Origin: an uncultured Eubacteriales bacterium
GTDB taxonomy: Bacteria; Bacillota; Clostridia; Oscillospirales; Oscillospiraceae
Assembly (NCBI GenBank): GCA_900319465.1
Contig: ONOL01000003.1
Span: 49,552 to 113,551, forward strand
DNA length: 64,000 bases
Direction of reading: 5' to 3'
In this document: one piece after another, positions 1 to 64,000 of the stretch
Numbering within the stretch: the stretch's first letter is position 1
Layout: every line of letters starts with the position of its first letter
The notes under the pieces: model-generated
What the model saw: the letters and a program-made list of their open reading frames with translations, nothing else
Database searches by the model: none
What the model was told of the DNA's origin: nothing
Made by a program: the position numbers and the translations under genes

Positions 1-91
1 CGCGGATCACGCCGTAAGCGCTGGCGTTGATCACTGCGGTGGGGCCGCCGGACTGGCCGAAAATGCAGGAGCCGATCAATTTTTCACTCAT
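1..91 (-). CDS. 6-phosphofructokinase, N-terminal fragment (cut by window start)
   Basis: Only the first 30 codons are inside the window. The translation starts MSEKLIGSCIFGQSGGPTAV and goes on to an INASAYGVI segment. GQSGGPTAVINAS is the nucleotide/pyrophosphate-binding start of the phosphofructokinase family, and this form is most like the PPi-dependent or long clostridial PFKs. The enzyme phosphorylates fructose 6-phosphate in glycolysis. A GGAGG lies about 11 nt before the ATG. It is divergent from fba, the next glycolytic step, which supports the call. ATP versus PPi use cannot be decided from this fragment. Confidence 0.8.
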   Translation of the reverse strand, partial: MSEKLIGSCIFGQSGGPTAVINASAYGVIR

Positions 92-143
92 TTTTCAGAT
101 GCCTCCAAAATTTAAAAAATTTTCAATTTGTTGAATGTGCTTC

Positions 144-172
144 TTGATTCTGCCACGGATTGAGCATATAAT
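144..172 (+). promoter_or_regulatory. Sigma-A-type promoter of fba
   Basis: TTGATT at 144-149 and TATAAT at 167-172 are separated by exactly 17 bases, in an AT-rich stretch upstream of fba. Seen in sequence; activity is inferred. Confidence 0.7.
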
Positions 173-229
173 AGAAAAGCAAATTTGTAAATATGCTATT
201 TTAACAAAAAATGAGGAGGAGACAAAAAA

Positions 230-1198
230 ATGGCACTTGTTACAACGAAAGAAATGTTTGCGAAGGCTTATAACGGCGGCTATGCTGTCGGCGCTTTCAA
301 CGTCAACAACATGGAGATCGTCCAGGGCATTACCGAGGCGGCAGGGGAGCTGAAGAGCCCCGTTATCCTGCAGGTCTCCAAGGGCGCCCGCGCTTACGCC
401 AACCACACCTATCTGGTGAAGCTGGTCGAGGCTGCCATTATCGAGAATCCTGAGATCCCCATCGCGCTGCATCTGGATCACGGCGATACCTTTGAGCTGT
501 GCAAGTCCTGCATCGACGGCGGTTTCACCTCTGTTATGATCGATGCGTCTTCCAAGTCCTTTGAAGACAATATCGCCCTGACCCGCAAGGTCGTCGAGTA
601 CGCCCACGATCACGGCGTCGTGGTCGAGGCTGAGCTCGGCACGCTCGCCGGCGTGGAGGACGAGGTCGCGGTCGAGCACGGCAGCGAGAGCTACACCCGT
701 CCCGAGGAAGTGGAAGAGTTTGTCAGCCGCACCGGCTGCGACTCCCTGGCCATCGCCATCGGCACCTCCCACGGCGCATACAAGTTCAAGGCTTCCCAGT
801 GCACCCGCAACGCCGACGGCGTTCTGGTTCCGCCTCCGCTCCGCTTCGACGTGCTGGAAGAGTGCATCAAGCGCCTGCCCGGTTTCCCCATCGTCCTGCA
901 CGGTTCTTCCTCCGTTCCTCAGGAGTTCGTGAAGATGGTCAACCAGTATGGCGGCAATATGCCTGACGCCATCGGCATCCCCGAGGATCAGCTGCGTGAA
1001 GCTGCCAAGCTCGCCGTCTGCAAGATCAATATCGACTCCGATATCCGTCTGGCCATGACCGGCAACATCCGCAAGTACTTTGCTGAGCATCCTGATCACT
1101 TCGATCCGCGTCAGTATCTCAAGCCCGCCCGCCAGGCTGTCAAGGAAATGGTCGCCCACAAGATCGTCCATGTCCTCGGTTCCGACGGCAAGGCCTGA
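230..1198 (+). CDS. fba: Class II fructose-1,6-bisphosphate aldolase
   Basis: A 322-aa cytoplasmic enzyme that cleaves fructose 1,6-bisphosphate to dihydroxyacetone phosphate and glyceraldehyde 3-phosphate. It begins with GAFNVNNMEI (about residues 21-30). It carries the class II HLDHG motif (about 81-85), which supplies the catalytic Asp and a zinc-binding His, and later GTSHGAYK and VLHGSSSVP with further metal and phosphate ligands. It is longer than the roughly 285-aa B. subtilis enzyme because of an insert around CTRNADGVLVPPP, as seen in the longer class II forms. The ATG follows GAGGAGG. The promoter at 144-172 and the divergent phosphofructokinase fit a glycolytic pair. Confidence 0.95.
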   Translation: MALVTTKEMFAKAYNGGYAVGAFNVNNMEIVQGITEAAGELKSPVILQVSKGARAYANHTYLVKLVEAAIIENPEIPIALHLDHGDTFELCKSCIDGGFTSVMIDASSKSFEDNIALTRKVVEYAHDHGVVVEAELGTLAGVEDEVAVEHGSESYTRPEEVEEFVSRTGCDSLAIAIGTSHGAYKFKASQCTRNADGVLVPPPLRFDVLEECIKRLPGFPIVLHGSSSVPQEFVKMVNQYGGNMPDAIGIPEDQLREAAKLAVCKINIDSDIRLAMTGNIRKYFAEHPDHFDPRQYLKPARQAVKEMVAHKIVHVLGSDGKA

Positions 1199-1253
1199 TC
1201 GGATTCGCGTATAGAGACAGAGAACTATTCGATAACAACAACAGGAGGTGGCA

Positions 1254-2894
1254 ATGATGGGCCAGATTCTTGACCGCATCAAAAGCCTTGCGAGCAAAAA
1301 AGTCACCGATTCCGGGATGCCGGACGTGGTGCTCTTCGCTCGTATCGTGTTTGCAGCGATTTTGACCGCTGTTGCACTCATCATAAAAATGCCCGCTGCC
1401 GTTCGCGTGGCGCTGCTGATCCTGGCGACAATCATCGCCGGCATCGACATCGGATGGGAAGCGGTGGACGCGGTCTTGAACAAGGACTTTTTTGCCGCCC
1501 CTGTCGTTTTGCTGGTCGTTGTTTTCGGTACGATCGTGATCGGTTATCCTGAAGAGAGCGCTATTGCCGTGATCCTTTATCAGGTCAGCATGGCCGCTCT
1601 GCGCTATGTGATGCAGAGGACCCGTGATTCCGCGCTGGCGTTGGTCAGCGGGGAAGAGGAGGAGCGCAGAACGAGAGTCCGCGACTTCGTGAGTGCGGAT
1701 GACGCCGGGGATACGAACCTCGGCTCCGTGATTGGCCGCAGCGCCTCCATCGTTCTGAAAGCCGCTATGGCTTTCGCCGTGGTCTATGCGATCGTGGTGC
1801 CTTTTACCGGTCCGACCTTCCGTACTTCGATCCATCGCATGCTGATGATCCTTGCGGTCTGCACGCCCGCATCCGTGATCGTCGCGATGCCGCTTACCGC
1901 GATCGTCGGCCAGTGCTTCTCCGCCGGACAGGGCGTTCTTTTCAGCAAGGCCAAGAATCTTGAGGATACCGCCCACGCCGAGACCGCCGTGTTTGACAAA
2001 GCCGGCATCTTCTCCGAGGAGGCACCCAAGCTTCTCGCCGTCCGTTCGGATATGCTGGACAAGGAAACCATGATGAACTTTGCGGCCCACGCGCTGTACT
2101 ATTCCGAGCAGCCGGTGGCGAAAGCCGTCTCCGACGCCTATGATCAGGAATACCGTCTGGATGTGATCAGCGAGTTTGCCGAGATCCCGGGCAGCGGCGT
2201 TTCCGTTAAAATCGCCGGAAACCCGGTTCTTGTCACGACCGGCGATTATCTGCTCAGCCGCGGGATCCGCATTCCGCAGGAGCAGGAAGCCGGACAGGTG
2301 TTCTTCCTGGTTATTGCCGGTCGCTACGTCGGAAAGCTGATTCTCTCGGCAAGCACCAACGACGCCGCCAGAGGTCTCACCGACGGTATGCGCGAGGCCG
2401 GGCTTCGCCGCTGCATCCTTTTCACCGAAGACAGCGCCGAGCAGAGTCAGAAAGCAGGAGAGGCCTTCAAGTTCGACGAAGTCTACGGCGAGTGCGATCT
2501 TGAGCGGAAGCTGAAGCTGATCTCCGATATGTGCAGCGGCACCGACAACCGCGTTCTGTACGTTTACAGCAACGGCTTTGAGGCGCACAGCGACGCCAAA
2601 GTCGATATGCGAGTCAGCAAGAAGTCCAAATTTGCCGACGCCTCCGTCGATCCGGAGCGTCTGACCAATTTGCCCTTCGCTGTCCAGATCTCCAAGCGCA
2701 TGGGACAGGTTCAGGCCGAAAATGCAATCTTCGCTTTCCTCGTGAAAACCCTCCTGATTTTCCTTGCGATCAACGGGAAGTGCACGCTGTGGTTTGCGCT
2801 GTTTCTTGACTCCGCCGTCGCCATCGGCACGGTGCTCAATGCGATCCGCGTGACCAGCGACTCGCTCCTGGCAAAGATCGGAAAATCCGAATAA
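1254..2894 (+). CDS. Degenerate P1B-type ATPase-like membrane protein, actuator domain missing
   Basis: About 546 aa with the topology of a heavy-metal (P1B) ATPase. Four N-terminal membrane segments are followed by a pair whose second helix holds CTP in the place of the CPx motif (AVCTPASVIVAMPLT). Then come P and N domains and a final helix pair ending SAVAIGTVLNAIRV. The region between helices 4 and 5, where the ~100-aa actuator domain with TGE should lie, is only about 40 residues and has no TGE. The phosphorylation motif DKTGT reads DKAGI (Asp248), TGD reads TED, and GDGxND reads SNGFEA. The N domain keeps EIPGSGV but has SEQP for SEHP. Transport activity is therefore unlikely; function is unknown. 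AGGAGG at 1243-1248 favours ATG 1254 or 1257 over GTG 1248. It lies 55 nt after fba and is probably co-transcribed with it. Confidence 0.85.
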   Translation: MMGQILDRIKSLASKKVTDSGMPDVVLFARIVFAAILTAVALIIKMPAAVRVALLILATIIAGIDIGWEAVDAVLNKDFFAAPVVLLVVVFGTIVIGYPEESAIAVILYQVSMAALRYVMQRTRDSALALVSGEEEERRTRVRDFVSADDAGDTNLGSVIGRSASIVLKAAMAFAVVYAIVVPFTGPTFRTSIHRMLMILAVCTPASVIVAMPLTAIVGQCFSAGQGVLFSKAKNLEDTAHAETAVFDKAGIFSEEAPKLLAVRSDMLDKETMMNFAAHALYYSEQPVAKAVSDAYDQEYRLDVISEFAEIPGSGVSVKIAGNPVLVTTGDYLLSRGIRIPQEQEAGQVFFLVIAGRYVGKLILSASTNDAARGLTDGMREAGLRRCILFTEDSAEQSQKAGEAFKFDEVYGECDLERKLKLISDMCSGTDNRVLYVYSNGFEAHSDAKVDMRVSKKSKFADASVDPERLTNLPFAVQISKRMGQVQAENAIFAFLVKTLLIFLAINGKCTLWFALFLDSAVAIGTVLNAIRVTSDSLLAKIGKSE

Positions 2895-2933
2895 AGAAAG
2901 CGAAACCGATTCCATTTGCGAAAGAAAACCAAG

Positions 2934-2966
2934 AAATCGCGGCTCATTTCAGAGCCGCGATTTTTC
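2934..2966 (+). terminator. Rho-independent terminator after the fba unit
   Basis: Perfect 12-bp inverted repeat (2934-2945 with 2952-2963, loop of six) running into a T tract. It lies 40 nt after the stop codon of the ATPase-like gene. Confidence 0.85.
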
Positions 2967-2995
2967 TTGACTTTTTATGGGAGGGGATATATACT
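2967..2995 (+). promoter_or_regulatory. Sigma-A-type promoter of the Xer recombinase gene
   Basis: TTGACT at 2967-2972 and TATACT at 2990-2995 with a 17-base spacer. The -35 box directly abuts the T tract of the preceding terminator. Confidence 0.65.
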
Positions 2996-3071
2996 ATGGG
3001 CACATAGAATCTCGCATAATATAAATTTAGCGATATTTTAGAGCCGTTTTTCGGCGAAAGGAGCCTTCTGC

Positions 3072-4058
3072 ATGAATCTGGACCAAATCAACGATATCCC
3101 CGATATTCTGATGGAGTTTCTCGAATACCACTCCACGGTGCGCGGCCATTCCGATCGGACGGTCGCAGCCTACTACATGGATCTGAAGATTCTGTTCCGA
3201 TACCTCAAACGCAAACGCAGACTGGTATCGCGTGATACACCCTTTCAGGAAATCGATATCACCGACGTGGATCTGGATTTCATCCAAGACACCCGAATTG
3301 AAGAGCTCTACGGCTATCAATCCTTTTCGCCGGAATCCGGACAGGCGCTCTCCGCTGCGAGCCGCTGTCGCCGGACGTCCTCAGTCAAATCGTTCTTTAA
3401 TTATCTGACGAACAAACGCCATCTGCTGGAGCGCAACGTTACCCAGGAGCTGGACATGCCAAAACGGCAGGCTTCGCTGCCGCGTTATCTTGAAGAATCT
3501 GATTGTGAAAAACTTCTCAATGTTTGTGACGGACCCTATGCCGAGCGGGATTATTGCATTCTGATGCTGTTCATGTCCTGCGGGCTGCGTGTCTCCGAGT
3601 TGGTTTCGTTAAACGTGACCGATCTCTATGAGGATCACCTGCGGGTTCTGGGCAAAGGCAACAAAGAGCGCGTCATATTCTTCGGCGACGGCTGCCGAGA
3701 AGCGATCGACGACTATTTAATGGTTAGAAATGTTGTGAAAGTACAAGAAAAAGACAAAAAAGCGCTGTTTATCAGCCAAAAGAATTGCAGATTTGGCGTG
3801 CGCGGCGTTCAACAGATGCTTGAGAAAAAGCTGCTGCTGGCCGGTTTGGACGCAACGCGCTACTCCCCTCATAAGCTTCGCCACACAGCCGCTACGCTGA
3901 TGCTGAAAAACGGCGTGGATACCCGGGCGCTTCAGGAGGTTCTCGGCCACAGCAACCTCAATACGACTCAGATCTATACCCATCTCGACAACACCGCGCT
4001 GCATGAAGCCGCGATGGCCAACCCCATCGGCCGCAGGCATAAAACAGAAGCAGAATAA
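3072..4058 (+). CDS. Tyrosine recombinase, XerC/XerD type
   Basis: A 328-aa site-specific recombinase. The N-terminal SAM-like core-binding domain (about 10-120) is followed by the catalytic domain (about 135-320). All catalytic residues are visible: Arg173 in CGLRVSEL, Lys195 in LGKGNK, His267-x-x-Arg270 in SPHKLRH, His293 in LGHSN and the nucleophile Tyr302 in TQIYTH. Housekeeping Xer proteins resolve chromosome dimers at dif. The protein is slightly longer than the usual ~300 aa and no integrase-type DNA-binding arm or mobile-element gene is nearby, so a housekeeping role is more likely than a phage one. Whether it is XerC, XerD or the single-recombinase type cannot be settled here. The ATG follows AAAGGAG; it has its own promoter and terminator. 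Confidence 0.88.
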   Translation: MNLDQINDIPDILMEFLEYHSTVRGHSDRTVAAYYMDLKILFRYLKRKRRLVSRDTPFQEIDITDVDLDFIQDTRIEELYGYQSFSPESGQALSAASRCRRTSSVKSFFNYLTNKRHLLERNVTQELDMPKRQASLPRYLEESDCEKLLNVCDGPYAERDYCILMLFMSCGLRVSELVSLNVTDLYEDHLRVLGKGNKERVIFFGDGCREAIDDYLMVRNVVKVQEKDKKALFISQKNCRFGVRGVQQMLEKKLLLAGLDATRYSPHKLRHTAATLMLKNGVDTRALQEVLGHSNLNTTQIYTHLDNTALHEAAMANPIGRRHKTEAE

Positions 4059-4065
4059 TAGCAAG

Positions 4066-4102
4066 CGAAGCCGACGTCCGCTATACGTCGGCTTCGTTTT
4101 TT
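4066..4102 (+). terminator. Terminator of the Xer recombinase gene
   Basis: Perfect 12-bp stem (4066-4077 with 4085-4096) followed by six T residues, starting 8 nt after the stop codon. Confidence 0.88.
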
Positions 4103-4186
4103 GCAATTTTATAGTTTCTGTATACTCATGCATATACCGTATATAGCTGTAATCGTTTGCAACAATTCTGTTATTGTCGGGCGAAG

Positions 4187-4230
4187 AAAGAGCGGCGCAA
4201 TCGGGATAATCCCCATTTACACCGCTCTTT
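4187..4230 (-). terminator. Probable terminator downstream of radA
   Basis: Inverted repeat of nine bases (4187-4195 with 4222-4230), with a small inner GGGA/TCCC hairpin. On the minus strand it is followed by a short T-rich run, so it is a weak but plausible stop for the cwlD-radA transcript. Confidence 0.45.
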
Positions 4231-4236
4231 ATCCAT

Positions 4237-5616
4237 TCATGATTCCGATTTCTTTCCCAATACCGCCCTTACGGCTTCCGCTATATTCCTGACCGGGATC
4301 AGCTCCAGTCCCTCCGGTACGCGGAGCTCGTCGCGCACATGGGACGGGATCACACAGCGGCGAAAGCCGAGCCGGGAGATCTCCGTCAGGCGGTGGTTGA
4401 TCATGCTGACACTGCGGATCTCGCCGGAAAGCCCGATCTCCCCGATTGCGGCGAGATCTGCCCCGAGCGGACGATCGAGATAGCTGGACGCGATCGCAAG
4501 CGCCGTGGCAAGATCCGCGGCTGGCTCGTCAAGCGTCAGACCGCCGATGACATTGATATAGGCGTCGCAATTGGAAACCGGGAGGCCTCCCCTCTTCTCG
4601 ATAACGGCAAGCAGCATGGCGCTGCGGTTGTAATCGATGCCGTTGGAGCGGCGGGCGCCGTTGTAATTGGTCGGCGTGATCAGCGCCTGCACCTCCGCGA
4701 GGATGGGACGCGTGCCTTCCACCACGCAGGCGACACAGGTGCCGGGGCTGTTCTCCGGCCGACCGGCAAGCAGCATCTCCGAGGGATTTTCCACGCAGGA
4801 GAGCCCGGTTTCGGTCATCTCAAAGACGCCGATCTCGTTGGTCGAGCCGAAGCGGTTTTTTACCGCTCGCAGGATGCGGAAGCTCGTGTTCCGCTCGCCC
4901 TCGAAATACAGCACGCAGTCCACCATGTGCTCGAGTACCTTCGGTCCGGCGATGCTCCCCTCTTTGTTGATATGGCCGACCACGAAGACCGTGAGCCCCT
5001 TTTCCTTGGTGGCGCGCATGATCCTCATGGTGCACTCGCGCACCTGGCTGATGCTGCCGGGTGCGGAAGCCGTTTCGCCATCGGACACGGTCTGGATCGA
5101 GTCGATGATCATGACGTCCGGGCGCAGCTCGTCAACACAGGCGAGGATATGGTCCAGATCCGTTTCCGCCAGAACGTAAACCTCCGCGCCATCGACGCCG
5201 AGGCGTACCGCGCGAAGCTTAAGCTGGCGCTCGCTCTCTTCTCCGGTCACATAGAGGATGCTCTTCTCTCTCCCCACGAGGCCGCACATCTGCAGCAGCA
5301 GCGTGGATTTGCCGATACCGGGCGCTCCGCCGACCAGGATCAGCGACCCGACCACAGCGCCGCCGCCGAGGACCCGGTCAAACTCCGAGATCCCGGTGGG
5401 AAAACGGATCTCCGCGCTGGTATCCAGCTCCGAAATCCTGCGCGGGCGCTGGGCCGGGAGAATCCGCCCGCTACCGACGCGTTTTGCCGCGCGGCTGTCG
5501 ATCTTCACTTCCTGCAGCGTATTCCATGCCCCGCAGGAGGGACACTTCCCTGCCCAGTTGGGCGTCTCGCTGCCGCATTCCGTGCAGCAGTACACGGTCT
5601 TTTGTCTGTTTGCCAT
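4237..5616 (-). CDS. radA: DNA repair protein RadA (Sms)
   Basis: A 459-aa RecA-like ATPase that drives branch migration of recombination intermediates in the cytoplasm. The N-terminal zinc ribbon has C11-x2-C14 and C25-x2-C28 around ETPNWAGKCPSCGAW. The Walker A motif is GGAPGIGKST (96-105) and Walker B is VMIIDSIQT. The RadA-specific KNRFG motif follows, and the C-terminal third is the Lon-protease-like domain (LAVIEKRGG onward, with GLSGEIRS). Length is normal for the family. It follows cwlD by 9 nt and is probably co-transcribed from the promoter at 6367-6395. Confidence 0.96.
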   Translation of the reverse strand: MANRQKTVYCCTECGSETPNWAGKCPSCGAWNTLQEVKIDSRAAKRVGSGRILPAQRPRRISELDTSAEIRFPTGISEFDRVLGGGAVVGSLILVGGAPGIGKSTLLLQMCGLVGREKSILYVTGEESERQLKLRAVRLGVDGAEVYVLAETDLDHILACVDELRPDVMIIDSIQTVSDGETASAPGSISQVRECTMRIMRATKEKGLTVFVVGHINKEGSIAGPKVLEHMVDCVLYFEGERNTSFRILRAVKNRFGSTNEIGVFEMTETGLSCVENPSEMLLAGRPENSPGTCVACVVEGTRPILAEVQALITPTNYNGARRSNGIDYNRSAMLLAVIEKRGGLPVSNCDAYINVIGGLTLDEPAADLATALAIASSYLDRPLGADLAAIGEIGLSGEIRSVSMINHRLTEISRLGFRRCVIPSHVRDELRVPEGLELIPVRNIAEAVRAVLGKKSES

Positions 5617-5625
5617 GCGTTTCTC

Positions 5626-6342
5626 CTATATTTGATCCATCTCGGGTAAAAATTGCAGATAGGAAGCCATCAGTACTGCGGCAAGGGCGGTCTGATAACC
5701 GTCCTGCGTGAGCTTCTCCATCTCGTTGTAGTTGGACAGAAAGCCGCATTCCACTAAAATGGCCGGGCAATCCACGTTGGAAGTCAGAAACAGCTTCTTC
5801 GGCGCAGGCTCGGCAAGACGGCGATTTTCCGGCTGCAGGAAAGAAACAAGGTTGGCCTGCACCAGCTTCCCCAGTCTGGCGCTTTGCGCATCGGAAGCGT
5901 AGAGGACCTGCGCGCCGCAGGGCTGCGTCGTCGGGTAATAATTCTGGTGGATGCTGACGAGCACAGCGTCCGGGATCTGGTTGGCGACTTGGGCGCGATA
6001 CACCAGATCCTCATGCTCGCTGTAAGACAGCAGATCCGTCTTTCTGCTGTCGTCGTTTCGCGTCATCACCGTACTGCTTCCGCAGAAGGCGGCAAGCGCC
6101 TCCAGCTTCAAGGCAATGGCAAGATTGATATCGCTCTCCCGCGCGCCGTTTACCGCGATCGCGCCGCCGTCAAAGCCGCCGTGTCCGGGATCAATCACGA
6201 GGACCGGAGGATTCGCAGCCAGTTCCGCGGTCTGCATCACGCGATACACCGAAACCGAACGCAGCAGGATGAAGCCGGCCAGTAGAAAGCAGATCAAAGC
6301 GGCGGCGCTCCCGATTTTTTTGAGGCGGATGACACAAAACAC
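5626..6342 (-). CDS. cwlD: N-acetylmuramoyl-L-alanine amidase, CwlD type
   Basis: A 238-aa Amidase_3 zinc enzyme with an N-terminal membrane/signal segment (about 10-32) that places it outside the membrane. The domain begins VLVIDPGHGG, whose His54 is a zinc ligand. Glu69 in ARESDIN, His in VLVSIHQNYY and the catalytic Glu in ILVECGFLSN follow. Length matches B. subtilis CwlD (237 aa), which removes peptides from cortex muramic acid so that muramic delta-lactam can form. Other amidases share these motifs; size and the neighbouring spoIVA favour CwlD. The start is a GTG with a weak ribosome-binding site. The preceding promoter looks sigma-A-like, which is unusual for a spore-specific gene. Confidence 0.82.
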   Translation of the reverse strand: MFCVIRLKKIGSAAALICFLLAGFILLRSVSVYRVMQTAELAANPPVLVIDPGHGGFDGGAIAVNGARESDINLAIALKLEALAAFCGSSTVMTRNDDSRKTDLLSYSEHEDLVYRAQVANQIPDAVLVSIHQNYYPTTQPCGAQVLYASDAQSARLGKLVQANLVSFLQPENRRLAEPAPKKLFLTSNVDCPAILVECGFLSNYNEMEKLTQDGYQTALAAVLMASYLQFLPEMDQI

Positions 6343-6366
6343 CAGCTATCTCACCCGCTTTCTTTT

Positions 6367-6395
6367 ATTATAACGGCTTTGCCCGGCCAAGTCAA
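6367..6395 (-). promoter_or_regulatory. Sigma-A-type promoter of cwlD-radA
   Basis: Read on the minus strand, TTGACT (6395-6390) and TATAAT (6372-6367) are separated by 17 bases, just upstream of cwlD. Confidence 0.65.
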
Positions 6396-6404
6396 CGCGG
6401 CGTA

Positions 6405-7883
6405 TCAGAGCAGAATGCATATCAGTCCCCCGCTCCCCTCGTTGAGGATGCGCTGCAGCGCCTCCTGCAGTTTTCCTTTCGCATCCTCGGGCAGGGATTG
6501 AATCTTCGCGGCCAGCCCCTCCTCCGCAATATCGTTGAGCGGTTTGCCGAAAATATTGGACTGCCAGATGCGGTTGATGTCCCCGTCGAAGCCGTCCAGC
6601 AGGAAGTTGATGATATCCTCCGACGCGCTCTCGCCGCCGATAGCCGGGGTGACCTCCGTTTCCACGTTGGTCATCAGCATATGGATCGCCGGTGCACTGG
6701 CCTTCAGCTTCACTGAATACTTGCCGCCCTGCCGGACGATCTGCGGCTCTTCCATCTGCATCTGCGAGGTATCGGGCATCACAACGCCGTATCCCTTGCT
6801 GCGTACGTCGCTGAGCGCCTGGCGCAGTCGGTCGTAATCCGATTTGATCACGCTCATATCGGCAAGCGTCGCGATCAGATCCCCGTCGCTTCGGATATCC
6901 CAGCCGGTCTGCTCACTGATGGTCTGATAATAGAGGCTTCTCGGCAGGCGCAGGCGGATGTTGACAGCGCCCCTGCCAAGATCCGATTCCACGATCTCCG
7001 CCTCGCTGATCTGTTCGTGCTGCGTCAGCACGCTCAGCAGCTTCTGCGTATCCTTGATCTTATACAGATCCTCGCTGTTGTCCCGGATCAGGTTCAGGAT
7101 CTCGCGCTTGAGCGGGGTATCGTTTTCCAGCGCCTCGAGCCATTCCGGGAAAAAGATCCCGGCGGATTTAAGCGGGAACTCCTGCAGGATCGACTGCAGC
7201 ACAGCGCTGATATCCGCCTCCGTCAGTGCCTGGCAGTTTACGGGGAGGCAGCTCACACCGTACTCGCTCGCAAGCTCGGCGGCGAGCGCGCGGGCCTCCT
7301 CGGAGGCGGGGGATACACAGTTGAGCAGCACGACAAAGGGCTTGCCGATCTCCTGCAGCTCGCGGATCACGCGCTCTTCCGCTTTCAGGTAGTTCTCCCG
7401 CGGGATCTCACAGACGCTGCCGTCGGTCGTGACCACGATCCCGATGGTGGAATGCTCGGCGATGACCTTGCGCGTTCCTTTTTCCGCAGCGTCCGTAATG
7501 CTGATCTCATGGTCGAACCACGGCGTCGTCACCATCCGCTCGCTGCCGTCCTCAAACTGTCCGGCGGCTCCGTCCACCATATAGCCGACGCAGTCCACCA
7601 GCCGTACGGACATTTCATAATTTTCATCCAGCCGGATGGAGACGGCGTTTTCCGGCACAAACTTCGGCTCCGCCGTCATGATGGTTTTTCCCGAGCCGCT
7701 CTGCGGAAGTTCATCTCTGGCGCGCTCCCGCATATAGGTGTTTTCGATATGCGGGATCACCATGGTCTCCATAAAGCGCTTGATGAAGGTGGATTTCCCC
7801 GTCCGCACCGGCCCGACGACACCGAGAAGGAACGCGCCGCCCGTGCGCACGGAAATGTCCTGATAGATATTATGTTCGGTCAT
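6405..7883 (-). CDS. spoIVA: Stage IV sporulation protein A (SpoIVA)
   Basis: A 492-aa spore-coat ATPase, the same length as B. subtilis SpoIVA. It polymerises on the outer forespore membrane as the base of the spore coat. The N-terminal TRAFAC-like GTPase fold has the P-loop GPVRTGKST (24-32), followed by ETMVIPHI and VRLVDCVGYMV (Walker B). The long helical middle and the C-terminal domain (ending near LICILL) are as in the family. The ATG at 7883 is chosen because AGCGGAGG lies upstream of it; a longer reading has no support. Partners are SpoVM (26377-26445) and SipL (24877-26358), both in this window. A sigma-E-like promoter is at 7921-7950. Confidence 0.97.
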   Translation of the reverse strand: MTEHNIYQDISVRTGGAFLLGVVGPVRTGKSTFIKRFMETMVIPHIENTYMRERARDELPQSGSGKTIMTAEPKFVPENAVSIRLDENYEMSVRLVDCVGYMVDGAAGQFEDGSERMVTTPWFDHEISITDAAEKGTRKVIAEHSTIGIVVTTDGSVCEIPRENYLKAEERVIRELQEIGKPFVVLLNCVSPASEEARALAAELASEYGVSCLPVNCQALTEADISAVLQSILQEFPLKSAGIFFPEWLEALENDTPLKREILNLIRDNSEDLYKIKDTQKLLSVLTQHEQISEAEIVESDLGRGAVNIRLRLPRSLYYQTISEQTGWDIRSDGDLIATLADMSVIKSDYDRLRQALSDVRSKGYGVVMPDTSQMQMEEPQIVRQGGKYSVKLKASAPAIHMLMTNVETEVTPAIGGESASEDIINFLLDGFDGDINRIWQSNIFGKPLNDIAEEGLAAKIQSLPEDAKGKLQEALQRILNEGSGGLICILL

Positions 7884-7920
7884 AAAAATGCCTCCGCTCT
7901 TCCTTTTCTCGTTTTGTACG

Positions 7921-7950
7921 AGTCTATGGGGAGCGGAGGGCATTTATGAC
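7921..7950 (-). promoter_or_regulatory. Candidate sigma-E promoter of spoIVA
   Basis: On the minus strand GTCATAAA (7950-7943) is followed after 14 bases by CATAGACT (7928-7921). This resembles the mother-cell sigma-E consensus (TCATATT, spacer of 13-15, CATACAAT). It overlaps the 3' end of the upstream nif3-like gene. spoIVA is a known sigma-E gene in other spore formers. Confidence 0.5.
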
Positions 7951-7956
7951 TGCGTC

Positions 7957-8721
7957 TCAGAAGACAGACACTGTCTGATGATGCCGCTCGGAGAGCACGA
8001 AAGTCAACTCGGGAAACTGCTCCCGCAGTTTCCCGGCCAGGACGGACATGATCGGGTTTTCCGTGCAGAAGTGGTCAGCGTCGATCAGGTTCAGCCCGAG
8101 CGCGGCCGCGTCGAGGAATTGATGGTATTTCACGTCGGCCGTGACGTAGGTATCACAGCCCTGTGCGATCGCATCGCGCATCGCGTCGCCGCCGGAGCCG
8201 CCCATGACGGCAAGACGCCGCACAGGCTTGCCCGCGTCGACATAGCGCAGGGCGTTGACCCTGAGCCTTTGCTTACAGAGGGGAAGAAAATCTCCCATCG
8301 CCAGCGGCTGCGCCAGCGTTCCCACGCGGCCGCAGCCTTCTTTGTCGAGAACGCCCTCGGGCTCCGCACCGAGCAGCCGGATCAGCACGTCGTTCACACC
8401 GCCTTCGGCAATATCCAGGTTGGTGTGCATGCAGATCGCGGCAAGGCCCTTCTCGGCCAGCTTCAGGACGAGCGCCCCCTCCCCTTCCGCTGTGACGCTG
8501 TGAAGCGGCCGGAAGATAACAGGATGGTGCGAAATGATAAGCTCGGCGCCGAGGCTCTCCGCCTCCTCGATCACTTCGCCGGTAATATCCAGCGCCAACA
8601 GGACGGTGTGAACGGCCCGGCTGCCGTGTCCCACCAGAAAGCCCGCATTGTCAAAATCCGTCTGCAGCTCCGGCGGCGCGATCCGGCACATGGCATTGTA
8701 AAGCTCATGGACACTCGTCAT
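7957..8721 (-). CDS. Nif3-like dinuclear metal-centre protein (YqfO family)
   Basis: A 254-aa member of the Nif3/YqfO (GTP cyclohydrolase I type 2 annotated) family. Metal ligands are visible in LIISHHPVIF and in CMHTNLDIAEGGVND, and the C-terminal part has the GSGGDAM and VTADVKYHQF/DADHFCTENP segments with further ligands. The biochemical role of the family is not settled. The start at 8721 is chosen because GGAGGAG lies upstream and the ATG overlaps the stop of trmK in an ATGA arrangement. The trmK-nif3 pair is conserved in Firmicutes. Confidence 0.9.
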   Translation of the reverse strand: MTSVHELYNAMCRIAPPELQTDFDNAGFLVGHGSRAVHTVLLALDITGEVIEEAESLGAELIISHHPVIFRPLHSVTAEGEGALVLKLAEKGLAAICMHTNLDIAEGGVNDVLIRLLGAEPEGVLDKEGCGRVGTLAQPLAMGDFLPLCKQRLRVNALRYVDAGKPVRRLAVMGGSGGDAMRDAIAQGCDTYVTADVKYHQFLDAAALGLNLIDADHFCTENPIMSVLAGKLREQFPELTFVLSERHHQTVSVF

Positions 8722-9407
8722 GGTCTCATCTCCTCCAGTTGGCGGCAAATCGTCTCGCAAAGAGCAAGTCTGCCGTCCGCATCACCCGCGCCGGACGTCC
8801 TCAGCGCGGCAAGCATCTTTTGAAATCTTCTGTTCTGAATCTCCCAAAGGCGCGAATAGAGCGGGTGTGCGGCGAGCAAGATCCGGCTCCCGGTATACAG
8901 CTCTGCGTCGTTAAGCACGGTTCTGCCTCCGAACCGCGCGGTGATCACGGAATAAAGGATCCCTCCGTCCTCAACCAGATCCTCTCCCGTGATTTCAAAC
9001 TCATTATAAATAAGCCAGTAGCGGAGAACCTCGGCGCGGGTCATCGGCTGCAGGATCAGCAAATAGCGGGGATCCATGCACCAATCCGCCCGATCCAGGA
9101 TCCCGCTGATCGTATCCCCGCCCATGCCGGCGATCACGATGCAGTCGACCTGCTGAGGCGGGCAGAGCGCAAGGCCGTCGCAGCACAGAAAGCCGATCTG
9201 ATCCGCTGCGCCTGCTTCCTGCGCGTGCTGACGCGCGGTCTGCAGCGGGCCCTCCCCGATGTCCGAGGCATAGAGCGCCCCCTTATACCCGCGTTTTGCG
9301 AGAGCGACCGGGAGATATCCGTGGTCTGTACCCACGTCGATCATGCCGATCCCGTCCGGGATCTTTGCGGCGATACACGCCAATCGTTTTTTCATAAAGA
9401 CACCCAT
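8718..9407 (-). CDS. trmK: tRNA (adenine22-N1)-methyltransferase TrmK
   Basis: A 229-aa Rossmann-fold methyltransferase that makes m1A22 in tRNA. The SAM-binding motif I is MIDVGTDHGYLPVALA (about 22-37), the acidic motif II is ALYASDIGEGPL, and DCIVIAGMGGDTI (about 90-102) is the TrmK signature region. The C-terminal helical part binds tRNA. Translation may start at the ATG at 9407 or at 9395 (MKKRLACIA); neither has a clear ribosome-binding site. It overlaps nif3 by 4 nt. Confidence 0.92.
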   Translation of the reverse strand: MGVFMKKRLACIAAKIPDGIGMIDVGTDHGYLPVALAKRGYKGALYASDIGEGPLQTARQHAQEAGAADQIGFLCCDGLALCPPQQVDCIVIAGMGGDTISGILDRADWCMDPRYLLILQPMTRAEVLRYWLIYNEFEITGEDLVEDGGILYSVITARFGGRTVLNDAELYTGSRILLAAHPLYSRLWEIQNRRFQKMLAALRTSGAGDADGRLALCETICRQLEEMRP

Positions 9408-9410
9408 GAT

Positions 9411-9439
9411 AGAAAAGCCGGAACGCGTCCGGCTTTTCT
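9411..9439 (-). terminator. Terminator between the DUF1858 gene and trmK
   Basis: Perfect 11-bp stem (9411-9421 with 9429-9439) whose distal arm holds a CTTTTCT run on the minus strand. It sits just after the DUF1858 stop codon and immediately before trmK. Confidence 0.6.
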
Positions 9440-9449
9440 ATCCGCTTTC

Positions 9450-9650
9450 TCAGCAGCTTTCCAGGAACTTTTTCAGATAGTCGAGTAATTCGTCCGGATC
9501 CACGCCGTGCGCGGCGCAGGCCTGCTCCAGCGTCTCTCCGCTGGCCATGGCGCAGCCCATGCAGTGCATGCCGATCTCCTGAAAGACGGGCATAGCCTCC
9601 GGACAGTTCTCGACGATCTCGCCGATAACGGTCTCTCTTGTAATTTCCAC
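9450..9650 (-). CDS. DUF1858 domain protein (small disulfide/metal-binding type)
   Basis: A 66-aa protein consisting of one DUF1858 domain: ITRETVIGEIVENCPEAMPV, then MHCMGCAMASGETLEQACAA. The CMGC motif next to a conserved His and the A-HGVD ending are typical. The family often sits beside hybrid-cluster or redox proteins, but the function is not established. The start is a GTG at 9650, placed after GAGGTGATC. A longer reading to 9719 would run through the upstream terminator and is rejected. Confidence 0.85.
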   Translation of the reverse strand: MEITRETVIGEIVENCPEAMPVFQEIGMHCMGCAMASGETLEQACAAHGVDPDELLDYLKKFLESC

Positions 9651-9690
9651 AGGGATCACCTCACAGTCAAGGAAACTCTCATTTGGATAA

Positions 9691-9718
9691 AGAAAAATGG
9701 GGTACGAAACGTACCCCA
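9691..9718 (-). terminator. Terminator of the small zinc-ribbon gene
   Basis: On the minus strand a 9-bp GC-rich stem (9718-9710 with 9706-9698) is followed by TTTTTCT. It lies 16 nt beyond the stop of the zinc-ribbon gene at 9735. Confidence 0.85.
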
Positions 9719-9734
9719 CTTTTGTTCAGGCGAA

Positions 9735-10013
9735 TCAGGCCTGCTCTCTCATCTTAGCGAAGCACTCGCTGCAATAGACGGGACGATCGGACTTGGGCTC
9801 AAAGGGAACCTTCGCCTCGCCGCCGCAGGCAGCGCAGGTAGCGGTGAAGAACTCACGGGGACCGCGGGCGGCGTTCTTGCGGGCGTCGCGGCAGGGCTTG
9901 CAGCGCTGGGGCTCGTTCTGGAAGCCGCGCTCAGCGTAGAACTCCTGCTCACCGGCGGTGAACACGAACTCTTTACCACACTCTTTGCAAATTAAGGTCT
10001 TGTCTTCGTACAT
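9735..10013 (-). CDS. Small zinc-ribbon protein with two CxxC pairs of knuckles
   Basis: A 92-aa soluble protein with two consecutive zinc-ribbon-like units. The first is CKECGKEFVF at residues 9-18 with CKPCRDARKN further on (about 38-47). The second is CAACGGEAKVPF with YCSECFAKM near the C terminus. The first unit resembles the probable zinc-binding family often annotated in Clostridia as a zinc-ribbon domain protein (zf-trcl); the second resembles the CxxC-x17-CxxC proteins. The ATG follows GAGAGGA. A nucleic-acid-binding role is a guess from the fold only. Confidence 0.8.
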   Translation of the reverse strand: MYEDKTLICKECGKEFVFTAGEQEFYAERGFQNEPQRCKPCRDARKNAARGPREFFTATCAACGGEAKVPFEPKSDRPVYCSECFAKMREQA

Positions 10014-10060
10014 TTTGAATCCTCTCTTCTAAGTTGTTGCCGTATCGGCTGTATTTGCGA

Positions 10061-10678
10061 TCAGTTTCTACTGATGTCGCCAGGGTTAAGGTTCCGCGCC
10101 AGTTTGCGTCTGATTCTCTGCACTGCGTTATCGATCGCCTTCTCATCTTTTCCGAGGCGGGCGCCTATCTCACGATAAGACAAACCGTCCAGATAGAACG
10201 CGAGGACACGGCTTTCCATTTTCGATAAGCAGCGAGAAAAGACCGCGTAAAGTTCATCCTTGCTCTCTCTGGCCAGAACCAGATTCTCCGGATCCTGCCG
10301 GAAAACCTCTGGAGTTGCCGATAGCTGCGAACCGGACTCTTCCGAGAGTTGCTCGAGAGAAAGACCGTCATTGAGCGGGAGATGCTTTTTTCGGGATGCG
10401 GACTTGATTGCTGACAGAAGACGCGAACGGATACAGCGCTCCGCAAAGGAGTGGAAAGAGCTTCCTCCCTGAGGATCATACTGGCGGATGGCCGAGAGCA
10501 GCCCGATCATCCCTTCCTGAATCAGATCCTCGCTGCTGCCGCCGGCAAGAAACAGCGGCCGGGCACAGACGCGAACCAGGCGCATATAGCGCTCCGATAA
10601 GATCTCTTCCGCGCTGCGATCCCCCGCTGAAGCCATGGCCTGCAGAGAACTGTCCGAAAGTGTTGCGTAATCCATCAT
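10061..10678 (-). CDS. sigH: RNA polymerase sigma factor SigH (Spo0H-like)
   Basis: A 205-aa sigma-70 family protein. Region 2 contains SSEDLIQEGMIGLLSAIRQYD and FAERCIRSRLLSAIK, which closely follow B. subtilis SigH (EDIVQEGMIGL; AELCITRQIITAIK). The linker holds RKKHLPLN, matching the SigH RQKHIPLN. Region 4 reads LDGLSYREIGARLGKDEKAI DNAVQR. In spore formers SigH drives the start of sporulation. The ATG has no Shine-Dalgarno sequence, and a short hairpin lies in the leader, so translation could be limited. A strong promoter is at 10714-10741. Confidence 0.92.
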   Translation of the reverse strand: MMDYATLSDSSLQAMASAGDRSAEEILSERYMRLVRVCARPLFLAGGSSEDLIQEGMIGLLSAIRQYDPQGGSSFHSFAERCIRSRLLSAIKSASRKKHLPLNDGLSLEQLSEESGSQLSATPEVFRQDPENLVLARESKDELYAVFSRCLSKMESRVLAFYLDGLSYREIGARLGKDEKAIDNAVQRIRRKLARNLNPGDISRN

Positions 10679-10713
10679 TTACCATAAATCATTTTGACAA
10701 AATCACGTTTATT

Positions 10714-10741
10714 ATTATATCGCACGATTGTACAAAGTCAA
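10714..10741 (-). promoter_or_regulatory. Sigma-A-type promoter of sigH
   Basis: Minus strand TTGACT (10741-10736) and a perfect TATAAT (10719-10714) with a 16-base spacer, about 35 nt upstream of the sigH ATG. Confidence 0.7.
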
Positions 10742-10781
10742 TAGATTTTCGCTCAGTTTTTTATCTTTTTTTAATTTCTCC

Positions 10782-11822
10782 TCATATTTCAAGGCTTTGC
10801 TGGCCCATATAGGCAATTCCCAGATGCTCGTAGGCCTTGTGTGTGACGCAGCGGCCGCGCGGTGTGCGCGTCAGAAATCCCATCTGCAGCAGGTAAGGCT
10901 CGTACATGTCCTCCAGCGTGACCGCCTCTTCGTTGATGGTTGCGGCCAGCGTCTCCAGGCCCACAGGGCCTCCGTTGTAGAACTCGATGATGGCGCGCAG
11001 CATCCTGCGGTCCAGCGCGTCCAGGCCGAGCTTGTCGACTTCCAGCCTGGAAAGCGCCTCATCCGCGACCTCGCGGGTAATGACGCCGTCCGCTTTCACT
11101 TGGGCATAATCGCGCACACGCCGCAAAAGGCGGTTGGCGATACGCGGCGTTCCACGCGAACGGGAAGCGATCTCGTAGGCGCCGCGCGGATCGATCTCCA
11201 CGTCCAGAATACCGGCGGAGCGCTCCACGATGCGTTTGAGCTCTTCGGGCGTGTACAGCTCCAGCCGGAGCGAAACGCCGAAGCGGTCGCGCAGCGGCGC
11301 GGTCAACTGGCCGGAGCGGGTCGTCGCGCCGATCAGCGTGAAGTGCGGCAGATCCAGATGCAGGGAGTTGGCGGAAGGGCCTTTACCGAGGATGATGTCG
11401 ATCGCATAATCCTCCATGGCGGGATACAGGATCTCCTCATACGCCCGGTTAAGACGGTGGATCTCGTCGACGAAGAGGATGTCCCCCTCGCTAAGGTTGG
11501 TCAGCATCGCCACCAGATCGCCGGGCTTCTCGATGGCCGGGCCGGAGGTAATGCGCATATTGACGCCCATCTCATTGGCGATCACCGCCGCAAGCGTGGT
11601 TTTTCCCAGTCCCGGGGGGCCGTGCAGCAGCACGTGATCCAGGGCCTCTCCGCGCATTTTGGCAGCGTTGATAAAGATCTCCAGGTTGCCCTTTGCCTTC
11701 TCCTGCCCGATGTACTCCGTAATGGTGCGCGGACGGAGGGAGCCCTCGTTGCTGTCCTCAGGGAGGCTGGCGGTTGTGGTAATGATCTCGCTGCCGGAGT
11801 CTTCAGAAAAATTGATGCTCAT
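10782..11822 (-). CDS. ruvB: Holliday junction branch-migration helicase RuvB
   Basis: A 346-aa AAA+ motor of the RuvAB complex. Walker A is GPPGLGKTT (about 68-76), Walker B is [11 protein letters not shown], sensor 1 is LIGATTRSG, the arginine finger is in LRDRFGV, and the C-terminal winged helix ends in FLTRTPRGR. The start at 11822 gives the usual N terminus and follows a GGAGAAAGC ribosome-binding site. The order ruvC-ruvA-ruvB is one transcription unit. Confidence 0.97.
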
Positions 11823-11847
11823 GCTTTCTCCTGTTTCCCGTGTTTCC

Positions 11848-12456
11848 TTACTTGACCATATGGCGCAGAACCGCCTTGATGATCTGCTCGGCGTCCATGC
11901 CGGACAGATCCAGCTTCTTGAGCACGGGGGCAAGCTCTGCGCTGCTGTAACCCAGAACGGTCAGCGCCGCCATCGCGTCGTTTATGCTGCCGTTGTCCGC
12001 AGATACGGCGGCAGACACCGAAGCGGCGGGAAGGCTGAACTCAGAGGGGTCCATCTCCTTGCTGATCTTGTCCTTCAGCTCAAGGATGACGCGCTGCGCG
12101 ATCTTTTTCCCGATGCCGGGCGCAACGGTCAGGGTCTTGAGATCGTTGTTCATGATCGCCAGCGCGAGTCCCTCCGGCGTGGTATAGGAGAGGATCGAGA
12201 GCGCTGCCTTCGGGCCGATGCCGGAGACGGAGATGAGCATTTCAAAACAGCGTTTCTCCGTTTTTTCGAAGAAACCGAACAGATCGAAATTTGTCTCTCC
12301 GATGGATTCAGACACATAGAGCTTCGCCTTTTCTCCCGTTTTCAGGCGCGAGAGCGTATGGAGCGTGGCGTTGAGCGCAAAGCCGATCCCGCCGCAGTCC
12401 AGCACGACCAGATTCTGCCTCAGCTCGGCAACGGTTCCGTTCAGATGGTAGAACAT
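11848..12456 (-). CDS. ruvA: Holliday junction-binding protein RuvA
   Basis: A 202-aa junction-binding subunit. The OB-fold N terminus starts MFYHLNGTV. Two helix-hairpin-helix motifs follow, [15 protein letters not shown] and [15 protein letters not shown], and the C-terminal RuvB-binding domain (about 150-200) ends in [16 protein letters not shown]. Its start overlaps the end of ruvC by 16 nt, which suggests coupled translation. Confidence 0.97.
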
Positions 12457-12953
12457 TCTTCGCGTTCTCCTTTATACAATAGCGATGTGGCGCTTCGCGC
12501 ATGGCACAGCGCCAGCGCGACCGCATCCGCCGCGTCATCCGGCTTGGGCGGCGCCTGCAGGTTGCAGATCCGGCGAACCATGTCCATGACCTGCGCTTTC
12601 TCCGCGCGGCCGTAGCCGACGACCGCCTGCTTGACTTGCAGCGGCGTATATTCGTAAATCTTCACCCCGGCCTTCTGGCAGGCGAGCAGGATCACTCCCC
12701 TCCCGTGCGCCACGGCGATGCCGGTGGTGATGTTGGTATTGAAGAACAGTTCCTCCACGGAAACCGCGTCGGGCTTGAAGATCTCCAGCAGATCGCACAT
12801 ATCGCCGTAGATCTGCTCCAGGCGGCTTGATAGGCTCGTGTGCGCCGGGGTGGTGATCACGCCGCATTGGACCAGCCTGTTCTGATTTTTTTGGGAATCC
12901 AGTACGCCGAAGCCAATGGTGGCGATACCGGGATCGATCCCTAAGATACGCAT
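12441..12953 (-). CDS. ruvC: Holliday junction resolvase RuvC
   Basis: A 170-aa RNase H-fold endonuclease that cuts Holliday junctions. Catalytic acidic residues are visible in RILGIDPGIATIGFGV (Asp7), in VEELFFNTN (Glu), and in PPKPDDAADAVALAL (two Asp). It is the first gene of ruvCAB and has a promoter at 12972-13000. Confidence 0.97.
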   Translation of the reverse strand: MRILGIDPGIATIGFGVLDSQKNQNRLVQCGVITTPAHTSLSSRLEQIYGDMCDLLEIFKPDAVSVEELFFNTNITTGIAVAHGRGVILLACQKAGVKIYEYTPLQVKQAVVGYGRAEKAQVMDMVRRICNLQAPPKPDDAADAVALALCHARSATSLLYKGEREECSTI

Positions 12954-12971
12954 ACTATCACATCCACAGGG

Positions 12972-13000
12972 ATTTTATCATATTCGGCGAACGATATCAA
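12972..13000 (-). promoter_or_regulatory. Sigma-A-type promoter of ruvCAB
   Basis: Minus strand TTGATA (13000-12995) and TAAAAT (12977-12972) with a 17-base spacer, in the divergent region between ruvC and the deacetylase gene. Confidence 0.6.
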
Positions 13001-13051
13001 CCATAATCCGCCCCGGCGCTTCATAGGATAGACCAAAAGGAGTTGATGCTG

Positions 13052-13819
13052 ATGCAAGAATTCAAAACCATATTCCGCAAACACCGGAAGATCCTCTCTG
13101 CCGTACTGCTGCTATTCGCGGTGTTTTTGATTTTCTGGACCGTGAACAGCCCTGTGCTCGTCGGCGTGTCCGCTTCAAAACGGCAGCTGCCGGTTTATTC
13201 GGTGCAGCGGAAAGACAAGGTGGCGGCGATCTCTTTTGACGCCGCATGGGGAAACGAGGATACGCAGATGCTGATCGACATTCTGGACAAATACAAGTCC
13301 CATGCGACCTTCTTCGTTGTCGGGGACTGGGCGGAGAAATACCCGGAATCCGTCAAGGCGCTGGCCGACGCGGGCAACGAAGTCATGAATCATTCCTCCA
13401 GTCACGCGCACTTCTCGCAGCTTACAAGCGAGCAGATCAAAGCGGACGTGAACGCCTGCAACGACAAGATCGAAGCGGTCACCGGCGTCAGACCGACGCT
13501 TTTCCGCTGTCCCTACGGCGAATATGACGACCACGTGATCCAGGCGATCCGGGAACTGGGGATGGAACCGATCCAGTGGGACGTGGACAGTCTGGACTGG
13601 AAAGGGATTTCCGCCGCCGAGATCACGCAGCGGGTGCTGCAAAGGATCAAACCCGGCAGCATCGTCCTGTTCCATAACGCCGCCGAACACACGCCGGAGG
13701 CGCTGCCAGACATTCTGGAGGCGCTGATCGCCAACGGCTACACGATCGTTCCCGTCTCGCAGATCCTGCTGGACGGCGATACCTACATTGACAACACGGG
13801 CATGCAGTGCCGGCCATAA
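13052..13819 (+). CDS. Polysaccharide deacetylase family protein, PdaB-like
   Basis: A 255-aa protein with an N-terminal membrane anchor (about 14-32) and an external NodB domain. Motif 1 reads ISFDAAWG, as in PdaB-type spore proteins (TFDISWG) and unlike the usual TFDDGP: the first Asp is kept and the metal-binding second Asp is Ala. Motif 2 keeps both histidines (NHSSSH), motif 3 is RCPYGEYD, and motif 5 is IVLFHN. PdaB is needed late in sporulation for spore stability. AAAAGGAG at 13035-13042 best fits the ATG at 13052. A sigma-E-like pair (CCATAATC at 13001, CATAGGAT at 13022, spacer 13) precedes it. Confidence 0.82.
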   Translation: MQEFKTIFRKHRKILSAVLLLFAVFLIFWTVNSPVLVGVSASKRQLPVYSVQRKDKVAAISFDAAWGNEDTQMLIDILDKYKSHATFFVVGDWAEKYPESVKALADAGNEVMNHSSSHAHFSQLTSEQIKADVNACNDKIEAVTGVRPTLFRCPYGEYDDHVIQAIRELGMEPIQWDVDSLDWKGISAAEITQRVLQRIKPGSIVLFHNAAEHTPEALPDILEALIANGYTIVPVSQILLDGDTYIDNTGMQCRP

Positions 13820-13823
13820 TGAC

Positions 13824-13870
13824 AGCTCCCGCTCCGTACCGGTTTCGGCCGATACCGAGCGGGAGCTTTC
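13824..13870 (+). terminator. Terminator after the deacetylase gene
   Basis: Perfect 11-bp stem (13824-13834 with 13857-13867) followed by TTCTT, a few bases after the stop codon. Confidence 0.7.
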
Positions 13871-13938
13871 TTGCGGGAACGCCGTTTCAGAGCTTCTTCA
13901 ATTCCGCGGAGCCAGTGCCAAAGCTGCCGCCGTACGCA

Positions 13939-15012
13939 TCACCAGCGGTTTTCAACGTATTCACAGAAAGCGTAGAAGTCACGGATCTCGACCGTTTCGC
14001 CGTCGTCGAGCGTCACCGTTCCGCTCCAAAGGCCGTGGACCTGATGGCTGTGCATCCGCATCACGCCGATATTCAGGTCGGTATGATGGTCGTAAAACGG
14101 CTCCATCGTGAGGCAAAAACGTTCGTCCTCGGAGGTGAAGCGCCACGGCTCCATGTAACGGTCCGGCTTGGGAAAGCTTTCCACGTCGACCCCGGCGATC
14201 TTATGCGCTTTTCCGTCCCAAAACAGACAGGTCTCGGTCGCATCGTCCTCCGAACCGATCCCCCACGTGATCTCGAAGCCGAAGAGGTGCTCCTTTCCCT
14301 TCGCGTCTGTTACTCGTCCGGAGCCGTTTCCCCAGTACCAGACCAGAGAATAAGGCGTACATACCCGCCCCCAGTCAAGTACGCAGAAGCTCTGGGCGCG
14401 GCGAAGCGTCCAGGTATTCTCCCCGCAGCGGATTTCCGCTTCACAAGGCATGCAGTTCTGCTTCGTCGTCATAAAATAGCAGTCTGGGCGGCCCTCAAAC
14501 GGCAGCACCGTGGTAATGTTTTCCTGCTCCGGCAGGATGTCCATCTCAGCGCGGCAGGAGACGTTTCCGTTTTCAAAGCGCAGGGTGCGCAGCAAATCCC
14601 CCGTATGCGCGTCAAAGCTCGCTTTTCCGATGCGGAAATGCACGTCGTTCGGTACGTCTCCCCGCTTGGGAAGGAGATAGCGTTTTCTCCCGTCGAGGAA
14701 GGGAGCCATGCTCGAAACCAAGGTCTCCCCGCTGTGCAGATCGACCAGAACCAGCGACGCATAGCCGCCGAGCGAAATGTTGGCAAAGCTGAGCTGCAGC
14801 ATGAGCTTCCCGTCCGAAATCTGATAGAAATCCCATTCCTTCCGGCGCAGGGGATGCTTTACCCGGTCACGGTCATAGTCAAAGACGTTCCGTCTTGCCC
14901 AGCCCCTGGCCAGAAGGTGACCTTCCCCGGACAGAAGGGGCGTTCCCTCCGTATACTCGTTCTGTCTGCTGTGCACTTTCCTCTCCGCCCAGCCGAGATA
15001 AGTTTTTTCCAT
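13939..15012 (-). CDS. DUF2804 family protein
   Basis: A 357-aa cytoplasmic protein without signal peptide or membrane segment. It matches the DUF2804 pattern: a start rich in short beta segments (LLSGEGHLLARGWARRNVF DY), LDWGRVCTPYSLVWYWGNGSG in the middle and FGFEITWGIG. These Trp/Gly-rich blocks suggest a lipocalin/AttH-like double beta barrel, but no reaction is known. It stands alone, with its own promoter at 15095-15123. Confidence 0.75.
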   Translation of the reverse strand: MEKTYLGWAERKVHSRQNEYTEGTPLLSGEGHLLARGWARRNVFDYDRDRVKHPLRRKEWDFYQISDGKLMLQLSFANISLGGYASLVLVDLHSGETLVSSMAPFLDGRKRYLLPKRGDVPNDVHFRIGKASFDAHTGDLLRTLRFENGNVSCRAEMDILPEQENITTVLPFEGRPDCYFMTTKQNCMPCEAEIRCGENTWTLRRAQSFCVLDWGRVCTPYSLVWYWGNGSGRVTDAKGKEHLFGFEITWGIGSEDDATETCLFWDGKAHKIAGVDVESFPKPDRYMEPWRFTSEDERFCLTMEPFYDHHTDLNIGVMRMHSHQVHGLWSGTVTLDDGETVEIRDFYAFCEYVENRW

Positions 15013-15094
15013 GACGCGATCCCCCGTTTCTGGTTTTTTCAGGCGTCCGGCGGCTTCAGAACGCTCCCGCCGGGCCGAACATTCTCCTAATCAA

Positions 15095-15123
15095 ACTGTA
15101 ACATGAAGCCGCCCCGGAATCAA
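15095..15123 (-). promoter_or_regulatory. Probable promoter of the DUF2804 gene
   Basis: Minus strand TTGATT (15123-15118) and TACAGT (15100-15095) with a 17-base spacer. Confidence 0.45.
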
Positions 15124-15166
15124 GTGTCTGTCAATTCCCGAAATAGAAAGCGTTCTTCCTTCTCTC

Positions 15167-15213
15167 AAAAAAACAAGACGCCGCCCGGTACGATGGAACG
15201 TCGTACCGGGCGG
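15167..15213 (-). terminator. Terminator of the 15.3-18.3 kb minus-strand genes
   Basis: Perfect 13-bp stem (15181-15193 with 15201-15213). On the minus strand it is followed within a few bases by seven T residues (15173-15167). It lies about 45 nt after the stop of the gene at 15259. Confidence 0.75.
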
Positions 15214-15258
15214 TTCTGTTGCTGCCGACAGAGGCGCCTGTTCCAGGGACGCCCCCAC

Positions 15259-16412
15259 TCAATGATGAGCTTCCCAATAATCCTCCGCTTCTTCATAGTC
15301 TGAGAAGTCGTCATAGTATTCATAATAGAAGTCGTCAGGATGATAATAGTCAGCGGCATGAAAGGGATCCGACTGCGCTGCTTGTCCCGGTTTCACCGTT
15401 GGCCGCGGCGTTGTGACCGGCCGCGGCGCGGCCGTCTCTTTGCGCGGTTTCGGTGTCGAAACGGGCTTGGGACTTTCGCTTATCTTTTGGGTCGGAGACG
15501 CTGTGGCAGCCGGCTCCGCGGTCGTGACAGACGCGGCCGCTTCCGTACGGTCAGCGAGCAAAGATAAGGAACAGACTGCCCCGATCAGGAGGAGCACGCA
15601 GATCGGGGCGCAAATCGCAAGCGCGGTTTTCAAACGCCTGTCCCGGTTTCTCATTTCTCTGATCTGGATCCCGATGTCGGAGGAATCCCAATCCGATACC
15701 GGGAACTCCTCTCGGGCGGAATCGTCGTTGTCCTTTTGTCCGGAATCGGTTATCAGCGCTCTCTCCTGCTCGGCCGGGGCGCCTCCATCCCTTGGCTTTC
15801 CCCATCCTTTCTCCGTCAATGGCTGGGGTTCCGGAGCTGCCGCCCGCTCTTCTTCCGAATCATCAAGGTTTTCAATGTTCAAGGTCGAGCAATCCCGCTC
15901 CGCCTTGCGGGCGAGCTCTTTTACTGCCGCCAGGAGCCGCGCCTGCTCTGCTTCTTTGCGCAGCGTCTGTGTCCGGTCAAAAAAGGATAGGGCAGCGCGT
16001 CTGCCTGATAGGGACCGACGTCCGCGACACGTCAAAGGGCTTTCCTGTTGCTCGCCCAGGAAGGAACGATTACCCAGTCCCCTGGCCTGAGATCCATTTC
16101 GTCGCAGCGGTACGCATATCTGCGATTAGCCGGCGGGAAAAATACCCGGCAATACCGGTAAGTCCCGGAGTGCGGCTCACGCTGGATCTCTTGAGATGCC
16201 GGTGGCTCGGGTCGAAAAGCCGAACTTGTCAACTTGTTTTCCGTATCGAACGCGTCGGGCTCCCGACTGGCCTCTTGCCGAGCCTCACGGCGCTCCTCCT
16301 CATCCGAATGAGAAAAAGTCGGCAAATCAATTTCTGTCGGTCCATGCTCAAGCTCCCGCTCACGATCCACCGTACAGGCCTCTCTTTCCGTTCCGCTTTG
16401 TTTTCCCAGCAT
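15259..16412 (-). pseudogene. Broken gene for a single-pass membrane protein with an acidic/aromatic tail
   Basis: Two reading frames together make one protein. The first (16412 down to 16032) ends YRCDEMDLRPGDWVIVPSWA then SNRKAL and stops at TGA (16034-16032). Reading on in that frame gives RVADVGPYQADALPYPF, a natural continuation of this small beta-barrel-like domain (VIVP...V..V..Y....PYP). The frame is then lost at a run of six T (plus-strand A run, 15979-15984). The second frame resumes with FFDRTQTLRKEAEQARLL, a helical region, one membrane helix (LKTALAICAPICVLLLIGAV), a Pro/Thr/Lys-rich linker and a tail rich in Tyr, Asp and Glu (FHAADYYHPDDFYYEYYDDF). So there is one stop (probably GGA to TGA) plus one missing base. 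No clear ribosome-binding site precedes the ATG. Function unknown. Confidence 0.75.
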
Positions 16413-16432
16413 TACCCGACTCGACCGGGCAA

Positions 16433-17131
16433 TCAGCGCCTTCGGCTGGCAAGGCTCAGCAGACGAAGAAGCTGCACAACGGAGGCAACAAGCGAGATAA
16501 AATACGTCATACCCGCTGCGACAAGCACCTTGCGCCCGCCGAGCATCTCCTCGCCGGTCAGCAGGTTCAGCCGCTCGACTTCTGCCAGCGCGCGGCGCGA
16601 GGCGTCCACCTCCACGGGCAGCGTGACGAGATTAAAAAGTACGATCCCGGAAAAGAGCACGGCGCCCAATACGATCAGACCGCTGTAAGAAAACAGGATT
16701 CCCAGAAGGATCGCGATATAGGAGCCCATGGAACCGATGTTGCACACGGGCACCAGCGCCTTTCTCAGCATCAGGAGCGGAAAGGCCTGCGCGTGCTGGA
16801 TCGCGTGGCCGCATTCGTGTGCGGCGACCGCAATCGCGGACACGGATGTGCCGCTGTATACCGCTTCCGAGAGGTTCAGCCTTTTTTGATTGGGGTCGTA
16901 GTTGTCCGTCAGGGTCCCGTAGGTCTGGGCAATTCCCACGTCAAAGATCCCGTTTGCGCGCAATATGCGCTCTGCCGCCATTGCGCCGGTCAGACCGTTG
17001 GCCGGGCGGACTTTCGCAAACCTCCTGAACCGGCTCTTTACAACGCCGGAACAGATCAGACTGACAAGGAAAAGCAGGATCGTCAGCAGATAAAAGATCT
17101 CAGACCATCCGAATGAATAAGCAGCTCTCAT
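16433..17131 (-). CDS. YugP-family membrane zinc metallopeptidase
   Basis: A 232-aa integral membrane protein of the COG2738/YugP family. It has one N-terminal membrane helix (about 12-30), then the cytoplasmic block YGTLTDNYDPNQKRLNLSEA and the zinc motif AVAAHECGHAIQHA, an HExxH variant (HECGH), then two further helices and the SLPVE-like LVTLPVEVDASRRALAEVE with the third ligand region, and a final helix. Substrates are unknown. It lies between the broken tail-anchored gene and the Ser-rich membrane protein, all on the same strand. Confidence 0.9.
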   Translation of the reverse strand: MRAAYSFGWSEIFYLLTILLFLVSLICSGVVKSRFRRFAKVRPANGLTGAMAAERILRANGIFDVGIAQTYGTLTDNYDPNQKRLNLSEAVYSGTSVSAIAVAAHECGHAIQHAQAFPLLMLRKALVPVCNIGSMGSYIAILLGILFSYSGLIVLGAVLFSGIVLFNLVTLPVEVDASRRALAEVERLNLLTGEEMLGGRKVLVAAGMTYFISLVASVVQLLRLLSLASRRR

Positions 17132-17192
17132 TTCATGTTCCCTCTTGAATCACAGGCGTTCCGCCCGCAAAACACGCTTTGTCCGCGCGCTC

Positions 17193-18311
17193 TTATTCGA
17201 TATACCAGAGTGCGCCGGTGTCGTATTCTTCCGGCAGCTTGATCCAGTTGCCCTCGGACTCTTCGATCCACCAGCCCTCGGAGTTGTGCTCCATCCAGCC
17301 GTAGTCGCCGTAGTTCGAGGAGATCCCCTCATACCAGTACTGCCAGAGCGCAGGCTCTACGTCGGTGTTGTACCAGAGCCAGCATTGGCTCTCCGCGTCG
17401 TAATAGCTGTCCTCGCCCGAATCCCAGAGCAGGCATTTGTCCCAGGAAGCGCCCTGAGCGGAAACCCCATAGCTGTTGTCGCCGCTTCGTACCAGATAAA
17501 CCGGGTCGTTGTTCTGCGCAAGCGTAAGCTGCTGGTACGGGGTTTCGATGTATTCCCTTTGCCATTTTTTCACCTGTTGCCGGGTATAGCTTGTTTCGAT
17601 AGCGATCAACAGGAGAACTGCGATCAGAACGTTCCGTACGGTATGCATTTTCCGTTTTTGTTTTTTGAGCGATTCCTCTGATGAGTAAACGTGTGTGTTT
17701 CCGGAAGACCTGCTGCGTTCTTCGTCCAGCTCCGACACGATCCGCATGGGCGCGCCGCAGCTCGGACACTGGAGACTGGTGCCGCTGCTGTTATCCAGCG
17801 TCAGAACGGTATCCGTACCGCAATAGTCACAGCGGCAGAGGACGTTTTCGTATTTGCCGTTTTTTTGAAACGAAACGCTGTCATAATACTTGCCGTTCTC
17901 GTCATAGTAACCCTTTTCATAGCTTCTTCCGGTGTTGCTGTCGACCCAGGACTCGGGGTAGTACACATAGTCGTGCCTGCGGCCGTAATAGTAATCCGGA
18001 TGCATCAGCTTTGAGACAGAAAAGCCCATCGGCTGATTGATGCGCGGCCTCGGCTCGTGCGGCTGCCTTGTATTCGGACTCGAATCGTATTTAGCCGTAT
18101 TTTGCACGTGGGTGCTGCTCCTGCTGGTCGTGGAGTGACGGCTTGGGCCGCTTGCGCCGAAGGATCGGCTGCTTCCCCAGCTTGAGGATCGGCTGCTCGC
18201 AGAATGAGAGCTTGACGAGCGGGAAGAAGGCCCGGACGAATGGGACCGGGACGAAGAGGACGACCTCGATGAGGATGAATGCGAACTGGAGCTGTGTCTG
18301 CTTGGCGGCAT
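17193..18311 (-). CDS. Ser-rich zinc-ribbon membrane protein of unknown function
   Basis: A 372-aa protein with an unusual layout. Residues 1-70 are a low-complexity Ser/Arg/His tract. About 100-150 are rich in Tyr and Gly (HPDYYYGRRHDYVYYPESW). A zinc ribbon follows with CRCDYC (C159, C161, C164) and CPSC (C182, C185). One membrane helix lies at about 226-240, and the external C-terminal half has repeated short W/Y/D/E-rich segments (WDSGEDSYYDAESQCWLWYN, WMEHNSEGWWIEESEGNW). These look like strands of a beta repeat. I recognise no family. The general plan (cytoplasmic ribbon, one helix, aromatic/acidic exterior) resembles that of the broken gene at 15259-16412, which hints at a common role. 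Confidence 0.7.
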   Translation of the reverse strand: MPPSRHSSSSHSSSSRSSSSSRSHSSGPSSRSSSSHSASSRSSSWGSSRSFGASGPSRHSTTSRSSTHVQNTAKYDSSPNTRQPHEPRPRINQPMGFSVSKLMHPDYYYGRRHDYVYYPESWVDSNTGRSYEKGYYDENGKYYDSVSFQKNGKYENVLCRCDYCGTDTVLTLDNSSGTSLQCPSCGAPMRIVSELDEERSRSSGNTHVYSSEESLKKQKRKMHTVRNVLIAVLLLIAIETSYTRQQVKKWQREYIETPYQQLTLAQNNDPVYLVRSGDNSYGVSAQGASWDKCLLWDSGEDSYYDAESQCWLWYNTDVEPALWQYWYEGISSNYGDYGWMEHNSEGWWIEESEGNWIKLPEEYDTGALWYIE

Positions 18312-18443
18312 GGGCTCTCTCCCCTTTCCTTGTCAAATACGGCGCTTGCTACGTTTTCTTATCTTAAGACGCAAACAGGAACGGCGTGTTCCCTTTCGGT
18401 CGGAAGATTGCAGCATTCTTTCACGACAGCTTTTCCTGTCCGT

Positions 18444-20078
18444 TCACGTTTCTTTTCCCCGGTACTCCAGGCACAGCATGGTCGTATCGTCGAACTGTTC
18501 TGCATCCTTCACGAAATCGCCCATGGCATCCAGAACATGGTTCAGCAGCTTCTCGGGACCGGCGTCCTTATCGGCGTTCAGCGCGCTGAGCATCCGCGGC
18601 AGCCCGAACATCCGGTTCTCCGCGTCGCTTGCCTCCGGAACGCCGTCCGTATACAGGAAGAGCTTCATACCCGGCTCAAACTGCAGCTCGTACTCCCGGT
18701 ACCGGACGCCCTCCAACGCGCCGATCACCAGTCCGTGCTTGTCTTTCATGACTTCAAACGCGCCGTCGGCCCGCTTGATCACGGGATACTCATGCCCTGC
18801 GTTAGCCGCCGTGAGCTTTCCGCTTGAAATCTCGAGGATGCCCAGCCAAACCGTGATAAACATCCCCGCCTGGTTGTTGGAGCAGATGGCTTCGTTGGTT
18901 TTCGTGAGGATCTCGGCGGCGGACTGCCCCAGCATGGCGCAGCTCTGCAGGATGATCTTGGAAGCCATCATAAACAGCGCCGCTGGGATCCCCTTGCCGG
19001 ACACGTCGGCCATCACCATGCATAGGTGATCCTCGTCGATCAGGAAGAAGTCGTAAAAATCGCCGCCGACTTCTTTCGCCGGGTGCATCAGCGCATAGAT
19101 ATCAAATTCCGTCCGGTCCGGAAAAGCGGGGTAAATATGCGGCATCATCGTCGCTTGGATCTGGGTGGCGAGGGAAAGCTCCGTGCTGATCCTCTGTTTA
19201 TCCGCCGTCAGTGTCGTCAGATGCTCCATATAGTTCACCATGTCCGTTTCCATGGTGTCGATGGAGGTGGCAAGCCTGGCGATCTCCTCGTATTTGCTGA
19301 TTTTGCCGATAGGCTTTCCCTTGGTATTCTCCCTCGCAAAACGGCTCGCCTCATCGGAGGCAATCTTGACCGGTTCAACGACCTGCCTCTTGAAAAAAAC
19401 GGCGGCAAAAGCCACGGCGATGATAGACAGAAGGATGGTCGAAAACGCGATCTTCTGGACGAAGGGGCGGCTCGCCTCCTCCAGTTCGCTCATCGGCCTC
19501 TGCATACACAGGATCGCGGCGACCTCGCCGGAGGATTTCGTGACCGGAACAAGGGTCGTGATATGCGGGTGCTGCCCGTCCGTGGGGTGGGTGCGATAAA
19601 TGGTCTCAAAGCAGCTTTCTTTCTCGTAGAGTGCGCGGTATCTCTCCCGGTATTCGTCGTTCGTGGTATCCCGTTTGTGCCCAAGCTCCCACGGCACATA
19701 GGAGGAATTGTCCACCGAGTTATCCACCGAGTTGAAGACGGAGACAAAGCGTCCGTAATCGCTCCTGTCGACAAGGATGACGTAAATAAGGGAAACGCTC
19801 ATCTTTTTGCAGTAGATATCGAGATTGGATCTGGTCTTCTCGTATTCCTCGCTCTCAAGCCCATCAAGATAATCCTCAAGATGATCGCCGTTGATCAACG
19901 CCGTCGCCGTATCGGCCATATGATAGGTCGAGGTCGCGTATTCGTTTTTGAAGGCGGTCGCGAAGCTCGCCATACCGATCGAGCTGACAAGCAGTCCGCA
20001 GATCACAAGCAGCAGGATGATCGCGCCGATCACGTTGGCCGCCATGCTCGAGCGAAGCGTTCTGATGAGCTTTCTCAT
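18444..20078 (-). CDS. Membrane-bound PP2C (SpoIIE/RsbU-type) phosphatase with sensor and HAMP domains
   Basis: A 544-aa receptor phosphatase. Membrane helix 1 is at about 14-36, an extracellular sensor domain of about 190 residues follows, helix 2 is near 225-245, and then HAMP and a short coiled coil lead into a SpoIIE/PP2C_2 domain (about 310-540). Metal-binding motifs are visible: EVGGDFYDFF, VMADVSGKGIPAAL and EQFDDTTMLCL. Such proteins dephosphorylate STAS anti-anti-sigma factors in response to an external signal. The only STAS/HATPase pair in the window is at 57642-58410. The start at 20078 follows GGAGAGAGG; the longer reading frame is not used because the helix is then internal. Confidence 0.9.
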   Translation of the reverse strand: MRKLIRTLRSSMAANVIGAIILLLVICGLLVSSIGMASFATAFKNEYATSTYHMADTATALINGDHLEDYLDGLESEEYEKTRSNLDIYCKKMSVSLIYVILVDRSDYGRFVSVFNSVDNSVDNSSYVPWELGHKRDTTNDEYRERYRALYEKESCFETIYRTHPTDGQHPHITTLVPVTKSSGEVAAILCMQRPMSELEEASRPFVQKIAFSTILLSIIAVAFAAVFFKRQVVEPVKIASDEASRFARENTKGKPIGKISKYEEIARLATSIDTMETDMVNYMEHLTTLTADKQRISTELSLATQIQATMMPHIYPAFPDRTEFDIYALMHPAKEVGGDFYDFFLIDEDHLCMVMADVSGKGIPAALFMMASKIILQSCAMLGQSAAEILTKTNEAICSNNQAGMFITVWLGILEISSGKLTAANAGHEYPVIKRADGAFEVMKDKHGLVIGALEGVRYREYELQFEPGMKLFLYTDGVPEASDAENRMFGLPRMLSALNADKDAGPEKLLNHVLDAMGDFVKDAEQFDDTTMLCLEYRGKET

Positions 20079-20283
20079 TCGGGTCCTCTCTCCTTTTCCC
20101 TGACTATCAGCGTAATGATTCCGGCACGCTGGAAGCGATTGCGTTCCGGGGCTTCCCCGCAGTCTGCAAAACCGCAGAACCGAATTACCGAATTCACAGA
20201 ACAGCGTACCATATTCTGTCCAACAGATGCCCAGCAGGCGCGTCGCAGTCCCCATTGTTTGTCGATCGACAGGAGGGCGAGGG

Positions 20284-21060
20284 TCAGCCGATCGGGCGGA
20301 GTGGGACCGTGCCAAGCACGCGCAGGCCGAAGCTCTCCGCAAGTGCGAGCGCCCGTTTTTCCTCCTCCTTGGCAAAGAGCTGTTCCGGCTTGTGCGCATC
20401 GCAGCCGAGAACGACGGGGTTTCCCTCTTCTGCCGCGAGCTGCCAGAATCTCGCGGTGGGGTAATGCCGTCCCGTACGGAGTCCGAGGAGATTGATCTCC
20501 AGCGGCGTCTGCGTTCTTCCCGCCGCCCGGCAGAGTCTGCGCATATGCCGGTCGTATACCTCTGTGCTTCCGGTAAAGTGGATCAGATCCGGGTGGGCGA
20601 AATACGTGAACAATCCGGTTTCCAGCGCCTCAACGGTCTGGGAGACGTAACGGTCCAGAACGACTTCCCGGTCCGTCATCAGCCCGCTGTAAGGCCCGTC
20701 GATCTCGTTGTCCAGAAAGTGCTGGCCGAGGATCAGATAGCGGATGCCGTTTTCCCGCAGCAGCTTCAGCAGGCGCGGAAAGTATTTCGGGTAGTATTCC
20801 GCCTCAAGCCCCGCAAAAATCTCCAGCCTGCCCCGGTACTCTGCCGCAAGGGTACGGACCGACTCCGCATATTCCGGAAGCTCCTCCGGCTTCATGCGCA
20901 TGGGGCGGTTGCGCGGCTCGGAGTCATAAAAGTCGTAGGGCGTGTGGTCCGAAAAGCCGAGGACCTGCAGCCCGGCCTCCGCGGCGGCCTGCGCGTATTC
21001 GCGCTCCGTGCCCTCCGCGTGACCGCAGCGCCAGGTATGGGTATGATAGTTTGCGATCAT
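20284..21060 (-). CDS. PHP-domain histidinol-phosphatase-like protein
   Basis: A 258-aa PHP phosphoesterase. Metal ligands are in NYHTHTWRCGHAEG (positions 4-17), LGFSDHTP, GLEAEYYP, LGQHFLDN, FAHPDLIHF and VLGCDAHKPEQL. The family's HisJ members hydrolyse histidinol phosphate; others act on different phosphoesters. No histidine genes are nearby, so the substrate is uncertain. The roughly 205-base gap to the RsbU-like gene contains no gene that I can see. Confidence 0.85.
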   Translation of the reverse strand: MIANYHTHTWRCGHAEGTEREYAQAAAEAGLQVLGFSDHTPYDFYDSEPRNRPMRMKPEELPEYAESVRTLAAEYRGRLEIFAGLEAEYYPKYFPRLLKLLRENGIRYLILGQHFLDNEIDGPYSGLMTDREVVLDRYVSQTVEALETGLFTYFAHPDLIHFTGSTEVYDRHMRRLCRAAGRTQTPLEINLLGLRTGRHYPTARFWQLAAEEGNPVVLGCDAHKPEQLFAKEEEKRALALAESFGLRVLGTVPLRPIG

Positions 21061-21147
21061 GCCTGCCTCTCCCGAGATAATAAGAATGGGAATCTGACGG
21101 CGAAACGCCGCAAAGCGTTTTCACCGGATATTCACGGCGCGGTTCGT

Positions 21148-22220
21148 TTACAGTCTATAGATCCGCAGGCCGTCGAACTGCTTGAGCAGATTGTTAAAGG
21201 GCTTCCAGTCCTTGTTCCGGTCGGACTCGTCCAGCTCACGGTAATGCGCGGCGATCTGCCTGCTTGTGGGCCTGCCGGGCATGACGAGCTTGTGCATGCG
21301 CAGCTGCTCGCGCAAAGCGCGGCGGGTGTTTTTCTTCTCGTCCTCCGGCACGTCCAGCGGCAATTTCTCATACTCCTCCCCATGCTGCCAGCCCATCGCA
21401 AGCTGCTCGCGCATCCAGCGTTCGTGCTCAAGCGGCGCAAAGATCGCGGCGTCCCCGGGGTCAAAGCGGGTCACGAGCGGGAAATCCACCGGCTTGTCGG
21501 TATAAAAGCATGGGATCGCGTTCAGGTAGCCCTTTCCGCGCTCCTGGTTGTTCACTTCAAAATAGCTCTGCACCTGCTCAAAGGGCAGCTCGAAGGGATA
21601 CCCGATATTGTGGAACAGGGACGTGAGACCCCAGAACTCCAGAAACCGGTTGGCGCGCTCATTTTCCGGGCTGCCGCCCAGTCCGTAGAAATCCCGGAAC
21701 TTGTCCCGGTAGCTTTCACTGCACTCATAGATCGCAAGGCCGAGCGCGAACACATACACCGAGTGGGAATAGTGGTCCCTGTGCTTCATCAGCAGGGAAT
21801 TCCCGGTTGCTTCGTACTCGCTCAGAAGCTCCACCATTTCCTTGGATTTCCCGTATTGTCCGAAGAAGCTCTCCAGATAGCAGTAACAGACGGCGTAGGC
21901 GTCCTCGGCTACACCGGAGTCGATAAGGTCTCCGGCGCTTTTTCCAGGCAGAGACGGTTGACGTCCATCTGCATATTGTAAGGGCTCTGGCCGGGCCGCA
22001 GGCTCCTGCCGAGGAGGACGTGCCGTTCCCGCTCTTCCTGCGCCTTCTCCTCATCGAAGCGCAGTCCCTCGCAGCGGTTGTGAAGAAAACGCAGCGCGGC
22101 GGATTTGAGATCGTTGCGGCATCTGCGGTTGGTATAGAGCGGTGGCTGCTTCGGACCGAGATCCTTTCCGAATCGTTTCTCATTGTCTCGGCGCATCTGT
22201 TCGAGCGCGGGATAGGCCAT
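21148..22220 (-). pseudogene. RyR-domain protein gene split by a one-base frameshift
   Basis: The upstream frame (22220 down to 21909) encodes MAYPALEQMRRDNEKRFGKD and runs to MDVNRLCLEKAPE before losing the frame. The downstream frame, read from about 21945, continues SAGDLIDSGVAEDAYAVCYC and YLESFFGQYGKSKEMVELL without a stop to 21148. Adding one A to the minus-strand A5 run (21943-21939) restores a single protein of about 356 aa. The middle part (HRDHYSHSVYVFALGLAIY) is His-rich and helical, possibly HD-like. The C-terminal ~95 residues (EHERWMREQLAMGWQHGEEY ... GLRIY) match the ryanodine-receptor (RyR) repeat found in bacterial proteins linked to nucleotide sensing. This could be a true mutation, phase variation or a sequencing error. 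Confidence 0.7.
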
Positions 22221-22406
22221 GTCGTTCTCCTCCCCTTGCCCCGCGTATCCGGAGACATTCTATTATTGTCAGTATACACGGAGCGTTTGAAATTCGCAAG
22301 AGAAGCGCCGGAAAAACCGAATGCGATCAGAAGGCCGATTCTTTAAGGTTAATATAAGCTTCCTGCCGCACAATACAGGCACAGGCGGCGCAAGTCCGCC
22401 CGACAG

Positions 22407-22420
22407 ACAGGGCGCCCTGT
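22407..22420 (+). promoter_or_regulatory. 14-bp perfect palindrome upstream of the phosphodiester glycosidase gene
   Basis: ACAGGGCGCCCTGT is self-complementary over all 14 bases and lies 45 bases before the ATG. It could be a protein-binding site or a leader hairpin. The rest of the 22221-22464 gap shows only a weak promoter-like TAATATAAG near 22350. Confidence 0.35.
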
Positions 22421-22464
22421 TCCCCCGTCCCCGCGAGACAGTGCGCCGGGAAAGGATAATACCA

Positions 22465-23529
22465 ATGAGAAAGCACATGCCGGCGATCGCCTTCCGTGCG
22501 GCGCTTCTTGCCTTTACTGTTTTTCTTGCTCTCGACACCTTTGTGTTCAGCGCAAGCTACCGCGAAGCAGGGGAAGTGAATACCGCGATGTTCTCCGTGC
22601 TGAGCACAGAATCTGAGGCCGCAGAAGAGAGCGCTGCGGAAAGCGCCACGGCAGCCTCCGTGACAAAGCAAAGGATGCTGTCAGGAAGCAGGCTCGCCCC
22701 GGGCAGCAGAAAGAAGCACGGATCCGGCCTCTCTTCTGACGAAAGCGCCGCCGGCACGGACGCCGAGAGCGGCGCGACGAAAAACAGTTCTTCCCTCTCT
22801 GCCGCCGCTGCCGCCTCTGACACGAGCTATCGGGATGAAAATGTCTCAATCACGCTGACCGAGACGGAAGAATACGGAACGAAGATCTACGTCGCCGACG
22901 TGACGCTGCGCTCCGCCGCTTTTCTGAAAACCGCCTTTGCCAACAACACCTATGGGAAGAACGTGACGGCCAATACTTCGCAGATCGCGCAGGAGAACAA
23001 CGCTGTCCTCGCCATCAACGGCGATTACTACGGCGTGCAGGAGAAAGGCTACGTGATCCGCAACGGCGTCGTCTACCGCGGTACCGCAAAGGGCGCGGAC
23101 GTTCTGTGTATCTACGCCGACGGCACGATGGAGGTCGTGAGCGACCGTGCGTATACGGCAGAGGAGCTGGTGCAGAACGGCGTCTGGCAGGCGTTTTCCT
23201 TCGGCCCCGCTCTGCTGGAGGACGGGTCGGTCACGGTCGGAGAAAACAGCGAGGTCGGCAGGGCGATGACGAGCAATCCGCGCACCGCGATCGGGATGAT
23301 CGACGCCAACCACTTTGTCTTCGTCGTCTCCGACGGACGAAGCTCCGAGAGCGAAGGGCTGAGCCTCTATGAGCTGGCAAGCTTTATGAAGAGCCTCGGC
23401 GTGAAAACGGCCTACAACCTTGACGGCGGCGGGTCATCCACCATGGTGTTCAACGGTCGGGTCGTCAACAATCCGACGACCGGCGGCGCGATCAAAGAGA
23501 GAGGAGTGAGCGACATTGTCTACATCTGA
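22465..23529 (+). CDS. Phosphodiester glycosidase (NAGPA/DUF2233) family exported protein
   Basis: A 354-aa protein with an N-terminal signal/anchor helix (about 8-30), a long Ser/Ala/Glu-rich linker (about 40-125) and a C-terminal NAGPA domain. Domain landmarks are NAVLAINGDYYG, the FSFGPALLEDG segment, NPRTAIGMIDANHF, and AYNLDGGGSSTMV with GAIKERGVSDIVYI at the end. The family includes the human uncovering enzyme and bacterial exopolysaccharide-related proteins such as YomE/EpsL-like ones; the bacterial substrate is probably an extracellular glycan phosphodiester. The ATG at 22465 follows AAAGGATAA. The next gene starts inside its last codons. Confidence 0.88.
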   Translation: MRKHMPAIAFRAALLAFTVFLALDTFVFSASYREAGEVNTAMFSVLSTESEAAEESAAESATAASVTKQRMLSGSRLAPGSRKKHGSGLSSDESAAGTDAESGATKNSSSLSAAAAASDTSYRDENVSITLTETEEYGTKIYVADVTLRSAAFLKTAFANNTYGKNVTANTSQIAQENNAVLAINGDYYGVQEKGYVIRNGVVYRGTAKGADVLCIYADGTMEVVSDRAYTAEELVQNGVWQAFSFGPALLEDGSVTVGENSEVGRAMTSNPRTAIGMIDANHFVFVVSDGRSSESEGLSLYELASFMKSLGVKTAYNLDGGGSSTMVFNGRVVNNPTTGGAIKERGVSDIVYI

Positions 23530-23911
23530 GATCCGCATGAAAAAGTTTTTGCTGCAGCAGCTTGCCGCAACGCTGTTTTTCGCCTTCTTCGGCGCGGTGT
23601 ACGAGGCTTTCGGCCACGGGGTGTATTCATATTTTATGATCTATGCCTTTGCCTTTCCCCTGCTGATGGGCGTTCTCCCGGCAGTGATGCAGCTGATCCG
23701 GGGAAAAGCGTTTGACCGCGTGTTTTTGTTCTTCTGGACCGCGGCCATCGCAAGCTTCAGCGTCGGCAGCGTCTTTCGCGGTGTACTCGACATCTACGGG
23801 ACGACCAATTCCCTTGTCGTTGTCTATCCCGTCGTCGGCGGCATACTGGTGCTGTGCGCGCTCTCCTGCCTGCTGCTGCGCTCCCGCCGCCTTGCGTTCC
23901 CGCGCCATTGA
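23516..23911 (+). CDS. Small four-helix membrane protein
   Basis: A 131-aa hydrophobic protein with about four membrane segments (LAATLFFAFFGAVYEAF, YFMIYAFAFPLLMGVLPAV, VFLFFWTAAIASFSVGSVF, LVVVYPVVGGILVLCALS). I do not recognise the family. Its start is a TTG at 23516, which lies 9 nt after GAGGAG and overlaps the glycosidase gene by 14 nt; ATG 23537 is the alternative. The overlap implies translational coupling with the phosphodiester glycosidase. Confidence 0.75.
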   Translation: MSTSEIRMKKFLLQQLAATLFFAFFGAVYEAFGHGVYSYFMIYAFAFPLLMGVLPAVMQLIRGKAFDRVFLFFWTAAIASFSVGSVFRGVLDIYGTTNSLVVVYPVVGGILVLCALSCLLLRSRRLAFPRH

Positions 23912-23922
23912 CCCCAAAACAG

Positions 23923-23961
23923 AAAAACCGGCTGTCGGAAGTGAACCGACAGCCGGTTTTT
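23923..23961 (+). terminator. Terminator of the glycosidase-membrane protein operon
   Basis: Perfect 16-bp stem (23923-23938 with 23946-23961) ending in five T residues. Confidence 0.88.
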
Positions 23962-23969
23962 CTGCTGAA

Positions 23970-24000
23970 AAAAGACCTCGCGGAACCAGCGAGGTCTTTT
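23970..24000 (-). terminator. Terminator of yebC
   Basis: Perfect 12-bp stem (23970-23981 with 23989-24000) with A- and T-runs on its outer ends, 15 nt past the yebC stop codon. It sits back to back with the plus-strand terminator at 23923-23961. Confidence 0.75.
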
Positions 24001-24015
24001 GCGGGACCCGTATGC

Positions 24016-24756
24016 TTACTCCGCGTCTTCCCAGTTGTGCCAGACGTTCTGTACGTCGTCGAAGTCTTCAAACATGTCGAGCATCTTCTGGAGGTTTTTA
24101 ATATCGTCCTCATTCGTGAGCTTGATATAGCCGTTCTGCGGCAGCATCTCGACCTGTGCCTCAAGAAGCTTGTAGCCCTTGGCGGTCAGCGCCTCGGCGA
24201 CGGAAGCCACATCGTCCTCTTCGGTGTAGACGGTCATGGTCTCGCCCTCGGCCTCGAAATCGGCGGCGCCGGCGTCCAGCGCGTCCATCATCACCGCGTC
24301 CTCTTCGAGCTCCTCGTCCTCGTTGTCGATGACGATCACGCCCTTGCGGTCGAAGGACCAGCTCACGCAGTTGGCCGCGCCCATGTTTCCGCCGTACTTG
24401 TCGAAGTAGTGGCGGATCTCACCGGCGGTACGGTTGCGGTTGTCGGTCATGGTCTCGACAATGATGGCGACGCCCTGCGGTCCGTAACCTTCATAAACGA
24501 TCTTCTCATAGTTCTCGGTATTGCCGGCACCCAGCGCCTTGTCGATGGTGCGCTTGATGTTATCGTTAGGCATATTGGCGGCCTTGGCCTTCGCGATCAC
24601 GGCGGCCAGCTTGGAGTTGGAGCGGGGATCCCCGCCGCCGCCCTCCTTGACGGCCACGATCATCTCACGGGCGATCTTGGTAAAGGCCTGCGCGCGCTTG
24701 GCGTCCGCGGCGCCCTTGGTTTTCTGTATATTATGCCATTTGGAATGTCCCGACAT
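24016..24756 (-). CDS. yebC: YebC/PmpR (TACO1) family protein
   Basis: A 246-aa protein starting MSGHSKWHNIQKTKGAADAK, the family hallmark. It is followed by FTKIAREMIVAVKEGGGGDP, NMPNDNIKRTIDKALG and YEGYGPQGVAIIVE. Homologues act as transcription regulators and as translation factors that ease ribosome stalling. The start at 24756 follows AGAGGAG. It is a single gene with its own promoter and terminator. Confidence 0.96.
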   Translation of the reverse strand: MSGHSKWHNIQKTKGAADAKRAQAFTKIAREMIVAVKEGGGGDPRSNSKLAAVIAKAKAANMPNDNIKRTIDKALGAGNTENYEKIVYEGYGPQGVAIIVETMTDNRNRTAGEIRHYFDKYGGNMGAANCVSWSFDRKGVIVIDNEDEELEEDAVMMDALDAGAADFEAEGETMTVYTEEDDVASVAEALTAKGYKLLEAQVEMLPQNGYIKLTNEDDIKNLQKMLDMFEDFDDVQNVWHNWEDAE

Positions 24757-24793
24757 GTTAACAGCTCCTCTTTTGTAACGATTTAACAGAAGT

Positions 24794-24822
24794 ATTTTAG
24801 CACAACGCTGAGAATCATGCAA
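24794..24822 (-). promoter_or_regulatory. Sigma-A-type promoter of yebC
   Basis: Minus strand TTGCAT (24822-24817) and TAAAAT (24799-24794) with a 17-base spacer. Confidence 0.6.
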
Positions 24823-24876
24823 GACCTCTTTCCTCTTTCCGGCTTCTCTTTTTGCCGCGCCCCGCGTCCCTCTCGA

Positions 24877-26358
24877 TCACGCGCGCGGGATCAGCAGCAT
24901 TTTCCCTTCCCTTTCCTCCGCGTCGTTAAGCGCCGTGACGGCGTCTGTACTGGAATGATAACTGCGCGCGAGTTCCCACAGGCTCTCCCCTTCCACGCGC
25001 ACCAGCGTGACGGCAGGAAGCGAGCTGAGGTCGAAGGGGTGCTCCTCATCCAGCTCCGCGCTCTCCAGTATGCGAAGCACGCGGCTTCCGCTGCGCTGCC
25101 AGATATAATCCGCCTGAATCTCACATTGAAGCCCCTCCCCCTCAGGGATCAGATTGCTCCTTGTGATCGCAGCGGATAATAGCTGTGCGTCGGCCGGGGG
25201 CCGTTCTCCCTTGAGCGCAAGCTGACGGCGGGCCGCTGCGATATCCCCGTTTTTGCTGCGATAGAGGATATCCAGATCCGCCCGGGGCGTTTCCCGATCC
25301 CCGCCGAGAGCGGACAGGACCGCAAGTACATCCGCACAGTCATCGCCGACGGCGATCAGCTCCGAAGCGCTCCAGGCGCTGCTCTCCATCTGCCCCGCCG
25401 TCTCCGCCGCAAGCTCCCGATACCGGCAGGAGAGCGGCATGGCGTTGGAGTAGGCGTCGGAGAGATAGCGAAGCTCTACTTCGCTGCGGCAGGCAGCCTG
25501 CAGCAGTGCGTGTACCTCAGTCTCGAGCGCCTTGTCTCCGCTGATGCTGTCGATCAGGTCGAGATACACGGCCGTCGGGACGCAGTTCAGCGTACAGCAG
25601 GCCGCGCCCTCCGTTCCCAGCTCCAGGATCTGGGAAAGCGGAGCGGAAAAGCTTTGATGGAGCGGATAGTCGAGCCCCTCCGCCATGTAGCAGAGCTCAA
25701 GCTCCATCGTCCCCTTGACGATCAGCCTGGTTCCGATCCGGTTCTGCTCACCGAGGCGGAAGCGGACGTCGCGGCAGAGGATCTGCTCCGGGGTCGCCCT
25801 CCCTTCCGGGAAGAGAAAGCTCTCGGTGATGGCAAAGCTCTTCTCCGTGACCGCCGTCACCACCTGTGCCCGCGCTGTCTCCGCCCTGCCGAGCAGCAGG
25901 GGCGCGGCATCCCCGTCCGGCATCAGGGACAGGGTCATGCTCTCCTTTCGGTAGCCCCTGCTGGTGCAGACGAGTTGTACGCTGACCGCGAGCTTGCGCG
26001 GATTCAAGATCCGCCCTTCGGATCGGGCCACCCGCAGCACAGCCTGCGCTTCCTCGGCGGATACGCCGTCGCCGAGGGCGATCTCCTGCTCAAATTCCCG
26101 GTTCAGACGAACGGACGCTACCCCGTCTGCGTTCTCCGTGATGTATAGCACCACGGCCTCCGCCTCCCCGCCGACCACAAGCGTCTGTCCCTTCAGCTCC
26201 TTGCTTTTCAGCATCACCGAGCACTGCACCGAGGCCACGCGGCCCACATCCTCGTTCACGTCCGGCACCACGCCCTCCAGCTCGACGAGGATGCTGTCTT
26301 CCCGGCGGAAGCACTCGCGCCAGATCTCCTTCGTTTCCTGTTCAAACCGCAATTCCAT
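24877..26358 (-). CDS. sipL: SipL-like SPOCS/DUF3794 protein with C-terminal LysM (SpoIVA partner)
   Basis: A 493-aa soluble protein with repeated SPOCS (DUF3794) domains; the clearest runs are EGVVPDVNEDVGRVASVQCS with RNPRK-like ILNPRKLAVSVQLV, and a second copy around EQILCRDVRF. The C-terminal LysM reads VTLVRVEGESLWELARSYHS and continues AVTALNDAEE. This layout matches C. difficile SipL, whose LysM domain binds SpoIVA and is needed for coat attachment. It sits directly after spoVM, at the end of the long operon, and spoIVA lies in the same window, which strongly supports the assignment. Confidence 0.9.
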   Translation of the reverse strand: MELRFEQETKEIWRECFRREDSILVELEGVVPDVNEDVGRVASVQCSVMLKSKELKGQTLVVGGEAEAVVLYITENADGVASVRLNREFEQEIALGDGVSAEEAQAVLRVARSEGRILNPRKLAVSVQLVCTSRGYRKESMTLSLMPDGDAAPLLLGRAETARAQVVTAVTEKSFAITESFLFPEGRATPEQILCRDVRFRLGEQNRIGTRLIVKGTMELELCYMAEGLDYPLHQSFSAPLSQILELGTEGAACCTLNCVPTAVYLDLIDSISGDKALETEVHALLQAACRSEVELRYLSDAYSNAMPLSCRYRELAAETAGQMESSAWSASELIAVGDDCADVLAVLSALGGDRETPRADLDILYRSKNGDIAAARRQLALKGERPPADAQLLSAAITRSNLIPEGEGLQCEIQADYIWQRSGSRVLRILESAELDEEHPFDLSSLPAVTLVRVEGESLWELARSYHSSTDAVTALNDAEEREGKMLLIPRA

Positions 26359-26376
26359 CCGCTTTTCTCCTTCTCC

Positions 26377-26445
26377 TTACCGTCCTGTCAGCCTTGCCAG
26401 CAGCTTTCCCAGAAAACGCGGCAGCCGGATCACATAGATTTTCAT
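26377..26445 (-). CDS. spoVM: SpoVM, 22-aa amphipathic-helix sporulation peptide
   Basis: A 22-codon gene encoding MKIYVIRLPRFLGKLLARLT plus GR. It aligns without gaps to the start of B. subtilis SpoVM (MKFYTIKLPKFLGGIVRAML): the MK-Y-I-LP-FLG core is shared. SpoVM inserts as an amphipathic helix into the curved outer forespore membrane and recruits SpoIVA. The ATG is preceded by GAGGTGA at 7 nt. In B. subtilis spoVM also lies downstream of prkC-rsgA, and here it lies between rsgA and sipL. It is slightly shorter than the 26-aa B. subtilis peptide. Confidence 0.9.
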   Translation of the reverse strand: MKIYVIRLPRFLGKLLARLTGR

Positions 26446-26460
26446 GTCGTCACCTCACGC

Positions 26461-26613
26461 TCAGCAGCAACGCAGCGTCCAGATCCCGGCAGCGATCAGC
26501 AGCGCAGCCAGGGCAAACCACCAGAAATCGGACGGCAGCACCAGCGCCAGCACAATGATGAGCCCCAGCGCGATCGCGGTGATGCCCCAAAGTATACGCC
26601 GTCCTCCGCGCAA
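26461..26613 (-). CDS. 50-aa two-helix membrane protein
   Basis: A small hydrophobic protein with two membrane helices (ILWGITAIALGLIIVLALVLP and FWWFALAALLIAAGIWTL), a basic start (RGGRR) and Cys-Cys at the end. The start is a TTG at 26613, 8 nt after GGGGAGG. The ribosome-binding site and first codons lie in the distal arm of a strong hairpin (26616-26666), so expression may be conditional. It lies between rsgA and spoVM, 15 nt ahead of the latter. Family unknown. Confidence 0.6.
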   Translation of the reverse strand: MRGGRRILWGITAIALGLIIVLALVLPSDFWWFALAALLIAAGIWTLRCC

Positions 26614-26615
26614 AC

Positions 26616-26666
26616 AAACCGCCTCCCCGAAGCTGTATTCCCTACAGCTTACGCGGGAGGCGGTTT
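26616..26666 (-). promoter_or_regulatory. Long hairpin over the leader of the 50-aa gene (attenuator or terminator)
   Basis: Outer arms 26616-26627 and 26655-26666 pair perfectly over 12 bases, and an inner 8-bp stem (26630-26637 with 26643-26650) extends the structure. On the minus strand it is followed by GTTTG, so it could end the rsgA transcript. Because its distal arm holds GGGGAGGCGG, the ribosome-binding site of the next gene, it could also mask translation. Confidence 0.6.
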
Positions 26667-26773
26667 GGATATGAATGCGGGGAAAAACTTTTCGTAGATC
26701 CGGACAGAATCCTTCGCCGGGAACGAACGCGGCGCTTCTTCCTTCTTCCGGGCGTCTTCCGGCGTTCCCTTTC

Positions 26774-27652
26774 CTATTCTTCCCAGGACTTATGCTGTGC
26801 CGAAAGCTCATAGAGCCGTTCATACGAGCGGTAGCGGCTCGGCGCGATCCGGCCGGCGGAAACCGCCTCCGTTACGCAGCAGCCCGGTTCCCTGCGGTGC
26901 GCGCAGTCGAGAAAGCGGCAGCATCCGAGATAAGGGCGGAATTCGCGAAAATCCCCGGCCAGTGTCTCCTTGGGAATGACCTTCATCATCTCCAGCTCGA
27001 AAGAGGCGTAGCCCGGCGTATCGGCAAGCCAGGTATCATCGCCGAGCGCGAAGAGCTCCACGTGGCGGGTGGTATGTTTGCCGCGGCCCAGCTTGTCGCT
27101 GACCTCGGCAGTTTTGAGATCCAGGCCCGGCGCAAGACGGTTGAGAAGGCTGCTCTTTCCCACGCCGGAATTTCCGGTGAACGCGCAGATCTTGCCGCGG
27201 ATGGCCTCACGCAGCGCATCCACGCCGCGCCCGGTCTCCGCGCTGGTCAGGATGACGGGGTAACCGGCGTTGCGGTAGATCTGCTCCAGCTTTTCGCCGA
27301 GATCCAGATCTGTCTTGTTGATGCAGAGGATCAGCTCGCACCCGGCCTCCTCCGCAATCACGGAGACGCGGTCGATCAGATAGGGATCCGTCACGGGGTT
27401 GACGTTTGCGGCGACAAACACCAGCGCGTCGATATTCGCAACGGCGGGGCGGATGAAGAAGTTCCGCCGCTCCTCTACCCGGTCAATCCTGCCGCGGCCG
27501 GCGGAATCCACGCTGCACTGCACACGGTCCCCGACCAGGGGGGAAGTCCCGTCGAGCCGAAAGCGCCCGCGCGCCTTGCATTCCAGCAAGCCCTCGCCCG
27601 TCTTCACATAGTAGAAGCCGCTGAGGGCCTTGACAATGATCCCTTCTCTCAT
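26774..27652 (-). CDS. rsgA: Ribosome small-subunit-dependent GTPase A
   Basis: A 292-aa circularly permuted GTPase that helps mature the 30S subunit. It has an N-terminal OB fold, then the G domain in the order G4 (NKTD), G5 (TSAETG), G1 (FTGNSGVGKSSLLN), G3 (DTPG), and a C-terminal zinc site with C-x6-C around CRFLDCAHRREPGC. It overlaps the end of prkC by 4 nt, as in the B. subtilis ylo operon. Confidence 0.96.
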   Translation of the reverse strand: MREGIIVKALSGFYYVKTGEGLLECKARGRFRLDGTSPLVGDRVQCSVDSAGRGRIDRVEERRNFFIRPAVANIDALVFVAANVNPVTDPYLIDRVSVIAEEAGCELILCINKTDLDLGEKLEQIYRNAGYPVILTSAETGRGVDALREAIRGKICAFTGNSGVGKSSLLNRLAPGLDLKTAEVSDKLGRGKHTTRHVELFALGDDTWLADTPGYASFELEMMKVIPKETLAGDFREFRPYLGCCRFLDCAHRREPGCCVTEAVSAGRIAPSRYRSYERLYELSAQHKSWEE

Positions 27653-29322
27653 CCCGCCTCCGGTCCTGTGGAGACCCGCAGGATGACTTTGCTGTGCTCC
27701 TCGATCTCGGTAAAGGCGTCGCAGCTCTGACCGATGACCGTGCCGGAGGCAAGGTCGCTCGTCACGTACTCGGAACCGCCATAGCTGAGGTTGGAGTTTT
27801 CCAGCTGCTGGATGGCGGCGCCCTCGGACAGGCCGATCAGGTTCGGCATGCTTACGTTGATGATCTGCGGGCCGCTGCTGACGGTCAGGTAGACCGTGGA
27901 GCCGGTGGCGAGAGGCTGGCCGACGTCGGGATAGGTCTTCATGACGTAGTTGCGGGTGTAGATATCGGACAGGGCGTTCTCGATCTCCACATAGAAGCCG
28001 GACTGGCGGAGCATCGCGCTCGCGGTCCGATAGTCCATGTTGATCACGTCCGGCACGGAAGAGAGCGTGTCGCCGGTGGATACGATCAGCGTCACATCGA
28101 TCCCGTCGGGGGTGACCATGATGCTGCGTCCCGCCTCGGGGTCCTGCGACAGCACGACGCCGGGCTCCGTATCCGTGTTGACAATGAAGATCACTTCAAA
28201 ACGGTAATTGGCGCTCAGATCCGCGTTGCTCATCAGCGCCTCGTAGCTGTAACCGACGAAGTTCGGCAGCTCGATCCGCTCAGCCGGGGAAAAGATATCC
28301 TTGAGCCAGAAGTTCCAGAGGAAGGAAAACAGGAACACGGCGCACAGCAGCACGCCGAAGGTGCCGGTCATGAAGCTGACCCGTCCGGAGCGGCTGCGGC
28401 GGCGCAGGAAGCTCTCCGTACTCATTTCGCTGATGGAGCGGATCGGGACGACAGCCGGGTTTTCCAGTTTTTCTTCTTCCTTGGGCTGCATCTGGGTCTG
28501 GATGAAGGCCTCAAGGTCGTCCAGAAGCTCCCCTGCCGTCTGGTACCGGGCGGAGATATCGGCGCTCATCGCCTTCATGGTAATGCGCTCCAGCTCCTCC
28601 GGCACGTCGCTCACCTTCTCGTGAGGCGGGACGGGCGTGGCGTTCATGTGCTTGACGGCGATCTCGCCCAGCGAATCGCCGGTATAGGGCTTTTCGCCGG
28701 TGAGCATCTCATACATCACGACGCCGAGAGAATACAGATCGCTGCGGGCGTCCGGGCTTTCGCCGCGGGCCTGTTCGGGGGCGATATAATGGATCGAGCC
28801 GATCGCCTGGCCGTTCGATTCGACCGCCTCATTTTCCAGCGCGGCAATGCCGAAATCAGCGACCTTGATGGTGCCGTCCTTGAGCAGCATGATGTTATTG
28901 GGCTTGATGTCCCGGTGGACGATGCCGCGCTCATGGGCGTGGCGCAGGGCGCGCGCGATCTGACGGGAGAAGTGCAGCGTCTCCCGCCAGCCGAGCGCTC
29001 CCCGGCGCTCCATATACTGCTTGAGCGTGATGCCGTCCACCAGCTCCATGACTATGTACTCCATGGAGCTGGAGCGGCTGACGTCGTAGATCGCGACGAT
29101 GTTGTGGTTGGAGAGCATGGCGACAGCGTGCGCCTCCGCCAGAAAACGGCGGCGGAACTCCTCGTCAGCGGCCATCTCCTGCCGCATGATCTTGATCGCG
29201 ACCTGACGGTTCAGACGGTGGTCCATGGCCTTGTAAACCACGGCCATGCCGCCCTCGCCCAGCAGGCTCTGTATCTCATAACGGCCGTCCAGAACCCGGC
29301 CGATATAGTTTTCAGTACTCAT
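27649..29322 (-). CDS. prkC: PASTA-domain Ser/Thr protein kinase PrkC
   Basis: A 557-aa receptor kinase. The kinase domain (about 8-270) has the glycine loop GEGGMA (22-27), Lys44 in VAIKIM, HRDIKPNN (136-143) and DFG (156-158). One membrane helix lies near 325-345, followed by three extracellular PASTA repeats (about 355-425, 427-490, 493-555) that bind muropeptides. It senses peptidoglycan fragments and regulates growth and germination in Firmicutes. The ATG at 29322 follows AGGAG; GTG 29328 is rejected because it overlaps the spacing. Its phosphatase Stp lies 26 nt upstream. Confidence 0.97.
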   Translation of the reverse strand: MSTENYIGRVLDGRYEIQSLLGEGGMAVVYKAMDHRLNRQVAIKIMRQEMAADEEFRRRFLAEAHAVAMLSNHNIVAIYDVSRSSSMEYIVMELVDGITLKQYMERRGALGWRETLHFSRQIARALRHAHERGIVHRDIKPNNIMLLKDGTIKVADFGIAALENEAVESNGQAIGSIHYIAPEQARGESPDARSDLYSLGVVMYEMLTGEKPYTGDSLGEIAVKHMNATPVPPHEKVSDVPEELERITMKAMSADISARYQTAGELLDDLEAFIQTQMQPKEEEKLENPAVVPIRSISEMSTESFLRRRSRSGRVSFMTGTFGVLLCAVFLFSFLWNFWLKDIFSPAERIELPNFVGYSYEALMSNADLSANYRFEVIFIVNTDTEPGVVLSQDPEAGRSIMVTPDGIDVTLIVSTGDTLSSVPDVINMDYRTASAMLRQSGFYVEIENALSDIYTRNYVMKTYPDVGQPLATGSTVYLTVSSGPQIINVSMPNLIGLSEGAAIQQLENSNLSYGGSEYVTSDLASGTVIGQSCDAFTEIEEHSKVILRVSTGPEAG

Positions 29323-29348
29323 AGACACTCCTGTTCGGGAAAGTGAGA

Positions 29349-30092
29349 CTATTTGACCGCGACGACGGTCACGTTATCGCGGGCGCCCCGGGCGAGAGCC
29401 AGATCCATCAGCGCACGGCAGAGATCCTCCGGCTCGCGGTGGAGCTTCGCCTGCTCAAGCATCTCCTCGTCGCTGAGGGTGTTGGAGAGGCCGTCCGAGC
29501 AGAGCATCAGGATATCGCCGATCCCCAGCTCGAAGTTGAAGTAATCGGCCTCCACCTGGGAGTCTGTGCCGACCGCGCGGGTGATGACGTTGCGCTGCGG
29601 GTGCGTCTTGACCTGTTCGGGCGTGATCACGCCGTATTCCAGCAGATCCTCCACCAACGAATGGTCCCTCGTGATCTGGCTGATCGTATCGTTGCGGCGG
29701 GAGATGAGATAGGCGCGGCTGTCTCCCACGTTGATAATATGCCCGATGCCGTTGGACTTTATCACGCCGCCGACGATCGTGGTGCCCATGCCGTTGAATT
29801 CCTCGCTGAAGCGGGAATACTCGTAGGCTACGCCGTTTGCCTCCCGGCAGGCGTTCTTCAGCATCTGCTCAAAGTCTACCGGCCGGTTGTTGCGGGTATT
29901 GAGCCAGGCATAGACGCAGGAGACGAAAGCCCGGTTCGCGATCTGGCTGGCGAGGCCGCCGGCCTTCGCGCCGCCCATCCCGTCACAGAGCGCGACGATC
30001 AGGCAGTCTTTCGTTTTGACTTTTTCAATAATAAAGCTGTCTTGGTTGTCTTTGCGGACCATGCCCTTGTCGGTCATGCCAAAGCTTTTCAT
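29349..30092 (-). CDS. stp: PP2C-family Ser/Thr phosphatase (PrpC/Stp)
   Basis: A 247-aa soluble PP2C phosphatase that reverses PrkC phosphorylation. Metal-binding motifs are GMVRKDNQDSF, ALCDGMGGAKAG, GDSRAYL, MLCSDGLSNTL and ARDNVTVV. The start at ATG 30092 is preferred to GTG 30101; both share the AAGGGCGGTGA region. It sits between rlmN and prkC, the conserved order. Confidence 0.96.
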   Translation of the reverse strand: MKSFGMTDKGMVRKDNQDSFIIEKVKTKDCLIVALCDGMGGAKAGGLASQIANRAFVSCVYAWLNTRNNRPVDFEQMLKNACREANGVAYEYSRFSEEFNGMGTTIVGGVIKSNGIGHIINVGDSRAYLISRRNDTISQITRDHSLVEDLLEYGVITPEQVKTHPQRNVITRAVGTDSQVEADYFNFELGIGDILMLCSDGLSNTLSDEEMLEQAKLHREPEDLCRALMDLALARGARDNVTVVAVK

Positions 30093-30173
30093 AGGGGTCA
30101 CCGCCCTTCCAGTCTGTCATCCTGCGCGTTTGCGAAAAGTCCATGCCAGGACTTTCCTTGGGACCAGGTGCGA

Positions 30174-31220
30174 TCAGGATGACGCGATCTGTTTTTCTTT
30201 TTCGATTTTCCGGCGAAGCTGACCGCAGCTCGCGTCCACGTCGCTGCCGAGGCGCCGCCGCACCGTCACGTTGACTTTCTCGTCCTCCAGGATCTTGATG
30301 AAAGCCTTCATGTGGCCGGAAGTGGAGGGTCGGAACTCCCGCTCCTCCACATGGTTGAGGGGGATCAGGTTCACATGCGCGCCGACGCTTTTCGCGCGTT
30401 TTGCCAGCAGGCGCGCGTGGGGTTCCGTGTCGTTTACACCGTCGATCATGGCGTATTCAAATGAAATGCGCCGCCCGGTGCGTTCATAGTAGCGTTTGCA
30501 GGCCTCCATGAGCCTGTCCACGCCGCGGCCGCGGTTGGCGGGCATCAGGCGGGAGCGGGTCTCGTCGTCCGGCGCGTGGAGGGATACGGAGAGCGTGAGC
30601 TGCAGATCCCGCGCGGCCAGGTCGTCGAAGCGCTCAATGATGCCGCAGGTTGAAAGCGAGATGTGCCGCATCCCGATGTTCAGACCCATGGGGTCGTTCA
30701 CCAGCTCCAGAAAGCGCATCACATTGTCAAAGTTATCCAGCGGCTCGCCGATGCCCATCAGGACGATGTTGGAGATCCTCCTGCCCGAATCGAGCTGAGA
30801 AAACAGCACCTCGTCGAGTATCTCGGAGGGGTTCAGGGAGCGCACCAGTCCGCCGATCGTGGAGGCGCAGAAGGCGCAGCCCTGCCGGCAGCCCACCTGG
30901 CAGGAGACGCAGACGGTGTTTCCGTGCTGATAGCGCATCACGACGGTCTCCACGGCGTTGCCGTCATAGAGCTCCCACAGGTACTTGATCGTACCGTCGA
31001 GCTGAGAGACCTGTTTTTTGAGTACCTTCGGCTCGTACAGGCGGTAGTTCTCCTTCAGCTTTTCCCGCAGGGACTTCGGGAGATCGCTCATAGCGTCAAA
31101 ATCCCGTGTGCCGCGGGCAAGCCAGCTGAAGACCTGCTTTGCCCTGTATTTGGCTTCCCCCAGAGCGGCAAAATCCGCCTCCAGCTCCGGCAGGGTCATG
31201 GATACGATGTCTTTTTCCAT
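30174..31220 (-). CDS. rlmN: 23S rRNA (A2503-C2) methyltransferase RlmN
   Basis: A 348-aa radical SAM enzyme that methylates A2503 of 23S rRNA and A37 of some tRNAs. The [4Fe-4S] motif is CRQGCAFCAS. Landmarks are the SLHAPDDETRSRLMP block, VNLIPLNHVEE and the mechanistic Cys near the C terminus in VDASCGQLRR. It starts 1 nt after the rsmB stop. Confidence 0.97.
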   Translation of the reverse strand: MEKDIVSMTLPELEADFAALGEAKYRAKQVFSWLARGTRDFDAMSDLPKSLREKLKENYRLYEPKVLKKQVSQLDGTIKYLWELYDGNAVETVVMRYQHGNTVCVSCQVGCRQGCAFCASTIGGLVRSLNPSEILDEVLFSQLDSGRRISNIVLMGIGEPLDNFDNVMRFLELVNDPMGLNIGMRHISLSTCGIIERFDDLAARDLQLTLSVSLHAPDDETRSRLMPANRGRGVDRLMEACKRYYERTGRRISFEYAMIDGVNDTEPHARLLAKRAKSVGAHVNLIPLNHVEEREFRPSTSGHMKAFIKILEDEKVNVTVRRRLGSDVDASCGQLRRKIEKEKQIASS

Positions 31221-31221
31221 T

Positions 31222-32535
31222 TCAATTCATCTTTCTGAGCTTGCAGACAAAGAAACCGTCCGTGCCGTCAATATGCGGCCAGAAGGTATAGCAGCCATTC
31301 TCGCTCTTTATGCGGCCGAGCGCAAAGTCCGCTGCCGCGAACTCCGGATGCCGCTCCAGAAAGGCGCGGATCTGCGCCCCGTTCTCCGCGTCCAGCACCG
31401 TACAGGTCGAATAGAGCAGTACGCCGCCCGGCTTTACATACCGGGAGACGTTCTCAAGGATCGCCGCCTGAACAGGCGGGAGCCCCGCGATCTCCTGCTC
31501 GCTTTTCTCGCGGATCTCCGGGCGTTTGCCGATCACGCCGAGACCGGAGCAAGGCACGTCGGCCAGCACCAGATCAAAGGCGTTTTCATATTCCGGCTCG
31601 AAAACGCGCGCATCCGCCGCCTGCGTGGAGATACCGGTGATCCCGAGCCGCTTTGCACCGTCAAGAATGCGTCCGCACTTTTTCGGCTGCAAATCACGCG
31701 AGAGGACCGTACCTCGATCCTTCATGCGAAGGGCGGCGGCAAAGCTCTTGCCGCCGGGGGCGGCGCAGGCGTCGAGCACGCGCATCCCCTGCTCCGGCGC
31801 GGCGATCTCCACCGCCGAACGGGCGGCCCGATCCTGCACATAGAACAGGCCCTCTTCATAACCGGGAAGAGAAGTCACGCTGCCGCCGGAGAGCGTCAGG
31901 CAGCCTTCCGGCGCCCCCTCCTTCTCATACGGGATCTCCGCGCGCTCAAGCGCCCGGCAGTAGTCGGCCGGAGAGACCTTCAGCGTATTGACCTGAAGGC
32001 AGAGCGGCGCGGGCTCGTTGTTTTTGGCAAAAAACGCTTCGACAAAGGCGTAGTCGTGCTCTTTGAGCAGGCGCTCCGCGAGCCACAGCGGGTGGCTGAA
32101 GCGCAGATGCAGATACGCTGCCGACCCGCGGCCGGGGATTTCCGGCAGAGAATCCCTTGCCGCAGCGAGCTTTCGCAGCACGGCGTTGCACAATCCCGCC
32201 GCTCTGACGTAGCCGTTCTTACGGCAGAGCTCCACCGTCTCCCCCACCGCGGCGTGGGCAGGGATGCGCTCGAGCAGCAGGAGCTGACAGGCGCCGAGGC
32301 GAAGCAGATCGCGCAGATCCCTCTCAAGCGACCTGCCGCAGTATAGATCAAGATAATGATCCAGATACGCGCCGTTCTGCAGAACGCCCAGCGCAAGGCG
32401 CGAGGCCAGCGCAGCGTCGCGCCGGTCGAGCGCGTATTTCCTGATGACGGCGTCCATGGCCTGCGCGGACCACGCCCCGTCCTTCCGACAGCGGCGGACG
32501 ACCTCAAGCGCTGCCTGTCTGGAAAGGTTTTCCAT
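31222..32535 (-). CDS. rsmB: 16S rRNA (cytosine967-C5)-methyltransferase RsmB
   Basis: A 437-aa enzyme. The N-terminal NusB-like RNA-binding domain (about 1-140, with LLLERIPAHAAVGETVEL) is followed by a SAM-dependent RNA m5C methyltransferase domain. SAM-binding is DACAAPGGKSFAAAL. Catalytic cysteines lie in ADVPCSGLGVIG and LLYSTCTV. It overlaps fmt by one base (TGATG). Confidence 0.96.
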   Translation of the reverse strand: MENLSRQAALEVVRRCRKDGAWSAQAMDAVIRKYALDRRDAALASRLALGVLQNGAYLDHYLDLYCGRSLERDLRDLLRLGACQLLLLERIPAHAAVGETVELCRKNGYVRAAGLCNAVLRKLAAARDSLPEIPGRGSAAYLHLRFSHPLWLAERLLKEHDYAFVEAFFAKNNEPAPLCLQVNTLKVSPADYCRALERAEIPYEKEGAPEGCLTLSGGSVTSLPGYEEGLFYVQDRAARSAVEIAAPEQGMRVLDACAAPGGKSFAAALRMKDRGTVLSRDLQPKKCGRILDGAKRLGITGISTQAADARVFEPEYENAFDLVLADVPCSGLGVIGKRPEIREKSEQEIAGLPPVQAAILENVSRYVKPGGVLLYSTCTVLDAENGAQIRAFLERHPEFAAADFALGRIKSENGCYTFWPHIDGTDGFFVCKLRKMN

Positions 32536-33458
32536 CAGCTATCTACCCGGACGGCATGACCGCGCAGATAATCCGCAGCCTTCATGCGCTTTTTGCCGGG
32601 CGCCTGCAGCTCAGTAACGAGCAGCGTCTCCCCGTTCCGGCAGGCGACCTCGAGCCCTTCCTTGCCGGCGGAGACGATCTTGCCGGGGGCAAGCGCGGTG
32701 TGATGGGCCGTATACGCGGCGGCAAAGACGCGCGTGACCGCGCCTTCAAGCTCCATCGTCGCGACAGGCCACGGCTGCAGGCCGCAGATCTGCTTGACAA
32801 TCTCGCGCGGCGTCCTGTTCCAGTCGATGGGGCAGAGCGATTTGTCCAGCATCCTGACGTAGCTTGCCTTGCTGTGATCCTGCGGCGTGCGCGGGGCCGT
32901 GCCGTCCTCGATGGCGCGGAGCGTCCTGACGAGAAGCTCGGCCCCCATGACCATAAGGCGGTCGAAGAGCTCGCCGGAGGTCTCAAACTCACCGACGGGC
33001 GTTTCCGCGGTATAGATAATATCGCCCGCATCCATATCGTGCGCGAGATACATGGTCGTGACGCCGGTGACCTCGTCCCCGTTCAGGACGGCCGCCTGTA
33101 TGGGCGCCGCGCCCCGGTATTTGGGCAGGAGCGAGCCGTGGACGTTGACCGCGCCGTATTTCGGCAGGGCGAGGATATCGTCCGGCAGGATGCGGCCGTA
33201 GGCCACTACCACCAGAATATCCGGATTGAGCGTTTCAATCTGTCGAAAAGCGGCGCCGTCGCGCATTTTTTCCGGCTGGAAAACCGGAAGCCCGGCCGCA
33301 AGCGCCACTTCCTTGACCGGAGAGTACTGCAGCTCCATGCCGCGTCCCTTCGGCTTGTCCGGCTGCGTAAAGACGCCGACCACCTCGAAGCGCTCGTCCA
33401 GCAGCTTTTTGAGCGAGGCCGCCGCGAAATCCGGCGTACCCATGAATACGATCCGCAT
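32535..33458 (-). CDS. fmt: Methionyl-tRNA formyltransferase
   Basis: A 307-aa enzyme that formylates initiator Met-tRNA. The N-terminal domain starts MRIVFMGTPDFAAASL; the catalytic region reads NVHGSLLPKYRGAAPIQ with the later HDMDAGDII. The C-terminal OB-like domain ends the protein. It lies next to def, which removes the formyl group after translation. Confidence 0.97.
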   Translation of the reverse strand: MRIVFMGTPDFAAASLKKLLDERFEVVGVFTQPDKPKGRGMELQYSPVKEVALAAGLPVFQPEKMRDGAAFRQIETLNPDILVVVAYGRILPDDILALPKYGAVNVHGSLLPKYRGAAPIQAAVLNGDEVTGVTTMYLAHDMDAGDIIYTAETPVGEFETSGELFDRLMVMGAELLVRTLRAIEDGTAPRTPQDHSKASYVRMLDKSLCPIDWNRTPREIVKQICGLQPWPVATMELEGAVTRVFAAAYTAHHTALAPGKIVSAGKEGLEVACRNGETLLVTELQAPGKKRMKAADYLRGHAVRVDS

Positions 33459-33466
33459 AGCTCTCC

Positions 33467-33976
33467 TTATTCCTCTTCTCCCGCACCGGCGCCCTGCAGT
33501 TCCTCCTCGGTGAGCATGCGCTCGGCTTTGGCGGTAAACACGACGCCCTCTAGATGGTCGATTTCATGGCAGAAGCAGCGGGCAGTCAATCCGGTGCCCT
33601 CGACCTCGAAGGTTTTTCCGTAGCGGTCCTGGGCCCTGACTTTCACGGTCATCGGCCGTTTTACCAGCCCGTATTCGCCGGGGACGCTGAGGCAGCCCTC
33701 GGCACCGTCCTGCTCGCCGGAGCTCTCGATGATCTCGGGGTTGATGAGCTCGATGACGTACTCGTCCTCATCCTCGGTCACGTTCGTCTCGATGACGAGC
33801 ACAGCTCTGCGCAGCACCCCCACCTGGGGCGCCGCGAGACCGACGCCGTTGGCTTCCAGCAGCGTGTCGCGCATATCGTCCAGGAGCTGGTGGAGGCGGG
33901 GGTTAAAATCCGTCACCGCGCGGCTTTTTTTATACAGGAGCGGCTGCTCCTTGGTAAGAATATTCCGAAGTGCCAT
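33467..33976 (-). CDS. def: Peptide deformylase
   Basis: A 169-aa iron/zinc enzyme that removes the formyl group from new proteins. All three family motifs are present: GVGLAAPQVG, EGCLSVPG (Cys ligand) and CHEIDHLEG (HExxH). The start at 33976 fits GAGAGG at 9 nt; the longer frame to 34021 overlaps priA and is not used. Confidence 0.96.
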   Translation of the reverse strand: MALRNILTKEQPLLYKKSRAVTDFNPRLHQLLDDMRDTLLEANGVGLAAPQVGVLRRAVLVIETNVTEDEDEYVIELINPEIIESSGEQDGAEGCLSVPGEYGLVKRPMTVKVRAQDRYGKTFEVEGTGLTARCFCHEIDHLEGVVFTAKAERMLTEEELQGAGAGEEE

Positions 33977-33995
33977 AATCGTTGCCTCTCTCTGT

Positions 33996-36245
33996 TTAAT
34001 CGAGCGGGTCGCTGTCCGCAAAGACGGACACGCCCCGAAAACGTTTGTCGGTATTGCATTCGCTCACGGTCTGCGCGATGGCGGCGCGCGTGGCGGCGTT
34101 GTTCTTCCCGTTGAGGATCACGCGATAGCGGTAGCGATTGTTGACGCGCACCACCGCCATCGGCGTCGGCCCGAGAAGATCGGCGCCGGAGCGCGGCCCG
34201 AGCAGTTCCTCCAGGCGTTCCCGCGCATAGCGGCAGGCCTGTACCACAGGCCGCTCCTCCAGTCCGGAGGCGGTCAGCGTCAGGATATCGCGGAAGGGCG
34301 GCAAATTCTGAAGCCTGCGCAGCGAGAGCTCCGAGGAGTAAAAGGCGTCGTAATCCTGCTGCGCCGCCTGCCGGATCGTCTCGTTGTCCGGGGTATAGGT
34401 CTGGATCACGGCGCGGCCGGGCTTCTGCCCGCGGCCGCTGCGGCCGACCACCTGCGTGATCAGGGAGAAGGTGCGCTCACCCGCGCGATAATCGCCCGCG
34501 TAAAGGCTCTGGTCTGCGGAAAGCACGCCAACCAGCGTGACGTTTTCAAAATTCAGTCCTTTGGTGACCATCTGAGTGCCCACCATGACCGGGATGTTCT
34601 CCTCCCGGAAACGCTTGAAGAGCGCCTCATGCGAGCCGGCCGGGGTCACGGTGTCGGTGTCCATGCGCATGATCCCGATCTCGGGAAACAGCTCGTGCAG
34701 CTCGGTCTCCACCATCTGGGTGCCCACACCGATGTACTTGAGCGTGCCGCCGCAGTCGGGGCAGCTCTCGTCCACGCGGCGGGAAAAGCCGCAGTAGTGG
34801 CAGATGAGCCGGCTGTTCGCGCTGTGATAGGTCAGCGATACGCTGCAGCGCGGACAGCGGTAGGTATAGCCGCAGTCGCCGCAGCTCACAAGCTTATGCG
34901 CGCCGCGGCGGTTGATGAACAGAATGCTCTGTTCGCCGCGCTCCAGGTTCGCCGCGATCTCGTCGCGAAGAACAGAGCTGATGCTTCCGCCGTTTCCTCG
35001 ACGAAGCTCGCGCTTCATATCCACGATCTGAACGGCGGGCAATTCCTGCTCGTTATATCGGTTTTCCAGCCGGAAATAGGCGTAGCGCCCGGTCTCGGCC
35101 GCGTAGCGGCTCACGATGTCCGGCGTGGCGGAGCCCATCAGCAGCAGGCAGTCTGCTCTCGCGCAGCGGTATTTGGCGATATCCCGCGCGTGATACCGGG
35201 GTGCGTTTTCAGATTTGTAGGTCTCCTCCTGCTCCTCGTCGATAATGATCAGGCCGAGATTGCGGCAGGGTGCAAAGACTGCGCTTCGCGTCCCGATCAC
35301 GAGTCTGGCCTTCCCGGAGCGGATCCGCTTCCATTCGTCGTAGCGTTCGCCCGCGGAGAGACTGGAGTGCAGCACCGCGACCTCGTTGCCGAAATGGGAG
35401 GAGAAGGTCTGCAGCATCTGCGGCGTGAGCGCGATTTCCGGGACCAGCAGGATCGCGGCGCGCCCTCGCTGAAGCTGCTGCGCGATCAGATGGATATAGA
35501 CGCTGGTCTTGCCGCTGCCGGTCACGCCGAAAAGCAGCGCGGCCCCGGCCTTGCCGGAGCCCGCCAGGTCGGAGAGTCCCTCAAAGGCCTCCTGCTGCCC
35601 GGCGTTCAGCACAGGCAGCGGTTCCGTCTGCCCGACGTAGATCTCCGGGCGGCGATAGACCTCCTGCTGGTAGAGCTCTGCCAGCTCCGCCTTCACCAGC
35701 GCCTTCAGGCTCGGTCTGGATGCGCCGGTGTGGCGCAGCAGATCCCGGCTGGGAAGCGCGGAAAAGCTGCAGAGAAGCTCCAGCAGGTTGGCCTGCTGCC
35801 GGGAGCGCATACGCTTCTGGCTTGCGATCTGGGCGGCGTCCTCCGGCGGAATGCAAAGGCGCGCCATCTCCACGGTCTTGTCGCGCGTTCGCTGCTCGCC
35901 CTCATCGTTAAGCCAGAGCCCGGCGGGGAGGATCGCCTTGACCGCGTCGTAGACGGTGCAGAAAAAGCGCTCGCGCATAAACAGCGCAAGCTTGATCTGC
36001 TCCTCGTCCAGCACCGGCTCCTCGTCGAGAAGCGTCTGGACGGGCTTGAGCTTTTCATAGTCGCTGTGGTCGCTGAGCGCGAGGATGATCCCCTCGCTGC
36101 GCCGGTTGCCCTGGGAAAAGGGCACGTAGACCCTCATTCCCGGCTTCGCGCGCGCCGCCAGTTCATCCGGGATCCGATAATCGTACGGACGGTCGATCCA
36201 ATATGTGGCGGCGGATACCGCGATTTTTGCAACCGGCACAGCCAT
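33996..36245 (-). CDS. priA: Primosomal protein N' (replication restart helicase PriA)
   Basis: A 749-aa superfamily 2 helicase for replication restart. The N-terminal DNA-binding domain starts after ISAATYWIDRPYDYRIPDEL. Walker A is GVTGSGKTSVY, the DEAH-like box is IIDEEQEE, and the zinc-binding domain has eight Cys in the stretch CGDCGYTYRCPRC ... CHYCG ... CPDCGG. C-terminal helicase motifs include QVVGRSGRG. Its length is normal. Confidence 0.97.
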   Translation of the reverse strand: MAVPVAKIAVSAATYWIDRPYDYRIPDELAARAKPGMRVYVPFSQGNRRSEGIILALSDHSDYEKLKPVQTLLDEEPVLDEEQIKLALFMRERFFCTVYDAVKAILPAGLWLNDEGEQRTRDKTVEMARLCIPPEDAAQIASQKRMRSRQQANLLELLCSFSALPSRDLLRHTGASRPSLKALVKAELAELYQQEVYRRPEIYVGQTEPLPVLNAGQQEAFEGLSDLAGSGKAGAALLFGVTGSGKTSVYIHLIAQQLQRGRAAILLVPEIALTPQMLQTFSSHFGNEVAVLHSSLSAGERYDEWKRIRSGKARLVIGTRSAVFAPCRNLGLIIIDEEQEETYKSENAPRYHARDIAKYRCARADCLLLMGSATPDIVSRYAAETGRYAYFRLENRYNEQELPAVQIVDMKRELRRGNGGSISSVLRDEIAANLERGEQSILFINRRGAHKLVSCGDCGYTYRCPRCSVSLTYHSANSRLICHYCGFSRRVDESCPDCGGTLKYIGVGTQMVETELHELFPEIGIMRMDTDTVTPAGSHEALFKRFREENIPVMVGTQMVTKGLNFENVTLVGVLSADQSLYAGDYRAGERTFSLITQVVGRSGRGQKPGRAVIQTYTPDNETIRQAAQQDYDAFYSSELSLRRLQNLPPFRDILTLTASGLEERPVVQACRYARERLEELLGPRSGADLLGPTPMAVVRVNNRYRYRVILNGKNNAATRAAIAQTVSECNTDKRFRGVSVFADSDPLD

Positions 36246-36255
36246 GCTCAGGCGA

Positions 36256-36450
36256 TCACTTGATGGAGAGCTTGCCGGTATAGACCTCGTCGATGGCGGA
36301 GGAGACAGGCTTGCGATCCAGAGGGATCTGCTTCTCCTCGGACTCCGCCGAGATCACGCGGGCACGGCGTGCGACCAGATTCACGAGCTGGTAGCGGCTG
36401 CCGATTTTGTCAACAAGTTCTGCAACAGGGGGATAAAGCATCATGGTCAT
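36256..36450 (-). CDS. rpoZ: DNA-directed RNA polymerase omega subunit
   Basis: A 64-aa subunit that helps assemble RNA polymerase. It begins MTMMLYPPVAELVDKIGSRY and continues QLVNLVARRAR, the conserved RpoZ core, and ends VSSAIDEVYTGKLSI. ATG 36450 and 36444 both fit the GGAG upstream. It sits between gmk and priA, the usual place. Confidence 0.93.
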   Translation of the reverse strand: MTMMLYPPVAELVDKIGSRYQLVNLVARRARVISAESEEKQIPLDRKPVSSAIDEVYTGKLSIK

Positions 36451-36485
36451 TCTTCTCCATTTCATCCGCTATGAGCGGTAGTTGA

Positions 36486-37079
36486 TTATTTTAACAGATA
36501 CAGGCGGTCCTGCGCGCGCAGATGCTCGGCCCTGACAATCGCCGAGAAGTCCGCGGCAGCCTCGTCCGCATCGTCGTTTACGATGAGATAGTCGTAGAAA
36601 TCCGCCTCGGCGTATTCCTCCCTGGCGCGCAGGAGCCGTCCCTCAATGGCCTCGGGACTGTCCGTTCCGCGCCCCACCAGACGGCGGCGCAGCTCCTCCA
36701 TGGACGGCGGGATCACAAAGACCAGCACCGCTTCCGGCATCTTTTCGCGCACCTGCCGCGCGCCCTGGATCTCGATATCCAAAACCACGTTCATCCCCTC
36801 GGAGAGCTTCTGCTCCACAAAAAAGCGGGGCGTCCCGTAGCCGTTGGAGACGTATTCGGCGTGCTCCAGGAGCTCGTCCTGAAGCACCATCTGATCGTAG
36901 CGTTCCCGGTCGATAAAGAAATACTCCCGGCCGTCCACCTCGCCGGGACGCGGCGCGCGCGTTGTGACGGAGGTGGAGAAGCAGAAATCCTGCCTGTCCC
37001 TGATGGCCTTGAACACCACGGTGCTCTTCCCTGCGCCGGAGGGGCCGGAGATCACGATCAGTCTCCCTTTTTCCTGCAT
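36486..37079 (-). CDS. gmk: Guanylate kinase
   Basis: A 197-aa enzyme that phosphorylates GMP to GDP. The P-loop is VISGPSGAGKSTV (near residues 8-20). Also visible are the GMP-binding TTRAPRPGEVDGREYFF and the LDIEIQGARQVRE region. It starts one base after the remA stop. Confidence 0.97.
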   Translation of the reverse strand: MQEKGRLIVISGPSGAGKSTVVFKAIRDRQDFCFSTSVTTRAPRPGEVDGREYFFIDRERYDQMVLQDELLEHAEYVSNGYGTPRFFVEQKLSEGMNVVLDIEIQGARQVREKMPEAVLVFVIPPSMEELRRRLVGRGTDSPEAIEGRLLRAREEYAEADFYDYLIVNDDADEAAADFSAIVRAEHLRAQDRLYLLK

Positions 37080-37080
37080 C

Positions 37081-37335
37081 TCAGTTTTCCTCTCTCTCTT
37101 CCGATCCTTCCATGCGCGACGCCAGCGTTTCCGTCGGCAGGGCGGAGAGGATCACGTGTCCGCTGTCCATGATCAGGACAGACTTTGTGCTGCGGCCGAA
37201 GGACGCGTCGATCAGCGAGCCCTTCTCCCGCACGTCCTGGATCATCCTCTTGATGGGTGCGGATTCCGGCGAGACCACGGAGACGATGCGCTCCGCGCTC
37301 ACCAGATTCCCGAAACCGATGGCGATCAGCTTCAT
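37081..37335 (-). CDS. remA: RemA, extracellular matrix regulator (DUF370)
   Basis: An 84-aa DNA-binding protein that activates biofilm-matrix genes in B. subtilis. The sequence [20 protein letters not shown], then [16 protein letters not shown] and [20 protein letters not shown], is typical of the family. It sits between yicC and gmk, as in B. subtilis. Confidence 0.95.
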
Positions 37336-37343
37336 ATCACGCC

Positions 37344-38222
37344 TCACTCGATGTTCTGGATCTGCTCGCGGATCTTTTCGATCTCGGATTTCAGATCCAC
37401 CACGATGTGGGCGATCTCGGAATTCTGGCACTTGGAGCCGATGGTGTTGGCCTCGCGGTTGAATTCCTGGATCAAAAAGTCGATCTTGCGCCCCGTAGGG
37501 GAATTGCCGTTGATCATCGTGCGAAGCTGCGCCATATGGCTGCGAAGCCGGACGGTCTCCTCGTCGACGGCGATATGGTCGGCGAACACGGCGGCCTCTG
37601 TGAGGATGCGGCTTTCGTCGATCCCAGCTCCGCCGAGGACCTCGGCCATCTTCGCCTCAAGCCTCTTGCGGTAGGCAGCCACCGTCTCCGGCGCTTTTTC
37701 CTCCACCGTGCAGACCAGCGTGCCGATAGTCTCCAGTCTGCCCAGCACGTCGTCCCGCAGCTTCTCGCCCTCGCGCAGGCGCATCGCGTCGAAATCCTTC
37801 AGCGCGGCCTCCACCACCTCCGCCATCCCGGCAGAAATGGCCTCCGCGTCCAGATCCTTCTTCTCTACGCTCAGCACGTCGGGAAAGCGGGCGACGTTCA
37901 TGGCGCTCAGGTCGTCGTGCAGGCCGTATTCCTCCGCAATATGCCGGACCGCCTCCACATATCCCTTCAGGAGCGCTTCGTTCACCTGCACGGCCATATC
38001 GCCGGCGTTTGCGCTGTTGACGGATACGAACACGTCGACCTTGCCGCGGCTGATGTGCTTCTGCACGCAGGACTTGACCATCTCCTCAGCGAAAAGGAAG
38101 CTCCTCGGCAGGCGCACGGAGGTATCCAGATAGCGGTTGTTGACGCTTTTCAGCTCCACGCTGATCTCCAGGCCCTCGACGGCGCCCTTGGCGCTGCCGT
38201 AGCCGGTCATGCTTTTGATCAT
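37344..38222 (-). CDS. yicC: YicC-family endoribonuclease
   Basis: A 292-aa protein starting [13 protein letters not shown] and ending in the conserved [20 protein letters not shown] and [18 protein letters not shown]. YicC proteins are stress-linked RNases. It is a start of the conserved ylo gene order with remA-gmk-rpoZ. Confidence 0.95.
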
Positions 38223-38235
38223 ATTTCCTCCTCCC

Positions 38236-38637
38236 TCACCGGATGATATCAAAGGTGAAGGCTTGTTGTTTTTTCTTATGCTTCTGGCTCAGCACCAGGA
38301 TCACGCCGCTCAGCAGCAGCGCGGCAAAGCTTACCGCGATGCAGATCTCTTCCGCAGCGCCCGCCAGGAAAGCAAGCGCGTAGCCGAGCAGGAACAGCAC
38401 GATCGGCATCAGGTACACCAGCGCCGCCGCGCCGAACACGGTGGAGGACTTGCTGGCGATCACGACCTTCTGGCCGGGTCTGGCGTCGATCAGATTGCGG
38501 GCGACGGTTTTGATCTCGCTTTGAAAAATGCAGCTTTCACAGCTCCCGCAGTTGCCGCCGCAGGCGGTGGTGCGCGCGACGGCGACCTCCGCCATATTGT
38601 CGGGCAAAAGCTTTGTTACGACCGCGTCCTGTGTCAC
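38236..38637 (-). CDS. RseC/RsxC-linked (SoxR-reducing system) family membrane protein
   Basis: A 133-aa protein with an N-terminal beta-rich, Cys-rich part (TTACGGNCGSCESCIF, four Cys) and two membrane helices (SSTVFGAAALVYLMPIVLFL and ICIAVSFAALLLSGVILVLS). This is the layout of the RseC/SoxR-reducing family, in which the Cys cluster is thought to be a redox or iron-sulfur site. The stop of cdaR overlaps its start by 4 nt. It is not a normal neighbour in the B. subtilis order. Confidence 0.85.
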   Translation of the reverse strand: MTQDAVVTKLLPDNMAEVAVARTTACGGNCGSCESCIFQSEIKTVARNLIDARPGQKVVIASKSSTVFGAAALVYLMPIVLFLLGYALAFLAGAAEEICIAVSFAALLLSGVILVLSQKHKKKQQAFTFDIIR

Positions 38638-39899
38638 GCCGTCTCCGCCTTTCTGATCTCGAGGGAGATCGTGTAATCGCCCACGGCGCCGACGTCCGTA
38701 AAGCCGTCGACACGGACGCGAACAGGCACCATGTAGGAGCCGACAGACTCGCGGTAATCGCTCAAATCCGCCACCAGCGTGATGTTTTCGGCGTGGATCT
38801 GGTTGAGCTGCTCCTCTGTGCCGCGGATGCGGACCTCCACGCTTTCGGAGTTGATCTCGACCTGCGAATCCTCCGGTCCGTTCGTATAGGTGATATTGGT
38901 CACGCGGTAGGGCTTGGTTTCAAGCCCTACGATCTCTATGGCAACCTCCGCCGTAGAGAGTCCCGTCAGGTTCTTGAGCGAATTGTCAAGCGGGATGCTG
39001 TACTCGTCCGAGAAGGTCGTAGTGAAATCGGTCAGGTCCACCGTTCCCAGGACGATCTGGTTCATGCCCGAGAGGATCGCCGAGTCGCCCGTGAGCGTCA
39101 GGTAGCTGGGCTTCACGGTAACGATGGTATTGTTCTCGTTGGCGCCCGAACCGTAGATCAGGTTGACGGTCAGCGGCACGTTCTTGATCGCGCGGATCGG
39201 CAGCGTCGCCCGGACGGTGTCCTGCGAGCAGCTCAGATACTCCGTAGAGCAGGCCTCGCCGGAGCTGTCCTGGAGGGTGAAGCCCACGTCCGTGGTATAG
39301 GTGCTGGAGACTTCCATGTCCTTGCCGAAGGTGACCCAGGCGCGGTCGACGTTCTTCAGATAGGCCTCCGGCCCGGTCACGGTGATGAGCGTGGGCTCGA
39401 ACACCGGAGACTCGGCGGTATAGCCGTCGGCGGGCTTTCCTTCAAAGCCGCCGCGGACAGGCACCTCCTTGCTCGTCAGCAGAGAGACGTTGAAGGTCAC
39501 ATATTCCGGGCTTTTGCGCTCCACGGTCAGCTCGCGCTCGCTGATGCCGCTGGGATAGACGATATCATATTTAAGCGAGGTGTATGCCGCCGTAGTCAGC
39601 TTGCTCACGTCCACCTGCGCCACGAGATCGTCGGAATCCATGGGGTTGACGATGCGGCGCGGGCCGGAAATCGTCACGGTGACGCTGCTCACATCCCGAT
39701 CTGTCACGACAAGGTTCCGGGTGGAGCGGAGCGTGTCCTCCCCCACCAGCTCGACGCGCACGTTGCGGAAGGTCTGGCGGAAATCGCTCGCGTCCGCGCT
39801 GGTGACGTAGAACCAGATGGAGAGCGAAGCAAGCAGGGAGATGACCACCCAAAAGATTCGGTTATCAAATAACCGGCGGACCGGACTCTTACTCTTCAT
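38634..39899 (-). CDS. cdaR: CdaR, YbbR-domain regulator of diadenylate cyclase
   Basis: A 421-aa single-pass membrane protein. The N-terminal helix (IFWVVISLLASLSIWFYV) is followed by four YbbR repeats facing outwards, each with the V-V.V.G pattern (VTVTISGPRRIV; ITVTGPEAYL; LTGDSAIL; VRIRGTEEQL). It controls CdaA activity. Its start overlaps the end of cdaA by 11 nt and uses an AAGGG ribosome-binding site within cdaA. Confidence 0.94.
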   Translation of the reverse strand: MKSKSPVRRLFDNRIFWVVISLLASLSIWFYVTSADASDFRQTFRNVRVELVGEDTLRSTRNLVVTDRDVSSVTVTISGPRRIVNPMDSDDLVAQVDVSKLTTAAYTSLKYDIVYPSGISERELTVERKSPEYVTFNVSLLTSKEVPVRGGFEGKPADGYTAESPVFEPTLITVTGPEAYLKNVDRAWVTFGKDMEVSSTYTTDVGFTLQDSSGEACSTEYLSCSQDTVRATLPIRAIKNVPLTVNLIYGSGANENNTIVTVKPSYLTLTGDSAILSGMNQIVLGTVDLTDFTTTFSDEYSIPLDNSLKNLTGLSTAEVAIEIVGLETKPYRVTNITYTNGPEDSQVEINSESVEVRIRGTEEQLNQIHAENITLVADLSDYRESVGSYMVPVRVRVDGFTDVGAVGDYTISLEIRKAETA

Positions 39900-40752
39900 T
39901 GGCGCTACCCTTAACAATTCCCTTCATGTTGTCGGCCAGCCTCTGCCAGAAGCCCTTGCTGGCCTCCTGTACGATCAGCTCCTGATGCAGGATCTCGTCC
40001 AGCCTGGCGCCGGTGAGATGCCGTTTGAGCGCACCGTCAATTGCGACCGAAATCGCGCCGGTCTCCTCCGAAACGATGATCACGAGCGCATCGGACTGTT
40101 CACTCAGGCCGATGCCGGCGCGATGGCGCATACCGAGCTCCTTGCTCAGATTGGTCTGCGCCGTCAGCGGCAGCACGCAGCCGGCAGCCGCGAGGCGCGC
40201 GTCCCGGATGATCGCGGCGCCGTCGTGCAGGGGCGCCTTGTTGAAAAACATGTTCTTCAACAGCTCTGCCGAGACGTCGGCATTGACGATGGTCCCGGTC
40301 GCCATGATGCTCGAGAGGCTTACGCTGCGCTGGAAAATGATAAGCGCGCCGGTGCGGGCGGCCGACATATCCGTGCAGGCCTCCACCGTCTCCGCGATGG
40401 CGGTCTCCATCTCCGGCGTGGAGCTGGTCCGTGTCGCGGTGAAGCTTCGTCCCATCCGCTCCAACAGACGGCGAAGCTCCGGCTGGAACAGCACGACCAG
40501 CGCCAGCAATCCGATCTCCACCGCGTGGGACAGGAGGAAATAGATCATTCGCAGGTCGAACACATAGCTCAGCAGCAGCGCCACCAGAAGCACAAGAACG
40601 CCCTTGGCCAGATTATAGGAGTTGGTCAGCCGGACGAACATGATCACGCGATAGATAATATAAGCAACGATCAGGATATCGAGAATATCCGCGATCCCCA
40701 TCGCCGATATGACGTTCAGTCCTCTGCTTAAAGCGCTGCGGATGACTTCCAT
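39889..40752 (-). CDS. cdaA: Diadenylate cyclase CdaA
   Basis: A 287-aa membrane enzyme that makes c-di-AMP from two ATP. Three N-terminal membrane helices (about 14-85) precede the DisA_N cyclase domain. Catalytic motifs are LHDGAAII (DGA at 177-179) and MRHRAG (RHR at 209-211). In Firmicutes c-di-AMP controls potassium and osmolyte balance. First gene of the long operon, behind a consensus promoter. glmM, often next to cdaA-cdaR, is not here. Confidence 0.97.
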   Translation of the reverse strand: MEVIRSALSRGLNVISAMGIADILDILIVAYIIYRVIMFVRLTNSYNLAKGVLVLLVALLLSYVFDLRMIYFLLSHAVEIGLLALVVLFQPELRRLLERMGRSFTATRTSSTPEMETAIAETVEACTDMSAARTGALIIFQRSVSLSSIMATGTIVNADVSAELLKNMFFNKAPLHDGAAIIRDARLAAAGCVLPLTAQTNLSKELGMRHRAGIGLSEQSDALVIIVSEETGAISVAIDGALKRHLTGARLDEILHQELIVQEASKGFWQRLADNMKGIVKGSANEE

Positions 40753-40808
40753 AGTTTCTTCCCCGTTCTGCTTTTGTGCATACTTCCAGACATACTTTTG
40801 ATTTTAAT

Positions 40809-40837
40809 ATTATACCGAAGCGGGGAGACAATGTCAA
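40809..40837 (-). promoter_or_regulatory. Consensus sigma-A promoter of the cdaA operon
   Basis: Minus strand TTGACA (40837-40832) and TATAAT (40814-40809), both perfect, with a 17-base spacer, about 60 nt upstream of cdaA. Confidence 0.85.
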
Positions 40838-40869
40838 TCTCGCAGCGCCAAAACAAATCATAATTTCTC

Positions 40870-41982
40870 TTAGCTTTCCGCCGCGCCGAGCAGGATCCCG
40901 AGTCCTTCCCGCAGCTCCCCCTCCGAGAGAAACGGCGAAAAGCTCAGGCGCAGCGTACCGGTATCCAGCGTGCCGGCGCTCTCATGCGCAAGCGGTGCGC
41001 AGTGCAGCCCTGCGCGCACGCATACGCCGCGCTCGGCGAGCCTTGCGGCGAGCTCCTCGCAGTCAAGCCCGGGATAACGCAGCGACAGCACCCCGCTCTG
41101 CGTCCCCTCCGGGCCGCAGAAAAGCTCAGCGCCGCTCTGTCCGAGCTGCGAGCGCGCGGCGGAAAGCAGCTTCTGCTCGTGTGCGAAAATATGGGCCGTT
41201 CCCTGCCCGCGCACGTAGCGCAGTCCGGCGAGGAGCCCCGCGATCCCGCAGACATTCTGCGTGCCGGCCTCCAGATGCTCGGGCAGATCCCCCGGCATGG
41301 TCTGCAGCCGGCTCTCCGCGCCGGACCCGCCGTAGAGCAGCGGCTCTCCCTCCTCGCCGCAAAGAAGCAGTCCGGTGCCCTGCGGGCCGAGCAGTCCCTT
41401 GTGCCCCGGCATCGCGATGAATGCCGCGCCGAGCGCATCCATCTCCACCGGCAGGATACCCGCCGCCTGCGAAGCGTCCACAACGAGCTTCACACCCTTT
41501 TCCCGGCAGAGCGCCGCGATCCGGTCGATCGGAAGGATATAGCCGAAGACGTTGGAGACCTGCGTGCAGACGGCGAGCTCTGCCTGCCCCAGCGCCGACT
41601 CCCACTCATCCAGCAGCGTATCGGGCGAAAACAGGCGCCTGCCTGCGACGAGGATCTCCGCGCCGAGGGCGTGCAGCGGGCGCGTGACCGCGTTGTGCTC
41701 ATAGCCGGAGATCAGCACCCGCATCCCCGGCCGTACCAGAGAGCGCAGCGCGATATTCAGCGCATGGGTCGCGTTAAGGGTAAAGACGATGCGGGAGGGG
41801 TCGGATACGTGAAAGAGCGCCGCGGCTTCCTCACGGCAGGCGTAGACGGTCTCGGCCGCCCGCAGGGCGGCTTCGTGCCCACCGCGGCCGGGGCTCGCCA
41901 TGCCGCGCATGGCCTGCAGCACCGCCCGCTCCACCGAAACCGGCTTTCTCAGGGAGGTCGCCGCGCTGTCCAGATAGATCAA
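40870..41982 (-). CDS. Cysteine desulfurase-like PLP enzyme (aminotransferase class V)
   Basis: A 370-aa PLP-dependent enzyme of the cysteine desulfurase/selenocysteine lyase group. The N-terminal LIYLDSAATSLRKP is followed by AGYEHNAV-like SGYEHNAVTRPL, VVDASQAAGILPV and the PLP-lysine motif AMPGHKGLLGPQGTG. The active Cys region is GLHCAPLAHES. The start is a TTG at 41982, which follows GGGAGGTG, because no closer ATG exists. It overlaps the upstream DUF3343 gene (TTGA). With a Se/S-carrier-like partner it may deliver sulfur or selenium to an unknown acceptor; that is inference. Confidence 0.88.
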   Translation of the reverse strand: MIYLDSAATSLRKPVSVERAVLQAMRGMASPGRGGHEAALRAAETVYACREEAAALFHVSDPSRIVFTLNATHALNIALRSLVRPGMRVLISGYEHNAVTRPLHALGAEILVAGRRLFSPDTLLDEWESALGQAELAVCTQVSNVFGYILPIDRIAALCREKGVKLVVDASQAAGILPVEMDALGAAFIAMPGHKGLLGPQGTGLLLCGEEGEPLLYGGSGAESRLQTMPGDLPEHLEAGTQNVCGIAGLLAGLRYVRGQGTAHIFAHEQKLLSAARSQLGQSGAELFCGPEGTQSGVLSLRYPGLDCEELAARLAERGVCVRAGLHCAPLAHESAGTLDTGTLRLSFSPFLSEGELREGLGILLGAAES

Positions 41983-42230
41983 GGCAGCACCTCCCGGTAA
42001 TCCCCGTTCTCCTCCAGGCGGAAGAGCTTTCCCGTCCATAGGCCGTGTCCGCGGAGCAGCTCGACGGCCTCAAAAGCGCGTTTTCGCAGGGCGGCGGCAT
42101 AGCCGCAGCCGCTGACGCTCAGCTTTGCGGGCGCTCTGCGGATCGTGACGGTATAACCTGCCCTCTCAAGCAGGCGTGCGGCACGCTGGGCCTGGGTCAG
42201 CGTGCGGAACGTGATCAGATATTGCGTCAT
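41979..42230 (-). CDS. DUF3343 protein (putative Se/S carrier)
   Basis: An 83-aa single-domain protein: MTQYLITFRTLTQAQRAARL, then PAKLSVSGCGYAAALRK. The SxGCGYA motif holds the one Cys predicted to carry sulfur or selenium in this family. Its stop overlaps the TTG start of the desulfurase-like gene, so the pair is probably made in a fixed ratio. Confidence 0.85.
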   Translation of the reverse strand: MTQYLITFRTLTQAQRAARLLERAGYTVTIRRAPAKLSVSGCGYAAALRKRAFEAVELLRGHGLWTGKLFRLEENGDYREVLP

Positions 42231-42261
42231 AGGAACCTTCCCCCGATCTTCCCGCAACGGA

Positions 42262-42293
42262 GATCGCCGCCGGAAGCAGCTCCGGCGGCGATC
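42262..42293 (-). repeat. 13-bp perfect inverted repeat (hairpin without T tract)
   Basis: Arms 42262-42274 and 42281-42293 pair perfectly around a 6-base loop, between ispF and the DUF3343 gene. There is no T run on either strand, so it may be a transcript end stabiliser or weak terminator. Confidence 0.55.
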
Positions 42294-42312
42294 ATCCGTG
42301 CACGGATTCAGT

Positions 42313-42807
42313 TCATCCTATGCACGAGGTATCCTGTTGTTCCTCGATCAGCGCGACGGCGTGGGCGGCGATCCCAAGCCCCTCGCCGGAAAAGCCGAGT
42401 CCCTCCTCCGTCGTGGCTTTTACGCTGACGCGGCAAACGTCGACGCCCATCGCCTCCGCCAGCCGCTCGCGCATCTGCGGGATATGGGGCGCGAGCTTCG
42501 GACGCTGTGCGATCACCGTCACGTCCGCGTTGCCCACGCGATAGCCTTTTTCCTGCAGCGCCTGCGTTACTTTTTCCAGCAGGCGGATGCTGTCGGCGCC
42601 CTCGTAGGCCGGGTCGTTGTCGGGAAAGAGATGTCCGATATCCCCGAGTGCGGCAGCCCCCAGCAGCGCGTCCATCAGCGCGTGGGTCAGCACGTCCGCG
42701 TCCGAGTGGCCGAGGAGCCCCTTTTCCCAGGGGATCTCCACGCCGCCCAGAACGAGCCGGCGGCCGGCTGCCAGCCGGTGCACGTCGTATCCGTGTCCGA
42801 TCCGCAT
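42313..42807 (-). CDS. ispF: 2-C-methyl-D-erythritol 2,4-cyclodiphosphate synthase
   Basis: A 164-aa enzyme of the non-mevalonate (MEP) isoprenoid pathway. Zinc ligands are in [10 protein letters not shown] and [32 protein letters not shown](E) near the end binds the cytosine. It follows ispD by one base. Confidence 0.97.
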
Positions 42808-42808
42808 C

Positions 42809-43549
42809 TCAAGCCTCCCGCGCCTTCAAAATCGCCTCCGCGAGGATCATGTCCCGCGGCGTCGTGAGCTTGATGTTGTCCTCGTCGCCCGGCACGGTCA
42901 TCGTCCTGACGCCCATCATCTCGATCGCAGAACAGTCGTCTGTCAGCGGCAGGTTCTTTTCCATCGCCCTGGTCAGCGCGCCCTTGATGAAGTCGGCACG
43001 GAAGACCTGCGGCGTCTGCACCCGGAAGGTGGTGGAGCGGTCCACGGTACCGATCACGAAGCCCTTCCCGTCCACGGCCTTGAGCGTGTCGGTGCTGGGG
43101 ATCACGGGGACGGCGGCGTAGTGCTCCTTCGCTGCCAGAACGGTGCGTTCGATCAGCTCCGCGGTGACCAGCGGGCGCGCCCCGTCGTGAATGGCGATCA
43201 GGCTTGCCTTCGGCGCCGCCTCACTCACGCCGACCAGCGCGGACTCCACGCGGGTCGCGCCGCCGGCGAGCACCTTGGCGATCTTCCGGATACCGTACTG
43301 CCGGCAAAGCTCCGCGATCTCCTCGATCCGGTCGGCGCGGGTGACGACGATGATCTCGTCCACCGCCCCGCAGCCGTCAAACACCTTGAGCGTCCGCGCC
43401 AGAACGGGCATGCCGCCCAGCTCGGCCGTAAGCTTGTCGCTGCCCATGCGCTCCGAACTGCCCGCGGCCACGATGACCGCCGAACAGCGGAGAACCGTCT
43501 CCTTTTCGCGGAACAGATCCGTGATCTTTCTGAGCTTCTCCATGTTCAT
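42809..43549 (-). CDS. ispD: 2-C-methyl-D-erythritol 4-phosphate cytidylyltransferase
   Basis: A 246-aa enzyme that joins CTP to MEP. The CTP-binding signature is [16 protein letters not shown] (about 25-40), with [10 protein letters not shown] and [10 protein letters not shown] later. A ~20-residue N-terminal extension ([20 protein letters not shown]) precedes the usual start. It is followed by ispF. Confidence 0.96.
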
Positions 43550-43552
43550 CGT

Positions 43553-44584
43553 TTACCCCTTCAGTTGACGCATCCGATAGAAGTTCATCATTCCGTCCTG
43601 CATCTCATCGAGATGCTTGAGCATTTTGCCCGCGCCGTAGGCCGCGCAGGAAATCGCATCGTCCACTACGACGGTGCGGATGCCGGTGCTGCGCTCGATC
43701 AGACGGTCCATGCCGTAGATCAGGCTGCCGCCGCCGGACATGATGATGCCGTTCTGATCCAGATCCCCCACGAGCTCGGGAGGCGTACGCTCCAGAACCG
43801 TGTGGATCGCCTCGAGGATACGGTTCATCGGCTCCACAAAGGCCTCGATCAGCTCGTTGGCGCTGATCGTGACCGCCTTGGGCAGCCCTGTGGCAAGGTT
43901 GCGCCCGTGGACCTCCTCCGTGCCCATATCGGGACGCTGGAGCACGCAGCCGATGTTGCGCTTGATCTCTTCGGCGGCGGAGAGGCCGATGAGCATATTG
44001 TGCTTGCGGCGGATGTATTTCACGATGGCCTCGTCAAAGCTCGCGCCCGCGACCTTGATGGATTCGCACTCCACCACGCCGCCGGCGGAGATGATGGCGA
44101 TCTCCGTGGTGCCGCCGCCGATATCGATGACCATATGGCCCTCGGCCTTGGAAATGTCTACGCCCGCGCCCATCGCGGTGGCCACGGCGGTCTCCAGCAG
44201 GTAGACCTTGCGGGCGCCCGCCTCGATGGCGGCGTCGATCACGGCGCGCTCTTCCACGCCGGTGATGCTGCTCGGCACGCAGGCCAGCACCCGCGGCTTG
44301 AACAGGCTGAGGGAGGTGACGCGGCTGACCAGCTCCCGCTGCATCTGGGCGGCCATCTCATAATCGGAGATGACGCCGTTCGCGATCGGATGGATGGCGA
44401 CAATGTTGGCAGGCGTACGGCCCAGCATCTTCTGCGCGTCCGTGCCGACCTTCAGGATTTTGCCCGTGATCTTGTCGACGGCGACCACGGTCGGTTCACG
44501 CGCAACGACGCCCTTGCCCTGCTCGAAGAGCAGCGTGGACGAAGTACCCATATCGATCGCCATGTCTTTTTCAAATATCAGCAT
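43553..44584 (-). CDS. mreB: Actin-like rod-shape protein MreB/Mbl
   Basis: A 343-aa bacterial actin. Phosphate loops are visible in DMAIDMGTSSTLLFEQGKGV and IDIGGGTTEIAIIS, with the adenosine motif IMSGGGSLIYG. It guides cell-wall synthesis along the cell. mreC and mreD are not adjacent, as is common for an Mbl-type paralogue in Firmicutes. Confidence 0.94.
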   Translation of the reverse strand: MLIFEKDMAIDMGTSSTLLFEQGKGVVAREPTVVAVDKITGKILKVGTDAQKMLGRTPANIVAIHPIANGVISDYEMAAQMQRELVSRVTSLSLFKPRVLACVPSSITGVEERAVIDAAIEAGARKVYLLETAVATAMGAGVDISKAEGHMVIDIGGGTTEIAIISAGGVVECESIKVAGASFDEAIVKYIRRKHNMLIGLSAAEEIKRNIGCVLQRPDMGTEEVHGRNLATGLPKAVTISANELIEAFVEPMNRILEAIHTVLERTPPELVGDLDQNGIIMSGGGSLIYGMDRLIERSTGIRTVVVDDAISCAAYGAGKMLKHLDEMQDGMMNFYRMRQLKG

Positions 44585-44590
44585 CTCGAT

Positions 44591-45280
44591 TCACCTCAAT
44601 GGTTCCTTTTTTTCTCCGGAGCAGGCGACGGTTGCCGCCGAGACCTGCCTGGCGCCCGCCTGCATCAGCACGGACGCACATTCCGAGAGTGTCGAGCCGG
44701 TGGTCACGATATCGTCCACCAGAAGGATGCTCTTTCCCCGGATCGCTTCCGGGTCGCAGGCGCGATACACGCCTTTCACGTTTTCCCGCCGCACGGCGGC
44801 GCTCTTCGTGCCGCTCTGGGCGGGATTGTTGCGGATCTTCCGCAATAGCCTCTCGCAGGGAACACCCGTCCGGCGGCTGATCTCCTGCGCCAGAAGCTGC
44901 GCCTGATCGTAGCCGCGCTTCCATTTCCTGCCGCGGCTCAAAGGCACCCAACAGATACTATCGCAGGAAATTCCGTTTTCGTCAATACATTTCGTCAGAA
45001 ATTCTCCGTAGACCGCCGCGTAGCCCGACAGGGAACGAAACTTGTAGCGCAGCAGTGAATCGCGTACGACGCCCTCATAATACAGGGGCGAGACGCATTG
45101 GGAGATGTGCGTCAGCTTCCGGCTCTGCCCCGCGCCCTGCGTATACGGAAGCGTCCTGCGGCAATACGCGCAGACGCTGACGCCGTCCGGCATCAGGTTG
45201 TGGCAGAACGCGCAGCGCGGCGGATAGAGGAGCGACAAGATCCGCTCCCCTACCGATAAAAGCGTCCGCATCCCGTCCAC
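44591..45280 (-). CDS. comF: ComF-family phosphoribosyltransferase-like protein
   Basis: A 229-aa protein with an N-terminal zinc ribbon (CAFCHNLMPDGVSVCAYC) and a C-terminal PRTase domain with the signature ILLVDDIVTTGSTLSECA. ComF takes part in DNA uptake in competent bacteria, though it is kept in many species without known competence. Its neighbours recD2 and uvrA are also DNA-handling genes. Confidence 0.94.
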   Translation of the reverse strand: MDGMRTLLSVGERILSLLYPPRCAFCHNLMPDGVSVCAYCRRTLPYTQGAGQSRKLTHISQCVSPLYYEGVVRDSLLRYKFRSLSGYAAVYGEFLTKCIDENGISCDSICWVPLSRGRKWKRGYDQAQLLAQEISRRTGVPCERLLRKIRNNPAQSGTKSAAVRRENVKGVYRACDPEAIRGKSILLVDDIVTTGSTLSECASVLMQAGARQVSAATVACSGEKKEPLR

Positions 45281-45338
45281 CTCACTTTTTGTTTATTGTA
45301 TCATATCCGTCTGAAATCTTCAACGCTTTGCCGTCCGA

Positions 45339-47567
45339 TTAGACGCCGCACAGCGCGCACAGGCGCAGACGCAGCGCGGAATAGCGCCGGGACTGGCGGA
45401 AATTGTCGATCATGCGGTAGGCGGCGCTGTCGTCCCCGACAAGGATCAGCAGCTCCTTCGCCCGCGTCACCGCCGTATACAGCACGTCGCGCGTCATCAG
45501 CATCTGGGAGTTCGCCGTCAGGCAGAGGATCACCGCGCGGTACTCGCTGCCCTGCGCCTTGTGCACCGTCATGGCCCAGGCATGCTCGAGCTCCAGGAGG
45601 GAGTCAAAGCCGTATTCGGCAAGCCTGCCGTCAAAATCCACCGTGAGCGTTTCGGCGTCCATGTCCATGGCGGCGACGCGGCCGATATCGCCGTTATATA
45701 CGCCGGTGCCGTGGCGGCTGTTGTCGGCCGTACGCCAGAGCATATCGTAGTTGTTGCGGACCTGCATGACCCGGTCGCCCACGCGAAAGACCGCTTCGCC
45801 GAAGAGTTTTTCCTTCTTGTCCTTCGCGGGCGGGTTCAGCGCGGCCTGCAGGCGCCTGTTGAGACTGGCGGTTCCCAGCTCCCCTTTTCTCGTGGGCGAG
45901 AGCACCTGGATCTCCTCGGGCTGGATGCCCATTTTCGTCGGGAGCCGCACGGCGCAGAGCTCCGTGATGGTGTCCACGGTACTGCCCGCCTCAAGCCTTT
46001 TCAAGCGGAAGAAATCCCCCGCGTTCTCGGAGAGGTTCGGATGCTCGCCCTTGTTGATCAGATGGGCGTTTCGTACGATGCGGCTGTCCTCGTTCTGGCG
46101 GAAGATCTCCGTCAGGCGTACGGTGGGTACGGCGCCGCTGCGGATGACAGCGGAAAAGACGTTGCCCGGCCCGACGGAGGGAAGCTGATCCGCGTCCCCC
46201 ACAAGGATAAGGCGCGCATCGTCCGGCATGGCGCGCAGCAGCGCGTCCATCAGCAGGATATCCACCATGGAACACTCGTCGAGGATCACCGCATCACAGT
46301 CCAGCCGGTCGTTCTCACCCTTGGTGAAAACCACCTTTTCCCCGTCGTCGTCGAACTTTGCGCCGAGAAGGCGGTGGACCGTGGCGGCCTCCCTGCCGGT
46401 CAGCTCGGTCATGCGCTTGGCGGCCCGGCCGGTCGGCGCTGTGAGCAGCGCACGGATGCCGAGCTCGTCAAAGAGGGCGAGGATCGCGCGGATGGAGGTC
46501 GTTTTACCGGTGCCGGGGCCGCCGGTGATAACGAGGACCTGGTTGTCCAGTGCCATCTGCAGCGTGCGCCGCTGCATGGCGGCGTAGCGGATCTGCTGCT
46601 GCTTTTCGAGTCTTGCGATCAGGCGCTCCGGGTCCGCTTCCTCCTCATACCGCGTCCGTGACATCCGCGCAAGACGCTTCGCGGCGTCCGTCTCGGCTTC
46701 AAAAAGCTCCGGCAGGTAGACGGCGCGAAGCCCCGCGATCTCGTCCTGAACCACAAGGTTCGCATCGATCAGTTGGGAAACGCTCTCGTCCGCCTCGTCG
46801 CTCGAAACGCCGATCAACTGCGCCGTGGCGGCGGCCAGCTTCTCGCGCGGGATGAAGACGTGGCCGTTGCCGGTGTTGTGGTTGAGTTCAAAGATCAAGG
46901 CGGCGTTGATGCGGCTGCGGCTGTGCTCGTCCATCCCCATGGCCATGGCGAGCGCATCCGCCTCGGAAAAACCGCCGCCGATATGCTGGGAGGCGAGGAT
47001 GTAAGGGTTGGCCTGCAGGAGATTCAGCGCATCGTCGCCGTAGTATTTATACATCCGCATCGCGAGGATGGGGCGGAGGCCAAAGGAGCACACAAACTCC
47101 ATCAGCCGCCGTACGCCCGCCTGACGGATAAAGCTTCGGGAAATCTGTCCCGCCTTGGCAAGGCTGATGCCCTTGATTTCCGCAAGCTTTTCCGGCTCGT
47201 TTTCGATCACGTCGAGGCTTTTCGCCCCGAAGCGGTTGACGATCAGAGAGGCCGTGGCCGGGCCGACGCCCTTGACCGAGCCGCCCGCCAGATACTCGTA
47301 GATCGCGGAGGCGTCGGTCGGCATGAGGCGCTGGGCAAACTCCGCCTTGAACTGCCGTCCGTGCACGGCGTGCGTCGTCCACGAGCCGCTCAGCAGCATC
47401 GTCTCTCCCTGTGCGGCATAGGGGAAGCAGCCCACCACGGTGACCGTCTCCCCGTTGCCGTCGCGCAGGCGCAGCACCGTATAGCCGTTTTCTTCGTTTT
47501 TATAGATGACAGAATCGACCGTTCCGTTCAGATCGGTCAGCACGCTGTCCTGATCCATTTCCTTCAC
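45339..47567 (-). CDS. recD2: RecD2-type ATP-dependent DNA helicase
   Basis: A 742-aa superfamily 1 helicase. It has an N-terminal OB fold, helix-hairpin-helix motifs (GSVKGVGPATASLIV), Walker A VITGGPGTGKTTSIRA, Walker B DECSMVDILLMDAL, and the C-terminal SH3 domain with AMTVHKAQGSEYRAV. RecD2 works without RecBC in Firmicutes in repair and recombination. It is 4 nt after uvrA. Confidence 0.96.
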   Translation of the reverse strand: MKEMDQDSVLTDLNGTVDSVIYKNEENGYTVLRLRDGNGETVTVVGCFPYAAQGETMLLSGSWTTHAVHGRQFKAEFAQRLMPTDASAIYEYLAGGSVKGVGPATASLIVNRFGAKSLDVIENEPEKLAEIKGISLAKAGQISRSFIRQAGVRRLMEFVCSFGLRPILAMRMYKYYGDDALNLLQANPYILASQHIGGGFSEADALAMAMGMDEHSRSRINAALIFELNHNTGNGHVFIPREKLAAATAQLIGVSSDEADESVSQLIDANLVVQDEIAGLRAVYLPELFEAETDAAKRLARMSRTRYEEEADPERLIARLEKQQQIRYAAMQRRTLQMALDNQVLVITGGPGTGKTTSIRAILALFDELGIRALLTAPTGRAAKRMTELTGREAATVHRLLGAKFDDDGEKVVFTKGENDRLDCDAVILDECSMVDILLMDALLRAMPDDARLILVGDADQLPSVGPGNVFSAVIRSGAVPTVRLTEIFRQNEDSRIVRNAHLINKGEHPNLSENAGDFFRLKRLEAGSTVDTITELCAVRLPTKMGIQPEEIQVLSPTRKGELGTASLNRRLQAALNPPAKDKKEKLFGEAVFRVGDRVMQVRNNYDMLWRTADNSRHGTGVYNGDIGRVAAMDMDAETLTVDFDGRLAEYGFDSLLELEHAWAMTVHKAQGSEYRAVILCLTANSQMLMTRDVLYTAVTRAKELLILVGDDSAAYRMIDNFRQSRRYSALRLRLCALCGV

Positions 47568-47571
47568 TCCT

Positions 47572-50397
<2,826 letters not shown>

Positions 50398-50403
50398 CGC
50401 TGT

Positions 50404-50883
50404 TTATTCCTCTGCAATATCCGCGGTCATTCCGCGGGTCAGTCTGATCAGTTCCGCCGGCTCAAGCTCGATCTGCCAGCCGATCTTACCCGCGCTGACA
50501 AGGACCGTGTCAAGCCCCTCGATGCTGCTGTGGAAGGTGGTCGGATAGAGCTTCTTCATGCCGACAGGCGAACAGCCGCCGCGCACGTAGCCGGTCAGGG
50601 CGAGCAGCTCGCTGACCTTTACCATCGCGATCGACTTCTCCCCCACGGCCTTCGCCGCCTTCTTGAGCGCCAGCTCCGCCGCAACCGGGATCACGAACAC
50701 GTATACGCGCCGGCTCGCGCCCTGCGCCACCAGGGTCTTGAACACCTTTGCGAGGTCCTGCCCCGTGATCCGCGCCACGGTCACACCGTCCACCGCCCCG
50801 TCGCCGTGCGGATAGCTGTGCGCCGTATAGGGGATCTTTTTCTGCTCCAGCAGACGCATCACGTTGGTTTTCTGCTCCGCCAT
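50404..50883 (-). CDS. ybaK: Cys-tRNA(Pro) deacylase, YbaK/EbsC family
   Basis: A 159-aa editing domain that hydrolyses misacylated tRNA. It has the YbaK layout ([52 protein letters not shown], and the [14 protein letters not shown] loop). The ATG at 50883 follows GAAGGAGG. It is the first gene before uvrA-recD2 and has a promoter at 50929-50957. Confidence 0.95.
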
Positions 50884-50928
50884 GGCCGGGCCTCCTTCGG
50901 GAAGAAATCCTTGAAAGTTAACTGTTTT

Positions 50929-50957
50929 ATTGTACTCTAAATTCTGCCGTCTTTCAA
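50929..50957 (-). promoter_or_regulatory. Sigma-A-type promoter of ybaK-uvrA-recD2-comF-mreB-ispDF
   Basis: Minus strand TTGAAA (50957-50952) and TACAAT (50934-50929) with a 17-base spacer. Confidence 0.6.
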
Positions 50958-50990
50958 TAGAAAAAGAGGAAATATATGCGGAAGAAACAG

Positions 50991-51015
50991 ATCCACCCTC
51001 CGATGGAGGGTGGAT
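50991..51015 (-). terminator. Probable terminator after the TetR gene
   Basis: Perfect 11-bp stem (50991-51001 with 51005-51015, loop of three), followed on the minus strand by CTGTTTCTT, a weak T tract. It lies 23 nt past the TetR stop codon. Confidence 0.5.
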
Positions 51016-51038
51016 CGCGCCCAAAACCGAGCAGTTTT

Positions 51039-51596
51039 TTATTTCAATTCAAAGCGGGCGAGGATGTTTTCCACGCTTCTGTCCATCACATGAAGGATAC
51101 GCTCGGTGGTGATCTCCTTCGGAAGCTGCATCCCCAGATCCAGCCACTGCGCGATAAAGCCGATGGCACACTTGGCGTAAAACTGGACGGCAAATTCAAA
51201 ATCCTGACGGTCGATGTTCATCCCCTCGGAGACGATCACGGCAAAGCTGCGGATGCAGGCCGCCATCTTCTCCTCCAGATAGCGCAGCATATACACGCGG
51301 CTGTTGGAGTTATAGACGTTGAGTGTAAAGCTTCCGTTCTCCTCGAGATACTTCATGAAGATCATGACGTCCTCGCGCCAGTGCTCGAAAACCACCTTGT
51401 GCGGGAGCACGCGGTTCGCGTCCTCCTCGAATACCCACTCCAGCAGATCGTATACATCGTCAAAGTGATAGTAAAAGGTCTGGCGGTTGACTCCGCAGAT
51501 CTCCACAAGATCCTTGACCGTGATCTTGTCGATCGGCTTTACCGTCATCATCTGCTTCAGCGCCGCCGCCAGAGATTCTTTTGTGCTGCTGGCCAT
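51039..51596 (-). CDS. TetR/AcrR family transcriptional regulator (TetR_C_8 type)
   Basis: A 185-aa regulator. The N-terminal helix-turn-helix reads ITVKDLVEICGVNRQTFYYH FDD, the TetR signature. The C-terminal part (DVMIFMKYLEENGSFTLNVY, AIGFIAQWLDLGMQLP) matches the TetR_C_8 domain of DhaS-like regulators. It is divergent from the secreted protein gene at 51756, a likely target; the 159-base divergent gap holds the promoter of that gene. Confidence 0.9.
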   Translation of the reverse strand: MASSTKESLAAALKQMMTVKPIDKITVKDLVEICGVNRQTFYYHFDDVYDLLEWVFEEDANRVLPHKVVFEHWREDVMIFMKYLEENGSFTLNVYNSNSRVYMLRYLEEKMAACIRSFAVIVSEGMNIDRQDFEFAVQFYAKCAIGFIAQWLDLGMQLPKEITTERILHVMDRSVENILARFELK

Positions 51597-51702
51597 AACA
51601 GTCCCTCCCGTCGCATCTCAGGAATGAAACAAAATTCCTGCTGATTATAGCACAGCGTCTCGCTCGCGGTAAAGCATTTTTCAGCAATCTTCGCGATTAT
51701 TC

Positions 51703-51731
51703 TTGCATTTTTTCGCGCGGTCCGATACACT
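51703..51731 (+). promoter_or_regulatory. Promoter of the secreted protein gene
   Basis: TTGCAT (51703-51708) and TACACT (51726-51731) with a 17-base spacer, upstream of 51756. Confidence 0.55.
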
Positions 51732-51755
51732 TGGGTTGGTTGGGAGGGAAAGGCC

Positions 51756-52295
51756 ATGGTCAGAAAAGAAGCTCTGTTTCGGAAGCGGGTCCTGCTCTTA
51801 TCCTGTGCGGCGGCCGCTCTGATGCTCTTTGCGCTTCTGGTTCCGCTCCGCCCCGCGCCCGCGGAAGCAGCCGGGGAGCTGGTCTCCCTGCATGACGCGC
51901 ATCGCGCGGAGTCCTTCACATTCGGCAGCCGCTGGGTCGGCCTGCTCACGATCTCGGAACATGCGGGCTGCGGGCTGCTGGAGGACGGCACGCGCGAGAT
52001 CCGCGGCGTCATCGGACGGGATGAAAAGGGCACGTTCTTTGAGCTCTATAACCGGGAGGATCCCGACACCGCGCGTCCCCTGCTCACCCTCGGCGTACGG
52101 CTGGATTATCACACGATGATCCCCGTCATCGGCGAGGAAGACGCCGTCTATTTCTACATCTGGCTGGACAGCAGGGACGTCGAACCCTTCACGCTGAAGC
52201 TCGAAAACGGCGGCCTGTCCCAATGCTATTACTACGACGACGGAAACGAGACATGCCGGATCGAATTTCACGTCAAACAGGAAAAAAATACTTGA
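51756..52295 (+). CDS. Secreted protein of unknown function
   Basis: A 179-aa protein with a clear signal peptide: basic start (VRKEALFRKR), hydrophobic core (VLLLSCAAAALMLFALLVPL) and an AEA-A site near residue 38. The mature part is acidic and mostly beta-predicted (SFTFGSRWVGLLTI, VRLDYHTMIPVIGE, DAVYFYIWLDSRDVEPFTLK). Three Cys are in the mature part. I do not recognise a family. The ATG follows GGGAGGGAAAGG. It is divergent from the TetR gene. Confidence 0.75.
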   Translation: MVRKEALFRKRVLLLSCAAAALMLFALLVPLRPAPAEAAGELVSLHDAHRAESFTFGSRWVGLLTISEHAGCGLLEDGTREIRGVIGRDEKGTFFELYNREDPDTARPLLTLGVRLDYHTMIPVIGEEDAVYFYIWLDSRDVEPFTLKLENGGLSQCYYYDDGNETCRIEFHVKQEKNT

Positions 52296-52320
52296 ATTCG
52301 GCCCTATGATATGTTATAGT
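52292..52320 (+). promoter_or_regulatory. Sigma-A-type promoter of secG
   Basis: TTGAAT (52292-52297) and TATAGT (52315-52320) with a 17-base spacer. The -35 box overlaps the stop codon of the secreted protein gene. Confidence 0.65.
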
Positions 52321-52364
52321 ATGTAAGCTTGTTGGCAGTACACTATCGAAAGGATTGAAAATAT

Positions 52365-52601
52365 ATGACTGCTGTTACCATTATCTTCACCATCCTTCAG
52401 GTTCTCTCCGGCCTGGCCGTGACCGTGATTGTGCTCATGCAGAGCGGCAAGAGCGCGGGCCTTTCCGGCGCGATCTCCGGCGGCGCCGAGACCTTCATGT
52501 CCAAGGGCAAGGCCAAGACCTGGGATGCGAAGCTCGCCAAGGCCACCAAGTGGTTCGCCCTCGGTTTTGTCGTCCTGACCCTGATTCTGAACCTGGTGTA
52601 A
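52365..52601 (+). CDS. secG: Preprotein translocase subunit SecG
   Basis: A 78-aa membrane subunit of the Sec translocon with two helices (TIIFTILQVLSGLAVTVIVL and WFALGFVVLTLILNL) and the SecG loop VLMQSGKSAGLSGAISGGAE. The ATG follows GAAAGGA. The usual neighbours rnr, smpB and ssrA are not here. Confidence 0.95.
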   Translation: MTAVTIIFTILQVLSGLAVTVIVLMQSGKSAGLSGAISGGAETFMSKGKAKTWDAKLAKATKWFALGFVVLTLILNLV

Positions 52602-52655
52602 GAATTTGTGAATCGGAAAGCTCCTTTGCAGGAGCAAAAGGGATATCCTTTCCGC

Positions 52656-52700
52656 GGAAGAGCGGCATGCGCCATGCATGCCGCTCTTCCCTTTTCTCTT
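52656..52700 (+). terminator. Terminator of secG
   Basis: Perfect 15-bp stem (52656-52670 with 52676-52690) followed by a T-rich run CTTTTCTCTT. Confidence 0.8.
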
Positions 52701-52807
52701 CTTTCCGTTTGCACGATCGGCCGCAGACCCGCGCCTCCGTTTGTTCCGCTCCGGGCACTTCCCTCTCCGCGTGAAGAATGCCCGCTTGCGCTCCCTTTGG
52801 AAACGAC

Positions 52808-52840
52808 ACGATCCGCCGCCCGGTTCGGGCTGCGGATCGT
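52808..52840 (-). terminator. Terminator of the MFS transporter gene
   Basis: Stem arms 52808-52816 and 52832-52840 pair perfectly over nine bases with a further GC-rich inner hairpin. It lies 22 nt past the MFS stop codon; on the plus strand it is followed by TTTTCC, so it may also stop secG read-through. Confidence 0.55.
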
Positions 52841-52862
52841 TTTCCCCGGTGGGCAATCGCGA

Positions 52863-54206
52863 TCAGGCCGCGGCAAGGCGCTTTCTGCGTTCGCGCGCGG
52901 CAAAGAAGAGCGGCACGAAGGTGGCAAGGATCAACAGCGTAGACGCGAGAAACAGCACGTGCGTAGGCAGATAGGCCGTAAAGCCGTTGGCGTCGAGGAT
53001 CTCGCCGTTTCGCTTGATGATGGGGTTTGCGATAAAGGGCGAGACGATCCACGGGATGAGCACAAAGAAAATGATGCGGAAGCCTTCAAACTGCCCCTTG
53101 GAATCGGCCGGGAAAAGCTCCTTCATCCAGACGGAGAGCACCTGCATAAACATGATGTAGCCGCAGCCGAAGAAGAACAGGCCGACCAGGAGCGCCGGGT
53201 TCCAGAGCGTGTTCGGATCGATCCGGGCCGGACGGACAAAAACGCCGAGGACGCCCACGCCCACGAAGCTCAGCAGCACCGCCAGCGCCGCAGCGGTCAC
53301 AAAGCGGTTTTTCTTCAGCAGACGGGAGGCCGGAATGACCGAGCCCATGCCGAGGATGAGCGCGATCCCCTGGATGATGCCGATGCTCCCGGGATCGAAG
53401 CCCAGATAATAGATCATATAGTTGCCCACGTGCGGATAGTAGACATTGAAGGCGATAAAATACACCATCAGCACGAGGAACACCCAGACCAGCTCCCGCC
53501 GGGCAAGCAGGGCGCGCAGATCAAAGGCGCTGAAGAGCTGGCGGAAGAAGCTTCCCTGCCTGTTGGGGTGAAGCGCCGGGGAATCCTCCATCGCTGTCAG
53601 CGCCAGAACGCCGAAGAGGATGACAAGTCCGCCCATCACCACGAACAGGCGCATATAGTTGTCATTGCTGCCGATGAGCAAGCCGCCGGCCACAGTCCCG
53701 ATAATGGTGCCGATGATGGGCTGCGTGGCGAGGGCGGCGCCGATATGGCCGCGGTTTTCGTCTGTCATCATGTCGTTGAGCCAGGCATTAAAGCTCGCGT
53801 CATTGCCCATGGAGCCGAAAAAGGACATCAGAGCGTCGGCAAGCACTACGGCCGCGGCCGCGAAAAAGAGCAGCTGCGCCGTGCTGTTGGGGCGGCCGCC
53901 CGTGATATATTCGGTCATGCCGAACAGGATCGTAAACAGGCCCCAGAGGATATAGCCGACCGCCGTGAAGATCTTGCGTTTGCCGCAGCGGTCGGACAGC
54001 GTGCCGAAAAGAAAGGTCGCCGCCGTGGTCGCGATGGCAGAGATGGCCACCATCCACGAAATGATGGTGGGGTCCTTGGCGATCTTCGCGTAAACGAAGG
54101 TGTTGAACCATTGATTTTCCATGTTCCAGCAAAGCTGGCCGACGATGCCGAGGCCCCAGACCAGGAGCCAGAAGCGCAGCGAGGCGGCGCGGGAGGTATG
54201 TTTCAT
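52863..54206 (-). CDS. Major facilitator superfamily transporter
   Basis: A 447-aa, twelve-helix transporter. The loop 2-3 motif reads GTLSDRCGKRKIF, the MFS signature A, and a large basic loop (about 190-215) divides the halves. The sequence (NMENQWFNTFVYAKIAKDP) resembles the SLC45/sugar-proton or GPH-like MFS members of Clostridia. The substrate cannot be named. It stands alone between terminators. Confidence 0.88.
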   Translation of the reverse strand: MKHTSRAASLRFWLLVWGLGIVGQLCWNMENQWFNTFVYAKIAKDPTIISWMVAISAIATTAATFLFGTLSDRCGKRKIFTAVGYILWGLFTILFGMTEYITGGRPNSTAQLLFFAAAAVVLADALMSFFGSMGNDASFNAWLNDMMTDENRGHIGAALATQPIIGTIIGTVAGGLLIGSNDNYMRLFVVMGGLVILFGVLALTAMEDSPALHPNRQGSFFRQLFSAFDLRALLARRELVWVFLVLMVYFIAFNVYYPHVGNYMIYYLGFDPGSIGIIQGIALILGMGSVIPASRLLKKNRFVTAAALAVLLSFVGVGVLGVFVRPARIDPNTLWNPALLVGLFFFGCGYIMFMQVLSVWMKELFPADSKGQFEGFRIIFFVLIPWIVSPFIANPIIKRNGEILDANGFTAYLPTHVLFLASTLLILATFVPLFFAARERRKRLAAA

Positions 54207-54338
54207 CGTCTCTCTTCCTTTCTCCGTCCCGCGGCGGGCGGTACGGGAAACAGTCTGGGATCAGTATAGCAAAAGCTTTCCGGGAAAGCAACTTCTTGCA
54301 GGAGGATCCCGGCCGGGCGGATAGAAAACCGCGTGAAT

Positions 54339-54366
54339 AACGGCACGGTCAACAGGCCGTGCCGTT
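54339..54366 (-). terminator. Terminator of the AGCS symporter gene
   Basis: Perfect 10-bp stem (54339-54348 with 54357-54366) followed on the minus strand by ATTC; a weak T tract. About 43 nt past the stop codon. Confidence 0.5.
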
Positions 54367-54409
54367 TGTTCGTATCGTTTTCCGGTCTTCCCGGCGCTTC
54401 GTCCGAGGC

Positions 54410-55765
54410 TCAGCCTCGGGAGGCTTTCGCCACCAGCGCGGAGAGCGCGATCAGCGCGATGACGTTGGGGATGACCATGAGCTGGTTGAACAGGTCGGCG
54501 AGCTCCCAGACCAGATCGTTGGAGAGGATGGAGCCGAGGAAAATGAAGACCAGCGCCACCACGGAATAGACCGGGATGGCCTTATTGCCGAAGAGATACT
54601 GAACGTTCACCTTGCCGAAGAAGTTCCAGCTCAGGATGGTGGAGAAGGCGAAGAAGAGGAGGCAGAGCGCCACAAACAGGGAGCCGACGCCGTCGCCGAA
54701 GACGGAGGAAAAGGCAAGCTGGGCCATATTGGCCTTGTTGACGCCCTCCGCCGCGCCGGCGGCAAGTACGCCGTCGCCCGCATAGAGGGAGGTGATCACG
54801 ACAAGCGCCGTCATCGTAAGCACCACGAAGGTGTCGATAAACAGGCCGATCATGGCAACGACGCCCTGGTCGTGCGGCTTCTTGACGTTCGCCATGGCGT
54901 GGGCGTGGGGCGTGGAGCCCATACCGGCTTCGTTGGAGAACAGGCCGCGCTTGACGCCCTGGCTGATCGCGGTCTTCAGCGCGTAGCCAAGCCCGCCGCC
55001 GATGATCGCGTTGGGCATAAAGGCATAGCGGAAGATCATGCCGATGGCCTCGGGTACCTGCTGGGCCTTGCAGATGAGGACGACCAGGCCGCCCACGAGG
55101 TACAGCACCGCCATCACCGGCACCAGCTTCTCCGTCACCGCGGCGATGCGCTGGATGCCGCCGAGGAAGATCAGCGCCGCCGCCCCGGTCACGAACACGC
55201 CGACAAGCCAGGTCGGAATATGCATGGCGTTGTTCACGGACGCTCCGATGGAGTTGGACTGCACCATGCTTCCCATAAAGCCGAGGGCGAGGAAGGTCGC
55301 CACGGAGAAGAAGCCGGCGAGGAAGCTGCCGAAGCCGTTGGGGAAGGCGCGCTTGATGTAATAGACCGGGCCGCCGTGGACCGTCCCGTCCTCGTCGACC
55401 TTGCGGGTCTCCTGTGCCAGGACCGCCTCGGAATAGATCGTGGCCATGCCGAAGAAGGCGATGATCCACATCCAGAAGATGGCGCCGGGGCCGCCGACCA
55501 GGATCGCGCCGCAGGCGCCGACGATGTTGCCGGTGCCGACCTGCGCCGCGACCGCCGTGGCCAGCGCCTGGAAGGAGCTCAGGCCGCTCGACTGCCTGTC
55601 GCCGAGAAGCTTGACGTTTCCAAAGACCGCCTTCCAGCCTTCCTTGAAGCACCGTACCTGTACGAAGCGGGTCTTGAAGGTGAAGAACAGCCCCGTCCCT
55701 ACCAGAAGAATGATAAGAATGTAATCGGATAGATACGCATTGATCGTCTGAACCAGGTGAAGCAT
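54410..55765 (-). CDS. Sodium:alanine/glycine symporter (AGCS family)
   Basis: A 451-aa membrane protein with about eleven helices. Family signatures are VGTGLFFTFKTRFVQ, AAQVGTGNIVGACGAILVGGPGA with IFWMWIIAFFGM, and GLFSNEAGMGSTPHAHA. It imports alanine or glycine with sodium. The glycine riboswitch upstream (55851-55945) indicates control by glycine, so glycine is the probable substrate or effector. The start at 55765 follows GGGAGGAAA; the longer reading frame runs through the riboswitch and is rejected. Confidence 0.95.
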   Translation of the reverse strand: MLHLVQTINAYLSDYILIILLVGTGLFFTFKTRFVQVRCFKEGWKAVFGNVKLLGDRQSSGLSSFQALATAVAAQVGTGNIVGACGAILVGGPGAIFWMWIIAFFGMATIYSEAVLAQETRKVDEDGTVHGGPVYYIKRAFPNGFGSFLAGFFSVATFLALGFMGSMVQSNSIGASVNNAMHIPTWLVGVFVTGAAALIFLGGIQRIAAVTEKLVPVMAVLYLVGGLVVLICKAQQVPEAIGMIFRYAFMPNAIIGGGLGYALKTAISQGVKRGLFSNEAGMGSTPHAHAMANVKKPHDQGVVAMIGLFIDTFVVLTMTALVVITSLYAGDGVLAAGAAEGVNKANMAQLAFSSVFGDGVGSLFVALCLLFFAFSTILSWNFFGKVNVQYLFGNKAIPVYSVVALVFIFLGSILSNDLVWELADLFNQLMVIPNVIALIALSALVAKASRG

Positions 55766-55784
55766 TGTATTTCCTCCCAACAAA

Positions 55785-55816
55785 ATAAAAAAGAGCTGCC
55801 GTTGATTCAGCAACTC
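55785..55816 (-). terminator. Riboswitch expression-platform terminator
   Basis: On the minus strand GAGTTGCTG (55816-55808) pairs with CGGCAGCTC (55801-55793) with two G-U wobbles, and TTTTTTATTT follows. It lies between the aptamer and the start codon, as expected for a transcription-terminating switch. Confidence 0.7.
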
Positions 55817-55850
55817 CGGATAGGACGACCGCGCAGATGCACCGCGCTTT

Positions 55851-55945
55851 GCCCGCTCTGTCCTTTGGCCTGAGAGATTCGGTCGAACCCGACCTTGCAC
55901 CTTCGGCACTCATGCAGCATGAGATTCTCCAGAGTTCCTCCGCCC
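55851..55945 (-). promoter_or_regulatory. Glycine riboswitch aptamer
   Basis: Minus-strand sequence shows the conserved glycine-aptamer blocks in order: CTCTGGAGAATCTC, TGCCGAAGGTGCAA, then ATCTCTCAGGCCAAAGGACAG with AGCGGG. I see only one such aptamer, so it is probably a singlet type. It controls the AGCS symporter through the terminator at 55785-55816. Confidence 0.9.
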
Positions 55946-56000
55946 CCAGTTTACAGTGTATTCTGGGGACATCAAAGGATATGTACTTGTTACGAAAGGC

Positions 56001-56029
56001 AATATAGCATATTGCACAGCAAATTGCAA
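56001..56029 (-). promoter_or_regulatory. Promoter of the riboswitch-symporter transcript
   Basis: Minus strand TTGCAA (56029-56024) and TATATT (56006-56001) with a 17-base spacer. The transcript would start near 55994, giving a leader of about 230 nt. Confidence 0.65.
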
Positions 56030-56075
56030 TAGGGATTTAGCGAATTAAACAAAAAAATCCGAATTTCACAGTCGT

Positions 56076-56504
56076 TCAGTTTTTCCCGGTCGAGCCGAAG
56101 CCGCCGCGGCTCACGCTTCGCAGGTGCTCTACGGTCTCCAGCTCGAAATCGGGCTGTTTCTCCACGATACGGAACTGGCAGATCCTGTCGTTCTTGCGGA
56201 TCAGCGTGTCCCGCGCGGCATAGACGGGAAGCCGCCACTCATCCTCCTCGCCGCAGAAGGAATTGTCGATGATGCCGAAGCTGTTGGATACGAGGATCCC
56301 GAAATTCTTGAAGGTGCTGCTGCGCGGCGCCACGTGCGCCTCGTAACCCTCCGGCAGGATCATCCCGACGCCGAGACGGATATAGCCACAGTCCCCCGCC
56401 TTCATCTCCACGGTCTCGGCAGCGCGCAGGTCGATCCAGTCCCCTTTCTCGATCTTCTCCACCGGCGTGATATCCTTTACAAAATATTTGATATAGACCT
56501 TCAT
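56076..56504 (-). CDS. dut: dUTP diphosphatase
   Basis: A 142-aa trimeric-type dUTPase. Motifs are DLRAAE, HVAPRSSTFKNFG, NSFGIIDNSFCG, RICQFRIVE and the C-terminal P-loop-like RGGFGSTG, which closes over the nucleotide. The EEDEW insert after motif 3 and MK start are typical of clostridial forms. The ATG at 56504 follows AAGGAGAAGG. Confidence 0.95.
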   Translation of the reverse strand: MKVYIKYFVKDITPVEKIEKGDWIDLRAAETVEMKAGDCGYIRLGVGMILPEGYEAHVAPRSSTFKNFGILVSNSFGIIDNSFCGEEDEWRLPVYAARDTLIRKNDRICQFRIVEKQPDFELETVEHLRSVSRGGFGSTGKN

Positions 56505-56590
56505 AGCCTTCTCCTTGACGAACAATGATCAAAAGTGTAAAATTCTATCAGATGTTAACGGAAGTATACCATAAAAAGGAGGAACTATCC

Positions 56591-57532
56591 ATGCCAAGTT
56601 TTCAGGATTTCACTTATCTTTCCAGCAACGGCAAAACGCGGATTCACGCGCGCAAATGCATTCCCGACGGCGCGCCGAGGGCGGTGATCCAGATCGTGCA
56701 CGGCATCGCCGAGCACATCAACCGCTATGACGACTTTGCCCGCTTCCTCGCCGAGCACGGCTTTGTGGCCGTCGGCGAAGACCACCTCGGCCACGGGCAG
56801 ACCGCCGAAACCAAAGAGGATCTCGGCTTCTTCGCTGAGGAGGACGGCTGGAACTGCGTAGTAAACGATCTCAATCTTCTGCGGGATCAGATGCACGGGG
56901 AATATCCCGACCTGCCCTACCTCTTCTTCGGCCACAGCATGGGCAGCTTCCTGGTGCGCACCTACCTCATCCGCTTCCCCGACAAGTATGACGCCGCCAT
57001 CATCAGCGGTACCGGCCAGCAGAGCCCCGCTCTCGTTCTGGGCGGGCTTGCCGCCGCGCAGTTCCTGGTCAGATCCAAGGGGGCGCGCGCCGACGGGCAG
57101 GTGCTCAACGACATGGCCTTCGGCACCTACTGCAAACGCATTCCCGACGCCCGCACGACGAGCGACTGGGTGAGCCGGGACCGGGAGACCGTAGACAAAT
57201 ATCTTGCCGACCCGCTCTGCGGCTTCGTCGCCAAGGTCGGGCTGTTTCGCGATATGATGAGCGGCATCCGTTTCATCAGCAGCCAGAAAAACATCGACCG
57301 GATGAACAAGGAGGCGCCCGTCTACTTCATGTCCGGCGAAGAGGATCCCGTCGGCGATTACGGCGCCGGTGTGGAAAGGGCGTACCGCGCCTTCTGCCGC
57401 GCCGGGCTCAAGGACGTGATGATCCGCCTCTATCCCGGCGGGCGGCACGAGATGCTCAACGAGATCAACCGCGAGGACGTCTACCGCGATATTCTCAACT
57501 GGCTCGAATCCAAAATGGGAAAAATTTCATAA
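56591..57532 (+). CDS. Alpha/beta hydrolase, lysophospholipase/monoglyceride lipase-like
   Basis: A 313-aa hydrolase. The oxyanion-hole region is VIQIVHGIAEHINRY, GEDHLGHGQ follows, the nucleophile is Ser116 in FFGHSMGSF, the acid is probably in MSGEEDPVGDYG, and the catalytic His is in YPGGRHEMLNE. The HGxxEHxxRY start is typical of the Hydrolase_4 (monoacylglycerol lipase) group. The ATG follows AAAGGAGGA. No partner genes are adjacent. Confidence 0.9.
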   Translation: MPSFQDFTYLSSNGKTRIHARKCIPDGAPRAVIQIVHGIAEHINRYDDFARFLAEHGFVAVGEDHLGHGQTAETKEDLGFFAEEDGWNCVVNDLNLLRDQMHGEYPDLPYLFFGHSMGSFLVRTYLIRFPDKYDAAIISGTGQQSPALVLGGLAAAQFLVRSKGARADGQVLNDMAFGTYCKRIPDARTTSDWVSRDRETVDKYLADPLCGFVAKVGLFRDMMSGIRFISSQKNIDRMNKEAPVYFMSGEEDPVGDYGAGVERAYRAFCRAGLKDVMIRLYPGGRHEMLNEINREDVYRDILNWLESKMGKIS

Positions 57533-57539
57533 ACGCGCG

Positions 57540-57570
57540 AGTCCCTCCCGTGAACGCGGGAGGGACTTTC
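57540..57570. terminator. Terminator between convergent hydrolase and rsbW-like genes
   Basis: Perfect 11-bp stem (57540-57550 with 57557-57567) followed by TTCG. It lies after the hydrolase stop and can also serve the minus-strand rsbW-like gene. Confidence 0.55.
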
Positions 57571-57641
57571 GTATCGTTTTTGCCCTGCCGCGCATGGACG
57601 GAAGCAGCGAATGCCTCCTCTGCATACAGAAGGGGCGCATC

Positions 57642-58049
57642 TCAGATCCGTTTTTCCATCGCGAGGAGGTTCTGCCCGTCCCGGTGCTCGTAAGACACCG
57701 TGTCCATGGTCTTCTTAACCATATAGATACCGAGGCCGCCGACCTCCCGTTCCTCCGCGGGGAGCGTGATATCGGGGTCTGCCCGCTGCAGAGGATCGTA
57801 GGGAACGCCGGAATCCGAGAAGCGGATCCGCGCACAGCGCGGCTCGCCGCCGATCTCGATCCCGATCCCGGCCTCTCCGACTCCCGGGGCATAGGCATAG
57901 CTCGCGATGTTGACGAAAATCTCCTCCACCGCGACGTCGATCTGCATCCGGGTCTTCATCGGGCAGCCCGCCGCTTCGAGTTCTTCATCCACAAACGCGA
58001 GAACCCGATCCAGATATTCCACTTTTGCTTCGATCGTCAGTTTTTTCAT
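57642..58049 (-). CDS. RsbW/SpoIIAB-type ATP-binding protein (anti-sigma kinase)
   Basis: A 135-aa GHKL ATPase. The N box is VEEIFVNIASYAY, the G1 box FSDSGVPYDP and the G2 box GGLGIYMVKKTMD. Such proteins bind a sigma factor or other target and phosphorylate an STAS antagonist. The STAS protein is encoded 61 nt upstream. No sigma gene is adjacent, so the target could be elsewhere. Confidence 0.9.
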   Translation of the reverse strand: MKKLTIEAKVEYLDRVLAFVDEELEAAGCPMKTRMQIDVAVEEIFVNIASYAYAPGVGEAGIGIEIGGEPRCARIRFSDSGVPYDPLQRADPDITLPAEEREVGGLGIYMVKKTMDTVSYEHRDGQNLLAMEKRI

Positions 58050-58110
58050 GGGCCCTCCCGTCGCGCGAAGCCGCGCATCGCCATACAGTCCTCCGCAGCC
58101 GGACGGCGGA

Positions 58111-58410
58111 TCATTCGATGGTCAGAATATCGCAGAAGCCTGTCACGTCGAGGATCTCCCGAATCACGTCGTTGACGCCGCAAAGCTTCATGCTCCCCTG
58201 CCGGTTCATGATCTTCTGCGCGCCGAGCAGAACGCGCAGGCCGGCCGACGAGATATACTCCAGGCCGGAGAAGTCCAGCACCAGTTCGGTAACCCCGGCG
58301 ATCGCGCCCTTGAGTGCCTCTTCCAGATTCGGCGAGGTCGAAGTGTCCAGCCTGCCGTCGAGCGCGACGGTCAGCTTGCCGCCTTCCTGATTCATCTTGA
58401 TATCCAGCAT
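58111..58410 (-). CDS. STAS-domain anti-sigma factor antagonist (RsbV-like)
   Basis: A 99-aa single STAS domain. The phosphorylation region is LDFSGLEYISSAGLRVLLGA; Ser55 is the likely phosphosite by alignment with SpoIIAA. The ATG follows GGAGG. It forms a partner-switch pair with the ATPase at 57642 and may be dephosphorylated by the RsbU-like phosphatase at 18444-20078. Confidence 0.92.
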   Translation of the reverse strand: MLDIKMNQEGGKLTVALDGRLDTSTSPNLEEALKGAIAGVTELVLDFSGLEYISSAGLRVLLGAQKIMNRQGSMKLCGVNDVIREILDVTGFCDILTIE

Positions 58411-58638
58411 TGTGGTTCCTCCGTTTCCGTTTCGTTCAGACGAAAAGCGCTGCGCGCCGCAGGCTTTCGGTTCTTGTTGCAATTTTATCACATCGGCGCG
58501 CGTTTGCATAGGGCGACTTTTCTTTTTCTTATCCGCACCGGGATCGCAGGGGTTGCCCGCCGCACTGTTTGTATACTTTTCCCAATGTTTTCCTACGGAT
58601 AAGCCGCGAGATTTAGTGATGAGCCGCCGAATTTTTGT

Positions 58639-58667
58639 TTTACAAACACTCGAAGATGTAGTATAGT
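58639..58667 (+). promoter_or_regulatory. Sigma-A-type promoter of the CofE-like gene
   Basis: TTTACA (58639-58644) and TATAGT (58662-58667) with a 17-base spacer. The rest of the gap at 58411-58704 shows no gene. Confidence 0.65.
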
Positions 58668-58689
58668 ACTTGGGTAAAAAAACTATACT
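58660..58689 (+). repeat. Inverted repeat covering the -10 box and start of transcription
   Basis: AGTATAGT (58660-58667) and ACTATACT (58682-58689) are perfect inverted copies with a 14-base spacer. The left arm contains the -10 box. It could be an operator or a leader hairpin. Confidence 0.45.
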
Positions 58690-58704
58690 TAGAGGTGTTG
58701 CTTT

Positions 58705-59898
58705 ATGAGCCGTATGGTTGGTACCGTTTCCCGCGGCGTCCGCGCTCCCATCATCCGCGAGGGAGACGATCTGAAGACGATCGTCACCGATTCCGTGCTG
58801 GAAGCCGCCCGTCAGGAAGGCTTCGCGCTCCGCGACCGCGACGTGGTCGCCATGACCGAGGCCATCGTCGCCCGCGCGCAGGGAAACTACGCTACTGTGG
58901 ACGATATTGCCGCCGACGTCAGGGAAAAGCTCGGCGGTGAGACCGTTGGCGTCATCTTCCCCATCCTCAGCCGCAACCGCTTTGCCATCTGCCTGCGCGG
59001 TATCGCCAAGGGCGCGAAGAAGATCATTCTCATGCTCTCCTACCCCTCCGACGAGGTGGGCAACCATCTGATCGACTGGGACGCGCTTGACAGCAAGGGC
59101 GTCGATCCCTACCGCGACGTGCTGAGCCTTGAGAAATACAGGGAGCTCTTCGGCTACAACAAGCACCGCTTTACCGGCGTGGATTACGTGGATTACTATT
59201 CCGGGCTGATCCGGGAAGCCGGCGCCGAGGTGGAGGTCGTCTTTGCCAACGACGCCCGCCAGATCCTCAGCTACACCAAAAACGTGATCCACTGCGATAT
59301 TCACACCCGCGCGCGTACAAGCCGCATCCTCAAAGCCGCCGGCGGCGAGCGCGTTTTCGGCCTGGACGAGATCATGACCGCCTCCGTCAACGGCAGCGGC
59401 TACAACGAAAAGTACGGCCTGCTGGGCTCCAACAAGGCCACCGAGGACAAGGTCAAGCTCTTCCCGCGCGACTGCCAGGACCTGGTCGAGGCCATCCAGA
59501 AGGAGCTGCTGGAAAAGACCGGCAAGCACATCGAGGTCATGGTCTACGGCGACGGCGCCTTCAAGGACCCCATCGGCAAGATCTGGGAGCTGGCCGACCC
59601 CGTGGTCTCTCCCGCCTATACCGCGGGCCTGGAGGGCACGCCCAACGAGCTCAAGCTGAAGTATCTGGCCGATAACGACTTTGCCGCGCTCTCCGGCGAG
59701 GCGCTGCGTGAGGCCATCAAGGGCGAGATCGCCAAGAAAGACGGCGACCTCGTCGGCCAGATGGTTTCCGAAGGCACCACCCCCCGCCGCCTGACCGACC
59801 TGATCGGTTCCCTCTGCGATCTGACCTCCGGCTCCGGCGATAAAGGTACGCCTATCGTGCTGATCCAGGGCTATTTCGACAACTATACCGCGGAATAA
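58705..59898 (+). CDS. Coenzyme F420-0:L-glutamate ligase-like protein (CofE family)
   Basis: A 397-aa cytoplasmic protein. It resembles the CofE/FbiB ligase family: VRAPIIREGDDLKTIV, LRDRDVVAMTEAIVARAQGN (the family's GDVxVI.qKIVSkaEG), FPILSRNRFAICLRGIAKG, and a GYNEKYGLLGSNKATEDKVK segment. True CofE adds glutamate to F420-0. No other F420 gene is visible here, and Oscillospiraceae-type bacteria are not known to make F420, so another acceptor is likely. The ATG follows AGAGGTG. It is a single gene with promoter and terminator. Confidence 0.82.
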   Translation: MSRMVGTVSRGVRAPIIREGDDLKTIVTDSVLEAARQEGFALRDRDVVAMTEAIVARAQGNYATVDDIAADVREKLGGETVGVIFPILSRNRFAICLRGIAKGAKKIILMLSYPSDEVGNHLIDWDALDSKGVDPYRDVLSLEKYRELFGYNKHRFTGVDYVDYYSGLIREAGAEVEVVFANDARQILSYTKNVIHCDIHTRARTSRILKAAGGERVFGLDEIMTASVNGSGYNEKYGLLGSNKATEDKVKLFPRDCQDLVEAIQKELLEKTGKHIEVMVYGDGAFKDPIGKIWELADPVVSPAYTAGLEGTPNELKLKYLADNDFAALSGEALREAIKGEIAKKDGDLVGQMVSEGTTPRRLTDLIGSLCDLTSGSGDKGTPIVLIQGYFDNYTAE

Positions 59899-59922
59899 TC
59901 CTCCCTGTCACAGAAACGACTG

Positions 59923-59953
59923 AGCTCGGCGCTTTCCGGCGCCGAGCTTTTTA
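59923..59953 (+). terminator. Terminator of the CofE-like gene
   Basis: Perfect 10-bp GC-rich stem (59923-59932 with 59939-59948) followed by five T residues. Confidence 0.88.
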
Positions 59954-60020
59954 CAAAGATTTTACAGGTCGTTCACCGTTTCTTCAGCAAATTTTTCGCG
60001 GCCTGTGGTATTATTATGTC

Positions 60021-60220
60021 AACAAGACAGTACGAACTTCGATGATGCGATTCTCCGATGCCGCGGCCTTGCCGCGGATACGCCTACGGAGAACATGGAA
60101 GGGATTCTTAGATTCACTTGAGCGTAGCCCAAACGGCGGGCTGCGCTCAAGACCATTTTCCGGACCGGTCCCGCCGTGCGGCGAACACAACGAGCCGCCG
60201 GTTTTCGCCGGCGGCTCGTC
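60021..60220 (+). ncRNA. Candidate structured noncoding RNA, family not identified
   Basis: The gap 59954-60229 has no gene but holds strong nested structure. Hairpin 1: TTCTCCG (60051-60057) pairs with CGGAGAA (60087-60093), enclosing CCGCGGC/GCCGCGG (60061-60067 with 60071-60077). After a 23-base linker, hairpin 2 pairs 60117-60130 with 60138-60151 over 14 positions with one G-U. A terminator-like stem (60191-60218) closes the region. An extended -10 box (TGGTATTAT, 60006-60014) lies just upstream, though no good -35 is seen. Orientation and ends are estimates. I could not match it to 6S, SRP or tmRNA; an uncommon family such as raiA cannot be excluded. Confidence 0.5.
60191..60218. terminator. 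Terminator-like hairpin between the candidate RNA and obg
   Basis: Perfect 11-bp stem (60191-60201 with 60208-60218, loop TTTTCG), 11 nt past the obg stop codon. T tracts are weak on both strands (TTGTGTTC on the minus strand). Confidence 0.6.
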
Positions 60221-60229
60221 GCTGATTGT

Positions 60230-61513
60230 TTATTCTTTATACTCGAACATCAGGTCGTACATGCTGACGGTGTCGCCGTCCCGGACGCCCATCTGCTCCA
60301 TGCGCTCGAACACGCCCGCTTCCCGCAGGACGCGGTCAAAGTACATGCGGCTCTCGTAGTCGGAGAAGTTGACGGTCGCCACAAGGCGCTGCAGCCACGG
60401 GCCCTCGACGATCCACAGATCGTCGTCGTGCAGGATGCTCAGCTCCTCGGAGGTGTCCACCGTGGGCTCGGGCGGCACGTAATCCGCATCGTAATAGACA
60501 ACCGGCGGCAGCGTCGCAAGCAGGCGGGCGCACTCCCGGACGAGCTCACGCGTACCCACGTGCGTTGCGGCGCTCATCTCGAAAAAAGGATACCCCTGCC
60601 CCTGCGCGTGAGACTTCAGGCGCTCAATGTTTTCCCGGTCATCCCCCAGCAGGTCGCACTTGTTCGCGACCACGAGCTGCGGCCGCTCGGCAAGCTCGGG
60701 ATTATACTCCCTGAGCTCCGCGTTGATGGCCTCGAAATCCTCGATCGGGTCCCGCCCCTCGCTGCCGGATACGTCGACCAGATGCAGCAGCAGGCGGCAA
60801 CGGTCGATATGACGCAGGAAATCATGTCCGAGTCCCGCGCCCTCGGACGCGCCTTCGATGATGCCGGGAATATCCGCCATGACGAAGGAGACGCCCTCGT
60901 CGACGTACACGACGCCGAGATTCGGGAACAGCGTGGTAAAGTGGTAGTTGGCGATCTTGGGATGCGCCTTGCTCACGACGGACAGGAGCGTGGACTTGCC
61001 GACGTTCGGAAAGCCGACCAGCCCCACGTCCGCCAAAAGCTTCAGCTCCAGCGTGATATCGTGGCTCTCGCCGGGCAGGCCGGGCTTGGCAAAGCGGGGC
61101 ACCTGCCTCGTCGGCGTGGCAAAATGCATATTGCCCCAGCCGCCGCGGCCGCCTTTCGCCGCCACCCAGCTTTTTCCGTCGGACATATCGTGCATGACGG
61201 CGCCGGTCACGGTGTCCCGCACCAGCGTGCCGCGCGGCACCTTGATGGTCAGCGTTTCGCCGTCCTTGCCGTAGCAGCGCTTGCCCATGCCGTTTGCGCC
61301 GTTGCCGGCGACATATTTGCGCTTGTAGCGGAAGTCCATCAGTGTGGACATGTTGTCGTCCACCATGAAAACGACGTCGCCGCCCCGGCCGCCGTCGCCC
61401 CCGTCGGGGCCGCCAGCCGCGATGTACTTCTCCCTGTGGAACGCGACCGCGCCGTCCCCGCCTTTGCCGGCGTGGACGCTGATGCGCGCTTTATCAACGA
61501 ATGCGGATGCCAT
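60230..61513 (-). CDS. obg: Obg GTPase (CgtA)
   Basis: A 427-aa ribosome-associated GTPase. The glycine-rich Obg fold (about 1-158) has GGPDGGDGGRGGDVV. The G domain has GFPNVGKSTLLSVV, DIPGIIEGASEGAG and NKCDLL. The C-terminal OCT domain (about 345-427) is present, as in Firmicutes. The start at 61513 gives MASAFVDKARISVHAGKGGD. It follows rplU-rpmA, the usual place, but a terminator separates them. Confidence 0.97.
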   Translation of the reverse strand: MASAFVDKARISVHAGKGGDGAVAFHREKYIAAGGPDGGDGGRGGDVVFMVDDNMSTLMDFRYKRKYVAGNGANGMGKRCYGKDGETLTIKVPRGTLVRDTVTGAVMHDMSDGKSWVAAKGGRGGWGNMHFATPTRQVPRFAKPGLPGESHDITLELKLLADVGLVGFPNVGKSTLLSVVSKAHPKIANYHFTTLFPNLGVVYVDEGVSFVMADIPGIIEGASEGAGLGHDFLRHIDRCRLLLHLVDVSGSEGRDPIEDFEAINAELREYNPELAERPQLVVANKCDLLGDDRENIERLKSHAQGQGYPFFEMSAATHVGTRELVRECARLLATLPPVVYYDADYVPPEPTVDTSEELSILHDDDLWIVEGPWLQRLVATVNFSDYESRMYFDRVLREAGVFERMEQMGVRDGDTVSMYDLMFEYKE

Positions 61514-61595
61514 GTTTCTACCCCCTTGAATCGCGCCCTGCGTTTGAGAGAAACACACTTTTCTCCTCGGGCATGAACGGTAAGCGCTCAGCGTG

Positions 61596-61626
61596 AAAAA
61601 ATGCCGGACGTCCGTCCGGCATTTTT
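61596..61626 (-). terminator. Terminator after rpmA
   Basis: Perfect 13-bp stem (61596-61608 with 61614-61626) with A/T outer ends that give a T run on the minus strand, 8 nt past the rpmA stop. Read-through may still supply obg. Confidence 0.7.
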
Positions 61627-61634
61627 ACGGTCAT

Positions 61635-61898
61635 TTACTGAGCGATTTCTTCGTAAACAGAGACCTTCTTGCGGTCCTTGCCCATGCGCTCGAACTTCAC
61701 AGTGCCGTCCACGAGGGCGAACAGCGTGTCGTCCTTCCCCTTGCCCACGTTGGTGCCCGGGTGGATCTTGGTTCCGCGCTGTCTGACAAGGATGTTGCCG
61801 GCCAGGACGAACTGACCGTCGGCTCTCTTGGCGCCAAGACGCTTCGACTCGGAGTCGCGGCCGTTCTTGGTAGAACCCATACCTTTTTTATGTGCCAT
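61635..61898 (-). CDS. rpmA: 50S ribosomal protein bL27
   Basis: An 87-aa ribosomal protein starting [20 protein letters not shown]. It lacks the N-terminal extension (LQFFASKKG type) that most Firmicute bL27 proteins carry and that the Prp protease removes. In agreement, no prp (ysxB) gene lies between rplU and rpmA; the gap is only 42 nt. The ATG follows GGAGG. Confidence 0.97.
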
Positions 61899-61940
61899 TT
61901 AGGTTACACCTCCATTAGTCAAAATCAGTTGCGGAATAGA

Positions 61941-62255
61941 TCAAGCGTTGATGGCTTCGATCTGGACCTTGGTATAAGGCTGACGGTGGCCCTGGGTACG
62001 ACGATAACCCTTTTTGGGCTTCATCTTGTACACGCGGACCTTGGCGCTCTTGCCGCTCTTCACCACGTTGGCGGTGACGGAAGCGCCCTCGATGACAGGA
62101 GCGCCGAAAACGGCGGTCTCTCCATCGACGACGGCCAGAACCTGGTCAAACTTCACGGACTCGCCGGCAGCGACGTCCAGCTTTTCGATGAAGATCACAT
62201 CTCCCTCAGCGACACGGTACTGCTTGCCGCCGGTCACGATAACAGCATGCTTCAT
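61941..62255 (-). CDS. rplU: 50S ribosomal protein bL21
   Basis: A 104-aa ribosomal protein: [20 protein letters not shown] at the start and [20 protein letters not shown] near the end. The start at 62255 follows GAGGGAGG. It is the first gene of rplU-rpmA behind a strong promoter; the ~75-nt leader may carry L21 autoregulation, not proven here. Confidence 0.97.
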
Positions 62256-62337
62256 AAATGATTTCCTCCCTCTTTTCAGGACTCGCTCTGGGGGTGAAGA
62301 CATGGCTTACTTGATACCCCTTCAATGCGGCCCTAAT

Positions 62338-62366
62338 AAGATACCATGGAAAAGCGGCATTGTCAA
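62338..62366 (-). promoter_or_regulatory. Sigma-A-type promoter of rplU-rpmA
   Basis: Minus strand TTGACA (62366-62361, perfect) and TATCTT (62343-62338) with a 17-base spacer. Confidence 0.7.
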
Positions 62367-62473
62367 CAATTTTTCTCGGAATATTTCTGCTTTTTTCTGA
62401 AAAAGCTTGCGATTTCCTGCTTTTCAGATCACAGCATTTTTGCTGAAGCAAAATGCTCGGCGGCTGAAGCACA

Positions 62474-62504
62474 GTCAAAAAGTCCCCTCAAGGGACTTTT
62501 TGAC
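62474..62504 (-). terminator. Terminator downstream of the lipoprotein gene
   Basis: Perfect 13-bp stem (62474-62486 with 62492-62504) with a run of five T in the distal arm on the minus strand. Confidence 0.65.
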
Positions 62505-62510
62505 AAGCGG

Positions 62511-62540
62511 AACGGGGCGGTCTTTCGAAACCGCCCCGTT
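62511..62540. repeat. 11-bp GC-rich hairpin
   Basis: Arms 62511-62521 and 62530-62540 pair perfectly. It lies 3 nt past the lipoprotein stop and just before the hairpin at 62474-62504 in the direction of transcription; the two together probably form the transcript end. Confidence 0.55.
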
Positions 62541-62543
62541 ATT

Positions 62544-63890
62544 TTATTCGTAGAACGTGAAGCCTTCGTCCATCAGGACCAGGCTCCCGTCCTCCCCGCT
62601 CTGCGTCAGCAGGCATCGGTGTATCCCGCCGTCCCCGCTTCGGTAGCTCAGGGCGACATTCGGCACGCTCTCCGGCAGCGTGAGCGTGAGCTGGACCCCG
62701 GCGTCCTGCATGCAGCTGCAGTGCCAGAGCGTCTCCTCCGTATAGAAGCGCTCAAGCTCTTCCACATATCCCACGCGGCTGAGTGTCACGTCGTATACGC
62801 ACGTGTCGCTCTTCAGGCAGAGCTGTTCGCCCGTATCGTCGATCATCACGATGTCAAGGATCGGAAAACTTCCCTCCTCGACCTGAGACATGGACAGGAA
62901 GGTGAAGCCGCCTTCGCCCTTCTTCTCCCCGATCCGCCATTTGGCGTCCAGCAGATCGCCCAGCTCCTCATAGGAAACCGAAAAGCTCTGGATACCTGCG
63001 GCATAGGGCGCAAGCTCGTAGAGCGTGGAGAAGAGGACCAGGCCCTCGTCATCCAGGTACCAGGAGCCCTCGCGCAGCAGGCGGGCGAAATTGCGCGGCC
63101 ATTCGCTCTCGTTCAGGAAGGAGGAGATCGCGGTCTTCATCTCTTCGTCATTCTTTGCCTGCTCGAGCATCTTCTGCACGACCAGGGCGGAGAACGCCTC
63201 ATAGTTGTCCGTAAGCTTGTCGAGCGTCAGCAGCTCGCCCGTCTCGGTATCGAAGACGTATGCGCTGCCAACATAGAGGCCGTGCGCGCCGCCGGTATAG
63301 GTACTGGTGTTGAAGAAGAGGCTCAGGACGCGGCCGTCAGCCCGTTGGACGCTGGCGTCGCGGCTGGAGGAAAACTCCAGAGGAAGCTCCGCACCCGTCT
63401 CTCGGACATAGCTGAAGTTGTCCAGCGCCTGCTCCAGCATGCCGTTAAAGCCGTCGGACGGCCCGTCACCGTAATCGTTGCCCGTGTAATAGCTCTCGTC
63501 CAGCCGTGCGATATATTCGTTGATCGCGTCGGCCGCGTCTTCCCTTCCGGGGATCGTCACATGCGGCGTCACGCAGGAGAAGCTCAGGATCTTCTGCTCG
63601 CCTTCCGCCGGATCGTACTCGTCCCGCACGGTTTTCGCAAAGTTCACCATCACGCATTGGCGCATCGCCTCGCTGTTGTCCACCGTCGGCGCGGGCTCCT
63701 CGCTGGGCTCCGGCTCCGGAGTCGGCGCAGGCGTCTCCTGCGGGGCGGGCTCTGGTTCGGTCTCCTCCGGCACGGGCGTTACCTGCGGCAGCGGCGGCAG
63801 CTCGACGTTTTTCAGCTTTTCCACCTGCGCGCAGGCGCCGAGGGCGAGCGTCATCGACAGCACCAGCAATAAGGTCAGGATTTTTTTCAT
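62544..63890 (-). CDS. Lipoprotein with DUF4163/DUF3298 domains
   Basis: A 448-aa exported lipoprotein. The signal peptide ends in LALGAC (Cys20), the lipobox. A Pro/Glu/Thr-rich linker (about 30-68) leads to a DUF4163-like part (ILSFSCVTPHVTIPGREDAA) and a DUF3298/RsiV-like part (STYTGGAHGLYVGSAYVFDT, ETGELLTLDKL). Similar domains occur in the anti-sigma factor RsiV, where they bind lysozyme, but this protein has no cytoplasmic anti-sigma region. The last part is family-unknown. The ATG at 63890 follows GGAAGAAC. Confidence 0.85.
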   Translation of the reverse strand: MKKILTLLLVLSMTLALGACAQVEKLKNVELPPLPQVTPVPEETEPEPAPQETPAPTPEPEPSEEPAPTVDNSEAMRQCVMVNFAKTVRDEYDPAEGEQKILSFSCVTPHVTIPGREDAADAINEYIARLDESYYTGNDYGDGPSDGFNGMLEQALDNFSYVRETGAELPLEFSSSRDASVQRADGRVLSLFFNTSTYTGGAHGLYVGSAYVFDTETGELLTLDKLTDNYEAFSALVVQKMLEQAKNDEEMKTAISSFLNESEWPRNFARLLREGSWYLDDEGLVLFSTLYELAPYAAGIQSFSVSYEELGDLLDAKWRIGEKKGEGGFTFLSMSQVEEGSFPILDIVMIDDTGEQLCLKSDTCVYDVTLSRVGYVEELERFYTEETLWHCSCMQDAGVQLTLTLPESVPNVALSYRSGDGGIHRCLLTQSGEDGSLVLMDEGFTFYE

Positions 63891-63904
63891 TGGTGTTCTT
63901 CCTT

Positions 63905-64000
63905 TCAAATGGTCTCTTCCGGGATCGCAAGCGAAAGCGCCGCGTTGGTATAGCGCGGGTCCTCCGTGACCTCCCGGATCACGCGGATCGCAGGCGGCAG
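63905..64000 (-). CDS. C-terminal end of an unidentified gene (cut by window end)
   Basis: Only the last 31 codons are inside the window. They read without a stop through AIRVIREVTEDPRYTNAALS and end AIPEETI before TGA (63907-63905). The stop lies 14 nt before the lipoprotein ATG, and its surroundings contain the lipoprotein's ribosome-binding site, so the two genes are probably co-transcribed. Too short to assign. Confidence 0.6.
   Translation of the reverse strand: MPPAIRVIREVTEDPRYTNAALSLAIPEETI

Follow-up and report, generated by a model that had tools for sequence, protein, structure and literature searches.

What does a protein do that is built like a heavy-metal pump, lacks the parts that drive pumping and is encoded directly behind an aldolase gene? 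The window, i.e., the whole stretch of 64,000 nucleotides analyzed here, stems from an uncultured Eubacteriales bacterium of the Oscillospiraceae and contains such a gene (Table 1). A sequence-only reading had described the product as a P1B-type ATPase homologue selected for a non-transport job. It had added that relatives with an intact actuator domain and DKTGT, or with broken frames, would point to a decaying pump instead.

Table 1. Features of the fba/pseudo-pump locus. Positions refer to the window, residues to the pseudo-pump protein.
Feature	Position	Strand	Remarks
Promoter-like site TTGATT-17-TATAAT upstream of fba	144..172	+	Putative; consensus scan, 10/12 matches
fba, class II fructose-bisphosphate aldolase, 322 aa	230..1198	+	TIGR01859 above cut-off; Pfam F_bP_aldolase 340 bits; first gene of presumed unit
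Ribosome-binding site AGGAGGTG of pseudo-pump gene	1243..1250	+	Read in the sequence
Pseudo-P1B ATPase gene	1254..2894	+	546 aa; P and N domains present, actuator domain absent; eight membrane helices
Short M2-M3 linker, residues 122-163	1617..1742	+	Actuator core missing; gap just before residue 137
CTP, residues 203-205	1860..1868	+	Remnant of CPC ion motif in M4; T-P-A at CPC columns, CTP one residue earlier
DKAGI, residues 248-252	1995..2009	+	Remnant of DKTGT; Asp and Lys kept
SEQP, residues 284-287	2103..2114	+	Remnant of ATP-positioning SEHP in N domain; Q286 in 42/44 genus sequences
TED, residues 391-393	2424..2432	+	Remnant of TGD; E392 84% in genus
YSNGFE, residues 438-443	2565..2582	+	At GDGIND position of intact pumps; no GDGxND hinge
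K498 in M5	2745..2747	+	Aligns with ZntA K693; 44/44 in genus set
D519 in M6	2808..2810	+	Aligns with ZntA D714; 43/44 in genus set
Intrinsic-terminator-like hairpin, 14 pairs	2932..2965	+	3' of pseudo-pump; closes presumed fba/pseudo-pump unit
xer-type tyrosine recombinase	3072..4058	+	Next gene; terminator-like and promoter-like sites separate it from pseudo-pump

Profile comparisons identify the window protein with certainty as a P1B homologue, albeit a remote one. It matched TIGR01525 with 123.6 bits (E 1e-35; cut-off 346 bits not reached) and Pfam E1-E2_ATPase with 18.2 bits, below the cut-off of 28.1. The closest solved structures are the Cd-translocating ATPase 7qbz and ZntA 4umv. A profile of 44 genus sequences aligned with a profile of 12 intact relatives (hhalign) over 538 matched columns with E 5e-103. 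This alignment has one internal gap, which removes 86 template residues holding TGES at the actuator position between M2 and M3; a further gap, of 16 residues, lies in the N-terminal tail. In the window protein, 15 of the 90 actuator core columns are occupied. Its hydropathy profile has eight membrane peaks, starting at residues 26, 48, 79, 102, 166, 196, 500 and 522, and an extra peak at residue 349 within the N domain. The full-length profile alignment and the eight peaks thus bear out the membrane layout and P/N order of heavy-metal ATPases that had been read from the sequence, and the open frame of about 546 codons is as had been described. A GTG at 1248 is a possible alternative start. 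The antisense strand over the gene is open as well (1140-2915, 591 aa); the homology found lies on the plus strand. AlphaFold2, run on the window protein and L036-L038, gave a pLDDT of 35 and a pTM of 0.25, too low to inform on the fold.

Among eight actuator-less proteins scanned, only L081 and L090 reached the Pfam cut-off; it was missed by the window protein, L072, L074, L076, L078 and L086. With six of eight reaching no Pfam cut-off, such genes are easily overlooked.

Which kind of pump was the ancestor? K498 and D519 preserve the lysine in M5 and the aspartate in M6 that Zn/Cd pumps have, and the intact relative L131 (660 aa) scores above the TIGR01512 cut-off. As far as sequence comparison goes, this establishes that the window protein descends from a Zn/Cd-exporting P1B-2 ATPase.

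The catalytic motifs of this ancestor are lost. TGES, or TGE, of the actuator domain is absent, and none of the ion motifs CPC, CPH or SPC is present in M4, where T-P-A stands instead. Motif inspection and alignments, one of them leaving out L003-L006, L039 and L040, agree here with the sequence-only reading, which had listed the missing actuator domain, the remnants DKAGI and TED, the loss of GDGxND and the CTP of the ion-motif helix. In the 44-sequence genus set, neither CPC nor DKTGT occurs (0/44 each); two sequences keep the first Thr of the latter (DKTGVFS, DKTGVLT). The phosphorylation Asp is found in 41/44 and is Glu in 3/44. Other residues are new relative to pumps and conserved in the genus, i.e., H445 (91%), D451 (91%) and R453 (93%). 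The protein is hence likely to be a pseudo-pump that neither pumps metal nor runs a phosphoenzyme cycle. The change from SEHP to SEQP had not been in the earlier motif list.

The equivalents of D248, K249 and K419 are used in HAD chemistry. One might therefore read the P/N headpiece as a catalytic HAD-type phosphatase, or as a phosphate-ester sensor for a sugar phosphate, all the more as the genus retains K249 (95%) and K419 (91%) along with the Asp and the neighbour is an aldolase gene. However, the aspartates of GDGxND have been lost, and the Asp of the phosphorylation motif is replaced by N, S or E in sister lineages linked to fba (NKPGTLT, SKPGTLT, NQTGTLT, EKACFPE). We give this reading a very small chance, although some HAD-type chemistry is possible in the genus, where Asp248 and Lys249 are mostly kept.

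The retained K498/D519 pair brings up a different use. In ZntA, according to PMC8880997, K693 and D714 form a built-in counter-ion and metal ligand. The pseudo-pump could therefore do a passive metal job, as Zn/Cd sensor, buffer or facilitator via the M5 Lys and M6 Asp, with the aldolase as client. CPC is moreover still present in some actuator-less copies (L016-L018, L090, L176), and L090 lies right behind an ArsR gene. But CPC is missing throughout the window's genus, and the window protein lacks the His/Cys-rich N-terminal tail of several intact relatives (e.g., L111, L117, L119 and L093). The pair may also serve folding only. A passive metal job is thus unlikely, albeit with an appreciable chance.

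Among these gut bacteria, the gene is widespread in the genus. We found matches at E<=1e-45 in 73 of 101 genus genomes (own included), and in 29 of 34 genomes of good quality. Three named Oscillospiraceae/Ruminococcaceae MAG contigs carry orthologues of 79, 79 and 75% identity. Divergence is fast; identity within the genus is mostly 41-51% and goes down to 32%. The missing domain and the altered motifs are kept genus-wide, and nearly all genus matches listed have open frames. Broken frames were found in G253 (two overlapping ORFs and one listed in-frame stop) and G265 (two overlapping ORFs). The G252 copy is split across two contigs, and the G215 match stops at residue 472.

Selection was assessed with Nei-Gojobori estimates of dN/dS, omitting L041-L043 (same records as L037, L036 and L038, judged by equal scores) and the broken or cut copies L184-L186 and L192. 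Six genus pairs with dS<1 gave 0.067, 0.068, 0.069, 0.092, 0.10 and 0.183, far from neutral values, and the pair L017/L018 of another genus 0.059. At dS>1, we obtained 0.034 for L010/L011 (dS 1.17), 0.10 for the window protein and L037 (dS 1.34) and 0.37 for L019/L025, a dead pair that still contains the actuator domain. Distant genus pairs, in which synonymous sites approach saturation, reached values of up to 0.59. The single intact-pump pair measured, L028/L031, gave 0.021. The constraint on the pseudo-pump is hence real, yet looser than in a working pump, for which this one pair was the measure.

The constraint is also unevenly distributed. Eight pairs pooled (dS about 0.27-1.7) gave 0.127 for the whole protein, 0.065 for M5-M6, 0.088 for the N domain and 0.093 and 0.100 for P. 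Values were higher in M3-M4 (0.13), in the linker and the remaining membrane helices (about 0.19) and in the N-tail (0.27). With the lowest values in M5-M6, N and P, what selection guards therefore extends beyond the membrane part to the former catalytic headpiece. At the level of sequence, the protein would accordingly be classed as a pseudoenzyme, i.e., a homologue with catalytic residues lost and kept by selection.

A slowly decaying pump that is carried along by the fba transcript would account for motif losses that happened many times and in different ways, for the broken frames and a lost gene (G249, see below) and for a constraint weaker than in the intact pair. It would not account for open frames across the genus, for the low dN/dS, tightest in headpiece and M5-M6, or for newly conserved residues such as H445, D451, R453 and Q286. 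On the open frames, the dN/dS values and the regional constraint, we reject decay as the main account; it is largely refuted and keeps hardly any probability.

The fba and pseudo-pump genes are likely to form a two-gene unit with one transcript, as judged from their arrangement. Only 55 bases lie between them, and a scan of these found neither a promoter-like nor a terminator-like site. The hairpin behind the pseudo-pump would end the unit; because terminator-like sites in the region number 2 versus 3.5 in shuffles, this argument rests on hairpin position and stem length. The xer gene is probably a separate unit. Relative to one EF-G gene, codon usage was 0.352 for the pseudo-pump, 0.495 for fba and 0.448 for the intact pump L002. 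We had considered high, glycolytic-level expression together with fba; the codon usage of the pseudo-pump is ordinary and gives no evidence of it.

The place after fba had been called odd for a metal pump. It is instead a conserved feature. In 28/29 genus loci, fba immediately precedes the pseudo-pump gene in the same orientation, and the remaining locus is cut by a contig end. It is likewise upstream in 14/15 further genus regions with a full or partial copy of the pseudo-pump gene (L179-L193; L185, a fragment at a contig end, is the exception), in 18/20 further genus and family loci (exceptions L088 and L090) and in three named contigs, identical records to three of the 29 genus loci. The linkage, which the sequence-only reading had proposed to check, is thus kept. 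We also examined 10 of the 28 genus genomes without a match and found this fba in two. In G202 it lies at a contig end. In G249 it is directly followed by xer, a clean absence of the pseudo-pump, and the gene is therefore dispensable in at least one species. Within the genus, the FBA type (322 versus 311 aa) switched about four times while the pseudo-pump neighbour stayed, so the protein does not need contact with one aldolase type in particular.

Outside the family, no ATPase lay within reach of fba at any of the 19 loci sampled in other families of this order (19 of 40 genomes with fba). Of 393 further genomes sampled in the order, one gave a match at E<=1e-42 (L070, a 630-aa frame), at a threshold that misses divergent copies, e.g., L108 of G020. 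In the samples taken, the fba linkage looks confined to this family.

We then centred a survey on fba, with 80 regions, one or few per genus, from 165 genomes with fba, mostly of other genera of the family. It yielded four more tightly coupled dead copies (L108, L143, L144 and L152) and three intact pumps at 479-610 bp from fba with an ArsR gene, identified by Pfam, in the gap (L111, L117 and L131). The HAD, VanZ, ligase, DHHW and MBOAT assignments, made by eye at first, were likewise upheld by Pfam. Three further ATPase matches lay at 2.3-4.5 kb, the fragment L092 as well as L093 and L119 with all motifs. No ATPase was found in 70 regions; at least two of these, L104 and L113, break off no more than 500 bp from fba and are too short to tell. 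DKTGT and GDGIND were lost in 25/25 copies tightly coupled to fba (gap -28 to 76 bp), whereas 3/3 copies separated from it by ArsR have all motifs. Dead or actuator-less relatives also occur away from fba (L088, L090, L176 and L177).

How the dead copies arose was analyzed in a maximum-likelihood tree of 55 proteins, with actuator columns excluded and L036 left out. The fba-linked dead copies in the tree, except L108, form one clade (support 100/98) together with the intact fba-linked L020, a second label for the L131 gene, and L015, which is almost intact. L015 has GEGLND for GDGIND and is located away from fba with an ArsR gene adjoining. The two remaining intact pumps with fba linkage, L117 and L026 (the L111 gene), stand outside this clade. 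Between the intact and the actuator-less members of the clade stand copies with dead motifs that still contain the actuator domain (L019, L024, L025, L029, L032, L033, L143 and L144); their phosphorylation motifs include NKPGTLT, SKPGTLT, NQTGTLT and SAEGTLT. Intact, half-dead and actuator-less versions are thus found at the same fba spot in related bacteria, and the transition from pump to non-pump can be traced.

The actuator-domain state changes five times on the tree, L108 included, and long branches (L108, L014, L032 and others) leave the exact number of losses uncertain. A single origin of the fba-linked actuator-less form was rejected; a tree constrained to unite the 26 rows scored as such is worse by 77 log-likelihood units (p-AU 0.000143). 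What is left of the actuator core at the junction varies by lineage, from 0 to 26 of 90 core columns occupied, with the gap placement partly the aligner's choice. Such differing remnants are expected from separate deletions.

The relatives that were to signal decay hence exist in part. Pumps with intact actuator domain and DKTGT do lie beside fba (L131, L111 and L117), and two genus copies have broken frames. But these pumps belong to other genera, have an ArsR gene in between and are placed outside or beside the dead copies in the tree, and we therefore take them as showing ancestry and not present decay.

The genome of the window also encodes P1B pumps with all motifs (L002 and L004). Pseudoenzymes often regulate active paralogues, and the pseudo-pump might accordingly serve the intact pump(s) of its own genome as a subunit with regulatory or chaperone function, e.g., in mixed dimers. 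However, the gene is linked to fba and to no pump, and P1B pumps are not known to need subunits. Co-occurrence has little power in this matter, as 194 of 245 order genomes sampled match intact L131 at E<=1e-95 (matches taken without checking each one). We assign a subunit role a small chance.

The same contig carries, 41 kb upstream, a second degenerate homologue of the P1B-2 type, L003. L003 passes the TIGR01525 cut-off with 378 bits. Its phosphorylation Asp is replaced by Gly (GKTGVIT); it has SPC, lacks TGE and keeps GDGIND. At E<=1e-100, it has matches in 36 of 41 genus genomes (own included), the lower scorers including ordinary pumps, e.g., its own genome's L002. Among the best 15 loci of this type, the phosphorylation site is Gly in 10, Glu in 3 and Asp in 2, and none has TGE. 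A HAD-family gene follows 3' on the same strand in 7/7 such regions read, with one gene between in three; in L234, HAD was assigned by Pfam. With this second family, the lineage has therefore converted P1B-2 pumps to other things more than once.

With somewhat better than even confidence, we propose that the window protein is a dead P1B-2 pump whose transport cycle is lost and which, produced along with the class II aldolase, is maintained for a binding-type job other than transport. To the same degree we favour a non-transporting pseudo-pump that was exapted as a membrane partner or a regulator and is co-expressed. The non-transport job that had been suggested from the sequence is supported by genus-wide conservation, dN/dS and the kept fba linkage. 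A new job as such is very likely, with sensing, scaffolding and regulation as candidates.

As a hypothesis for its origin, the ancestral locus would have been fba - arsR - pump, with an ArsR-controlled Zn/Cd exporter. Loss of the metal-responsive arsR could have placed the pump under the fba promoter. Class II aldolase is a zinc enzyme. Constant export would have drained zinc, and dead versions might then have been favoured. This scenario fits the ArsR contrast, with 3/3 intact pumps behind ArsR versus 25/25 dead copies tightly coupled to fba. The dead or actuator-less relatives away from fba, among them L090 behind its ArsR gene, speak against arsR loss as the full account. The protein would have been retained since a binding role was already present or soon gained.

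Constraint is tightest in the P/N headpiece (residues 219-478) and M5-M6, which may hence carry this role. The protein would now act by binding; most likely, it would serve a soluble protein as membrane-anchored partner or regulator. First candidate for the partner is the aldolase or another upper-glycolytic enzyme, a guess with a real chance that is well below even; the fast divergence of the pseudo-pump is unusual for a glycolytic partner. In its boldest form, our proposal would be that a P-type ATPase turned several times within one family into an aldolase partner. The headpiece would dock or sense a glycolytic enzyme or sugar phosphate and tie upper glycolysis to the membrane, and loss of the metal regulator would have been the switch that made pumping harmful and freed the scaffold. 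As a whole, we consider this doubtful, with a fairly small chance of being right. In textbook pumps, three cytosolic domains cooperate. Repeated loss of the actuator domain with P, N and membrane part guarded suggests a second use of the scaffold.

In the open-access literature searched, we found no earlier report of an actuator-less bacterial P-type ATPase or of one linked to fba. Soluble P-type ATPase-like proteins of archaea, the MJ0968 type, consist of P and N domains without actuator domain and membrane helices. The window protein likewise has P and N without actuator, but all eight helices remain. Human TMEM94/ERMA is P-type-like, and its structure, according to PMC12134183, argues against a P-type Mg ATPase; a later paper (PMC13322241) claims that it is one. 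As described in the former source, TMEM94 has an actuator-like domain without TGES and ten helices, which sets this human protein apart from the window protein. According to PMC5684295, the histidine of SEHPL presumably positions ATP in ATP7B, where its exchange for Gln is the common Wilson-disease mutation H1069Q. The same His to Gln change occurs in the pseudo-pump; in ATP7B, however, it is a disease mutation in an otherwise intact pump, whereas in the pseudo-pump it is one of many losses. With the ZntA/CadA P1B-2 ATPases (TIGR01512, PDB 4umv and 7qbz), the window protein shares the eight-helix layout, the M4 proline, the P/N order and the equivalents of K693 and D714. In contrast to them, it has no actuator domain, CPC, DKTGT, TGD, HP or GDGxND, and no metal regulator adjoins its gene.

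The FBA proteins of the genus were compared across the window copy (230-1198) and loci L041-L069 and L179-L193. They fall into two types, of 322 versus 311 residues, which share about 80% identity and differ by a 10-residue insert at positions 190-199. Along the tree of the pseudo-pump, i.e., the P1B-2 ATPase descendant without actuator domain (A-less) encoded directly behind fba, the FBA type changes four times at unchanged gene order. This pattern suggests that fba has been replaced in place. Ten genus genomes without the pseudo-pump were checked for this fba, and in eight it was absent as well at E<=1e-90 (G222, G225, G227, G251, G203, G244, G256, G266), which may reflect joint loss or a shared assembly gap.

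On the minus strand of the window, a gene start reading MSEKLIGSCIFGQSGGPTAVINAS (1-90) lies divergent from fba; we take it to resemble 6-phosphofructokinase. At this locus, genes of glycolysis may form a small cluster. Antisense to the pseudo-pump gene, the minus strand also holds an open frame of 591 codons (1140-2915), probably a shadow of codon bias.

In genome G028, the fba/pseudo-pump pair occurs twice, once on each of two contigs (L079 on G028:C23, L084 on G028:C69), and both pseudo-pumps lack DKTGT and GDGIND. The fba-linked homologue L108 is very divergent, is extended at its N terminus by about 100 residues and reads NKTGTVT; we are unsure of its position on the tree. Away from fba, a DHHW-type gene adjoins the A-less homologue in L090, where Pfam identifies it, and in L176 and L177, where it is named by resemblance. 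Pfam also places an MBOAT gene beside the A-less gene of L090, and an ArsR gene that terminates immediately ahead of that A-less gene. The homologues of L090 and L176 retain CPC.

Coordinates of further A-less and pseudo-P1B genes and regions
Feature	Coordinates	Location
L108, A-less homologue linked to fba	3035-4924	genome G020
L090, region with A-less homologue not beside fba	4098-8665	
L176, region with A-less homologue not beside fba	2454-6633	
L177, region with A-less homologue not beside fba	4895-7943	
L003/L219, second pseudo-P1B gene	G000:C30:9543-11504	41 kb upstream of pseudo-pump gene, outside window

Judged by their sequences, the 15 best genus loci matching L003 (L219-L233) are a second family of pseudo-P1B proteins in the genus of the pseudo-pump. 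In one region, L234, a gene of this family has a ligA-VanZ pair on one side and a gene of the HAD family on the other. Compared with the motifs of intact pumps, TGE is absent from all 15 loci and CPC from 14; the phospho-Asp is replaced by Gly in ten and by Glu in three, and GDGxND is retained in 8/15 and HP in 13/15.
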